Shown here in pieces: positions 1 through 45,547 of a DNA stretch of 45,547 nt. This DNA comes from Candidatus Sulfotelmatobacter sp. (GTDB lineage: Bacteria > Acidobacteriota > Terriglobia > Terriglobales > Acidobacteriaceae): positions 1-45,547 of the forward strand of contig JASHOT010000001.1 in NCBI GenBank assembly GCA_030040965.1, in the 5' to 3' direction. How positions within the stretch are numbered: position 1 is the first letter of the stretch; the number at the start of each line of letters is the position of its first letter. Under the pieces are notes generated by a model, which worked only from the letters and a program-made list of their open reading frames with translations, was not told where the DNA came from and searched no databases. The translations under genes and the position numbers were made by a program.

Positions 1-49
1 CTAGAAACTCGGCGATCAACTCCGCCGTGAGCGTTTGCCTACGATCCAT
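1..49 (-). CDS. 5' end of an unidentified gene running off the window
   Basis: An ATG at 49 (minus strand) opens a frame reading MDRRQTLTAELIAEFL up to the window edge. A GAGG Shine-Dalgarno-like motif sits 8 nt upstream, which makes this a believable gene start. It lies about 165 bp downstream of the galK stop on the same strand, so it may be the next gene of that transcription unit. Sixteen residues are too few to assign a family, and no function is proposed. Confidence 0.4.
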   Translation of the reverse strand, partial: MDRRQTLTAELIAEFL

Positions 50-214
50 TTTCTGTGCCTCGTTCTTATGCCTCAGACAGAAAACCGTGGCGCGATCGCG
101 AAGTAGTCTATCAAGATACGGGCGCACCTGCGCGTGTGATGCGAGATTGCATTCCGACCGCACTTTGCATTCCAGTCAGAACTCACATTTGAAGCAGAAA
201 CAAATACGGTGGCA

Positions 215-1366
<1,152 letters not shown>

Positions 1367-1485
1367 GCGTGAGCTTTCTTTGAGTGGGTTCTATTCTAAA
1401 GGAAGCCGCAATTCTCGATGATGCAAGCAATGCCTTCGTTGAGTACAATTTCCGGCGAAGTGAGTCCCCGCAGGTGAACCGCAGG

Positions 1486-2685
1486 ATGGTAATTCGCGCA
1501 AGAACGGCTTCGTTAATCATCGGTCTGATTCTTGTTGGCGCGTTCCCGCTGCTCCGAGCCGAGCCCGGCCAGCAGCGCGATCAAGATGCGCTCTTCAATC
1601 AGGCAATGCAGGCTTATCAACAGAATGAATTTAAGTCTGCGCTACAGCTATTCCAGCAAATCAACGGCTCTCATGCGCAAGAAGCGAAAGTTTACATCGA
1701 CAAGATCAAGACGTATCGGGAGACGTTTTCTGCGGCCGCGGCCATCTTGCAGCGAAGTCCCAACGAACAAGACGTGCGCAGTGTAGAGTATGCGATCGAA
1801 GAACTGCACGCGGCCATCGCGATTAAGGCCGACGGCCCCGGAGAGCCGGACCAGGTATTGCAGAAAGCGCTGCAACTCAAACGGCAGATGGAAACGGCTG
1901 AGTCGAAGAGCGACAAAGACGCCGATCGCAGCCTTTGCGAACGTGCTCTGGCAGCGGCGAATGAACATCGTTTCAAGGAAGCGAGCGACCTCAGTTGTCT
2001 GCTGGCCCATGACAATCCGATATACTCATGCAACGGCGACGAAGCGGCGCACGTCTGCCAAATCAATACTGACCTGGCGAAGATGGAAAAGACCGCGGGA
2101 GTTCCCAGTGCTGCGCCTCAAAGTAAAGGGAACGCCGGAACAGAATCCGGCGATCTGGATAAAGCGAGAGCCGCGTATGCCGGCAACGATTTCGCTCGTG
2201 CGCGAGTTCTTCTCGGCAAAGTCACGGGAGATGCCAAGCCAGCGGGCGACGATCTGCTCTACAAGATTTCGAATTACAACGATTTGATTTCGAGCGCGGA
2301 GAGATTGAGCCGCCAAGGGAAGTATGAAGAGGCGCGAACCGCTTTTCTGTCGGCTGCTGGTATTAAGAGTGACGGGCCCGGCAATCCGCAGAATCGTGCA
2401 GAGATGATGGAGTTATTTCTGGGTGTGGACCAGTTTTATTCGGGCGATTATGCTTCGGCCATTCGGCATCTGGAAAGCTGCAGGAACGCGGGTGTTGGCA
2501 AACCGGCGCTGGTTGACTTTTATCTCGGCGCCAGCAAGCTGGGGGAATATTTTGTGACTGGAGGCAATGATCAAGCCTTGCATCAGGATGCCTTGAACGA
2601 TCTCAAGAGCGCGAAGCAAGCTGGATTTGACACTTCTGGGCACGATGTTTCACCCAAGATTTTGCAAGCTTACAACCAGTTGTAA
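1486..2685 (+). CDS. Exported TPR-like repeat protein of unknown function
   Basis: The open frame extends upstream to 1384, but ATG 1486 is preferred. It has AGGTGA eight nt upstream and begins an evident signal peptide (MVIRARTASLIIGLILVGAF, then a Ala/Glu/Pro-type cleavage region). The mature part is helical, with TPR-like units such as DALFNQAMQAYQQNEFKSA, ARAAYAGNDFARARVL and RLSRQGKYEEARTAF. This suggests a periplasmic scaffold for protein contacts. No enzymatic motif was found. It converges with the Ser/Thr kinase gene, whose stop is only about 20 bp away. The C-terminal part of that kinase also carries TPR-like helices, so a functional link is possible but speculative. The family is a generic tetratricopeptide-type protein. 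Confidence 0.75.
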   Translation: MVIRARTASLIIGLILVGAFPLLRAEPGQQRDQDALFNQAMQAYQQNEFKSALQLFQQINGSHAQEAKVYIDKIKTYRETFSAAAAILQRSPNEQDVRSVEYAIEELHAAIAIKADGPGEPDQVLQKALQLKRQMETAESKSDKDADRSLCERALAAANEHRFKEASDLSCLLAHDNPIYSCNGDEAAHVCQINTDLAKMEKTAGVPSAAPQSKGNAGTESGDLDKARAAYAGNDFARARVLLGKVTGDAKPAGDDLLYKISNYNDLISSAERLSRQGKYEEARTAFLSAAGIKSDGPGNPQNRAEMMELFLGVDQFYSGDYASAIRHLESCRNAGVGKPALVDFYLGASKLGEYFVTGGNDQALHQDALNDLKSAKQAGFDTSGHDVSPKILQAYNQL

Positions 2686-2704
2686 TATTCACTTTCGTTC
2701 CGAG

Positions 2705-4837
2705 CTAATTCGGGCCGACGATTCGGTTCAGGTCGGGTTTGCTGAATACCGCGAAGTACGACGCCCCGCCCTGCGCCGGAACTGTGATGTCAATCTGCTT
2801 CTGCTGATGGTTCGGTCCCTGTAAGGTCAAGGTATATTGTCCAGGCGGAAGGCTGATTTCGAGCGGAGTAACCTGGCCGATAAGGTTTGGCGCGTCCGCC
2901 GTGGCCGGAGTGATCGAGGTAATTGTAGCCCATGGTTCAGCGTTGACTTCAACGTAGTGGGCAGAGGTTGTGTTCACCGCGGCGGGCTGTTTTACCTGCG
3001 ACGCGCTTTTCTTTTCCGGCCGAACAGACATCCAGATGAGAACTGCTGCCAGCATCACGGCCGTAATCCCCAGCCACGTGGTTGACTGAGCGAGCGGACT
3101 CTTCTTCGGCGGAAGGAACTCGCGAAGCTCCGGAGCAATTTCGTCTTTTTGCGAAGCGGCGGCCCCAGTCGATTTCGGAACCAGAACATCGTATGGCACT
3201 TCAGACCGCTGACTCTCCGCTTCCATGGCCGCACGCTGGCTTGACGGAGATGCGGGCGGATGAATCGGAGTCTGTATTGGAGGGCGGGGCGAGAGCCGTG
3301 GCTCCTGATCATCGTGCGGACTTTGATCCGCTTCGTGTGATGGAACTGGTTCAGCTCGAGCTGGTCTGTGTGGTGCGAGCGTGGAAAGCTCAATGGTCTG
3401 ATCGTCCGGATTCAGAGCGTCTTCATGTCTCGGCGTCGCGGATTGTTGCAGACCGTCTTTCTGTTCTCTCGCTTTCTGATCGCGCAGTTGCTGTTCGAGC
3501 CGCGCGATAATCTGAGCTGCCAACGCGCGCGGCGCGGCTTCATGCGGCAGTGACTGCTGTGCCTCCACCACCAAGTTCTTCGCGCTTTCGAGATCGCCCA
3601 GGCGCAGCGCCTCCTCCGCACGTTTGAGGATCTCGGGAAAGCTGCCTGCTTTTGAGCGGGCATCTTTTGATCGATCTTCTCTCGTTCGAGCTTCGCGAAT
3701 CGCGTCGCGCAGACCAACGAACACGGTCGCGGATGGATCGATCTGAATTCCCTGATCGACCAACTGCATGGCCTCATCGAACTGACCTTTACGAAAGGCC
3801 TCCTCGGATTTCATTTGCAGCTGCAGAATGTTTTGTTCCCGAAGCTGCTGTTCCTGCGCCTGTTTGAGCCGGCGCAACAACTCCGCGGCTTCCGCACTCT
3901 GCGGAGCGGCACGCAAAACCCGCATCACCAACTGTCGTGCGGAGCTGAAATCCTTATGTTGCACCGCGTCGGCGGCCTGATTGAGTAACTCGGCCAGCAT
4001 CTTGCTTTCGGATTGATGATGAACGCGCGAGATGTCGAGGGCCATGTCCTCCGCGGTGGGATAGCGTTCGTCGCGATTCTTGGCGAGCGCTTTTTGCAGA
4101 ATTCCTTCCAGCTCTGGCGGGCAGTCCTTCATGTACCTGGTCAACAGAGGAGGTGGATCCTGCATGATCTTTCGCAAGGTCGCGGCCGTAGATCCGCCCT
4201 CGAAAGGCAGAATTCCCGTCAGCATCTGGAACAGGACCACCCCGGTGGAATAGACGTCGGTTCGCACGTCCAGCTCGACATCACCGCCGAGTTGCTCGGG
4301 CGACATGTAATTCAGGCTGCCTACAATGTGTCCGGTTCGCGTGAGCGTTGTTCCGCCCAGCAGCGCAATCCCGAAGTCGACGATTTTTGCAGTGCCATCC
4401 GCGAGAATGACGATGTTGGCCGGCTTGATATCGCGATGCACAAGGCCGCGCTTGTGGGCGTATGTCAGCCCGCTGCAGACTTGCAGAATGATGCCCAGCT
4501 TCTCGGCGAACGGCATCTGGCGCCCGGAGGTGATTACGTTTTCGAGGCTTACGCCCTCGAGATATTCCATCACGAGATAAGGCACGCCTTCCTCGTGGCC
4601 AAGCTCGTATACAGTGACTATGTTCTGATGCTGCAGGTTGCCGGTATATGTCGCTTCACGATAGAAGCGCGTGAGCAGGTCAGGATCGTCAGCCGCCGCG
4701 GTAAGAACCTTGATGGCAACCGCGCGGCCGATGCGCGGGTCGTTGGCGCGATAGACCGTGCCCATGCCGCCACGGCCGATGACATCGACGATGTCGTAAA
4801 TGCCGATGCGCTTGGGTTTGGAGGAGAGCGAGTCCAT
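2705..4837 (-). CDS. Membrane-anchored PknB-type serine/threonine kinase with TPR-like and PEGA-like regions
   Basis: Hanks-type kinase of 710 residues. The glycine loop GRGGMGTVY is near 21-29, VAIK lysine about 43, catalytic HRDIKPAN Asp about 136, DFG Asp about 154 and the MSPEQ activation-segment end about 178-182, so all catalytic residues are present. After the kinase domain (about 14-275) come helical TPR-like units, a low-complexity Pro/charged linker, a single membrane span (WLGITAVMLAAVLIWMSV) and a C-terminal PEGA-like beta domain (VNAEPWATI, PPGQYTLTL). This predicts a cytoplasmic kinase with an extracytoplasmic sensor tail. The frame is open upstream to 4942, but ATG 4837 has GAAGG eight nt upstream and starts just before the kinase fold. 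Substrates are unknown. The convergent neighbour is an exported TPR-like protein. Confidence 0.93.
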   Translation of the reverse strand: MDSLSSKPKRIGIYDIVDVIGRGGMGTVYRANDPRIGRAVAIKVLTAAADDPDLLTRFYREATYTGNLQHQNIVTVYELGHEEGVPYLVMEYLEGVSLENVITSGRQMPFAEKLGIILQVCSGLTYAHKRGLVHRDIKPANIVILADGTAKIVDFGIALLGGTTLTRTGHIVGSLNYMSPEQLGGDVELDVRTDVYSTGVVLFQMLTGILPFEGGSTAATLRKIMQDPPPLLTRYMKDCPPELEGILQKALAKNRDERYPTAEDMALDISRVHHQSESKMLAELLNQAADAVQHKDFSSARQLVMRVLRAAPQSAEAAELLRRLKQAQEQQLREQNILQLQMKSEEAFRKGQFDEAMQLVDQGIQIDPSATVFVGLRDAIREARTREDRSKDARSKAGSFPEILKRAEEALRLGDLESAKNLVVEAQQSLPHEAAPRALAAQIIARLEQQLRDQKAREQKDGLQQSATPRHEDALNPDDQTIELSTLAPHRPARAEPVPSHEADQSPHDDQEPRLSPRPPIQTPIHPPASPSSQRAAMEAESQRSEVPYDVLVPKSTGAAASQKDEIAPELREFLPPKKSPLAQSTTWLGITAVMLAAVLIWMSVRPEKKSASQVKQPAAVNTTSAHYVEVNAEPWATITSITPATADAPNLIGQVTPLEISLPPGQYTLTLQGPNHQQKQIDITVPAQGGASYFAVFSKPDLNRIVGPN

Positions 4838-5037
4838 CGATTCGACCTTCGGGAGCGCAACAGGCCGATTGTGGCGGGAATCGAGCGCGTTCCCGGGCAG
4901 GACGAAGCGTAGCTTCAAATCAGCAAATTTGCAAATGCACACCGGTAAATCGAGGCGCGCGCCGAGCAGGTCAGGGTGGCCAGGTTCTTATCGTCTGCTC
5001 ATCGAAGCGCGGTAGAAACGCGTGTATTCTGTATCCC

Positions 5038-5859
5038 ATGCACCTGCGCATGAAGCTTTTCGCCGTTTCTCTCTTTGCCGTCAGTTCGCTTTTCCCTTGC
5101 CCGTTGTTCGCACAACAGTCCGCCAATAATGGAGGCGATCGCCAATCAACAGCCGCACCGAAACCTGAGGACACCGAGGTGTGGGAGCCGGTGCCTGCGG
5201 TCGTGACGCCGGGGGCCAACAATACGATGCCTCCCTCAGACGCAATTGTTTTGTTCGACGGGAAAGATATTAACGAGTGGGTATCGGCGCAAGACCATAC
5301 TCCGGCAAAATGGATCGTGTCCGGTGGCCTTCTCACGGTGAATAAATCGGCCGGCAATATTGAGACCAGGCGAAGTTTTCACAACTACCAACTTCACATC
5401 GAGTGGAAGATTCCCGCGACCATCACTGGCGCGGGACAGCTGAGAGGCAACAGCGGAGTTTTTCTCGCCTCGACTGGCCCCGCCGACGCGGGGTATGAGC
5501 TGCAGGTGCTCGATCCATATAACAACAAGACCTATGTGAACGGAATGGCGGGCAGCATCTACAAGCAGAGCATTCCGCTGGTGAATCCCGGGCGCAAACC
5601 CGGTGAGTGGCAAACCTACGACGTGGTGTGGGCTGCGCCCGTTTTCAACGGCGACGGCTCGTTGAAGACCCCGGCATACGTAACCGTCTTCTTTAATGGA
5701 GTGCTGGTGCAGAATCACTTTGAACTTAAGGGCGAAACGCGGTATATCGGCCAGCCGTTTTATAAAAAATTCGATGGCGCGCCCATCAAGTTGCAAGCAC
5801 ATGGCGATCCGAGCGAGCCTATGAGCTTTCGGAATATCTGGGTGCGTCCACTGAACTAA
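5038..5859 (+). CDS. Secreted DUF1080 (3-keto-disaccharide hydrolase-like) protein
   Basis: A 273-residue exported protein with a signal peptide (MKLFAVSLFAVSSLFPCPLFA, probable cleavage after AQQ). The mature part matches the DUF1080 concanavalin-like fold: LFDGKDINEW near residue 75, WIVSGGLLTV, the strand LHIEWKIP, the GNSGVFL motif and YELQVLDPYNN, and the terminal SFRNIWVRPL. Members of this family are linked to glycan or 3-keto-glycoside hydrolysis, but a specific substrate cannot be read here. The start could be M1 (5038) or M5 (5050); neither has a good Shine-Dalgarno. It diverges from the kinase gene and precedes the EamA pair by about 230 bp. That gap contains no evident gene. Confidence 0.88.
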   Translation: MHLRMKLFAVSLFAVSSLFPCPLFAQQSANNGGDRQSTAAPKPEDTEVWEPVPAVVTPGANNTMPPSDAIVLFDGKDINEWVSAQDHTPAKWIVSGGLLTVNKSAGNIETRRSFHNYQLHIEWKIPATITGAGQLRGNSGVFLASTGPADAGYELQVLDPYNNKTYVNGMAGSIYKQSIPLVNPGRKPGEWQTYDVVWAAPVFNGDGSLKTPAYVTVFFNGVLVQNHFELKGETRYIGQPFYKKFDGAPIKLQAHGDPSEPMSFRNIWVRPLN

Positions 5860-6091
5860 GGTTCGGTTGGCCCTGATTCGACAGTTCCGTGATTTCCCAG
5901 CTCCGCTCTGGACATCAATTCAACAGCGATTAACTACGACTGACGCGGAATATCCCCGGTAGAAGTATCCAGCCTGATACGATATAGGAAATAGCGATTC
6001 AAATTCATTGCCGTATTTTTTCCTCTCTCAGCAACAGTTTCGCGCTGAGGCAAGTAATCGATTCTTCGTATTTTCTGACAGGAAGATTTTT

Positions 6092-6520
6092 TTGACGCTT
6101 CGCAAGTATCTGGTCATTGTTTCCATCGTATTCTTCGGCTCGTTCGGGGACGCATTCCTGGCACGCGGCATGAAGTACGTCGGCTCGATTGACGTCCACC
6201 ACCTTGGCAATCTCTTCGGCGCGCTGGCGAATCCATTTGTCATCGTCGGAATTTTTTTCCTGCTCGGATTCATGTGGAGTTACATGACAGCGCTTTCCTT
6301 CGCTGATCTCAGCTACGTCCTGCCTGCGACTGCACTCGGCTATGTTGTCATGATCCTGCTTTCGATCTTTTGGCTGCATGAACACGTGAGCGCGCAACGC
6401 TGGATCGGAGTTGCGTTTATCGTGACCGGAGTCGGCGTAGTCGCGGGCGGTCCGTCGCGAACCGAGCATTTGCATCCCGGGATCGAAGAGCATGGTGGCG
6501 AGGCGCAGGAGCGCATATGA
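6092..6520 (+). CDS. Small EamA/SMR-type membrane protein, subunit 1 (ArnE/ArnF-like)
   Basis: Four-helix membrane protein of the drug/metabolite transporter superfamily, about half the size of a standard EamA transporter and therefore expected to work as a dimer. The frame is open from 6008, but TTG 6092 is chosen: AGGAAG lies six nt upstream and the first helix begins at once (LRKYLVIVSIVFFGSFGD). Other hallmarks are SFADLSYVLPATALGYV and the typical end LHEHVSAQRWIGVAFIVTGVGVV. It overlaps the next EamA gene by 4 bp (ATGA), which implies translational coupling and a heterodimer. With the ArnT-like and GT21-like genes downstream, the analogy is ArnE/ArnF, the flippase for undecaprenyl-phosphate sugars. 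The substrate is inferred only from neighbours. Confidence 0.8.
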   Translation: MTLRKYLVIVSIVFFGSFGDAFLARGMKYVGSIDVHHLGNLFGALANPFVIVGIFFLLGFMWSYMTALSFADLSYVLPATALGYVVMILLSIFWLHEHVSAQRWIGVAFIVTGVGVVAGGPSRTEHLHPGIEEHGGEAQERI

Positions 6521-6900
6521 GAATTCTCTACATCTGGCTCTGCATTCTCACGACGGTTACCGCTGCTGCCGCGGGAGATGTCCTCGTCGCGCTGGCCATG
6601 CGCCGCATTGGCGATCTCGGCGACCTTCGCCGCCGGCATGGTTTTCTCACCGTCGTAATCCGTGTGCTCTCCAGCGGCGTACTTTTCAGCGGCGTCTTTT
6701 TCATGGCGATTGCATTTTTCAGCAATCTCATCGGATTGTCGTGGGCCGACCTCAGCCTCATCGGCCCGGCATCGGCCGCTCTCACGTTCGTCACCAATGC
6801 TCTTGGCGCCAAGTTTTTCCTTCATGAAAACGTGGATCGCAGACGCTGGTTCGCCACAATTTTCGTCTGCTGCGGAGTCCTGCTGCTCACCTGGTCATAA
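6517..6900 (+). CDS. Small EamA/SMR-type membrane protein, subunit 2 (ArnE/ArnF-like)
   Basis: A 127-residue, four-helix partner of the preceding gene. Its ATG overlaps the previous stop in ATGA, so synthesis is probably coupled. Family features are the first helix with a conserved acidic residue (AAAAGDVLVALAMRRIGDLGD), the segment LSWADLSLIGPASAALTFV corresponding to the SFADLSYVLPATAL segment of its partner, and the terminal helix LHENVDRRRWFATIFVCCGVLLLTW. Both subunits keep the same topology but differ in sequence, as in ArnE/ArnF or heteromeric SMR pumps. A 56-bp gap separates it from the ArnT-like gene on the same strand. Its likely role is the second half of a lipid-linked sugar or lipid flippase. 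A drug-efflux role cannot be excluded from sequence alone. Confidence 0.82.
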   Translation: MRILYIWLCILTTVTAAAAGDVLVALAMRRIGDLGDLRRRHGFLTVVIRVLSSGVLFSGVFFMAIAFFSNLIGLSWADLSLIGPASAALTFVTNALGAKFFLHENVDRRRWFATIFVCCGVLLLTWS

Positions 6901-6956
6901 GTGGCGGCAAAACTGGACCCAACACGCGACCGCTCATTAGAATAAAGACAGCCTGC

Positions 6957-8927
6957 ATGGATTCAAACGTCCCACTCACTGCGACATCCCCAACAATTCA
7001 GCACGCGACCCGTCCCAACGAAAACCTGCCGAATCGTCTGCTTTCGAACTGGCGATTTTCCGTGGCCGTGCTCATCGGACTGTGGGTCATCATTTACATG
7101 ATCGGCCTGTCGCGGCCACCGTTGCTCGACGACGTGGACACGGTGCACGCCGAGGCTGCACGCGAAATGCTGCAGCGGCACGATTGGGTCACGCTTTACA
7201 CGAATGGTTTTCGCTATCTGGAAAAGGCTCCGCTGATGTATTGGAGCCTCGCGATGAGCTACGAGATTTTCGACATCAACAATTGGAGCACGCGCCTGCC
7301 CTTGATGCTCGGCGTGCTCGCGTTGACGCTCGCGACCTACCGCTTGGGCCGTTATGTCTATGGCGAGCGCGGCGGCTTCTATTCCGGACTGGCGCTTCTG
7401 ACGTCGCTTGGACTTTTCGTTTATACACGCTTTTTGATTCCCGAAGTCCTGGTCACGTTGTGGCTCACGCTGGGTTATCACATTTTTCTGCGAGCGCTTG
7501 AAGAGAAAGAACCGAGCCGCCTGCTGTGCTGGGGATTTGCTGCGATGTGCGCCCTGAATGTGTTGACGAAGGGCTTGATCGGACTCGTTTTTCCCTTTGG
7601 AACGATCTGTCTTTTTCTTCTTCTGACCAGGAATTTGGCAAAACTGAAAAAGCTGCACATTGTTTCCAGCACACTCGTCTTTCTGGTGATTGCCGCGCCA
7701 TGGCATATTCTGGCCGCACTGCGCAACCCGGCTCAGGGGCAGGCGCGCGGATTTCTCTGGTTCTACTTCATCAACGAACATGTCATGCGCTTTCTGGGCA
7801 AACGCGTGCCGCCCGGTTATGACACTGTTCCTTTGGCGATTTTCTGGGGACTCTTGCTCGCGTGGCTATTCCCTTGGAGCGTATTCCTGCCGCAGGCACT
7901 TTGCGACGTGCCCGCGATGTGGCGGCATTTCCGCGGCAAGATCGCCACGACTCTGAATCGAAGGCAGGCGGCAAACCTTTTATTTTTCTTGTGGGCGCTG
8001 GTGATCGTGGGCTTCTTCAGTTTTTCGACCCGGCAGGAGTACTACACCATCCCCGCATCGTCGGCTACCGCGCTTCTGGTCGGCGGCTGGCTGGCACGCG
8101 AATCCGGAGAGGACCCAAGTGATCGGGATCGACGCGCCGGCAGAATTTCCGCCGCAGTTCTGTTCGCTCTTGGAGTGCTTGGCTTTTTCGCCGGAACCTA
8201 TCTTTTGTCGGTGTCGCATCGGCCCACTCCTGGCGCCGATCTTGCCGACTTGCTGAAAAAGAATCCTCAGGACTATAACTTTTCGCTCGGACACGTGCTC
8301 GATCTCACGCCTCAGGCGTTGGGCGTATTTCGCGGTCCGCTGTTAGCCGTCTCGCTGGCAATGCTTGTCGGCACTGGATTGAACTGGCTGCTGCGCAGGC
8401 GAGGACGCCCGTTTGCGGGTAACATCGCACTTACCGGAATGATGATCGTGCTGCTGGCGAGCATTCGCATTTCTTTCATTACATTTTCGCCCATTCTCTC
8501 TTCGTATGATCTGGCACGAGTCGTACAAAAGCAGTTTCGGCCGGGCGATCTGATTGTGATCGATGGCGAGTATTCTGATGCCTCCACACTGAACTTCTAT
8601 ACCGGCGTGCAGGTGCACGTTCTGCGTGAACCGAGCGGCAATCTTTGGTATGGTGCGAAATTTCCGGATGCGCCGCACATTTTTGAGAACAAGGAATCGC
8701 TTGCGAAAATGTGGATGGGGCCGGAGCGCGTGTTTCTCTGGGCGGATCAGGAAGAACCACCTGAGCTCGGGGGGCTGAAGTCCTTTCTGCTGGCCCGCAG
8801 CGGAGGAAAATTTATTTTTTCGAATCGGGCTTTCGATGGCACGATCTCCGAGGGCGTTCCGAGCAGTTTCCCCATTGTCGCAGGAGCCGAGAGAGTGGTG
8901 ACTCGCATTCCTCGTTTGATAAACTAG
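6957..8927 (+). CDS. ArnT-like (GT39/GT83) polytopic glycosyltransferase
   Basis: A 656-residue membrane protein with about 12 hydrophobic segments. After helix 1 comes the PMT/ArnT first-loop signature, LDDVDTVHAEAAREM (acidic pair plus Glu), followed by the LEKAPLMYW motif typical of lipid A aminoarabinose transferase-like enzymes. A C-terminal soluble domain (residues about 535-656) follows the last helix. Such enzymes transfer a sugar from an undecaprenyl-phosphate carrier to lipid or protein at the periplasmic face. The upstream EamA pair fits the matching carrier flippase, and the downstream GT21-like enzyme could build a glycolipid acceptor. No arnA/B/C/D genes are nearby, so the sugar need not be aminoarabinose. 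Confident for the family, low for donor and acceptor. Confidence 0.88.
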   Translation: MDSNVPLTATSPTIQHATRPNENLPNRLLSNWRFSVAVLIGLWVIIYMIGLSRPPLLDDVDTVHAEAAREMLQRHDWVTLYTNGFRYLEKAPLMYWSLAMSYEIFDINNWSTRLPLMLGVLALTLATYRLGRYVYGERGGFYSGLALLTSLGLFVYTRFLIPEVLVTLWLTLGYHIFLRALEEKEPSRLLCWGFAAMCALNVLTKGLIGLVFPFGTICLFLLLTRNLAKLKKLHIVSSTLVFLVIAAPWHILAALRNPAQGQARGFLWFYFINEHVMRFLGKRVPPGYDTVPLAIFWGLLLAWLFPWSVFLPQALCDVPAMWRHFRGKIATTLNRRQAANLLFFLWALVIVGFFSFSTRQEYYTIPASSATALLVGGWLARESGEDPSDRDRRAGRISAAVLFALGVLGFFAGTYLLSVSHRPTPGADLADLLKKNPQDYNFSLGHVLDLTPQALGVFRGPLLAVSLAMLVGTGLNWLLRRRGRPFAGNIALTGMMIVLLASIRISFITFSPILSSYDLARVVQKQFRPGDLIVIDGEYSDASTLNFYTGVQVHVLREPSGNLWYGAKFPDAPHIFENKESLAKMWMGPERVFLWADQEEPPELGGLKSFLLARSGGKFIFSNRAFDGTISEGVPSSFPIVAGAERVVTRIPRLIN

Positions 8928-8987
8928 TTCATTGAGAGGACGACTCTGATCTTGCCGTTCTCGGCCCTTTTCTCATGAGCTGAACGG

Positions 8988-10238
8988 TTGCGTTCCCGGG
9001 CCTTTGATGTCAGCTCATTCCCGGAGTGGATATTGGTTATTGCATACGTAATACTGGCGATCGCCATATTCGGAACCATCACGTCGACGATCGTATTTTT
9101 TCTCTCGGTTATCGGATCAATCCAGTTCAGGCGCTACATCGATCGCGACAAAAAAACGTACGAGAAGTTTTCCGCTAATCTGCCGCCGGTTTCTGTGCTG
9201 AAGCCGGTGCATGGCAATGAGTCGCGCCTCAAGGAAAATCTTGAGAGCTTTTTCCGGCAGGATTATCCAAAATACGAAATCCTGTTTGCTGCCGACGAAC
9301 CCGACGACGCCGCGATTCCAATCATTCAGGAAATCAGCGCACGCTATCCCAATGTTTCCAGCCGTATTCTTGTGACCGGACAGCCGCCATGGCCGAACGC
9401 TCCCAACTATTGCTTCCATCGCCTCACGGAAATCGCCGCTTATGACATCCTGGTCACCAGCGACAGCGATGTGGAGGTGAGTCCGGATTATTTGCGCGAC
9501 GTCGTTCCGCCCTTGCTTGATCCGAAAGTTGGCGCGGTCACTTGCGCCTTTCGTGGCAAAAGCGCCGGAGGAATCTGGGCAGACCTGGATTCCATCGGGC
9601 AGTCGGTTGAGTTTGTCGCCGGCGTTCTGATCGCCAATCTGATGGAAGGCACGAAATTCGGCTTGGGGCCGACCATCGCGCTACGCAAGGATTCGATTGC
9701 AAAGATCGGCGGCTATGCTGCCGTCCGCGAATATCTCTCCAACGATTTCGTGGTCGGCAATTTCATTCACAAGGCCGGGTTTGAAGTCGTGCTGTCGAGT
9801 CACGTGGTGGCACACATTTCTCCAAAGATGTCACTCCGCCGCATGTGGGAACGTCAGCTGCGCTGGGCGATGGGAACTCGTTACTCACGCCCGAAGGGTC
9901 ACTTCGGGTCAGGACTGACCTTTGCCGTGCCCTATGGAATTCTGGGCCTGATCAGCGCGTCGTGGCTCGGTCACCCGCTTCTGGGCTGGGGACTGCTTGC
10001 CACCGCGCTGGTGAACAGGATGGCCCAGTGCTGGATTGTCGGCTGGTGGGCGGCGCGCGATCCGGTCGCAAGGCGTGCTTTTCTGCTTTATCCCCTCAGA
10101 GATTTGCACGGCTTCATCGTGTGGTGTGCCAGTTATCTGAGCAAACGCAGCCTCTGGCGCGATAACAATTATGTTCTGCTTAAGGGCGGCAGGCTGGTGG
10201 CACAGCGTGCGAACGGGGCTATAGTGAAGCCGACCTAG
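8988..10238 (+). CDS. Ceramide glucosyltransferase-like family 2/21 glycosyltransferase (HpnI-like)
   Basis: Membrane-bound inverting glycosyltransferase, up to 416 residues. An N-terminal helix is followed by the GT-A domain: PPVSVLKPVHGNE, the DXD-type TSDSDVEV near residue 165, then the (Q/R)XXRW motif WERQLRWAMGTR near 290, and C-terminal helices. This set is characteristic of GT21 ceramide glucosyltransferases and the related hopanoid enzyme HpnI. The frame begins with TTG 8988. A second TTG at 9033 has GGAG six nt upstream and may be the true start. It is last in the EamA-EamA-ArnT cluster. The likely function is transfer of a hexose or N-acetylhexosamine to a membrane lipid. No hopanoid or sphingolipid genes are seen within the window. 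Confidence 0.85.
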   Translation: MRSRAFDVSSFPEWILVIAYVILAIAIFGTITSTIVFFLSVIGSIQFRRYIDRDKKTYEKFSANLPPVSVLKPVHGNESRLKENLESFFRQDYPKYEILFAADEPDDAAIPIIQEISARYPNVSSRILVTGQPPWPNAPNYCFHRLTEIAAYDILVTSDSDVEVSPDYLRDVVPPLLDPKVGAVTCAFRGKSAGGIWADLDSIGQSVEFVAGVLIANLMEGTKFGLGPTIALRKDSIAKIGGYAAVREYLSNDFVVGNFIHKAGFEVVLSSHVVAHISPKMSLRRMWERQLRWAMGTRYSRPKGHFGSGLTFAVPYGILGLISASWLGHPLLGWGLLATALVNRMAQCWIVGWWAARDPVARRAFLLYPLRDLHGFIVWCASYLSKRSLWRDNNYVLLKGGRLVAQRANGAIVKPT

Positions 10239-10302
10239 ACTCGGCGTGCAGCCGGGGCGCTTGTCAGCCACGCGAAGAACGTGCTAGTTTTCAAGAATTG
10301 AT

Positions 10303-10680
10303 ATGCGGCGGCTACTTGCCAGCTTCGCGCTTGGGACACTTATCTGGAGTTTCCTTGCGCCGTTCGCCTTGGCGCTGACGGCTGATGTTCCGGCAGCATG
10401 CTGCCGGCGGAATGGGAAGCACCATTGCACTTCAGGAATCTCGGGCACGGACGCTTCCAGTGATGCACGGCTCGCCTTTCGCAGCACTTCTTCCTGCTGT
10501 CCTTATAGCTCGCAAGCAATAACCACCCGGGTGGTGGCGAATCTGGAATTTTCCAGCACCGCCTCGGCGCACATTCCCTCAGTTATTCTGGCAGTTCACG
10601 CCAATTCCCTCTTGATCGATTCGCGGTCCGAATCATCGACTACCCAGCGCGGTCCGCCTTCCGTATTTCTCAACTGCTGA
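10303..10680 (+). CDS. Small exported Cys/His-rich protein
   Basis: A 125-residue product with a strong signal peptide (MRRLLASFALGTLIWSFLAPFALA). Immediately after the cleavage region is a Cys/His cluster, CCRRNGKHHC, followed by a second pair (SSCCPYSS) and a terminal FLNC. The rest is Ser/Thr-rich and probably flexible. The Cys and His spacing suggests metal binding, copper being a reasonable guess, or redox chemistry; neither is demonstrated. It lies between the glycosyltransferase cluster and a large outer-membrane receptor on the same strand, with a roughly 200-bp gap before the receptor. A link to uptake through that receptor is inference from proximity only. The family was not recognised. 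Confidence 0.6.
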   Translation: MRRLLASFALGTLIWSFLAPFALALTADVPAACCRRNGKHHCTSGISGTDASSDARLAFRSTSSCCPYSSQAITTRVVANLEFSSTASAHIPSVILAVHANSLLIDSRSESSTTQRGPPSVFLNC

Positions 10681-10879
10681 CTGTTTTTCCGACGTACATC
10701 TGGAATTTCCAGTCCGTCACTTGCTTCGGCTTGCCATGTGGGGTGAGCCAGGCGCGAAGGTGACGGCTGCCCGGCTTGTGGGGATCACACTCATTCGCGG
10801 AAAGTGAGCGGGACGAGGCGCGATCCGCCAACAGCGGCAACATGCACTGTCGCGAGAATCGAAAGGATGGATAACTTCG

Positions 10880-13234
10880 ATGAGATCCGTCGCTTGGTTG
10901 AGCGCTCTTATTTTATTCTTCGCTGCCGTCGCCTTTGCCTCGATTTTCGGCTCGGTTCGCGGCATCGTTCATGATCCGCAGCATCGTCCGATTCAGGGCG
11001 CACAAATTACGTTGAAGGCGAAAAATTCCGATTGGACGCACTCTTCCGATTCCAACAATAACGGAGAATTCACCTTCACTTCCGTTCCCATCGGTGACTA
11101 CACCGTCACAGTAACTTCGAGGGGCTTCCGGGAGGTCCAACAAGATGTGATTGTTCAGTCGGACACGAGTCCGATACTTCACTTTGGCCTGGTTGTCACG
11201 GGAGCGAGAGAGAGTATTGAAGTTTCGGAGACACCAGTTGAAGCGACGACCCAGACGGTCACGCCGACGACCACATTGAATCGCATCGACATTCAGGAAA
11301 CACCTGGCGCCGACCGCACCAACGGCATGCAGATGCTCACCGACTACGTCCCCGCCGCCTACATGGTGCACGACATGTTGCACATGCGCGGAGGCCATCA
11401 GGTCGAGTGGGCCGTTGACGGTGTTCCCATCCCCAACACCAACATCGCCAACAATCTCGGTCCGCAGATCGATCCCAAAGACATCGACTATCTCGAGGTG
11501 CAGCGCGGCAGCTACGACGCCGACTACGGCGATCGCACGTACGGCATCTTCAACATCGTGCCCCGTACCGGCTTCGAGCGCGATCGGGAATGCGATTTCG
11601 TCATTACAGCCGGGAATTTCTATCAGACCGACGATCAGATCAGCTGTGGAAGCCATACCGCCCGCTCAGCCTGGTACACCAGCCTCAACGGCAACCGCAG
11701 CCAGTACGGCCTGATGACTCCCATTCCGCAGGTCGTCAACGATTCCGCCAACGGCATGGGTGGATTTGCCTCGTTCATCTTCAATCCCAACCCAAAGAAT
11801 CAATATCGCATCGTTGGCTCTCTGCGCCGCGACTACTACCAGATTCCAATCGATCCGAATCTCAACTCAACCGGCAATCAGATTCTCGTAGCGTCGGGCC
11901 TGGTGCCCAGTTCGGGCTTGCATGATGCCGAGGTCGAGCCTGACGGCTACACGACTTTCTCCTGGGTGCATACCTTCAGCCCAGAAACCTTGCTGACTGT
12001 CTCGCCGTTTTATCACTACAACGGCGCTGACTATCACGGTGGACCGAACGACCTCCCCGTCATCTCCAGCGTCACGCAGACCGCCAACTACGTCGGCTCT
12101 CAGGCCTCCATTGGCACCAACTTCCACAATAACGATCTTCAGGCTGGCGTCTATGGATTTTTCCAGCACCAGTACAACTACTTCAGCAACGTGTACACCT
12201 GCACTCAAAACTGCCAGGAGTATGGTGTAACCAACCCGACGAACTACCCCCCCTCTTCCATCGGTGTCAATGGAGGCGTCGCTGCATTCTTCGTTAACGA
12301 CAAATTCAAAGTCACGCCGTGGCTCACACTGATCGCCGGCGTGCGCGAAACACAGTTCAATAGCGCGCCCCCAGCGTCGTCGCAGATTCCCAGCGTGTCG
12401 GAGCACTCGACCGCTCCGCGGCTGGGCGCGGCCGTCCGCATTCCTCATCTCAACTGGACGTTCCGCGGATTCTACGGCTACTACTATCAGGCTCCTCCTC
12501 TTTCAACCGCCACGAGCGAACTTCAACAGTTGGGCGTCAATCAGGGCTACGGCTTCGCCCCGCTCCATGGCGAGCGCGACATTGAATGGCAATTCGGTGT
12601 CATGATTCCAGTCCATGGCTGGAGTCTCGACGCCGATAACTTCGAAACTCGCGCCCATAATTGGCTCGATCACAACAACATCGGAGACTCGAACCTCTTC
12701 TGGCCCATTACCTGGTCCTACGCGCAGATTCAAGGCTGGGAACTCACGCTGCGCTCTCCCAACATCTTGCATCACGGCCAGTTCCATCTCGCTTACTCGA
12801 ACCAGTTTGCGCAGGCCACTTCGCCCATCACCGGAGGCTTAATCTGTCCCCCTGCGATGCCAATATGCTCGCTCTACCCGCCTCCGGGTCTTGGACCCGT
12901 GGACCACGATCAGCGCAACACGCTGAACGTCGGCTTCAACAGCAGCCTTCCATGGCATGCCTATGCCTCAACCAACGTTTATTACGGCTCCGGATTCACC
13001 AACGGACTGTACGGAAACCCACTGGCTCAATATCCCGGCCAATATCTGCCCAGCCACAGTGCTGTGGATCTTTCCCTGGGGAAGACTTTCGCCGAGAGGT
13101 ACACAGTTTCACTAACAGCGGTCAACGTGGCCAACCGCCGCGCGCAGCTTGACAACAGTCTGACCTTCGGAGGGTTCCACTGGGACGAACCGCGTCAAAT
13201 CTATGGAGAATTCCGTTATCGCTTCAGCTACTGA
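10880..13234 (+). CDS. TonB-dependent (Oar-like) outer-membrane receptor with carboxypeptidase-regulatory domain
   Basis: A 784-residue exported beta-barrel protein. The signal peptide (SALILFFAAVAFASIFG) is followed by a carboxypeptidase-D regulatory-like domain (about 24-105: GSVRGIVHDPQHRPIQGAQI, NGEFTFTSVPIGDYTVTV). Next comes a plug region with LHMRGGHQVEWAVDGVPIP and the motif DIDYLEVQRGSYDADYGDR. The C-terminal half is a long aromatic-rich barrel ending in FRYRFSY, the terminal aromatic expected for outer-membrane insertion. Such receptors import ligands or serve as surface binding proteins. The substrate is not readable; the Cys/His protein upstream hints at a metal. AAAGGA lies about 12 nt before the ATG, a somewhat long spacing. 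It converges with the LuxR-type gene across a hairpin. Confidence 0.9.
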   Translation: MRSVAWLSALILFFAAVAFASIFGSVRGIVHDPQHRPIQGAQITLKAKNSDWTHSSDSNNNGEFTFTSVPIGDYTVTVTSRGFREVQQDVIVQSDTSPILHFGLVVTGARESIEVSETPVEATTQTVTPTTTLNRIDIQETPGADRTNGMQMLTDYVPAAYMVHDMLHMRGGHQVEWAVDGVPIPNTNIANNLGPQIDPKDIDYLEVQRGSYDADYGDRTYGIFNIVPRTGFERDRECDFVITAGNFYQTDDQISCGSHTARSAWYTSLNGNRSQYGLMTPIPQVVNDSANGMGGFASFIFNPNPKNQYRIVGSLRRDYYQIPIDPNLNSTGNQILVASGLVPSSGLHDAEVEPDGYTTFSWVHTFSPETLLTVSPFYHYNGADYHGGPNDLPVISSVTQTANYVGSQASIGTNFHNNDLQAGVYGFFQHQYNYFSNVYTCTQNCQEYGVTNPTNYPPSSIGVNGGVAAFFVNDKFKVTPWLTLIAGVRETQFNSAPPASSQIPSVSEHSTAPRLGAAVRIPHLNWTFRGFYGYYYQAPPLSTATSELQQLGVNQGYGFAPLHGERDIEWQFGVMIPVHGWSLDADNFETRAHNWLDHNNIGDSNLFWPITWSYAQIQGWELTLRSPNILHHGQFHLAYSNQFAQATSPITGGLICPPAMPICSLYPPPGLGPVDHDQRNTLNVGFNSSLPWHAYASTNVYYGSGFTNGLYGNPLAQYPGQYLPSHSAVDLSLGKTFAERYTVSLTAVNVANRRAQLDNSLTFGGFHWDEPRQIYGEFRYRFSY

Positions 13235-13263
13235 GCTGCATATTCCCGGCAGTCTTCGACATC

Positions 13264-13291
13264 GTTTCGTGCGATATTGCCGCACGGAAAC
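13264..13291. terminator. Hairpin between convergent genes
   Basis: GTTTCGTGCG pairs with CGCACGGAAAC around an ATATTGC loop, giving ten pairs with one bulged G. It sits in the 70-bp gap between the convergent receptor and LuxR-type genes, as expected for a bidirectional terminator. No clear T-run follows on either side. Confidence 0.5.
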
Positions 13292-13303
13292 TGAATACAA
13301 CCT

Positions 13304-13768
13304 CTAGCGGCACACTTTTTTCGCAAGCGGAATTTCCGTGGGCAGACGATGATCGGCTGTGAGCAGCCCGGTGTCGAGCAACTGTGCCACCATGGCCGCG
13401 CGCGATCCCACGCCCAGCTTGGCAAAGATCCGCCGTAGATGCGTGCACACGGTCCACGAACTGATGTTAAGCACGTCGGCGATGACTTTGTTGGGATGGC
13501 CTTTCGCCACCATGCGGACGATCTCTTGCTCGCGGGGGCTTAACTGAATCCGCTTGCCGTTCGGCGGCGGCATCCGCAGCAGAAGATACCGATTTCCGTC
13601 GACTTCCCGGTCGATAAGCACTTCTTCCGCAGTTTGTATGGCGTCCTCGCCAACTCCTGCTTCGTCTTTGTCAATCAATCCAATGAGCGTACGAATCACT
13701 TCATCGACGCCATCCGGGCGATCAGCAGGCGAATCTTCGATTGCAACAAGTGCGGGGCTGGTACGCAT
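13304..13768 (-). CDS. LuxR-type HTH transcription regulator lacking a receiver domain
   Basis: A 154-residue protein whose C-terminal half is a GerE/LuxR helix-turn-helix: LSPREQEIVRMVAKGHPNKV, VLNISSWTVCTHLRRIFAKLGV and the closing RAAMVAQL. The N-terminal 75 residues are acidic and show no phospho-acceptor receiver fold or autoinducer domain, so it is a 'solo' HTH protein or carries an unrecognised short input domain. The first codon is the ATG at 13768; an earlier in-frame start is not evident. Downstream in the same orientation order from the REC-only gene (14424-14786) and a small Cys-rich ORF, it may act as output for a split response regulator. That pairing is inference only. Confidence 0.82.
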   Translation of the reverse strand: MRTSPALVAIEDSPADRPDGVDEVIRTLIGLIDKDEAGVGEDAIQTAEEVLIDREVDGNRYLLLRMPPPNGKRIQLSPREQEIVRMVAKGHPNKVIADVLNISSWTVCTHLRRIFAKLGVGSRAAMVAQLLDTGLLTADHRLPTEIPLAKKVCR

Positions 13769-13946
13769 TCCGAGTTCTCGGTCTGTTGGGATGACAGAAT
13801 TTCAAACAACAGTCCCAGACCGCAACCGGGGTTTTGCGGAGGACAGTAAGGGAATCCGTATTTCGGCTTCCTCAAGTGGTGCAGTTCAACTTATTCGCTG
13901 CGAAAAACGCGCGAGATGGGGAGAAGACTACGACTCGATCTTCAAC

Positions 13947-14099
13947 TTAGGCCAGTCCCTTTTTCAGGCGACGCTTACCCGGGCTAACTTCTCTGGGTTC
14001 ATCCTGGGTTGGAACTGGCTCGTCAACAGGGTCAAAAACTGGGGCGAATAATACTCTGACCTTCCCAGATCTGTAAGAAAACTCGAATCTGTTACGAAA
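13947..14099 (-). other. Start-less open frame, possible gene relic, in a 655-bp gap
   Basis: The gap between the LuxR-type gene and the REC gene holds a minus-strand frame open for about 50 codons after a stop at 14100-14102. Its composition is protein-like (VFDPVDEPVPTQDEP, then a basic GKRRLKKGLA end), but it has no ATG, GTG or TTG in frame. It could be the tail of a decayed gene or chance. Outside this and the 50-aa ORF at 14136-14288, I see nothing in 13769-14423. Confidence 0.2.
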
Positions 14100-14135
14100 T
14101 TAGAACAGGCCAAACGAAGCGAGCACGATAGCTAT

Positions 14136-14288
14136 TTAGTAATCACCATTCAATTGAGCAGTCTCTATCTCACAAGCCGCGTTGCCCGCTGCGCACAACT
14201 GCCCGTACAGCCCTTGCCGATACTTCAACCGTCCCAAACAGTCGCAGACACGCTGGCACCAAGGTCGCGGACAATTGAATATTGCCAT
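14136..14288 (-). CDS. Possible 50-residue Cys-rich small protein
   Basis: A short minus-strand ORF encodes 50 residues with seven cysteines: CPRPWCQRVCDC at 6-17, then GLYGQLCAAGNAACEIE and the end TAQLNGDY. The regular Cys spacing and ordinary residue use look like a real protein rather than chance. The ATG lacks a clear Shine-Dalgarno, and no signal peptide or known domain is recognised. It lies between the REC-only gene (upstream) and the LuxR-type gene (downstream) on the same strand. A metal-binding or redox role is conceivable from the cysteines alone. Conservation in relatives would be needed to establish that it is translated. Confidence 0.4.
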   Translation of the reverse strand: MAIFNCPRPWCQRVCDCLGRLKYRQGLYGQLCAAGNAACEIETAQLNGDY

Positions 14289-14423
14289 GTTCAGATTTCG
14301 TAACGCTCAACTCTCGCCACCGTGATCGTCATCCCGGTCGCAGTCTATTGTGCTGCTATCTGCTTCGATAATTTTTCCCCATGAATTGCCCGCCAGCGCG
14401 GCGCTTGTGATTCCTGCTTCAAC

Positions 14424-14786
14424 TCAACGATCAAGAATACGCTTCAGCGTCGGAAGCAAATCAGTAACGATTCGCGCTTTGTCGACACAGCCATTCGCTC
14501 CTGCCTCGAGCGAGCGTGGGAGCAGATGGTGGGCATCGTGCTGGCTGATAATGAGAATCTTGGTTGCGGGAAGTTGCTGTCGCAACATCTGTGCCAGATT
14601 CAGACCGTCCATACCGGGCATGCTGATGTCGAGCAAAACAACATCAGGCTTCAGAATGTCGGCCTTTTCAAGAGCTTCCCTGCCGTCCGAGGCTTCTCCG
14701 CAGACTTCAAATGCCTGGTCGTTCGTCACCAGCGTAGCAATTGCTCGCCGAATCAACAGGTTGTCGTCTGCGATCAGAACTCGCAT
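14424..14786 (-). CDS. Single-domain response regulator (CheY-like receiver)
   Basis: The open frame extends to 15089, but the receiver fold starts at ATG 14786 (MRVLIADDN), giving 120 residues, the length of a stand-alone REC domain. Canonical residues are present: acidic pair D7/D8, phospho-acceptor D53 in VVLLDISMPGMDG, S81 after the ILII strand and K103 in VDKAR. There is no output domain. It receives phosphate from a histidine kinase and acts by protein contact or as a phosphate sink. No kinase is adjacent. A short LuxR-type HTH protein is encoded about 650 bp downstream on the same strand, raising the possibility of a separated receiver and output. The upstream 190 bp to holB contains no evident gene. 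Confidence 0.9.
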   Translation of the reverse strand: MRVLIADDNLLIRRAIATLVTNDQAFEVCGEASDGREALEKADILKPDVVLLDISMPGMDGLNLAQMLRQQLPATKILIISQHDAHHLLPRSLEAGANGCVDKARIVTDLLPTLKRILDR

Positions 14787-14977
14787 AGCAGCCACCGCGC
14801 AATCGCACTTCTGGATCGCTGCTTGCAACAGCTCAGCCTTGCCATTGTGCGGCGATGATAATGCAACCTCGGCCCACTGAGAATTGCCGGGATGTAAGTC
14901 CCCATTCATTGAGCATGCAGGAAATGTCCGCTGATCACAATATACAGCTTTTCCTCTTGATCGCGATTCCAGATGCC

Positions 14978-16090
14978 CTAGCCCTTCTCCAATGCAGCTG
15001 CGAACGCGTCCAGCGAGAGCGAGCGGAGCAGATTCCTTCGCATTCCGCGCTCCACTTCGGCGAGCCGGTCCGATGCCGCCGTGATCCACTCAAAATCGGC
15101 CGACTCCGCCATCCGTTTCAACTCAGACGCGACATCCATGTTCAGGATCGCCTCCTCTGCGCCTGAATGTATAAACATCAGATCGCGCAACAGCGAATAC
15201 AGCGTGCGAATCAGCAACTCGGTTTTGTCCCGCCCCTCCGCCCCCGGCCGGTACGACTCCGTCACCTTAAATAACTCGCCATGCTCCCCTTCCCGCAGCG
15301 CGGACTTCAAAATGGTCAGTGCATCCGCGCGCGCCGCAGTATATGCCGCGAGATCGAAACCGCGCGCCCGTCCTAACGCGCCCTCGGAAAGGCGTGCCGC
15401 CAGTGCCCGTTGCGCCGCCTTCCACTCCGGACGATGTTCGGCGAGGTCGCGCTCAATCTCTTCCACCGTCAACGAGCCCAATGTGAACACCATGGATCGC
15501 GAACGGATCGTCGGCAGCAATTCACCCGCATTCTCGGTCAGCAGGAAAATCGTCGCAAACTCCGGCGGTTCCTCCAGCACTTTCAGCAGCGAGTTGGCCG
15601 CCTCTTTCATAAACGCCGAATCGGTAAAGATGTAAACCTTCTCGCGCCCTTCCGCCGGCCGGTAATAAATCGTCTCAATCACCCGCCGCACCTGATCGAC
15701 CTTGATCATCATCTGCGGCGGATCGGGAGGAATCACCAGCACATCGGGATGCGTCTGCACAAAAATGCGCGTCTCTTTCTTGTCGGTCTCGCGCAGATTC
15801 TCTCTCGCCTCCACGGCTTCGCCGAATCGCGCCTCCAGATCCGCGGCATCGCCAATGCGCCTGCAGTTCGCGCACTGACCGCAAAAATCCGGCAGACTTT
15901 CTGTCCTGCCCTGATCGCTCGCCGGCGGATTCAAACAGTTCATCGTTTGCGCCAGCATCAGCCCCAAGGTGTACTTGCCCGCTCCGCGCGCGCCCGCCAG
16001 CACCACGGCATGGGGAAATCGCTCCCGCGCCAGCATCTCGCGCAGGCGATGAACGATTTCAGCGTTACCATGAAAATCAGAAAAAGGCAT
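14978..16090 (-). CDS. holB: DNA polymerase III delta' subunit
   Basis: Clamp-loader AAA+ subunit of the replicative polymerase. Walker A-type loop GARGAGKYT lies at 33-41, the Cys cluster C70/C73/C76 (FCGQCANC) belongs to the zinc module, and the sensor-region core ANSLLKVLEEPPEFATIFLL is characteristic of delta'/gamma subunits, followed by an SRS-type motif (TIRSRSM). At 370 residues it is slightly longer than usual because of a charged insert (EARFGEAVEARENLRETDKKE) after the zinc module. tmk, commonly adjacent to holB in bacteria, lies upstream on the same strand but is separated here by a phosphatase and a GNAT gene. A hairpin lies just upstream of the start. Confidence 0.94.
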   Translation of the reverse strand: MPFSDFHGNAEIVHRLREMLARERFPHAVVLAGARGAGKYTLGLMLAQTMNCLNPPASDQGRTESLPDFCGQCANCRRIGDAADLEARFGEAVEARENLRETDKKETRIFVQTHPDVLVIPPDPPQMMIKVDQVRRVIETIYYRPAEGREKVYIFTDSAFMKEAANSLLKVLEEPPEFATIFLLTENAGELLPTIRSRSMVFTLGSLTVEEIERDLAEHRPEWKAAQRALAARLSEGALGRARGFDLAAYTAARADALTILKSALREGEHGELFKVTESYRPGAEGRDKTELLIRTLYSLLRDLMFIHSGAEEAILNMDVASELKRMAESADFEWITAASDRLAEVERGMRRNLLRSLSLDAFAAALEKG

Positions 16091-16125
16091 AACGGAGAGT
16101 AAGAGCAGAATCTACCACACCCGGT

Positions 16126-16145
16126 CCCGGAGTGCCTGCTCCGGG
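16126..16145. terminator. GC-rich hairpin between GNAT and holB
   Basis: CCCGGAG pairs perfectly with CTCCGGG around TGCCTG in the 68-bp gap between the GNAT stop and the holB start. It could end GNAT transcription or be a dispersed hairpin repeat. No T-run follows on the minus strand. Confidence 0.4.
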
Positions 16146-16158
16146 CACGAGCAACGCG

Positions 16159-16575
16159 TTACCGCAGCTCCTTGCTATAGAACAGTTCAGGGTCGCCGTC
16201 GTCGAGGTTCTGCACAGTTCCGCTCAAAACGTATTCCCGTGAAACCAAAAATCCTTGCATGGGCAGATTGGACTTGTTGGCCGACGTAAAAATGCGGTCG
16301 CTCTTGCACTGGCTTTCACACTCGTCGAATAGGCTGCTACCGACCTTGCGCCTGCGGTGTGCGGGTTCGACGTAAATGAGGGACACAAAGCCACGGTCGA
16401 AAAAGTCATGATTCATAATGGCATAGCCAACAACGATCTCATCATCGAGCGCGACAAGACACCCACCTCGATCGATCGCCCTCTCGATAAGGCCCCGCTT
16501 GGACTCGTCGCTCTCGGCTGATGAGCCAATTCGCAGGATTCGATTGATGTCACTATGAACCGCAAGCCGGACCAT
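16159..16575 (-). CDS. GNAT-family acetyltransferase
   Basis: A 138-residue cytoplasmic protein with GCN5-type features: an N-terminal MVRLAVHSDINRI beta-alpha unit, the central VALDDEIVVGYAIM strand pair, and the acetyl-CoA loop VEPAHRRRKVGSSLFDECE (R/Q-x-x-G-x-G/A-like, here RRRKVGS). The C-terminal FLVSREYVLSGTVQNLD resembles the usual last strands. The acceptor is unknown, as is normal for the family. It lies between holB and the dual-specificity phosphatase on the minus strand, with a gap of about 90 bp to the phosphatase. Nothing suggests a specific role with replication genes. Confidence 0.8.
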   Translation of the reverse strand: MVRLAVHSDINRILRIGSSAESDESKRGLIERAIDRGGCLVALDDEIVVGYAIMNHDFFDRGFVSLIYVEPAHRRRKVGSSLFDECESQCKSDRIFTSANKSNLPMQGFLVSREYVLSGTVQNLDDGDPELFYSKELR

Positions 16576-16668
16576 GACGTTAATGGCTTACCCCTGAAAG
16601 GCAGGCAAAATCCCCCAACTATTTTCCCCGTCAGTCGGGCCACCTGATTGCCCGAACCGGGACCACCA

Positions 16669-17160
16669 TCAGCTTTCCTGTTCGCTCAACCGGAGAGAGG
16701 CAGTGGCCTCTTGCTCGGAGGGACCGGGTTCTGCCGGGTGAGGTGGCAACGTTGCCAGATACTCGGCAAAGTTGTCATTAAACAGTGCGCCCGGCCGTTT
16801 TTCGCGCAGCAGCGCTACCGCATCCGCGCCTTTCATTCCGAGGTAGGTCAGTACCAGCCCCGCCACCAGAGCCGATCGATTGAGGCCCATGCCACAGTGC
16901 GCTAAAACCCTTTCGCCGCCCTCCACGAGTTGAGCGCCCAGCCTTGCCAGCGCGTGCAGTTTATTCAAATCCGGCAGACCTTCGTCGTAGACCGGATAAT
17001 AAACATAAAGCATATGATTAGGAACACACGGAATGCCTAAGTCGAGATCGCCGTCCAGATCGATAACCGCAGTAATCCCCTGAGCTTCAATACACTGCCA
17101 GTCATCGATCGCAGGAGAGATAAACAGCCGACCTTGCTCGTCCACTGGTATGAGATCCAT
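16669..17160 (-). CDS. Dual-specificity protein phosphatase
   Basis: A cysteine-based phosphatase of 163 residues. The P-loop HCGMGLNRS contains the CX5R signature (C89, R95), and an acidic general-acid candidate occurs in VYDEGLPD about 30 residues before it. The frame is open to 17217, but ATG 17160 (MDLIPVDEQGRLFI) fits the family start. The C-terminal 25 residues are Pro/Glu-rich and probably disordered. It removes phosphate from Tyr/Ser/Thr or possibly from another phospho-substrate. It lies directly downstream of tmk (about 110 bp). The window also holds a Ser/Thr kinase 12 kb away, but there is no direct evidence of a functional link. Confidence 0.85.
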   Translation of the reverse strand: MDLIPVDEQGRLFISPAIDDWQCIEAQGITAVIDLDGDLDLGIPCVPNHMLYVYYPVYDEGLPDLNKLHALARLGAQLVEGGERVLAHCGMGLNRSALVAGLVLTYLGMKGADAVALLREKRPGALFNDNFAEYLATLPPHPAEPGPSEQEATASLRLSEQES

Positions 17161-17268
17161 CGAAAAATCGTCCCGTTCTTTAGCATTATAAGCCGTCCCA
17201 GATGACGCAGACCGCAAGAAGCGAGCGTCGCTTTTCTCTGCGTATCGGCGCCGGCTAGTGAAAACGGC

Positions 17269-17931
17269 CTACAACTTCAACCTCCTTCTTACCACTTCCA
17301 CAATCTTCGCATGCGTCTGGGCCGGCGTCCCTCGCGCATCCATCATCACCACACGCCCCGGCTCACGACGCGCAATCGCCATGTATCCTTCGTGGACGCG
17401 CAAGAAAAACGCCCGCTTCTCCTGCTCAAAGCGATTCTCATCGTGTCCGCGACCCATATTCTTCGAAGCTCGCGTATTGCGCCGTCGCGCCCGGCTCACG
17501 CTGGCCGCTGCATCGGAATCGAGCAGCAGCGTCAAATCCGGCTGCAGATTCCCGCACAGCACGCGATGCAAATCCAGCACCGCTGCGCTGCCCAGCCTGC
17601 GTCCACTTCCCTGGTACGCTTCCGTCGAATCCGTAAACCGGTCGCACAGCACGATTGCGCCCGCCGCCAATGCCGGCTCAATCACCTCCGCAATATGCTG
17701 CGCCCGCGATGCGAACATCAACGCCATTTCAGCCAGCGGATCAAGTCCATCCGTTTTTGAATCCAGCAGCACGCGCCGAATTTTCTCGCCCGTGGCCGTG
17801 CCGCCGGGCTCCCGCGTCTCGACGATCTTCTGTCCCGCTGCGCGCAACACCTCGCCCAGCTTCCGCATCTGCGTGCTCTTGCCGGTTCCGTCGAGCCCTT
17901 CGAACGTGATGAATTTTCCCCGTCGCGACAT
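17269..17931 (-). CDS. tmk: Thymidylate kinase
   Basis: Phosphorylates dTMP to dTDP for DNA synthesis in the cytoplasm. The 220-residue protein has the P-loop FEGLDGTGKST near 9-20, the substrate motif TREPGGT near 39-45, the DRFTDSTEAYQG motif near 96-107, and a LID region rich in Arg (SRARRRNTRASKN). The length is typical. ATG 17931 follows the usual family start MSRRGKFITFEG. It leads a minus-strand series with the phosphatase, GNAT and holB, a variant of the common tmk-holB arrangement. The M28 peptidase gene ends just upstream (stop 17992), probably in a separate unit. Confidence 0.96.
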   Translation of the reverse strand: MSRRGKFITFEGLDGTGKSTQMRKLGEVLRAAGQKIVETREPGGTATGEKIRRVLLDSKTDGLDPLAEMALMFASRAQHIAEVIEPALAAGAIVLCDRFTDSTEAYQGSGRRLGSAAVLDLHRVLCGNLQPDLTLLLDSDAAASVSRARRRNTRASKNMGRGHDENRFEQEKRAFFLRVHEGYMAIARREPGRVVMMDARGTPAQTHAKIVEVVRRRLKL

Positions 17932-17991
17932 GCAGCGGAATGATATCAGCGTGCGTAAGCTTATTTTGAACTTTCCCGCGATTCATCCGGA

Positions 17992-20208
17992 CTATTGCGC
18001 AGGCGCGTTGCTCAAGCTGGAGTTCAACTCCTCCAACAACTTCGTATTTTTCTCTATCGCGCTTTGCAGGATGGCGGCTTGCGCTTGGGCACGTCGCCAG
18101 TCTTTTTCTTCGATGGCTTCGGTGAGGCCGGGGAGTTCGAGGTGGGCATAGGTAAAGCGCGCGCCGTAGAGGATGTGCTTGAACCAGGGCCGTCCTGGAA
18201 TGCCGTCAGGATTGAGCCAGTTGCGCTCGAGCTGCATCATGCCGCGGTTGAGGGTAAGGGCTGTCGCCGGCTCAAGTTTTCCTTCCGCGAGCTTATGGCC
18301 GATGGACGCATTGAGCTTTTTGCCTGCGTGTTCGAAAGCGTCGACGTCATCGAGAATTGGAAATATGTCAAAATGCGGCCCTGCCCTTTCAATCCGAGAC
18401 CCAGCGGCAGTCTTTTCAAAAAGAGTCTCATCGTTTGCTTTCGCGAGCTCCTTCACGAATTGGCGGATGTTCGCCGCATACGTCGCGAAGTCAAACGGCA
18501 GCAGGTCCGCGTTGGCCAGGCGCAACGCAGTCACTCCCCAGAGTTGTGACATGAGCGTGTGATATTTGTAGCCTGGATCGCCGAAGTGATTCATCCAGAA
18601 AAAATCGTCGTAGGCAGAGTGGTAGACGCCGTAGTCGCCTTCGAAGCCAAGTCCGATGACCGGCATCCCGATGAAGTTGAGAAAGACCGTGTGGTCACTG
18701 CCGCTGCCAATGCGCGTGTCGGCCAGACCGGAATTTGTGGCGCCGGAGTCGAACGGGCCCGAGCGCTCGGCCAATCTTTCGTGGGCCACAGTTTCCTTCC
18801 ACGCGTTATACAAACTTTTTCCTGACGGATCTTTCAGCGAACGCGTCGTTTCTTCGAGCATGGGCGCCAGCGAGGCGACGGCCTGTCCGTGGAAGTTGGG
18901 CCCGCTGGTGGCTTCGTCGACGTTGATGTAGGCGACGGCTTTCTGGCGAAGTTCGTCGGCGAACTGTTCGCCCCATTCGGTCGAGCCGGTGAGGCCGATC
19001 TCTTCTCCGTCCCAACTGCAAACAACAATGGTGCGCCGCGGACGCATGCCATCTTTTGCCAACTGGCCGAGCGCGCGAGTCATTTCCATCATGCTCGCGG
19101 TGCCGCTCGAGGGATCGACGCCGCCGAAGACCCACGCATCGCGGTGATTGCCGAGGACGACCCATTCATCGGGAAGTTCGCCGCCACGGATGCGGCCTTC
19201 AACGACGTAATAAGGTTGCAGTCCATTCTCCATTTCGAGTTTGAGGTGGATTTTTTCTTTTTCGCCGCCGAAGCGGTAAGGGAAACCCAGTCCTCCTTGC
19301 CAATCGGCAGGAGCTACGGGGCCTTCGAGATTTTCGAGCAGCGGTTTGGCGTCGTGCCAGGAGAGCGGTAGCGCCATGATCTTCGGCGCGGAAGCGGCAT
19401 CTTCGATCGGAATGCGTTTTGCGCCCGGAACCGACGCCCAGCCGGGAGTCTGCGGATCGCCGGGAACTATGAAGTCGTAAGTGATCGCGCCGCGCTGAAT
19501 TTTATATTCCGGACCCCATGGGCCGTCGGGATCGACGGGGCCTTTCTTGTAGCCGTCTTCCTGTGGATCGCTGTAGACGAGCATGGCGGCCGCGCCTTCG
19601 CGCTGCGCGGTGAGGGCTTTGAATCCGCGATAGCTGTAGGGATTCGAGTAGCGCACGAGGACGATCTTGCCTTTCACGCTGATGCCGTTCTTGCGAAGAA
19701 GATCGTAGTCTTCGGGATTTCCGCTATGCGCATAAACCACGGGCGCAGTGACTTCTCCCGAGATGGACATGCCAAGCCAGGCGTGGGAAATCGCGGGATT
19801 GGAAGAGTCGGGATCGCCGGGGAGGGGAGTTTCTTTGAGAGCGGCTGTGTAATGTGTCGGAGCGATCATCTCGAGCGAGGCGGATTTTGGATTGGTGCCG
19901 TAGACGTCGTAGCGGCGGATGACAACGTCTTCGAGACCTTGCTTCTTCCACTCATCGGCGATGTAGTCGGCGAGTTCGTTATTGCGCTTGGAACCGGCAG
20001 TGTGAGGTTCGGCGGTAAAGATGCGGTGTTGGCGGCGTTGTTCGTCGGGAGTGGGAATGGATTTAAATTTTTCTTCGATGGCAGATTCGTGCGCGGAGTG
20101 AGCCGGAGTAAAGCCCAGGATCTGGGCGTAAGCGGTAGCGATGAGGATTAGAGTGATTGGGGCTACGCGGGCGAGAGTCATCGGTGCACGAAATTGTATC
20201 GCACCCAT
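17992..20208 (-). CDS. Secreted M28 metallopeptidase of the glutamate carboxypeptidase II type
   Basis: A 738-residue exported zinc peptidase with the three-domain GCPII/transferrin-receptor layout: protease, PA insert (about 140-280) and a helical dimerisation domain at the C terminus. The two-zinc ligands are visible: His in LGNHRDAW, Asp in GGVDPSSGT, the Glu pair in SWDGEEIGL, Asp in YINVDEAT, and the final His in YHSAYDDFFW. The open frame reaches 20253, but ATG 20208 has AGGAG ten nt upstream and leads into a signal peptide; ATG 20181 is an alternative. It is about 60 bp downstream of the M61 gene, so they probably form one unit for periplasmic or extracellular peptide breakdown. Confidence 0.92.
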   Translation of the reverse strand: MGAIQFRAPMTLARVAPITLILIATAYAQILGFTPAHSAHESAIEEKFKSIPTPDEQRRQHRIFTAEPHTAGSKRNNELADYIADEWKKQGLEDVVIRRYDVYGTNPKSASLEMIAPTHYTAALKETPLPGDPDSSNPAISHAWLGMSISGEVTAPVVYAHSGNPEDYDLLRKNGISVKGKIVLVRYSNPYSYRGFKALTAQREGAAAMLVYSDPQEDGYKKGPVDPDGPWGPEYKIQRGAITYDFIVPGDPQTPGWASVPGAKRIPIEDAASAPKIMALPLSWHDAKPLLENLEGPVAPADWQGGLGFPYRFGGEKEKIHLKLEMENGLQPYYVVEGRIRGGELPDEWVVLGNHRDAWVFGGVDPSSGTASMMEMTRALGQLAKDGMRPRRTIVVCSWDGEEIGLTGSTEWGEQFADELRQKAVAYINVDEATSGPNFHGQAVASLAPMLEETTRSLKDPSGKSLYNAWKETVAHERLAERSGPFDSGATNSGLADTRIGSGSDHTVFLNFIGMPVIGLGFEGDYGVYHSAYDDFFWMNHFGDPGYKYHTLMSQLWGVTALRLANADLLPFDFATYAANIRQFVKELAKANDETLFEKTAAGSRIERAGPHFDIFPILDDVDAFEHAGKKLNASIGHKLAEGKLEPATALTLNRGMMQLERNWLNPDGIPGRPWFKHILYGARFTYAHLELPGLTEAIEEKDWRRAQAQAAILQSAIEKNTKLLEELNSSLSNAPAQ

Positions 20209-20267
20209 GAGAATCCCACTCCTGGCAAAATCGGCCAGAAGTGGGGCACGCACCTCGTTTCAGCTCT

Positions 20268-22133
20268 CTACTTCGCTTTCAGAATATCGGTCAGTAGATC
20301 CGGCTTCGATTCGTCGCGCACCAGATGCGGATATTGTTCTCCGCCGTGGTAGTCGAGCTTGTACGTTTTGAAGTAATCGGCATTCTCGACGAGCAGATCG
20401 ATGGTGGCGCTGCTATTTTTCGCCGCCTTGATCGCGTCGCGCAGAATCTCGGGCGAGAAGCGGCGCCCATTGACCGCGACAACTTTCATCCCGGGACCGA
20501 TGCCGGCGTTGGCGGCGACTTCGCCTTCCACTGTATCGACGATGCCGCCATCGCCGTTGAGATTCAGCCCCAGCGCGTAGGCAGCAGGAATAAAGCGATA
20601 CGCGCCCGCCATGCTGCTCAACATTTCCGAGGGATTTTCGTCATAGACCAGTTTCCATCCGCTGCCTTCGATGCCGCCGAGTGGGGCGCCGGGACCATGG
20701 TTGGTTAGTCGTTCGGTCCAGAAGCCGCGCCAGTCATAGGAAACGACCTGATTCAACGCGTTAACGACATCGTCAAAAGTGTAGGTTTTGAGCGCAGGCC
20801 CGGTCGAGGGCGCGCCATGGAAGAGATGGCAAAAATCGTCGATCGATTTCGCGCCTTTGCTCTGCTGGCGGATGATGACATCCACCCACAGCCAGTTGAG
20901 TGTGTCCTCGTTATAGAAATCGGTGCCGCGGCGCCACGAGTACCAGGAACTCGGCGCGAAATAGAGGACAGGCGCGGAGTCCGCCGCGTCCTGCAGGTTG
21001 CGCCAACTGCGTCCGGGAAGATGATCGAGCTCGTCGGCGGTGATGGCGAGGTCGTCGCGATCGAGTTCGTTCGAGAGCAGTCCGCTGCGCGCGGTAAGCA
21101 CCCAGCCGAGATAGTTCGTCAGTCCTTCATAAACCCAAAGCAGATCATCCCGCATGGGCTGCTCGTAATCTGGTGTGGCAAGGTCGTAGGGGCGGCGATA
21201 CTTGCCGTTCCAGGAATGAACGTATTCGTGCGGAAGCAGGCCGGCGGCTAGTTTGCGGGAGGTATCGTCGACCAGCGAGCGCTCGTCAACCCGGCTGTCG
21301 TCGGATTCATGGTGTTCGAGTCCGAAGTGGGCCACGTGATCGCTGAGCGTGTAAAGGAAATGGTAATCGCGATAATGATGCGCGCCGAAAAGTTTCTGCG
21401 CCTGATCGACCAGGCTGCGGTATTGATCCCACACCGAGGCCGGCGCGTCGAGCGCCGCGGCGCTGTCGGCAGCGATGTCCATTTCCGTGGGAGGATCCTG
21501 GGCGAGCGGAACGACTTTGAGAAATTCTCCGGTGATGACGGGCGAATCGACAAGTGTGGTGAGAGAGCAGGTTGCGAAATGGATTTCATTTCCGCTCTGG
21601 CTGGTGATGGGAAGCGGCGTGCCGAACTTCCAGCCCTCCGGAAGCTTGAGCGACGCGCTGTAGTTGATATCGTCGGACTTGTAGCCCTTGGGATAGAGCA
21701 GAACCTGATTCCAGCTGATGATGGCAAGCTTGTCCGTGGCGGAAGAGCCGGCGGAGAATCCTCCTTCAAAAGTCGCGGGTGAAAGAAAGTCGAGATGAGC
21801 TTCGATTTCGCTGACACCGCTGGGGACCTCGACGTGGACGGCGAACATTTCCTCCAGGTCGCGGCGCCATTTGAGAGCTTTGCCGCCCGCGAAAAATTTC
21901 AAGCCGGCAAGGTCGACGATGGGGCCGTCGGGCGCATGCTCACCAGGAATCCACTTCGGATAATAGAGAGTGAGGTCGCCGGCCGTTGCCGGAATTCGCA
22001 GCGTGGCATGGAATATCTTGCGCTGCGCCGAGGTGGCATCGACGGAGAGCGTGACGGTTGGAGTGCTGGCCGCCCAACTGGAAACTGCAAAGAGCGTGAC
22101 GCAGACCACTCCCCAAACTTTCGAGACTTTCAT
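20268..22133 (-). CDS. Secreted M61 glycyl-aminopeptidase-like metalloprotease with PDZ domain
   Basis: A 621-residue exported peptidase. A signal peptide (VWGVVCVTLFAVSSWAAS) is followed by the M61 N-terminal beta domain, the catalytic region with HEYVH at 302-306 (HEXXH zinc motif) preceded by FGLEHHES and followed by VYEGLTNYLG, which supplies the third-ligand Glu. A C-terminal PDZ domain follows (about 510-600, GIVDTVEGEVAANAGIGPGMKVVAVNG). The ATG at 22133 has GGGAG nine nt upstream. It lies immediately upstream of the M28 gene, and together they could trim peptides outside the cytoplasm. It diverges from the GH31 gene. Its leader contains degenerate 15-bp repeats. Confidence 0.93.
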   Translation of the reverse strand: MKVSKVWGVVCVTLFAVSSWAASTPTVTLSVDATSAQRKIFHATLRIPATAGDLTLYYPKWIPGEHAPDGPIVDLAGLKFFAGGKALKWRRDLEEMFAVHVEVPSGVSEIEAHLDFLSPATFEGGFSAGSSATDKLAIISWNQVLLYPKGYKSDDINYSASLKLPEGWKFGTPLPITSQSGNEIHFATCSLTTLVDSPVITGEFLKVVPLAQDPPTEMDIAADSAAALDAPASVWDQYRSLVDQAQKLFGAHHYRDYHFLYTLSDHVAHFGLEHHESDDSRVDERSLVDDTSRKLAAGLLPHEYVHSWNGKYRRPYDLATPDYEQPMRDDLLWVYEGLTNYLGWVLTARSGLLSNELDRDDLAITADELDHLPGRSWRNLQDAADSAPVLYFAPSSWYSWRRGTDFYNEDTLNWLWVDVIIRQQSKGAKSIDDFCHLFHGAPSTGPALKTYTFDDVVNALNQVVSYDWRGFWTERLTNHGPGAPLGGIEGSGWKLVYDENPSEMLSSMAGAYRFIPAAYALGLNLNGDGGIVDTVEGEVAANAGIGPGMKVVAVNGRRFSPEILRDAIKAAKNSSATIDLLVENADYFKTYKLDYHGGEQYPHLVRDESKPDLLTDILKAK

Positions 22134-22156
22134 CTTTCTGGGCTCCCTGTTCTGAT

Positions 22157-22230
22157 GGTCAAACTTCTGACGACCAATTTCTGATGATCAATGAACTAAC
22201 GATCCACGAACTAATGACGCATGAACTGAC
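22157..22230. repeat. Degenerate 15-bp tandem repeats in a divergent promoter region
   Basis: Units GATCAATGAACTAAC (22186-22200), GATCCACGAACTAAT and GACGCATGAACTGAC follow each other exactly at 15-bp steps. Weaker units precede them (22157-22171 and 22172-22185). They lie in the 417-bp gap between the divergent M61 and GH31 genes, close to the M61 start. No gene was found in that gap apart from an implausible upstream extension of GH31. Confidence 0.5.
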
Positions 22231-22550
22231 AACGAATGCAATCCCACAGATTGGCAAACGAATTATGAATATAGCAGTCGGCGCGTGCGACCGTACAGCG
22301 CTCGATGACTGATGCAGATGTTGGCAGAAGTTGGCGCTCCATGTGGAAAGTCAACTCGCTCCGCTCACAAAACGCCACATCCGCACTGCGACGTTTTGTC
22401 CGCACCACCCATGGCGTGGACTCCGCCAGTCGCGGTCTTATACGATTGGCCTGCCTTTTCAGGCCGTCAAGAGGAGCGTTTCTATCTCGCAAGAAACCGC
22501 ACTCGGATGATGATGAAAACGGAAGCGAGCAAGAATTAGGAGAAGAAGAA

Positions 22551-25040
22551 ATGTTGCTGAGGAATGCGCGGAGCTCTGCTGGTCGTGACTGCCGAATCGT
22601 TCCAGATTTCGCGTGCACTTCACCGGCGCGCAGACTCGCCATCGCGCTCCTCATATCGTCACTCGGCGCCCTGGCCATCGCCCAAAGCAGTTCACTCGTC
22701 CTGGAGCGGAATGAAAGAATGATTTCGCTCGAACCCTATGCGGCGAACATTCTGCGGATAACAATTAGCATCGACAAAACGGCCGCGACCGCCGCTCCCG
22801 GCTATGGTTTCGTGGCCAAGCCGTCACAAAACGGATGGACGCACGAGCGCGATGCCGAAGGTAACGATGTATTTCGATCGCCAAGGTTGGTGGTGCGGGT
22901 CGCGCCCGGCGATCTTCCCGCCGACAAGCTCCCGCAGCGAGTGCCTCTGGACGAACTGAATCGTCAACTCCGCGAACACTACTTTGGCGGAGGCGGCGGG
23001 CATGGCCCCAACAACGATGCCATTCTCGTGACCACTCCACAAGGCAAGATGCTCGCGCACATGCGCACCTGGACCATGGCTCCCGAACGCGCGGACGTTG
23101 CTCAACAGGACTTCGGCGCAAAAGGCTATTCAGTTTCTGCTTTGTTCGACTCGCCGGCCGACGAGCACTATTACGGTCTGGGACAACAACAGAAAGGATG
23201 GATGGATCTGCGCGACCATGAGATCCGCTGCTGGCATGATTACGGCGCTATTGGCGGCGAGGACCTCTGCGTCCCGTTCATGGTGTCAAGCCGCGGCTAC
23301 GGCCTCGTATGGGATAACCCGTCCAAGACCACGGTAGATCTCGGCTTCAATGGACGCAACACATGGTCATCCGAAGTCGGAGATCGCATTTCCTATTTCA
23401 TCATCGCCGGAGATACGACCGATGAAATCTACCAGGGCTATCGTTTGCTCACTGGCGTAACCCACATGCTGCCCAAAGCGGTCTACGGATACATCCAGAG
23501 CAAGGCGATTTATCCGACGCAGGAACAACTTCTCGATGTAGCCAAAGAATATCGCCAGAAGAAACTGCCGCTCGACGTCATGGTCGTCGACTTCCTCAAT
23601 ATGACGAAGCAGGGCGAACTCGATCTCGATCCCGAGCGCTGGCCGGACCCGGCAGCGATGAATCGCGAACTGCATGCCATGGGCGTGGATACGCTGTTAA
23701 GCGTGTGGCCGCACTTTTCACGCGACACCCAGTTTTACGACATGCTCGAGAAAAACGGCTGGCTCATCCACAAGCCCGACGGGACGCCTGATTCGGGATG
23801 GACCAAGGATGTCATTGGCCCCAATCTCGATACAACGAATCCGGAAGCAGCAAAGTGGTTCTGGGAGAAAATTCGCGATCGCTACATCAAACCATACGGA
23901 TTCGATTTCCTCTGGCTCGATGAGACTGAGCCCGATATCGATCCCGCAGGCGACGTGTTTTCCGTCGGTTCGGGCATACGCTTTTACAACATCTATCCGC
24001 TGTTCCACACCGCCTCGGTCTATGAAGGCTTCCGGCGCGATTTCGGCGACAGCCGCAGAGTCATGATCCTGGCGCGGGCCGCCTATCTGGGCGCCCAGCG
24101 CAATGGCACGGTTTTCTGGTCGAGCGACATTGTTTCCACCTGGGATATGCTGAAGCGCTCGATTCCCGCCGGTCTGAATTTCGCGGCCGCTGGATCGCCT
24201 TACTGGGACACCGATATCGCCGGATTCTTCTCGCCGCAAATTCCCGCGGACTATCACGCCGCACACAAACCATTAATCGATGGATCGGATGCGCGCGACA
24301 CGATCGCCAACTATGAAGACTATCCCGAGCTGTTTGTGCGCTGGTTCGAATGGGGCACCTTTCAGCCGGTCATGCGCGCGCATGGCGAAAGAAAACATAA
24401 CGAAGTGTGGTCCTACGGCAGGCAAGCCGAGCCGATCCTTGCGAAGTATGTGAAACTGCGCTACCAGCTTCTGCCCTACACTTACTCGGCCGCCTACCAT
24501 AGCTACCAGACAGGCGCTCCGTACATGCGCGCGCTCTTCATGGATTTCCCCGGCGATCCTAACGCTGCCAACATTCCCGATGAATATATGTATGGACCAG
24601 CGTTCCTCGTGGCTCCGGTGACCGAGCAGGGCGCGACCCACCGGACGGTCTATCTGCCGGCCGGTTGTGACTGGTACAACTACTGGACGAACGAGCGTCT
24701 TCACGGCGGACAAACCATTACTGTGAACGCTCCGATCGACATCCTTCCCTTATTCGTGCGAGCGGGAAGCATCGTGCCGCTCGGCTCGGACGTCGACAGC
24801 GCACAAGAGACGCAGAAGATTGCTTCGGTGCGCGTTTATCCCGGAGCGAACGGCAGCTTTACTTTCTTCGAAGACGACGGGAGAACCTACGCCTACGAGA
24901 CCGGCGGCGGTTCGATCACCAGGCTCACCTGGAACGACGCCACGCATCAGCTGAAGCACGAGGGCGCCGCGGCGAGCGAGCTGGAGAAAGCGAGACTACT
25001 GGTGATCGGCAAGCAGACAAACGGACCTGCAGAGTGGTGA
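22551..25040 (+). CDS. Secreted glycoside hydrolase family 31 (alpha-xylosidase/alpha-glucosidase type)
   Basis: An 829-residue exported retaining glycosidase. The frame is open from 22305, but ATG 22551 has AGGAG nine nt upstream and leads to a signal peptide (LAIALLISSLGALAIAQ). The N-terminal beta domain is followed by the (beta/alpha)8 barrel with the nucleophile in FDFLWLDETEPD (D457) and the acid/base in FWSSDIVSTW (D526), plus HGERKHNEVW near the barrel end. A C-terminal DUF5110-like beta domain follows (VRVYPGANGSFTFFEDDG). It cleaves terminal alpha-linked glucose or xylose from oligosaccharides. The specific substrate is uncertain. It converges with the sedolisin gene across a hairpin and diverges from the M61/M28 pair. 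Confidence 0.93.
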   Translation: MLLRNARSSAGRDCRIVPDFACTSPARRLAIALLISSLGALAIAQSSSLVLERNERMISLEPYAANILRITISIDKTAATAAPGYGFVAKPSQNGWTHERDAEGNDVFRSPRLVVRVAPGDLPADKLPQRVPLDELNRQLREHYFGGGGGHGPNNDAILVTTPQGKMLAHMRTWTMAPERADVAQQDFGAKGYSVSALFDSPADEHYYGLGQQQKGWMDLRDHEIRCWHDYGAIGGEDLCVPFMVSSRGYGLVWDNPSKTTVDLGFNGRNTWSSEVGDRISYFIIAGDTTDEIYQGYRLLTGVTHMLPKAVYGYIQSKAIYPTQEQLLDVAKEYRQKKLPLDVMVVDFLNMTKQGELDLDPERWPDPAAMNRELHAMGVDTLLSVWPHFSRDTQFYDMLEKNGWLIHKPDGTPDSGWTKDVIGPNLDTTNPEAAKWFWEKIRDRYIKPYGFDFLWLDETEPDIDPAGDVFSVGSGIRFYNIYPLFHTASVYEGFRRDFGDSRRVMILARAAYLGAQRNGTVFWSSDIVSTWDMLKRSIPAGLNFAAAGSPYWDTDIAGFFSPQIPADYHAAHKPLIDGSDARDTIANYEDYPELFVRWFEWGTFQPVMRAHGERKHNEVWSYGRQAEPILAKYVKLRYQLLPYTYSAAYHSYQTGAPYMRALFMDFPGDPNAANIPDEYMYGPAFLVAPVTEQGATHRTVYLPAGCDWYNYWTNERLHGGQTITVNAPIDILPLFVRAGSIVPLGSDVDSAQETQKIASVRVYPGANGSFTFFEDDGRTYAYETGGGSITRLTWNDATHQLKHEGAAASELEKARLLVIGKQTNGPAEW

Positions 25041-25060
25041 AGATGTGCCTTAGCCTACAC

Positions 25061-25093
25061 GGTGAGGTGGCCCATTGGGCGCTGTGCCTCACC
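25061..25093. terminator. Bidirectional hairpin between GH31 and sedolisin genes
   Basis: GGTGAGG and CCTCACC pair across 19 nt, with a second inner stem GCCC/GGGC. It lies in the 104-bp gap between convergent genes and probably ends both transcripts. No strong T-run is present. Confidence 0.5.
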
Positions 25094-25144
25094 CCGTCGC
25101 TCGCGTTGCGACAAGCTTGGATTTTGGAATACCTCACGGCGAAC

Positions 25145-28100
25145 CTACTGAACCGTGAGCATGAACGTCGTCGAATTCGTGAGCGACCCGCTCGAAGCAC
25201 TAACGGTCACCGTGAAGTTCCCCGTAGGTGTGCCGGTCGTGACGTTGAAGTTCTCGCTGTTCGAAACCCCTCCGCCCGGAGAAGGATTCGTCACTACGAC
25301 GGGATACGAACCCGTCGATGCCATGTCGCTCGCTGAGAGCGAAATTGTCAGCTGCGACGCGTTCACGAAACTGGCGGTGTGGGACACTCCGTTGAAAGTC
25401 ACCGTCGAGGCAGTCGTAAGGCCCGATCCGTTAATCGTGAGCGTCTGCGATTGTGATCCCGCCGCCTGCTCAGTTGGAGACAGGGACGTAATAGATGGTA
25501 CGGGATTATTGACGGGCGGAGGCGTCCCACTCCCCCCACCACCGCCGCAGCTCAGCACCGTGGCAAGCAACGCCAGCACGACTGTCCCCAGCACCGTCCT
25601 GCGCCGGCGTCGCACTGCGATGCCGATCAAACAAGTGGCCATCAACGGAAGCATAGTGCTCGCCAGCCATCCCGCACGCTGACGTTTGTTCGCCGCTCTC
25701 CGCATCCGCCGCGATTGCCCCAGCGCCGCTGTGGTGATCGTTAGCGTAGTCGACCCTTGTCCGCTCACCTGCGTCGGACTGAAGCTGCATGCCGTTTCCG
25801 CCGGTAGACCCGAGCAACTGAAGTTAGTGACGTTCCCGCTAAATCCCGCTAGTGCCGAAATCGTGATGGCTGCGGTTTGCGTTTGACCCTGCGTCACAAT
25901 AACCTGAGGCGGTGCCGTGACCGAGAAATCCGGTACGTTGACGATGACTGCACCCGAGGCCGCACTTGGATAGTTCGCGTCACCGCTGTACTGGGCAAGA
26001 AGTACCGTTGTCCCGCCAGGTGGAACGAAGTTGAAAGTGGCTATGCACTCGTAGTTCCCGCTGCTGTCCTTTCCGTTAGTGCAGGTTACCGCCGGCCCGA
26101 GACTCTGGCCGGTCGCGTCACTCACGAACGTGACCGTGCCCGTCGGATAGATCGCCCTGTCGGTGGTGTCTACCACCGCAGTTACACTCGCCGTGTTCCC
26201 CGGAAGCACGTTCTGTGTGTAGGGCGAGATTGTCATCGATGGTGGCGTATATTGCACCGTGATGCTGGTCGTGCCCGACGTAGAAGCCGCGTAGTTTGTG
26301 TCGCCGCTATACGAAGCAGAAATCGCATACGTGCCCGGCAATGGGAATGGCGATGAAGAGCTGCTGAAATCAGCGCTGAGGCTGGCAATCGGGTTCGATC
26401 CCGACCCCGCCGTCCCTGAATAATTGATGGTCCCGGCCGCAGTCTTTCCGTTCACGAGGAAGGTCACAGTGCCCCCGGGCGCCGCTCCGGAACTTTGCGC
26501 ATTCACCGTCGTATTGGCATATAGGGCTTGGCCGACGAAAAAAGCAGTGACTCCCGGAGTGCTCAAAGTTGTTGGCGCCGGTGTAATCGTGATTGCTGCA
26601 GTGGCCGTACTCGCATTAAAGCTGTTGTCCCCCGCATACGCTGCCTTCACCGAATCCGTCCCGCCCGGCAGTTGAACAATGTAATCCTCGAAATACCCAT
26701 AACTGTTCAAGGTATACGTGCCGGCATCCAGCGTGCTGCCATTATTCGTCATCGTGACAGTGCCCGACGGACACCCCGTCGCGCCCGAGGCCGCGGTTGG
26801 GTCGCACATCTGGCCCTGCGAATTCTCGACATTCACCCGCAAAACGTAGGGCGAGCCGTACTGCGCCGTATTCGTATTTCCATTCACGACCTGGTTACTG
26901 GAATTGAACGTCACCAGAAAAACCTGCGGCTGGCTGTTCTCTTTATTCACCGTCACGCTCATCCCGTTCGATTCGCTCGCTTCATACGTCGAATCTCCGG
27001 GATAAGACGCCTTCACCGAATACGTCCCGCCCGGCAGCAAGTCGGTCGTTCCTGTCGCTGTCCCGTTGGAAAGCGTAAATCCGCCAATCCCTTGTGTGGT
27101 GTTATTCCCTGTCGTCGGTCCCAGCAGCGAAATCACGCCCGTCGGAGTCCCTGTTCCCGACTGTGGGGCCACCGTCACGCTGAAGTTCACCGCCTGCCCG
27201 TGTGTAATCGTCGTCGGCGTCAGGCTGTTCAGCGTGGTCACGCTGGGCAGAGTCGCGATGGTGTCCCATTGGTTCACCAGATTGTTCGCATTCACCGACC
27301 CCAGGCCGGTCGCCTGATCGTATCCCCCCTCCGCGTTATATCCGCTCAGGATTCCGTAACTATCGCCGGCGAAACTCGTCACGCAGTTCGGACTTCCCGT
27401 CGTGCACGGCATGGCATTGGTTCCAACCGTCACGTCATTGAAAATGCAATCGCTAGCCTCGTCCGCAGCGGAAGCGCAGCTCGCACCACTCTTCTGCGCG
27501 AGCTTATAAAAAACGTAGTTCGCGTTTCCCTGCGGCCCGTACTTCTGCACGATCATTGCCATGATCCCGGCGAATGACGGCGAAGACACCGATGTTCCGC
27601 CATACTCCAGAAACTCGTCAGGGCATGTGCCGCCCGCGTCTGCCTCGCAAATGATGTAGGCTTCCCCCACGAATCCATTGCTGGCGAACAACGACACGTC
27701 GGGAAGATCGCGTTTTCCATCCGCCGGCACACCCGTTCCCGCCTGCCATGATGGCTTCGCATACCCTCCTTCACAACTCTGCGGCGTCGATCCCGCGGGA
27801 GTTGTACACGCGCTCGCTCCGCCCGATCCTCCCAGCGGAACCACGGCCCCCGCCAGTTGCGAGTTGTTGCAATTGGTCTCGGGATTCGTGCTGAATCCCG
27901 ACAACGTTCCCCAAATCGCATTCGAACAGGAGTCGTTCCACGTCGTCTCCGGAATGTAGCTGAGCGCCGACTCCTGCGTGGTCGGATTATTGTTCGTGCT
28001 CCAATAGGTAGTGGAATTCGTGAAATCGTTGAAGTCCGTGCCGCCCACAGCGACGTTATAAGGCGTGGAGGCGAACCCGCTCACCTGCAGGCCAAATTGC

Positions 28101-29461
28101 GCCGGTGCCGGACCTTGCGCATCGAAGTTGTCGCATCCCGCCGAACCCGCATCTCCGGCCGATATGAAGACCGTAATCCCCTGTGCCGAAGCCTGCTGCC
28201 ATAAAGCGTTGTAAAACTGATTCCCCGCTGTCCCAATCCCGAGCTCACACTCCCCGTAGCTTTCGCTCATGATCGGAGCCAGATTCTGATCGACAATGTA
28301 GACAGCCGACAGATCGACGCCCGCGCTTGTTTCCGTCGACTCCGAAATCACAAAATCAATCGTTGCCCCCTTCGCCACACCGCCTGACCACTGCACATCT
28401 ATGTCGGCTTCCGGTTCATCTCCCTGAATGCCGGGGTCCGGTCCGTTCCAAATGAACGTCGGATTATTCGTGGGCAGCCCAAAGAAACTGCGAAATGCCT
28501 CCACATCCGACATCTCGATATCAGTCTCCCCCACAATCGCGATCGTTACTCCTGTCCCGTCAATGCCCGCATTCCACAGCGGCAGCACGTTATAAATCGT
28601 GGCGAAGTCGTACGGTCCCAGCCCGTAGCATTCGCCGGCCGGCGTACAGTAGTTCCCGGGAAACGTGAGCAGCGGCGTTCCGCTAACCATCTTCGTCTTC
28701 CCGGTCTTGTGGTCGCGAGTGAACGTGCCGACCCGAACATTCATCGCCTTTCTGGGGAAATTATTCAGCGACGCCACTCCCGCCACTGCCGGCACCAGCG
28801 CGGTTGGAATCGATGGATCGCTGGCATTGGCCCAATGCTGCTCGCCATTCACCACATACTTGTGGATCGCGGTGTGAAACGCCTCCTGCACCTGGCTCGC
28901 CGATCCGGAAAACTCCAGCACCGTCCGGCCCTTCGTCGATCCCACCTGAAATCCATGCGATTCGAGCCACGCCGTAATCGTGGCCATGTCGGTGTCGCTC
29001 GGCCCAAACTGACTGCCAAATTCCGCCGGCGTCAACCACTTGTGATAGTTCGGCGAATGCTTGTTCTGTTGATCGTCAAGCAGTTTCTCGAGCGCCGCCT
29101 CCTGCGCCGTGCTGCGCTTCAACACCAGCAGCATTCTTTCCATCGGCAGAGTCGCCGGTGCCGTGCCCAGATCGAACTGCGGCCTCGCCAGCGGATGCGT
29201 GTTTCCCTTCAATACCGTGATCTGCGATTCGTCCACCGGCTGCGTAATCAAAGGCGGACTGATCTGCGATGAAATGATCTGCGAAGAAACGCCCGCCGCC
29301 AGAGCGATCGACGATGCCGACACCGTCTGCCCCGCCGCCAGCGAGTTCATCGCCAGCGCGTAGAGAATCCCCGCGATAAAAATTGTCGAAATCCGAGAGC
29401 AGCCAATGTTGTGAGATATCTGCGTGGAACCGACGTCGGAAGACACAAGGACCGTTCGCAT
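25145..29461 (-). CDS. Giant secreted sedolisin (S53 serine-carboxyl peptidase) with Ig-like repeats and an internal Cys-Gly tract
   Basis: A 1438-residue exported peptidase. A signal segment (about 22-44) is followed by a pro-kumamolisin activation domain (about 90-240), then the S53 catalytic domain. E351 and D355 (EPEADIDVQW), the oxyanion Asp437 in SAGDAG, and the catalytic Ser624 in GGTSVSSPSF are all in place, so it should be active at acidic pH like other sedolisins. Residues about 720-1200 contain several Ig-like (Big_3-type) domains with PTGTVTF and YSGDANYxxS motifs. Near 1255-1305 are two hydrophobic stretches separated by RRRRR and ending in LSCGGGGG (C1305), followed by an IPT/TIG-like domain. 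It probably digests external protein while attached to or passing across the surface. Confidence 0.93.
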   Translation of the reverse strand: MRTVLVSSDVGSTQISHNIGCSRISTIFIAGILYALAMNSLAAGQTVSASSIALAAGVSSQIISSQISPPLITQPVDESQITVLKGNTHPLARPQFDLGTAPATLPMERMLLVLKRSTAQEAALEKLLDDQQNKHSPNYHKWLTPAEFGSQFGPSDTDMATITAWLESHGFQVGSTKGRTVLEFSGSASQVQEAFHTAIHKYVVNGEQHWANASDPSIPTALVPAVAGVASLNNFPRKAMNVRVGTFTRDHKTGKTKMVSGTPLLTFPGNYCTPAGECYGLGPYDFATIYNVLPLWNAGIDGTGVTIAIVGETDIEMSDVEAFRSFFGLPTNNPTFIWNGPDPGIQGDEPEADIDVQWSGGVAKGATIDFVISESTETSAGVDLSAVYIVDQNLAPIMSESYGECELGIGTAGNQFYNALWQQASAQGITVFISAGDAGSAGCDNFDAQGPAPAQFGLQVSGFASTPYNVAVGGTDFNDFTNSTTYWSTNNNPTTQESALSYIPETTWNDSCSNAIWGTLSGFSTNPETNCNNSQLAGAVVPLGGSGGASACTTPAGSTPQSCEGGYAKPSWQAGTGVPADGKRDLPDVSLFASNGFVGEAYIICEADAGGTCPDEFLEYGGTSVSSPSFAGIMAMIVQKYGPQGNANYVFYKLAQKSGASCASAADEASDCIFNDVTVGTNAMPCTTGSPNCVTSFAGDSYGILSGYNAEGGYDQATGLGSVNANNLVNQWDTIATLPSVTTLNSLTPTTITHGQAVNFSVTVAPQSGTGTPTGVISLLGPTTGNNTTQGIGGFTLSNGTATGTTDLLPGGTYSVKASYPGDSTYEASESNGMSVTVNKENSQPQVFLVTFNSSNQVVNGNTNTAQYGSPYVLRVNVENSQGQMCDPTAASGATGCPSGTVTMTNNGSTLDAGTYTLNSYGYFEDYIVQLPGGTDSVKAAYAGDNSFNASTATAAITITPAPTTLSTPGVTAFFVGQALYANTTVNAQSSGAAPGGTVTFLVNGKTAAGTINYSGTAGSGSNPIASLSADFSSSSSPFPLPGTYAISASYSGDTNYAASTSGTTSITVQYTPPSMTISPYTQNVLPGNTASVTAVVDTTDRAIYPTGTVTFVSDATGQSLGPAVTCTNGKDSSGNYECIATFNFVPPGGTTVLLAQYSGDANYPSAASGAVIVNVPDFSVTAPPQVIVTQGQTQTAAITISALAGFSGNVTNFSCSGLPAETACSFSPTQVSGQGSTTLTITTAALGQSRRMRRAANKRQRAGWLASTMLPLMATCLIGIAVRRRRRTVLGTVVLALLATVLSCGGGGGSGTPPPVNNPVPSITSLSPTEQAAGSQSQTLTINGSGLTTASTVTFNGVSHTASFVNASQLTISLSASDMASTGSYPVVVTNPSPGGGVSNSENFNVTTGTPTGNFTVTVSASSGSLTNSTTFMLTVQ

Positions 29462-29756
29462 AGCCCACCTACCCGGAATCGAACCACTGCGATCGAGATC
29501 GACTGCCCTCTCGGAAACCAGCCCGGACTGGAGGAAGGAAGGTAGTCCGTTTCGTCTCTGGTAACCGCGATTTACTTGAACCTAAAACGCGGCCTTATTG
29601 TACACCGATTTCCAGATGGGTTCCCCATTCAAGCCTGCATTTGGCTTGAGTGGGGTGGGCGAAAGTGTTTCAGACCACGTCAACTCACAAACACACCGCC
29701 ACACAACAAAGATAAGGAACCGTCCGGCGCAGCCACCTTCTTCTCGTGTTCCGCTC
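29462..29756. other. Intergenic leader of the sedolisin gene
   Basis: About 295 bp without a gene. It includes the upstream region of the sedolisin (minus strand) and a CAAGCC/GGCTTG hairpin repeat at 29623-29655. I see no RNA gene: a TTCGATT T-loop-like string near 29470-29485 has only a two-pair stem. Confidence 0.6.
29623..29655. repeat. CAAGCC/GGCTTG hairpin repeat, copy 1
   Basis: CCCCATTCAAGCC pairs with GGCTTGAGTGGGG (one T-G wobble) around TGCATTT. Nearly identical to the copy at 32353-32385 and related to 37386-37416. It lies in the gap between the sedolisin start and the ABC permease stop. Confidence 0.8.
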
Positions 29757-31514
29757 TCAAAACGGCCTGAGCTTTCCATTCATCGCCGTTGTTCGCTGCT
29801 CAGACGGTCGCACCCACACCAAGCCCAGCGTGGTAATCACCTCCGCCGGCAGTTCCTCGAAATACAAAACAGCCGACTTGGCCCGACGCCGGTTGAACTC
29901 CAAGATCCCCAACCCCACACTAACAACGAATGCGATCATTGCCCCGCTCCGAACCCGATCGCCGAGCCATGGCAACTCAATCTCGGCGCTGACCATGCCG
30001 AAGATCACCAGCAGAAACAGGAAGCACCAGAACACGACCTGCATGTGAACTTTTCCGGGCAGATAAGAGCAAGTAAACGGCACTTTGTAGAAATTCACCA
30101 GGCTGACTTCGACAAAAACCCATCCCAGCAGTGCCAGCAGCACGAGGTGAACTGCGACATGGCTCCACGGACGAAAATCCAGCGCCAGCAACGCCGAGAT
30201 GATCCACAACGGCCCAACCGCCAGGAACAACAACACTTTCCTCGTCGCATTCACGTATTTTTCCGACGAACATAGCTGAGTCGCGCGTAGCATCCAATTG
30301 GCATGCAAAGAAATGGGCAGCGAGAAAACGCTGCGCAGCCCAAACACCCCAAGGCTCATCATGATCATCGTCGCCGTCAAGAATTCCTCGCTCAATGCAA
30401 CCGGCGTCGCAATCGCCAGCTCCACCCGCAGCCACCACAGCGCAATGGAACAGATCACAGCCAGATAGAAGGCCATCGCCACGCGATGCTGCCGGCTCCG
30501 CATCAACGATCGCAGGCTGAACAGAACGATCGCGGTATCCAGACGGCTGCCGAACCGCGGCGTCCATCGCCAGCCGCGCGCTCCCGGCACCAGATCCGGT
30601 TCCTCCACCGTCCTTCTCATCGTGCGCAAATAACAGAGAAGAAGAGAAGCCACCGCCCCCGTCATCACGATGACCAGGCCAACCCACGCCCGCAACGCCA
30701 GCCAGCGAAGCTCGCGCGGCAGCGTGCCGTTCAGTTGATTGAACAGCCCCAAAAACCAGAACGACGGCGACCACGCCACCCAATGGTTTCCGGCCGCTTC
30801 CATTTGTGCAGGCGTTGTGATCGAGGGCTGAAGAAAAAATGCGCTGAGAAAAATTCCGAAAGCCGCCAGTTGCAGAAATGCCGAGAAGCCCAGAAATATC
30901 CTTCGCGGCAGAACCAGCGCGGTGAAGCCTTGCACCGTGAGCACAGCGCAGTACAAAAAAGTGCTCGCTGCAATCATGGTCAGCCAGTAGGCCGCAAACG
31001 ACTGCAAATATCCCCATGCCGACTCATGGTGCGATCCCAACAAAAACGGCCATGCAATTCCCGTGGCAAAATTCAAGGTGAGAATCGTCAGACCCAACAG
31101 CGAAGCTGACGCAGCAACTTTGGCGATCAGGATCGTCCGCGCACGCACCGGCAATGGCGCCAGCACCATCACGTCACGCCTGTCGGGGAACGTCGAGTCC
31201 CAGGTAATGACGATGACCAGACCAATCACCAGGATCAACCCGGAAATCAGCGTCTGCTCCCCGCCCCAGGCAAAACTCAAATATGCTTCCGGGAGCGACG
31301 CTAATCTTTCCCCAACCACCAGCGGGCCTGCCGCCGCACATAGGCTGATGAAAATGAGGATACTGGCAAACTGCCCAAGAAAGCGCGGCACGTCCGCCTG
31401 CACCGACAGCGCTTCCAGATCCACCACCCGCAGCAGGAATTGTCGGAACAAAATCCGAAACTGCAGCGGCAGAAGCTCGATTACCTTGCGCATGGACTCG
31501 CTGAGTTTACCCAT
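29757..31514 (-). CDS. ABC-2-like exporter permease
   Basis: A 585-residue polytopic membrane protein with about 12-14 hydrophobic segments, for example FASILIFISLCAAAGPLVV and VLLFLAVGPLWIISALLAL. There is no enzymatic motif. Its ATG overlaps the stop of the upstream ABC ATPase gene by a few bases, so the two are co-translated and form one transporter. Such large ABC-2 type permeases usually export or relocate substrates of unknown identity. The cytoplasmic region near residues 300-330 is charged (RTMRRTVEEPDLVPG). Neighbouring genes (sedolisin, orphan M17 N-domain) do not identify the substrate. Confidence 0.85.
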   Translation of the reverse strand: MGKLSESMRKVIELLPLQFRILFRQFLLRVVDLEALSVQADVPRFLGQFASILIFISLCAAAGPLVVGERLASLPEAYLSFAWGGEQTLISGLILVIGLVIVITWDSTFPDRRDVMVLAPLPVRARTILIAKVAASASLLGLTILTLNFATGIAWPFLLGSHHESAWGYLQSFAAYWLTMIAASTFLYCAVLTVQGFTALVLPRRIFLGFSAFLQLAAFGIFLSAFFLQPSITTPAQMEAAGNHWVAWSPSFWFLGLFNQLNGTLPRELRWLALRAWVGLVIVMTGAVASLLLCYLRTMRRTVEEPDLVPGARGWRWTPRFGSRLDTAIVLFSLRSLMRSRQHRVAMAFYLAVICSIALWWLRVELAIATPVALSEEFLTATMIMMSLGVFGLRSVFSLPISLHANWMLRATQLCSSEKYVNATRKVLLFLAVGPLWIISALLALDFRPWSHVAVHLVLLALLGWVFVEVSLVNFYKVPFTCSYLPGKVHMQVVFWCFLFLLVIFGMVSAEIELPWLGDRVRSGAMIAFVVSVGLGILEFNRRRAKSAVLYFEELPAEVITTLGLVWVRPSEQRTTAMNGKLRPF

Positions 31515-32271
31515 GGATCAGATCCGCAATCTGCCGCGCCATCGACTCCGTATCCTGCTCGACGACAAGCTCAGAGAAAATCTTCTCCAGCGTCGGCAGC
31601 GCCATCAGTGAGCGCAGATTTTCCATCGAGTCGTCGGCCACGACTTTCCCCCGATGCAGAATCACCACGCGCGAACAGACCCGCTCCACCGTATCGAGTT
31701 CGTGCGAACTGAACAGCACCACCTTGCCGCGCGCGGCCAGCTCCTGAATCAGACTCCGCAGCACCAGAGCCGATCCCACATCCAGCCCCGAAAACGGCTC
31801 ATCCAGCAGAACCAGTTCCGGGTTGTGCATCAGGGCTGCGGCAATCAGAATCTTCTGCCGCATTCCCTTCGAGTAGCCGGAGATCGAGGCATGCCGGTCA
31901 TCGTAAAGCGCCAGCATGTGCAGCAACCCATCGATCCGTTCTGAGGATTCGCGATCCGCGAGACCGCGCAGCTGCGCCACCATCGTCAGGTATTCCACGC
32001 CTGAGAGATGCTTATAAAGATGCGGCTCCTCTGGGACATATCCCATGCGCCGCTTGTATGCGATCAAATCATCCTGAATCGGTTTACCCTGAAAAAGGAT
32101 CTGGCCCGCTGTCATCTCGATCAGGCCCGTGATCATTTTCATGGTGGTCGACTTGCCCGATCCATTCGGCCCAAGGTAGCCGGTCACCTCACCGGGCCGC
32201 GCCGAGAAACTGACGTTATCTACTGCCGGAATGCCTGAAAAGTGCTTCGACACGGTGCGCAACTCAAGCAC
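31507..32271 (-). CDS. ABC transporter ATP-binding protein
   Basis: Nucleotide-binding subunit of the exporter encoded by the overlapping permease gene. Walker A is GPNGSGKST, the Q-loop follows, the signature is YSKGMRQK, Walker B is LVLLDEPFSG, and the switch His is in FSSHELD. The open frame extends to 32358, but that extension runs through a hairpin repeat. The GTG at 32271 has AGGAGG five nt upstream and begins VLELRTVSKHFSG, as expected for ABC-2-type ATPases, giving 254 residues. The product is cytoplasmic, bound to the membrane permease, and uses ATP to drive transport. The YSKGMRQ signature is typical of CcmA/multidrug-type ABC-2 exporters. Confidence 0.93.
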   Translation of the reverse strand: MLELRTVSKHFSGIPAVDNVSFSARPGEVTGYLGPNGSGKSTTMKMITGLIEMTAGQILFQGKPIQDDLIAYKRRMGYVPEEPHLYKHLSGVEYLTMVAQLRGLADRESSERIDGLLHMLALYDDRHASISGYSKGMRQKILIAAALMHNPELVLLDEPFSGLDVGSALVLRSLIQELAARGKVVLFSSHELDTVERVCSRVVILHRGKVVADDSMENLRSLMALPTLEKIFSELVVEQDTESMARQIADLIHG

Positions 32272-32352
32272 GGCCGCCTCCTGCTCAAACGCAAAGATCC
32301 CTTTAGACCATAGACACCGCAACGCCGGACAGTTGGCCACTCCCGACGGGTG

Positions 32353-32385
32353 CCCCATTCAAGCCCGCCTTTGGCTTGAGTGGGG
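32353..32385. repeat. CAAGCC/GGCTTG hairpin repeat, copy 2
   Basis: CCCCATTCAAGCC pairs with GGCTTGAGTGGGG around CGCCTTT. It lies between the M17-N gene stop (32403) and the ABC ATPase start (32271). It has the same stem as copy 1, 2.7 kb away, with a changed loop. Confidence 0.8.
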
Positions 32386-32402
32386 AAAGTGCCGGGCAAA
32401 CC

Positions 32403-33134
32403 CTACTTTCGTGCTTCCGCAATCGCCTTCTCGATGCCCTGTCTCGTATCCTCAGCGTGGGTAGGCCCGGCCAGATAAGTAAGCTCCTCAATTGCCGTCC
32501 CGGCCGACGCCCCCGCATCCTTCAAGACCATCTCCGTCCGCGCCGCGCGCAGAAAACCGCCAATGACGCGCTCCGCAACTTCGCCGGTCGTGTACTTCGT
32601 TACTCCACCGTCAATCACCGTCGGCGCAAAAAACAGACGCCGCACACCCAGCCGGTTCGTCTCGCGATAGGCAATCGTTCCCACCAGTTCCATGCGCTCG
32701 GGCACGAATCCCCCCGAGTCGCCCAGACCGACAATCAGCACCCGCTTGGCCTTCAAACTTCCTGCCGGCACCGCGATCAGCAGCGTCTCCCCCAGCTCCC
32801 CGACGAACAGCTCCGGTTTGCGCACCTGGTCGAGCAGCCCCTTCAACTTCTCGTTCGTCTCGACCAGCGATCCCCGCAAAGTATTCGACGGCTCCGATCG
32901 AAACAGGCATATGATCTGCAATTCCGCATCGGTCTCCGCCGGACTTTCTACGAGCACCCGCATCGGCATCGGCCCATCCGTGATCCGCAGTTCGCTGCCT
33001 TTCGCGATCGCGCCACTCGCCGCGCTCGACTGGGCCATGAGTGAGCGCCCGACGAGCGAGCCCACACTCGCCGCCACACTGAAAATTACAACTGCCGTCA
33101 TGAACCGCATCGCTCGCCGCATCATGAAAAACAT
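32403..33134 (-). CDS. Exported orphan N-terminal domain of leucyl aminopeptidase (M17_N)
   Basis: A protein of about 243 residues beginning with a membrane/signal segment (MRFMTAVVIFSVAASVGSLVG). The remainder matches the N-terminal domain of M17 leucyl aminopeptidases: AGSLKAKRVLIVGLGDS, RETNRLGVRRLFFAPTV and RVIGGFLRAARTEMVLKD. It stops before the catalytic C-terminal domain, and no NTDAEGR or metal-ligand motif is present. It is therefore not an active peptidase. It may bind peptides, DNA or a partner in the periplasm, but this is unknown. The frame is open to 33185; ATG 33134 with GGAA just upstream is the preferred start among several Met codons. Confidence 0.78.
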   Translation of the reverse strand: MFFMMRRAMRFMTAVVIFSVAASVGSLVGRSLMAQSSAASGAIAKGSELRITDGPMPMRVLVESPAETDAELQIICLFRSEPSNTLRGSLVETNEKLKGLLDQVRKPELFVGELGETLLIAVPAGSLKAKRVLIVGLGDSGGFVPERMELVGTIAYRETNRLGVRRLFFAPTVIDGGVTKYTTGEVAERVIGGFLRAARTEMVLKDAGASAGTAIEELTYLAGPTHAEDTRQGIEKAIAEARK

Positions 33135-33222
33135 TTTCCAACTTGAAGGAAGACTCACAATCGCCTCCAGATCATGGCCTGGCACTCTGCCACGATGTCA
33201 TCGGACAAGATATCGTCCTGAC

Positions 33223-33248
33223 GGACCGCCCTCTTCGAAGGACGGTCC
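33223..33248. repeat. Hairpin upstream of the M17-N gene
   Basis: GGACCG and CGGTCC form a six-pair stem, with a weaker inner CCT/AGG pairing. Comparable GC-rich hairpins occur elsewhere in the window. Function unknown. Confidence 0.4.
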
Positions 33249-33348
33249 AACGTCCTCAAATAGCTAGGCAGTCTGCAGAAGTAGGCCCACTTTGAAAGAA
33301 GCTCTCCGATGGGCGAGCCCCCAACTAACCATTGACTTTACGTTCACC

Positions 33349-33381
33349 GGTTAGAATCCGCCAATCGGCCGGATTCTAACC
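33349..33381. promoter_or_regulatory. Perfect 12-bp inverted repeat
   Basis: GGTTAGAATCCG and CGGATTCTAACC are exact reverse complements around CCAATCGGC. A further CTAACC at 33335-33340 could compete with the left arm. It lies in the gap between the M17-N and brnA genes, about 85 bp from the brnA stop. It is either a terminator stem (no T-run seen) or an operator. Confidence 0.5.
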
Positions 33382-33465
33382 ACCAATCCCAATCTCACTG
33401 GTTATACGGATCGGCTTGCCGTAATTGTCTTCCTCTTTGCCTCTGTGCTGAAAATGCATTTCGCG

Positions 33466-33747
33466 CTACTTCCCCTTCAATTCCTTCTCCATCAGGTTCC
33501 GCAGCGCCGCATTGATCCGCGACTGATACTTACGCCCATCCTTTTTGAACCACGCGATCACGTCGGCATCCAGCCGCAGCGTTACCGGCTTTTTCACCGG
33601 CTTATAGAAGTCGGCGATCTTCATGGCGTGCAATGCGCCCGTCACACGCTTTTTCTCCGCCAGCAAAGCCTTCAGATTGATGCGTTTGCGACGCCGTCCC
33701 GGTCCAGGCGCTTTACGTCGTTTCGAACGGGAAGATGCACTCTTCAT
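33466..33747 (-). CDS. brnA: BrnA-type antitoxin (DUF4415), without a visible BrnT
   Basis: A 93-residue basic protein. The second half matches BrnA: KKPVTLRLDADVIAWFKK followed by KYQSRINAALRNLM, the ribbon-helix-helix-like DNA-binding region. The N-terminal 35 residues are Lys/Arg-rich and resemble a nucleic-acid-binding tail. BrnA normally neutralises the RNase BrnT encoded just upstream and represses the operon. Here only about 110 bp separate it from rnhB, too short for BrnT, and none is visible elsewhere in the window. ATG 33747 has GGAGG nine nt upstream. A palindrome over the likely promoter supports retained autoregulation. It could be an orphan or solitary regulator. Confidence 0.8.
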   Translation of the reverse strand: MKSASSRSKRRKAPGPGRRRKRINLKALLAEKKRVTGALHAMKIADFYKPVKKPVTLRLDADVIAWFKKDGRKYQSRINAALRNLMEKELKGK

Positions 33748-33793
33748 AAGCCCTTGCCTCCATTGGGGTTAATCCTGTGCACACGTGAATGTG

Positions 33794-33809
33794 CGTACAG
33801 CATTGTACG
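33794..33809. promoter_or_regulatory. Palindrome over the likely brnA promoter
   Basis: CGTACA, four bases and TGTACG form an exact palindrome about 47 bp upstream of the brnA ATG. On the minus strand it overlaps TACAAT, a -10-like hexamer, so binding there would block transcription. As BrnA proteins bind their own promoter, this is the best operator candidate. The sequence alone does not prove binding. Confidence 0.5.
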
Positions 33810-33858
33810 GCAGAATGTAAAGGAAAGGAACACTTGTGGAAAACCCCTTCCAGCGGCG

Positions 33859-34623
33859 CTAACCCGCTAGATCTTCAGCAGTTAAGTCCACCGCCTCATC
33901 CTCTGCCATGAAGGCAAACACTTCCTGCGGCACAGGATTCTGCCACACCGGCGCAAACGACTGCCGATGCAGCGGGCAGGGTCCATGCTCACGCAGCGCT
34001 GCCAGGTGACGCGGCGTGCTGTATCCCTTATGCGAAGCCAGTCCGTAAAGAGGAAACACAGCATCCCACTCGCACATCATGCGATCGCGTTCCACTTTCG
34101 CCAGTATGGACGCGGCTGCAATTGAAGCGGAGAGCGCGTCGCCATGGATGATGGCGCGCTGTGGCAGGTCGCAATCGATCTTTAACGCATCGATCAGCAG
34201 ATGATCAGCGCAAGGCGCCAGCTGCATCACCGCTTCGCGCATGGCCACGCGCGATGCCTGATAGATATTGATCTGATCGATGCGCGCCGCGTCGACAGCA
34301 GCAATGGACCATGCGATGGCATGCTCGCGAATGCGCACGGCCAGCACCTCGCGACGCTCCGGCTCGAGCAGCTTTGAGTCGCGCAGACCGCGCACGCGAT
34401 ACGCGGGATCAAGAATGACCGCAGCCGCGACGACCGGGCCGAACAGCGACCCGCGGCCCACTTCATCCACGCCAGCCACGCGCAGCGCGCCGCATTCCCA
34501 CGCTTTTTTTTCATATCGCAGCGTGCAGCGCAGTGTCTTCAGCAGGCGAAGCTTCGCGGCCGATGGCGACAGCTTGCGCGCGGTCGGGGACTGAACTTGA
34601 GAAGCCAAGGGAGCTGCCCTCAT
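33859..34623 (-). CDS. rnhB: Ribonuclease HII
   Basis: Removes ribonucleotides and RNA primers from DNA-RNA hybrids in the cytoplasm. The diagnostic GVDEVGRG motif (first Asp-Glu active residues) is followed by GPVVAAAVIL, the central LRDSKLL motif, LIDALKID and the ASILAKVERDRMM motif, then SHKGYSTPRHLAALREHGPCPLHRQSF. The product is about 254 residues, including a roughly 45-residue N-terminal extension (start ATG 34623, or 34650 in the open frame). It is downstream of rplS, a common arrangement, and the intervening 90 bp carry a double-hairpin repeat. Confidence 0.95.
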   Translation of the reverse strand: MRAAPLASQVQSPTARKLSPSAAKLRLLKTLRCTLRYEKKAWECGALRVAGVDEVGRGSLFGPVVAAAVILDPAYRVRGLRDSKLLEPERREVLAVRIREHAIAWSIAAVDAARIDQINIYQASRVAMREAVMQLAPCADHLLIDALKIDCDLPQRAIIHGDALSASIAAASILAKVERDRMMCEWDAVFPLYGLASHKGYSTPRHLAALREHGPCPLHRQSFAPVWQNPVPQEVFAFMAEDEAVDLTAEDLAG

Positions 34624-34657
34624 CTTCCACGATGCGCACCGAAGGCGCAAGAGGAAT

Positions 34658-34709
34658 CGCAGAGGAGTCTGCGGTGCTCGCTGGGCGGAGGAATGCCTCC
34701 GCCCCTACA
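34658..34709. repeat. Double-hairpin repeat, copy 1 (rnhB-rplS gap)
   Basis: Hairpin A is CGCAGA/TCTGCG around GGAG (34658-34673). Hairpin B is GGGCGGAGG/CCTCCGCCC around AATG (34683-34704), followed by CTACA. The same two-hairpin plan ending in CC(C/T)ACA occurs at 39920-39965 and 41408-41451. Confidence 0.75.
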
Positions 34710-34716
34710 AGAACCG

Positions 34717-35067
34717 TTACGCTTTTTCGACGTCGCGCAGGCGCGCGGCCTTGCCCTTGAGTCCGCGCAGGTAAAACAGGCGGGCGCGGCGCACTTTGGA
34801 GGAGCGCACCAGGTCAACTTTGTCGATCACTTTAGAATGAATCGGGAAGATACGCTCGACGCCCTGTCCGAAGCTGATTTTGCGGACGGTGAAGCTGGCT
34901 TGCGGTCCATTGTCGCGCTTGATGACCACGCCTTCGAAGGCCTGCACGCGTTCCTTGTCGCCTTCTTTGATCTTCACGTGAACGCGCACGGTGTCGCCGG
35001 GGCGAAATGCGGGGATGTCGGTGCGTTGGGTTTTGGCCAGCAGTTTTTCGATGATTAAGTTCGACAT
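34717..35067 (-). CDS. rplS: Large ribosomal subunit protein bL19
   Basis: The 116-residue protein matches L19 throughout: the start [39 protein letters not shown], the core [11 protein letters not shown] and the end [20 protein letters not shown]. It is a structural protein of the 50S subunit near the 30S interface. It lies downstream of trmD in the conserved rpsP-rimM-trmD-rplS order. The 112-bp gap to trmD contains TAAA-loop hairpin repeats. The 34624-34716 gap to rnhB holds the double-hairpin repeat. Confidence 0.97.
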
Positions 35068-35098
35068 TGTATTCGTCCTTCGTCTTGCAGATTCCCTC

Positions 35099-35160
35099 AG
35101 CGGCTAAAGCCGCTCAGAACTTGTACGTCTTGCGGCGCGGCTCAAAGCCACGCCCTTTCA
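35099..35160. repeat. TAAA-loop hairpin repeats in the rplS-trmD gap
   Basis: AGCGGC TAAA GCCGCT (35099-35114) is followed by GGCGCGGCT CAA AGCCACGCC (35134-35154) with a CCTTTCAAATC-type tail, the same tail as at 36915. Both are members of a hairpin family filling gaps in this operon. Confidence 0.75.
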
Positions 35161-35179
35161 AATCAAATCTTTCCTGACG

Positions 35180-36010
35180 TCAACTCTTCCCCAGGCGCGA
35201 CAGGATCTCGCGATCCTCAATGCTCAGATCCGCACCATCCAGCAAGTCGGGGCGGTTGCGCAGCGTTTTCTTCAACGCCCGCTCGCGGCGCCAGCGGCGA
35301 ATCTGCTGGTGGTTGCCGTTGAGCAGGACTTCCGGCACCGTCATCCCGCGGAACTCAGCGGGACGCGTGTAGTGCGGATAGTCGAGCAATCCGTTCGAAC
35401 CGCAGGTCGAGGCGTTGCCAATAAACTCGCCACCATCCTCAACTTCGTCATGCCCATGCGCGGTGAAACTTTCCTGGCGCGTCGAGGCTTCGTTGCCGAG
35501 TGCACCCGGCAGTAACCGCGTGACCGCTTCCAGGATGACGGCCGCACCCAATTCGCCTCCGCTGAGCACGTAATCGCCGATGGAAAACTCGCGGTCGGCG
35601 AGAAACTCGGAGACGCGCTCATCGACTCCCTCGTAGCGTCCGCAGACCAGAACGATGCGGTCGAGCGCGGCCAACTGCGATGCGACCTGCTGGGTGAATC
35701 GCTCTCCCTGCGCGGAGAGCAGAATCACGGACTGCGTGGCGCGGCCGGCAATGCGGTCTTCCATGCGCGCTTCTCGTGAAGCCAAAGGCAATGTTTCTAA
35801 AAGTTCAAAGATCGGTTCCGGCTTCAGGACCATGCCTTCGCCGCCGCCGAAGGGGCGGTCATCCACGGTGCGGTGCCGGTCGTGCGTAAAGCCACGCAGG
35901 TCGTGGACTGCGATTTCCGCCAGACCCATTTCGCGGGCGCGGCGGGTAATGCCGTAGTCGAGCGGTCCGCGAAAGAAGTCCGGAAAGATGGTGACGATGT
36001 CGGCCTTCAT
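35180..36010 (-). CDS. trmD: tRNA (guanine-37-N1)-methyltransferase
   Basis: Methylates G37 of tRNAs with S-adenosylmethionine and prevents frameshifting. The 276-residue SPOUT enzyme shows the N-terminal [41 protein letters not shown], the knotted SAM-binding segment [14 protein letters not shown] then [15 protein letters not shown], and the C-terminal [21 protein letters not shown]. The start ATG 36010 is the family-typical start. It is preceded by rimM with a 47-bp gap and followed by repeats and rplS. No active-site change was noticed. Confidence 0.97.
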
Positions 36011-36057
36011 GTTGCGCGGAACCTGAAACTTTTCACCACAGAGGGCACAGAGAAAAT

Positions 36058-36756
36058 CTAATTCCGTCTCTTCTTCGGCCCAGATTGCTGCTTCTTTTCT
36101 TCTGCCGTCAACGGGGCGTTAATTTCCAACATGCCTTCAGGAAGCTTCATGCGGACTTCTTGCCGCTTGACGTCCACACCTTCCAGATACGCTTCGGCAA
36201 AAGGCACGTCATATTTCGTAGCCTCGCCACCTTTGCCCTGACTCATGACGATCAGCAACGGCGCTTCCCCGGCTCCGAACTGAACGTCAGCGATGCGGCC
36301 GATTTCGCGGCTGGTTCCACTTGAAAGATCGAAGACCGTGCAGCCGATCAGATCGCTGACGTAAGTCCAGCCACGGTCAAGTTCTGCACGTTCGGCTTTT
36401 GAAACCTGCAGCTCAGCGCCGATCAGCGCCTCAGCGTCGGAAATCGAATCAACGCCAACGAATTTTACGACCAGCAGTCCTTTGTGCGGCCACAGGTCTT
36501 CGATCTCAACCGAAATCCGCTCCGGACTGGTCTCTTTCGCCCGTGCATGGCTTGCTTTGTCGGCGGCGATCAGCGCGAACAGCTTCATGCCGACCGTGAA
36601 GCGCTCGGGAACGTCGCTGTGAATCTCGGCAGCGACTTCGCCACGGCGGCCCTGCGTCTTGACGATGCGGGCCAGCGTGATGAAGTCCGCGTACTCATTC
36701 CCGCCGTTTTCTTTCGCCCCTTGCGGGGCTTGTCCCGTTTTCACGCATTTACCCAC
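36058..36756 (-). CDS. rimM: 16S rRNA processing protein RimM, start uncertain
   Basis: Assists maturation of the 30S head by binding ribosomal protein uS19. The conserved N-domain [20 protein letters not shown] begins about 27 residues into the open frame, followed by [24 protein letters not shown] and the PRC-barrel segment with [13 protein letters not shown]. The C terminus is Lys/Arg-rich. The only in-frame upstream starts are GTG 36756 and GTG 36744. The first lies inside a perfect hairpin, and the next codons include a second hairpin (36716-36729), so the N-terminal 20 residues look repeat-derived. It lies upstream of trmD and downstream of khpA in the operon. Confidence 0.9.
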
Positions 36757-36771
36757 GGCTTGCGCCGTGGG
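36716..36771. repeat. Two TTGC-loop hairpins at the 5' end of rimM
   Basis: GCCCC TTGC GGGGC (36716-36729) and CCCACGGC TTGC GCCGTGGG (36752-36771) share the loop and are perfect stems. The first lies in the annotated rimM coding region, and the second spans its GTG start. The flanking CTTTATTCTAGCGCC resembles a repeat tail. Confidence 0.7.
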
Positions 36772-37059
36772 CTTTATTCTAGCGCCGCATCGCGGCTGCC
36801 CCCAGGCTAAAACCCAAGTCTTAATCTGCCGTCGTACGCGGCGCTACCGCAGAATCCCAAGGGCTAAAGCCCCATTTCCAGAATCGCGAGGTAGCGGCGC
36901 GGCTGAAGCCGCGCCCTTTCAAATCTCTGACCTTTTTTACGCGGCCCTGAAGAACCGCTCTTCCACGGCGCTTGTTATCGCAGGACCTCAGCGGCTAAAG
37001 CCCGATGTCTAACCCTGCCCGATACGACACGACTAAAGTCGTGCCTTTCCCGTTCCTGC
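36772..37059. repeat. Hairpin-repeat cluster in the khpA-rimM gap
   Basis: 288 bp without a gene. Members include GGGC TAAA GCCC (36861-36872), GGCGCGGC TGAA GCCGCGCC (36896-36915, tail CTTTCAAATC), an imperfect GCGGC TAAA GCCCG near 36991-37003, and CACGAC TAAA GTCGTG (37028-37043). The stems differ but the loop is constant. Confidence 0.8.
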
Positions 37060-37308
37060 CTACTCGATGATCTCGAGCTGGTAACGTTTATGGGCGCGAT
37101 AGCCGACGGCGCCGAGCAGCGAGCGCAGAGCGCGGGCGGTGCGTCCCTGGCGTCCGATGACCTTGCCGACGTCACTTTCAGCGACTTCGAGCTCGATAAC
37201 GCCATCCTCGAACAGCTCGACAAAAACTTCGTCAGGCGCGTCAACCAGCTCTTTCGCGATCAGCTCGATCAGGGCACAAACGTTTCCGGATTCCCGAGTC
37301 GTCGGCAT
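37060..37308 (-). CDS. khpA: KH-domain RNA-binding protein KhpA
   Basis: An 82-residue single KH domain. The GXXG loop is in GKVIGRQGRTARALRSLLGA, and the end GYRAHKRYQLEIIE matches KhpA proteins. It binds RNA, usually as a partner of KhpB, and influences cell division or RNA stability in other bacteria. It lies between rpsP and rimM, a common location in this operon. Both flanking gaps contain hairpin repeats. ATG 37308 starts MPTTRESGNVCALI, slightly longer than usual. Confidence 0.92.
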   Translation of the reverse strand: MPTTRESGNVCALIELIAKELVDAPDEVFVELFEDGVIELEVAESDVGKVIGRQGRTARALRSLLGAVGYRAHKRYQLEIIE

Positions 37309-37327
37309 TTGTTGCGAGATTACCTCA

Positions 37328-37416
37328 GCGGCTAAAGCCGCAGACGTTTGAAATGCGCTCGAATCGCAGCGCTAAAAGCGCTCCACCCCATCAAGCCAAA
37401 ACCGGGCTTGCTGGGG
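37328..37416. repeat. Three hairpin repeats in the rpsP-khpA gap
   Basis: GCGGC TAAA GCCGC (37328-37341), AGCGCT AAA AGCGCT (37368-37382) and the third CAAGCC/GGCTTG copy (37386-37416: CCCCATCAAGCC against GGCTTGCTGGGG) lie side by side. Two repeat families are therefore adjacent here. Confidence 0.8.
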
Positions 37417-37445
37417 ACCCCGGCGCTGCGCCACCCAAAACCGAT

Positions 37446-37703
37446 TTATGCGGCCGGGGCTGGGGCGGCCGCGGGAGTCTTCGAGAACAGCTTGTTCACG
37501 CGCTCCGACATTTGCGCGCCTTTCGACACCCAGTATTCGACGCGATCGCGTTTGAGTTCGACCGAGGCGGGACTGGTGCGGGGATTATAAGTCCCGACCA
37601 CTTCCACCGGGCGTCCATTACGGGCGCGGGCCTTCTCGATGACCACGATACGATAATGCGGTTGTTTGCGCGCACCAACGCGCGCCAGACGAATCATTAA
37701 CAC
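37446..37703 (-). CDS. rpsP: Small ribosomal subunit protein bS16
   Basis: An 85-residue ribosomal protein. MIRLARVGARKQPHYRIVV, the VGTYNPRTSP motif and ELKRDRVEYWVSKGAQMSERV are diagnostic. It ends in an Ala/Pro-rich tail (PAAAPAPAA). GTG 37703 has AAGGAT ten nt upstream, and ATG 37697 is the alternative start. It is first in the rpsP-khpA-rimM-trmD-rplS-rnhB series, with a sigma70-like promoter upstream at 37757-37785. ffh, often located before rpsP, is absent; a divergent DUF3592 gene occupies that side. Confidence 0.96.
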   Translation of the reverse strand: MLMIRLARVGARKQPHYRIVVIEKARARNGRPVEVVGTYNPRTSPASVELKRDRVEYWVSKGAQMSERVNKLFSKTPAAAPAPAA

Positions 37704-37756
37704 TTGAGCTATATCCTTTGTTCCGGAAGAGTCCGGCGAGATCAGGGCAAACTCTT

Positions 37757-37785
37757 ATTATGCCGGAGGTTAGGCGGGATGGCAA
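37757..37785 (-). promoter_or_regulatory. Sigma70-like promoter of the rpsP operon
   Basis: On the minus strand TTGCCA (37780-37785) and CATAAT (37757-37762) are separated by exactly 17 bp, each matching five of six consensus bases. Transcription would start near 37750 and yield a short leader. The leader includes a CCGGA/TCCGG hairpin (37723-37736) about 20 nt before the rpsP start. Confidence 0.65.
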
Positions 37786-37860
37786 GGGGCGAACGCTGCG
37801 CTGGTGGCAACAGTTGTGCCTGGTTTTGCGGTGAATGTGGTGTAATTCTCGTGCTGGTGT

Positions 37861-38328
37861 ATGACATTCGGCAATGCAATTGACAGTATGGTGGCAAGGG
37901 CAAACCAGACGTGGCATCGCCCGTCTTGGTGGAATTTGCTTGTGGTATTACCTTGGGCTCTCGGAATCGCTCTCTTGATTCAGGAATGGCGCGTAGACCG
38001 TCGGATTGCGGCACATCAGCAGGCGAGGTCTGGCGTTGTCACCGCCCACGAGCCCGCTAATCACAATCGATACGGCTATAAATTTGAAGTGGATGGAAAA
38101 ACCTTCACAGGATGGCAGACTCCTGGAAAAGACGATCTTGCCATCGGCAAAACAGTAATTGTGTTTTACGACCCACAAAACCCCGACCGGAACTCATTGA
38201 CAGATTTCCACGATTTGAGTGCTTCCTTTCTCGGCCCAGTCCCGATGTTGCTGTTGGGCATCGGAGTTGTCGCTTTCTTCATCTCATACCGGCGACGGAC
38301 GACACGAGAGTCGCAGCCGCGACTCTAG
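37861..38328 (+). CDS. DUF3592-type membrane protein
   Basis: A 155-residue protein with two membrane helices (LLVVLPWALGIALLI near 27-41 and MLLLGIGVVAFFISY near 128-145) around a soluble beta region: SGVVTAHEPANHNRYGYKFEVDG, IGKTVIVFYDPQNP. This is the DUF3592 layout, whose function is unknown. It diverges from rpsP; the 157-bp gap contains the rpsP promoter. It converges with mutS2 (74-bp gap). No gene partnership is suggested. Confidence 0.75.
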   Translation: MTFGNAIDSMVARANQTWHRPSWWNLLVVLPWALGIALLIQEWRVDRRIAAHQQARSGVVTAHEPANHNRYGYKFEVDGKTFTGWQTPGKDDLAIGKTVIVFYDPQNPDRNSLTDFHDLSASFLGPVPMLLLGIGVVAFFISYRRRTTRESQPRL

Positions 38329-38402
38329 CTGCTGCAAAGTTCCGATATCGATTGTTGAGCGGCGTGGTATATGACGCCCCCGCGCCCAAAACGTCTTCAG
38401 TG

Positions 38403-40892
38403 CTAGACTCGCAACTCGACGACAGTTGCTCCTCCTCCCCCTTCGTTTTGGGGCGGCTCGGCGACGGAAGCGACGTGAGGATGCTGCTGCAGCATTTGGC
38501 GGAGGGCTTTGCGCAGGATACCCATGCCGCTGCCGTGTACGACGCGGACGCGCGGCAGGCCGGCAAGGAAGGCACGGTCGACAAATTTTTCCACTTCGCG
38601 CGACGCATCGTCGACCGTGTGTCCGATGACGTTGATTTCGGTGGGAACGGCGGCGTTCTCGTTGGCGATAGACACGGAGATGCCGCGGGCGCGCGCCGAC
38701 TGGACGGGCGTTTCGGCGAGACGCTGGCCACTGGCCACGATTTCGGCGACGTCGTCGCGGGCGATTTTCATTTTCATGGCGCCCATTTCGACTTCGAAGT
38801 GGTTGTCGTCGAGCTTGCGCGTGATGCGGGCAGAGCGGCCGGTAGATTTGAGCTTGACGGTATCGCCTTCGGAGACGTGCTTGACGATTTGCGGCTGGGC
38901 GTGGGGGTCACCCTGGTCGGCGCCGGTGGAGTGAGCGACGACGGTGGAGTCGAACTGCTCGCGAAACTCGCGGCGCAGTTTGGCGATTCTTCTCTCAGCG
39001 TCTTTGGAAAGCTTCTGGGCGGCGACGCGATCCTGAATGGCGTTGACGGCTTCGCGGGCATGGTATTCGAAATCGCGAAACAGGGCATCGAGCTTCTTTT
39101 CCATCTCGCGTACTTTGACCTGCTGGTCTTTTTTTCCTTCCACGGCCAGACGGCTTTTCTCCTTCTCCAGTTCTTGTTGGCTCGTCTGCAATCGAAACCG
39201 CTCCTTTTCGGCGTCGCGGAGATCGGCCTGGAGCTTGTCGAGAAACTGAGCAACGTCGCGGGATTGGGTGGTCAGCTTGGCGCGTGCGCTTTCGATGATC
39301 GACGGGTTGAGGCCGAGGCGCTGGGCGATGTTGATGCCAGCAGATGCGCCGGGGACGCCGACTTTGAGCTCATAGGTCGGCTGCAGAGTTTTTTCGTCGA
39401 AGCCAACGGCGGCGTTAAGAACTCCGGGAGTATTCGCGGCGTAGACCTTGAGCGAGGTGTGGTGGGTGGAGATGATGGTCATGGATCCGATGCGGCCGAA
39501 GTGGGCAGCGATGGCGACGGCGAGCGCGGCGCCTTCTTCGGGATCGGTAGCGGAGCCGAGTTCGTCGAGGAGAACGAGAGAGCTGCGCGTGGCGGTGCGG
39601 GAGATGAAATCGATGTTGGTGACATGAGCAGAAAAAGTGGAGAGATTCTGCTCGATGGATTGATAGTCGCCGATATCGGCGAGAACGGCGTCGAAGATGT
39701 GAAGTTCAGCGCGATCGGCGGGGACGGGCAGGCCGGATTGCGCCATAAGGGCGAGCAGTCCGACGGTTTTGAGGGTGACGGTTTTGCCTCCGGTGTTGGG
39801 TCCGGTGATGATGAGCTGGCGATGGTCTTCTTCGAGTTCGATGGTGACAGGGACGATCGAGGCGCGTTTGGATTTGAGATTGCGTTCGAGGAGGGGATGG
39901 CGAGCGCGGTGCAACAACAGGCGGGCTCCGCCCGCCCCGGACGGCCGAGGGCGGCCGTCCCCACATGGTTCTTGCTGGCTTTCGGTGTTCAGCATCACTT
40001 CGACGCAGTTGTAATCTTCAGCAAAGCGGGCCTTGGCGAACTGGAGTTCGAGTTCGGCGAGGGCGTCGGCAGCAGCCATGATTTCGGCGAAGTGCGCGCC
40101 GATGCGGGAAGTCATCTCGAGCAGGATGCGGTGAATTTCGGCGAGTTCTTCTTCGAACAGGCGAACCAGCTCGTTGTTTTGTTCGATGGTCTCGAGGGGC
40201 TCGACGAAAACGGTCTGTCCGCTGGAACTCGCGCCGTGGACGACGCCCTGCACACGGCGCTTTTGCTCAACTTTGACGGGGATGACGAAGCGCTCCCCGC
40301 GGATGGTGATGAGCTCGTCCTGAACGACGTCGCCCTCGGCAAGGCGGCGAAGGTAGTTGCGAAGCGATTCCTGGATGGCACGGCGCTGCTTTTCGATCTC
40401 GCGGCGGATGCGGGAGAGTTCGGGCGAGGCTTTGTCGTCGAGGGTGCCGTCGGGTTGAATCTTGTGGCGGAAGGAGCGCCGGAATTCGGTGAAGTCGGCG
40501 ATTTGATTCGAGAGTGCGCGGACGCGGCGCCACTCGGAGCGCATGGCGCCGGGCGGGTGCAGAGAAATCTCGCGCCATTCGGCGGCGCGATCGACGACGA
40601 GGATGACGTCGCGGATTTCGGTGGTTTCGAGCGCGGCCCCGGCGATGCGGGATTTTTCGACCAGGGGCGCGATTTCGAGGAGGCCTTCGAAATCGAAGCG
40701 GCCGCCGACGCGCCGGAATTCGCGGATTTCGGTGGCGAGTTGCTGCTGGGCTTCGACCCAGGCGCGGTCGGTGGAGGGAGCGAGCGCGGCAAGGCGCTGG
40801 CGGCCGAGCGGGGAAGACGTGTAGCCGCGGAGGAGTTCGAGAAGGGAGTCGAACTCGAGGACACGGGCGGAGGAGTGGGCGAGCGCAGACAT
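38403..40892 (-). CDS. mutS2: MutS2 endonuclease/ATPase with C-terminal Smr domain
   Basis: An 829-residue MutS2 protein: helical N-terminal region, then the ABC-type ATPase with Walker A GPNTGGKTVTLKT, the conserved STFSAHVTNID, Walker B SLVLLDELGSATDPEEGAAL and the ISTHHTSLK segment. A coiled coil follows (EKERFRLQTSQQELEKEKS) and a C-terminal Smr nuclease domain (INVIGHTVDDASREVEKFVD, VHGSGMGILRKAL). MutS2 acts in recombination control or rescue of stalled ribosomes in other bacteria. A repeat is translated in frame just before LLLHRARHPLLE (see 39920-39965). A very long opposite-strand frame is a composition shadow, not a gene. It is preceded by a small unknown protein and the histidine kinase gene. 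Confidence 0.95.
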   Translation of the reverse strand: MSALAHSSARVLEFDSLLELLRGYTSSPLGRQRLAALAPSTDRAWVEAQQQLATEIREFRRVGGRFDFEGLLEIAPLVEKSRIAGAALETTEIRDVILVVDRAAEWREISLHPPGAMRSEWRRVRALSNQIADFTEFRRSFRHKIQPDGTLDDKASPELSRIRREIEKQRRAIQESLRNYLRRLAEGDVVQDELITIRGERFVIPVKVEQKRRVQGVVHGASSSGQTVFVEPLETIEQNNELVRLFEEELAEIHRILLEMTSRIGAHFAEIMAAADALAELELQFAKARFAEDYNCVEVMLNTESQQEPCGDGRPRPSGAGGARLLLHRARHPLLERNLKSKRASIVPVTIELEEDHRQLIITGPNTGGKTVTLKTVGLLALMAQSGLPVPADRAELHIFDAVLADIGDYQSIEQNLSTFSAHVTNIDFISRTATRSSLVLLDELGSATDPEEGAALAVAIAAHFGRIGSMTIISTHHTSLKVYAANTPGVLNAAVGFDEKTLQPTYELKVGVPGASAGINIAQRLGLNPSIIESARAKLTTQSRDVAQFLDKLQADLRDAEKERFRLQTSQQELEKEKSRLAVEGKKDQQVKVREMEKKLDALFRDFEYHAREAVNAIQDRVAAQKLSKDAERRIAKLRREFREQFDSTVVAHSTGADQGDPHAQPQIVKHVSEGDTVKLKSTGRSARITRKLDDNHFEVEMGAMKMKIARDDVAEIVASGQRLAETPVQSARARGISVSIANENAAVPTEINVIGHTVDDASREVEKFVDRAFLAGLPRVRVVHGSGMGILRKALRQMLQQHPHVASVAEPPQNEGGGGATVVELRV
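39920..39965. repeat. Double-hairpin repeat, copy 2, inside mutS2 coding sequence
   Basis: Hairpin A GGCGGGC/GCCCGCC around TCC (39920-39936) and hairpin B GGACGGCCG/CGGCCGTCC around AGGG (39939-39960) end in CCACA. Read in the mutS2 frame they encode CGDGRPRPSGAGGAR. This keeps the frame and lies in a linker before the ATPase region. Confidence 0.8.
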
Positions 40893-40967
40893 CGCAGGTT
40901 ATTTTACGGGAAGGATTCACGCACGCGCAGGCGACATCGGGGAAACAGGTTTCAGGGTGACAAGGTT

Positions 40968-41321
40968 TCAAGCTGGCAAGGGTGGTAATTGGGGCGCGTT
41001 CGCCGGATCCAGCATCCTCGGCAGTGCTTGCAGCTCATGCAAGAGCTCGACGGGAAGTTCGGCTTCGTGCTCAGTCAGCAGATTGAAGATAACGGAATCG
41101 GCGAAGTTAAGCAGACGCAAGGCGACGTCGCCCTTGACTCCCAGAACCTGAAACTGCCAGATACGGCGCGTTTCGCGAAGGAAGGCGCGACCAAACTCGC
41201 CCGTATGCTCCTGCCGGGTAAAGAGCAGAAGAGATTTCTGGCCTGCGCGAGTGCGGCAGAAGGGAGTGAATTGGGTGCGCTCGGAAAGATCTTTGGCGCC
41301 GGCCCTGATGTGAGCCAGCAT
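40968..41321 (-). CDS. Small soluble protein of unknown function
   Basis: A 117-residue frame begins at ATG 41321 (AGAAAGAA just upstream) and has ordinary protein-like composition: SERTQFTPFCRTRAGQKSLL, ETRRIWQFQVLGVKGDVALR and a Pro-rich end LDPANAPQLPPLPA. It is not recognised as a known family. It sits between the histidine kinase (stop 41461) and mutS2 (start 40892, gap about 75 bp) on the minus strand. The frame is open further upstream, but that part overlaps a double-hairpin repeat and the kinase end, so the short version is preferred. Function unknown. Confidence 0.55.
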   Translation of the reverse strand: MLAHIRAGAKDLSERTQFTPFCRTRAGQKSLLLFTRQEHTGEFGRAFLRETRRIWQFQVLGVKGDVALRLLNFADSVIFNLLTEHEAELPVELLHELQALPRMLDPANAPQLPPLPA

Positions 41322-41407
41322 TTCTTTCTGAGAAGTGAGAAGATCGAAGCCGTTCTCACAGCCGGGGGCCTCTTTTGATTCCGTCGAGCTGCGCTGCTTG
41401 CGTATGG

Positions 41408-41451
41408 CGCTCGCTTCGCGAGCGAGGCGAACGAATGCGTCCGCCCCCACA
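41408..41451. repeat. Double-hairpin repeat, copy 3
   Basis: Hairpin A CGCTCGC/GCGAGCG around TTC (41408-41424) and hairpin B GGCGAACG/CGTCCGCC around AATG (one mismatch, 41426-41445) end in CCCACA. It lies between the kinase stop and the next gene, a normal intergenic location, unlike copy 2. Confidence 0.75.
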
Positions 41452-41460
41452 TTTTCGATC

Positions 41461-43212
41461 TCAGGCCCCGGCGGCGCCAGCGGCCTGGATCGCGGGCACG
41501 GCGTGGACCGGAAGGCGGACGATGAACAGCGCTCCGCCTTCGGGCTTGTTCTGACAAGTGATGTGGCCGCCGTGGTCCTGCACGACTCCGTAGACGACGC
41601 TGAGGCCGAGGCCGGTGCCTTTGCCGACGGGTTTGGTGGTGTAGAACGGGTCAAAGACGCGCTGGGGCTCGCGAATGCCGGGGCCGGAGTCGGAAAATTG
41701 AATGACGACTTCGCCCTGGTGGCGCATGGCGCTGATCTGCAATTGTCCACCGCCGGAGTCGAGCACGGCGTCCATGGCGTTTTCGGTGATTTCGGCAAAC
41801 GCCTGGAAGAGCTGGTTAACGTTGCCGGGCACACGCGGCAGGGATTGCTCGCAGAAAATCTCGAGGAGAATTTTTCCTGAGGGGTAGCGAGGCTCGAGCA
41901 TCTGGGTGGCGCGATGCAGCAACATGCCAATGTCCACCAAGGCTTTTTCACCGGGCGCCTGGCGGGCAAAGCTGAGCAGATTTGTTACCAGGTCGCGGGT
42001 GCGCTGCGTCTGGTTGACGATCTTGCGCAGAAGCGCGTTCTGCTCATCAGTCAACCGCTCACGCGCCCAGAGTTGCTCGGAATAACTCATGATGGCGGTG
42101 AGGGGATGGTTGATATCGTGAGCCGCGCCAGCCACGAGATTGCCGAGCGTAGCCAGCTTTTCCTTTTGCACAAGCTGATTCTGCAGGAGCATCTGGCTGT
42201 CGTATCCCTGGCGCGACTCGCGCAGCAGGGACATGAGGGCCTGATCCTGGAAATACTGACGCAGAAAAGCGAAGCCTCCGAGAAAGACCATGGCGCAGAG
42301 CACGGCACCGATGCGAAACAGGCGCAGGCGCGGATCGGAATCGTCGGACAGCGCCGTCCACAGGCCGAGGATCGGCAGCGACAGGATCGCGAGCATGGCA
42401 AGTTGCGGGATGACTTTTTTCCAGCGCGGATCAAGGCTGAATTCAACGGTGGAAAGTTCCCACTTGCGTGACGCGAGCGCAGTTGCGGTCATCCACGAAA
42501 CCGTAGCGATGAGAGGGATGTCGTAGGGACTGCCGGAGTAGTAGGTGTTGTTGGCCGCTGCACGATCGAGAAACTGCGAGTTGATGGCGTACACGGTGCA
42601 GGCAGCGAGAAAGTGCAAATAGAAACGACGCCATCCTGTCGATGAGGTCAATGCGGCAAGGAGGAGAGCGGCAAGCAGCAGGCCATTCTCCACGCCGTAG
42701 AGGCGGTCGTAGTAGCGGTTGTAGGTAACGGCATTGGGAACGACGTACTGATGCGGAAAGACGATGAAGGCGTAGAGAAAGATCCACCAGCCGAGCAGAG
42801 TCAGGAAACTCAGCGCGCTGAGGTGAATGTTCCACTGTTTTTTAACGAAGTCCGGACGCCATGCGATCGCAGCGATCATGGGCACGGCATGAAAAAACAG
42901 GATGATGTCGTAGAAAAATGGGTCGGGAACGGGCCGTTGGAGAATGCACTCCCAGTAAGTCCAGGCCGACTGATTGGTGATCCACAGGGCGAAGGCGAGG
43001 GTCATCAAAGCCCAGAAGCTGCGCTCCTGGCGCGGCCGCTGGAAAGTATTGGCGAGGGTGACGGCTCCGCCGGCGAGCATCAGCACTAAGCCGATAACAT
43101 CTGCGAACGTGGTCAAGCCCTGGCCTCTATGCGCGGTGAATGACACGACGGCGAAAAACAGCGTGATGCCACCTGCGGCGATAAACCAGCGATGACGTTG
43201 GAACAGGTTCAT
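41461..43212 (-). CDS. Membrane sensor histidine kinase with multi-span N terminus
   Basis: A 583-residue kinase with about eight N-terminal hydrophobic segments (residues about 10-320). This is followed by a helical linker and a HisKA domain with phospho-accepting H365 in AGAAHDINHPLTAI. The ATP-binding domain has the N-box EITENAMDAVLDS, G1 FSDSGPGI and G2 GKGTGLGLSVVYGVV. It phosphorylates an unidentified response regulator. None is adjacent; the only receiver gene in the window is the single-domain regulator at 14424. The sensor part resembles a membrane 7TM-type input, but no ligand motif is seen. It ends just before a double-hairpin repeat. Confidence 0.93.
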   Translation of the reverse strand: MNLFQRHRWFIAAGGITLFFAVVSFTAHRGQGLTTFADVIGLVLMLAGGAVTLANTFQRPRQERSFWALMTLAFALWITNQSAWTYWECILQRPVPDPFFYDIILFFHAVPMIAAIAWRPDFVKKQWNIHLSALSFLTLLGWWIFLYAFIVFPHQYVVPNAVTYNRYYDRLYGVENGLLLAALLLAALTSSTGWRRFYLHFLAACTVYAINSQFLDRAAANNTYYSGSPYDIPLIATVSWMTATALASRKWELSTVEFSLDPRWKKVIPQLAMLAILSLPILGLWTALSDDSDPRLRLFRIGAVLCAMVFLGGFAFLRQYFQDQALMSLLRESRQGYDSQMLLQNQLVQKEKLATLGNLVAGAAHDINHPLTAIMSYSEQLWARERLTDEQNALLRKIVNQTQRTRDLVTNLLSFARQAPGEKALVDIGMLLHRATQMLEPRYPSGKILLEIFCEQSLPRVPGNVNQLFQAFAEITENAMDAVLDSGGGQLQISAMRHQGEVVIQFSDSGPGIREPQRVFDPFYTTKPVGKGTGLGLSVVYGVVQDHGGHITCQNKPEGGALFIVRLPVHAVPAIQAAGAAGA

Positions 43213-43362
43213 CCGAGGATAATTCTATGATGGTTTGATTGTGGATTCCGATGACCGTTCGGTGACCTGGCCATTACTTTCGTCATGCGGGCCTGGTGGC
43301 AGGTATGTGGAAAAGCGGGACCAACGGCATGCTTCTTGGGGTGGGAGTGGGGCAAGGGGCGG

Positions 43363-43378
43363 TGTGATCCCAATCACA
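43363..43378. promoter_or_regulatory. CRP/FNR-type operator upstream of hemB
   Basis: TGTGA-N6-TCACA, exactly palindromic through TGTGATCC/CAATCACA except the centre, in the 247-bp gap before hemB. It equals the CRP core consensus and resembles the HcpR/FNR family sites. Which family member binds cannot be told. Confidence 0.6.
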
Positions 43379-43398
43379 ACTTAGACGGGAGGATGGTC

Positions 43399-43404
43399 TA
43401 GAAT
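43399..43404 (+). promoter_or_regulatory. Likely -10 element of the hemB promoter
   Basis: TAGAAT lies 20 bp downstream of the CRP-like site. The expected start near 43411 places the operator centre at about -41, the class II activator position. There is no good -35, as expected for an activated promoter. Confidence 0.45.
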
Positions 43405-43467
43405 CGGGGAGTGTTCATTTGCCGGTGAATTCCGGGGTCCGGTGACTTCTTACATAAGGTGACTTTT

Positions 43468-44583
43468 ATGGCATTTCCTATCACCCGTCTGCGCCGCCTG
43501 CGCCGATCGGCGGAATTGCGCAACTTTGTCGCGGAAACGCGTCTGACGCCCGATGCATTTGTCTATCCCATGTTTGTTTGCCCGGGGGAGGGAGTGCGGA
43601 AGGAAGTGCGCTCCATGCCGGGCGTGTTCAATCTGTCGGTGGACGAGGCGGTAAAGGAAGCGCATGAGGCGCATGGGCTGGGCGTGCCGTCGGTAATTCT
43701 GTTCGGCCTGCCGGATAAGAAAGATGAAGTGGCAACCGGCGCATGGGCAGACGACGGGATTGTGCAGCAGGCGGCGCGGGCGATGAAGCGTGAAGTGCCG
43801 GGGCTCATTCTGATGGGCGATGTGTGCCTGTGCGAATACATGTCACATGGGCATTGCGGAATTGTGAAGGAGACTCCGCTGGCGAAGTCGTTGGGCGCGG
43901 CGGCGCGGGAAACGCTCCAGGCAAGCGCGGCGGTGGCGGTTCGGAACGGCAAAGACAAAAAAAAGGCGATCGAGAAAGTGGCGGCGCAGATGGAGAAATA
44001 TGCGCGGCAACTCGATTACGAGATCGTCAATGACGCTTCGCTCGAGTTGCTGGCGCGGACGGCGGTTTCGCTGGCGAAGGCGGGGATCGACATTATTGCG
44101 CCGTCGGACATGATGGATGGGCGCGTGGCGGCGATTCGCAAGGCGCTGGATGAAGCCGGATTGATCAACACACCGATTCTTTCGTATGCGGCAAAGTTCG
44201 CGTCGGGATTTTACGGGCCGTTCCGCGAAGCGGCGGATTCTACGCCCCAGTTCGGCGACCGGCGGTCGTATCAGATGGACAGCGCGAACATTCGCGAGGC
44301 GATGCGCGAGATTGCGCTCGACGTCGAAGAAGGCGCAGACATGATCATGGTGAAACCGGCGCTGCCTTATCTCGACGTGATTGCGGCGGCGCGGGAGAGA
44401 TTTGATTTGCCATTGGCGGCGTATCAGGTGTCGGGCGAGTACGCGATGATCGAGGCGGCGGCGCGCAATAACTGGATTGATCGCGAGCGCGTGATGATGG
44501 AGTCGCTGTTATCCATCCGGCGGGCGGGCGCAAGCATTATCCTGACGTACTACGCGAAGAAAGCAGCGAAGTTGCTGGGGTAG
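43468..44583 (+). CDS. hemB: Porphobilinogen synthase (delta-aminolevulinic acid dehydratase) with an extra internal segment
   Basis: Condenses two 5-aminolevulinates to porphobilinogen in tetrapyrrole synthesis. ATG 43468 has AAGGTG eight nt upstream (GTG 43459 is a weaker alternative), giving 371 residues against about 325-335 usual. The Zn-type cysteine motif [14 protein letters not shown] (C120, C122, C130) and Schiff-base lysines K243 ([13 protein letters not shown]) and K296 ([10 protein letters not shown]) are intact. Between HCGIV and VNDASLELL lies a charged, helical stretch (about 134-182, [20 protein letters not shown]) that normal HemB lacks. A CRP-like site and -10 element precede it. 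It converges with the ORF6N gene across a hairpin. Confidence 0.96.
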
Positions 44584-44660
44584 GTGAGAGTTCATCGGAA
44601 TCTGGCCATTAGTCCCCATCTTCGTCGGAAATCCCCACTTTGACCCTGTAGTCCTTGCCG

Positions 44661-44689
44661 TGATTCTCTGTTTCCTTTTAAGAGAATCA
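44661..44689. terminator. Hairpin between convergent hemB and ORF6N genes
   Basis: TGATTCTCT pairs perfectly with AGAGAATCA around an 11-nt loop rich in T. It is in the 138-bp convergent gap and probably terminates both transcripts. Confidence 0.55.
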
Positions 44690-44721
44690 AGATCCCACTG
44701 AAATTGCGAAAAAAACAAGAG

Positions 44722-45303
44722 TTAACGAGCCGCGCGGCGAACTGCGGCCAAGGACCGATTCTGGCGTTTCCCGGGTTCGGTGGAAAACTCGAAGCCGATG
44801 CGGCGGTGGTGAGCCGGAAGAGGAGCCATGAGTTCGTGGAGGGCTTCGACAAGTTCGTGAAGATCGGCGTCGTGCGCGTCCAGCCGGGCTTCGAGTTCGG
44901 CCAGCTTGGAAACAACTTGCCGATTGAGCACAAAGGCTTCCCGCAGCTGTACAAACGCACGCACCACGAAAAGGCTCATCGCGATCGCGCGCTTCGAGTT
45001 CAGAACAGTCGCCGCCATGACGGCTCCGTGTTCGGTAAAAGCGTGGGGGAGATGACGACGGCCACCGTGAGATGAACTTGAGGTCGCAAATTGCGACCTC
45101 AAGTTTCGGTACTCGGCGCGGGTCAAAGTAAAGAGAAAGTCGGATGGGAAGCGCTGCGGATTGCGCTTGATCTGCTCGTTCAAACGCTTCACGGGAACGC
45201 CATAAAGCTCGGCCAAATCCGCATCGAGAATGACTCTTTGATTGCGCAAGACGAGGATCTTGGAGCCAGCTTTCTTAGCAAGGATGATAGCGGTTTTGTT
45301 CAT
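44722..45303 (-). CDS. ORF6N-domain protein
   Basis: A 193-residue protein with the phage-type ORF6N DNA-binding domain at about 15-105: ILVLRNQRVILDADLAELYG, VKRLNEQIKRNPQRFPSDFLF, YRNLRSQFATS and GGRRHLPHAFTEHGAVMAATVL. The C-terminal half is helical (VSKLAELEARLDAHDADL) and may mediate oligomerisation. ORF6N domains occur in phage and mobile-element regulators, but no phage genes are nearby. ATG 45303 is used; a TTG at 45330 lies inside a palindrome. The codons for residues 67-76 (NLRSQFATSS) form a perfect 15+1+15 palindrome, which recurs identically in the gene's own leader. This suggests self-regulation. Confidence 0.88.
   Translation of the reverse strand: MNKTAIILAKKAGSKILVLRNQRVILDADLAELYGVPVKRLNEQIKRNPQRFPSDFLFTLTRAEYRNLRSQFATSSSSHGGRRHLPHAFTEHGAVMAATVLNSKRAIAMSLFVVRAFVQLREAFVLNRQVVSKLAELEARLDAHDADLHELVEALHELMAPLPAHHRRIGFEFSTEPGKRQNRSLAAVRRAAR
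45075..45105. promoter_or_regulatory. Perfect palindrome inside the ORF6N coding sequence
   Basis: AACTTGAGGTCGCAA, one base and TTGCGACCTCAAGTT, exact reverse complements. On the minus strand it encodes NLRSQFATSS, a conserved part of the ORF6N domain. Identical to 45316-45346. Confidence 0.8.
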
Positions 45304-45315
45304 GGGCTGAAGGCC

Positions 45316-45346
45316 AACTTGAGGTCGCAAATTGCGACCTCAAGTT
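45316..45346. promoter_or_regulatory. Identical palindrome in the ORF6N leader
   Basis: The same 31-bp palindrome as 45075-45105 ends 13 nt before the ORF6N ATG, covering positions -13 to -43. As DNA it could be an operator. As RNA it would form a 15-pair hairpin over the ribosome-loading region. Confidence 0.75.
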
Positions 45347-45363
45347 TGAGAGTTGACAGGGAA

Positions 45364-45369
45364 ATCATA
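45364..45369 (-). promoter_or_regulatory. Possible -10 element for the ORF6N gene
   Basis: TATGAT on the minus strand, 18 bp before the leader palindrome. The transcript would start near 45357 and include the palindrome. No good -35 is visible, so this is tentative. Confidence 0.3.
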
Positions 45370-45547
45370 TCAAGCGGAGGGAAACAACGACACAAAAGAA
45401 CGGCAGTGATGAATAAGAGGTGTTCCAACTCGGGACTACAACTGCTATCAACAACGCTGCCACCTCAAAAGACTTAAGCAGCTCGGGATGTCTTTTAACC
45501 AAAATTGCGCATAGTTGATGTACATTCGAGCGCTCCAAAATCCTCTG
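45365..45547 (-). other. Open frame from the right edge, uncertain coding
   Basis: A minus-strand frame without stops enters from the window edge and ends at 45365-45367 (about 60 codons). The first part (ILERSNVHQLCAILVKRHPE) is protein-like; the last part is hydrophobic and compositionally odd. It could be the tail of a gene that lies outside the window, or non-coding sequence. Confidence 0.2.

Follow-up and report, generated by a model that had tools for sequence, protein, structure and literature searches.

Genes of ORF6N proteins, a widespread family of DNA-binding proteins in bacteria and phages, carry, within the codons of their own DNA-binding domain, a palindrome whose bases follow the residues of the predicted DNA-reading helix. 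The gene considered here lies in a 45,547-nucleotide stretch of DNA from Candidatus Sulfotelmatobacter sp. (called the window here) and has this palindrome twice, once in the coding sequence and once in the leader. From the comparison of sequences, the ORF6N product is probably a dimeric helix-turn-helix protein that binds an approximately 27-bp two-fold site in its own gene and most likely represses itself. Binding to the symmetric site is strongly indicated by covariation of protein and DNA; we infer that the protein dimerizes and propose that the gene repressed is its own. The features of the locus are as follows.

44722..45303, minus strand: ORF6N-domain gene of 193 residues, ATG at 45303, PF10543 match
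45075..45105, minus strand: in-gene palindrome (proposed self-operator), codons 67–76 (NLRSQFATSS), core GGTCGC
45316..45346, minus strand: leader palindrome with the same sequence as the in-gene copy, 12 bases from the ATG (−13 to −43)
45364..45373, minus strand: extended −10-like element TTGATATGAT, with 17 bases between it and the leader palindrome
45163..45192, minus strand: recognition helix H38–47 of a predicted helix-turn-helix; K39, R40 and E43 predict the core GGTCGC
45046..45096, minus strand: loop residues 70–86, candidate wing (mean pLDDT of 66 for residues 71–80)
44881..44994, minus strand: long helix 104–141 of the predicted structure, putative dimerization helix

The window protein matches PF10543 with a score of 113.5 bits (E 5.5e-33), against a curated Pfam cut-off of 27.8. 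The Pfam scan returned ORF6N and a weak Sec2p match only, and thus no KilA-N; the ORF6N and KilA-N domains are akin. This is the single ORF6N gene of the genome, and it converges with an ORF at 43459–44583 that we take to be hemB-like. The initial annotation had described two identical 31-bp palindromes, one encoding residues 67–76 and the other preceding the ATG, and we confirm both copies at these places. Each consists of 15-bp arms around a single central base. The two copies share a 32-bp direct repeat, beyond which the flanks differ. A chance origin had been judged unlikely, and indeed 100 shuffles of the sequence yielded no 31-mer palindrome. In the predicted structure, the in-gene palindrome codes for the end of helix 62–69 and part of a low-confidence loop. 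Foldseek gave no PDB match at E ≤ 0.001.

We collected 80 ORF6N loci from species genomes (the best 80 of 312 relatives) and fetched a further 30 loci from the window's order, where a match was present in 52 of 298 genomes. One gene had been entered twice (L007 and L087) and was removed from the counts of 119 genes and 109 loci. For each gene, we chose as site the best centre up to 30 bases from the aligned codons (61 centres), or up to 45 bases for the left-out genes described below, and called it palindromic when 8 or more of its 10 inner pairs matched. By this measure, 118 of the 119 distinct genes, which come from many phyla, are palindromic at the aligned codons, and in 61 of the 119 the palindrome is perfect over 13 pairs. 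Run elsewhere in these genes, a search of this kind met the 8-pair threshold 19 times in 475 attempts. Phage and plasmid members, with 35–49% identity, behave alike: all 13 fetched among the 25 records listed reach 8 to 10 inner pairs. Across the 80 loci, a scan detected 88 strong palindromes, 60 of them at an ORF6N site, and none remained when the bases of these loci were shuffled once.

Some genes have more than one such element. Three Nitrospira ORF6N genes, L038 (2715–2743), L049 and L054 (2717–2741), have a second in-gene palindrome approximately 62 bases further on; its inner core is unchanged in L049 and L054, and one arm is altered in L038. A Bacteroidetes ORF6N gene (L032) lies between two copies of a perfect palindrome and contains a related one (1195–1225, 1579–1609 and 1913–1945).

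What is kept at the site is the symmetry of the DNA. The initial annotation had regarded the encoded peptide as conserved, a view that the relatives do not support: there the peptide varies (LRSQFATSS, LRYQFGTSR, LTLQFARSR, ALIFQIGISK) and the symmetry stays. Seven genes even use an alternative reading frame, giving EVVANCDHL-like peptides, with unchanged cores. Because both peptide and frame differ, it is the DNA symmetry that is maintained. Counted from the centre, positions 2–13 in 118 genes give 1416 cells, of which 1377 are Watson–Crick pairs, and three or four pair types occur at 9 of these 12 positions (for example, GC 76, AT 36 and CG 5 at position 4, and TA 52, CG 49 and GC 8 at position 13; n=118). 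The initial annotation had suggested a comparison of synonymous conservation at these codons; synonymous constraint here proved to be in large excess, in favour of its reading. When synonymous codons were resampled with the protein fixed and each gene's own codon usage (111 genes, one counted twice), 526±16 pairs were expected and 1376 were seen, that is, 12.4 of 13 pairs per gene compared with 4.7. Codon choice cannot explain the palindrome. The coding region is under strong selection for DNA symmetry, and the A/V, T/I, S/L and R/K variation of the protein would partly reflect this operator constraint.

Palindrome positions 4 and 7 track residues 39, 40 and 43 of the recognition helix, and the correspondence can be written as a code. 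In 82 genes, E43 goes with G at position 4 (49/49), Q43 without R40 with A (24/24), R40 together with Q43 with G (6/7) and R43 with C (2/2), while K39 goes with G at position 7 (50/50). Applied to left-out genes, the rules from the 82 genes predict 55 of 57 and 30 of 30 bases; the left-out set, from which entries identical in both residues and site had been removed, includes relatives of the rule-set genes. The palindrome itself was missing in 4 of 63 left-out genes (the first gene of L043, L198 and two matches in L201). A tree from which these columns were left out implies at least 23 changes at position 4. The protein state is concordant with this position in a mean of 10.9 of 11 supported independent pairs and never opposite, and for position 7 in a mean of 5.8 of 6. 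Residues 79–84 are associated with the outer palindrome bases, possibly through linkage. Neighbouring paralogues follow the same code, every site in L023 and L075 matching its own protein. L023 has three ORF6N genes within 4.9 kb, with different palindromes that each fit their own recognition helix. Covariation and left-out prediction both indicate that the specificity of the protein corresponds to the site at its own gene. This suggests that site and DNA-reading helix evolve together, so that the gene would travel with its own control switch.

The initial annotation had proposed looking for the upstream copy in relatives. Defined as the gene's own motif in the leader window with at least 18 of 24 letters, it is present in 34 of 109 distinct loci, and 2 of 736 random segments matched at the same level. 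Within the window's order, 23 of 30 loci have a copy, 234 to 291 bases upstream of the in-gene centre. Leaders fit the motif of their own gene better than swapped motifs (744 compared with 679±10; 0 of 20000 permutations), and five aligned leaders keep the palindrome while their flanks diverge. In one locus (L110), the in-gene site and a site 383 bases upstream have even an asymmetry in common. The upstream copies of L019 and L053 sit in a neighbouring ORF6N match. Leader and gene have the same six-base core in 23 of the 34 loci and different cores in 11 (L006, L089, L090, L101, L108, L112, L114, L019, L033, L071 and L081). The earlier proposal that the protein binds both sites is strongly favoured by the sequences: the bases follow the recognition helix across many phyla and leaders fit the site of their own gene better than those of other genes, although the core differs in 11 of the 34. 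In genes with E43, the leader has GC at position 4 in 9 cases and AT in 4, a looser adherence to the code than at the in-gene site, which for this reason looks primary. Since 75 of 109 loci have no leader copy, repression through the leader cannot be the general function. Capture of an operator by the gene, another suggestion of the initial annotation, fails to explain a nearly universal in-gene site with an optional leader copy.

No sigma-70 consensus pair was found in the window leader. The extended −10-like element has similar counterparts in L006, L007 and L086, but not in L005, and in four of the five aligned leaders a TTGnTATGAT element lies 13–17 bases before the palindrome.

If the sites are operators, the following mechanism would apply. 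A dimer would read each half-site with helix 38–47, the loop 70–86 perhaps reaching outward. The primary cognate site would lie inside the gene, where the segment that codes for a tolerant loop near the DNA-reading helix would double as operator; another copy would stand just downstream of the likely promoter in the window genome and in most of the relatives fetched from its order. Abundant protein would shut down its own transcription. When bound, the leader copy would block initiation or early elongation, and the in-gene copy would act as a roadblock to the elongating polymerase. With an operator inside the gene, self-control would be kept wherever the mobile gene lands. Elements of this scheme are familiar. 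Intragenic operators such as lac O2 in lacZ and gal OI in galE are also repressor sites in transcribed coding regions, sometimes paired with an upstream site, but they lie in target genes, outside the codons of the repressor's own DNA-binding domain, and we know of no family-wide occurrence of such sites. Autorepressors with a leader operator have a palindrome near the promoter and start codon. The ORF6N leader palindrome resembles these in its place near the start codon, and differs in being optional, whereas nearly every gene has the copy in its coding sequence.

We searched for the core GGTCGCAANTTGCGACC in 23 genomes picked for an ORF6N protein with K39, R40 and E43. It occurs 26 times in 19 of them, and its reversed control never occurs in the same 23. 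The genomes of L005, L006, L050 and L067 have no exact core; the in-gene sites of these four have a changed centre. All but one of the 26 exact sites are within, next to or shortly upstream of an ORF6N match, the exception being at 64450 of contig 12 in genome G344. In the window genome, the 25-bp core occurs a third time, on contig 72 at 11292–11316 (L001, 1501–1525), 10 bases upstream of the ATG that opens a cytochrome c-like ORF and adjoining a likely ribosome-binding site. No further copy with up to 3 mismatches was found in this assembly of 5.87 Mb (93.6% complete). Among 29 aligned leaders of the cytochrome c-like ORF in the same genus, one other has a near palindrome (L227) and one a decayed palindrome (L231) at this same position, and 26 have none.

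A related perfect site is found in 21 of 45 genomes of the window's genus, and 5 of the 19 genus loci fetched (L233–L251) are solo. Overall, solo intergenic palindromes with no ORF6N match nearby were seen at L117, L123, L124, L125, L126, L233, L238, L241, L242 and L248. The Pfam model found no ORF6N in the solo-site family genomes of L117, L123, L125 and L126; ORF6N was likewise not found in the genome of L241 (G370) or, by protein search, in that of L233 (G124), both with a solo site. The solo copy of L126 is 192 bases from a transposase-like ORF.

The main rival to self-repression, which we hold to be possible but rather improbable, comes by analogy. The in-gene site would be a self-recognition tag: the protein would target other DNA or rival elements, and the cognate carrier would be spared or would titrate the protein, as with BstA and its aba element. 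In this prophage defence system, the BstA protein contains a KilA-N-like domain, and the cognate element aba, which confers self-immunity as DNA, overlaps the beginning of bstA; it includes the first 34 bp of the gene together with 29 bp upstream and requires terminal CCCGCC direct repeats (PMC8585504). The two systems are alike in the DNA-binding domain, as far as ORF6N is akin to KilA-N (the Pfam scan gave no KilA-N for the window protein), in a short cognate element overlapping the gene, which for ORF6N is borne out by covariation, and in that the element appears to act as DNA. They are unlike in that the ORF6N site is a family-wide palindrome in the codons of the DNA-binding domain, whereas aba is placed at the gene start with direct repeats (PMC8585504). 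A tag would suit a cognate site that lies in the gene itself, is nearly universal and differs between neighbouring paralogues, as well as the near absence of the core elsewhere in the 23 genomes and the better fit of the protein to the in-gene site than to the leader. Against it, copies in the leader that follow a promoter-like element speak for regulation, and aba, with 63 bp, needs its direct repeats, a palindrome being unmentioned in the article (PMC8585504).

The initial annotation had also considered an RNA switch, in which leader and in-gene sequences form hairpins in the mRNA or pair with each other and so control translation or decay. The window leader does fold, at −26 kcal mol−1 with a z-score of −6, and this fold may have some effect as a by-product. 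Selection for an RNA stem would favour G.T, but the mismatches at positions 2–13 comprise 6 G.T and 16 A.C, with no enrichment of G.T. Symmetry also extends up to the centre, where a hairpin cannot pair: position 2 is A–T in 118 of 118 genes and position 1 in 85 of 118, and positions 2–3, inside or beside any loop, are symmetric in 118 of 118. Together with bases that follow the recognition-helix residues, this makes the RNA reading very unlikely. Arm-to-arm correction by template switching yields symmetric changes and could keep the symmetry without selection on binding, and the existence of solo palindromes agrees with such an origin. It predicts neither the link to residues 39, 40 and 43, nor the constant place in nearly all members, nor the fit of the leader, and we consider it highly improbable. 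Equally improbable is a mobile short palindrome, REP-like or of the type known from Rickettsia, that landed in gene and leader. The three core copies in the window genome and the solo intergenic copies in relatives, including that near the transposase-like ORF, are in its favour, but three copies in 5.87 Mb are few, and in relatives the site stays aligned to the codons of the family and changes as the protein changes. REP palindromes are described as high-copy, extragenic elements of 20–40 bp (PMC3733652); the ORF6N palindrome is of similar length, but many extragenic copies were not found, the core having three copies in the window genome, one of them within the gene. Palindromes inside coding sequence are also described for mitochondrial genes of Nematomorpha; those inverted repeats are longer, at up to 284 bp, and the start of the abstract names no protein that reads them (PMC6649704).

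No description of palindromes in ORF6N or BRO-N genes appeared among the titles and abstract starts of the open-access papers listed. The founding paper on the domain is reportedly that of Iyer and colleagues in 2002, and ORF6N is seldom named in the open-access literature searched. Sequence alone now provides the family with a prediction of its binding site and with a code from residue to base, and every such gene would bring a testable predicted operator without the need to guess targets. A broader reading, to which we give an even chance, is that ORF6N and BRO-N form a superfamily in which the codons of the DNA-binding domain double as the DNA read by the protein, each gene carrying its own address. 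If so, site and reader would travel and diverge together, and each copy would therefore control or recognize only itself, even beside paralogues and on phages or plasmids. This would amount to a built-in self-recognition of mobile regulators in bacteria and viruses, including E. coli dinD and phage antirepressors.

Of the 13 BRO-N (PF02498) genes fetched from the window's order, 7 contain a strong palindrome in the coding sequence. Three of these 7 (L164, L170 and L172) code for VVTNC, in the frame used by some ORF6N genes, and L172 has a leader copy too. Apart from this copy, BRO-N flanks reach 9 inner pairs in four cases; because the flanks attain similar pair counts, the evidence is only suggestive that BRO-N genes share the in-gene layout, less uniformly than ORF6N.

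For DinD, we used the K-12 gene and 14 genes hand-picked from 40 plasmid and 252 phage records. In this set, 12 of 15 DinD or antirepressor genes have a palindrome at the equivalent place with a score of at least 6. Shuffled sequence can attain a score of 6, so the argument is the constant place. One E. coli dinD allele, in which the N-terminal part differs (L252), and Thiothrix dinD (L253) lack the in-gene palindrome; L253 has a palindrome in its leader. Bernardetia dinD (L255) has nearly identical palindromes in gene and leader. E. coli dinD is a familiar SOS gene, and in K-12 (L177, 3934–3965) the codons of the N-terminal domain contain a palindrome with 16-bp arms and 14 of 16 pairs, so that the idea could be tested in a standard strain. 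It exceeds the next-best palindrome of this locus, which resembles the LexA box of dinD. One Campylobacter phage record (H70; MG065686.1, 50367–51188) encodes a protein with complete identity to E. coli DinD across its 274 residues, apparently through contamination by host DNA or through misassembly.
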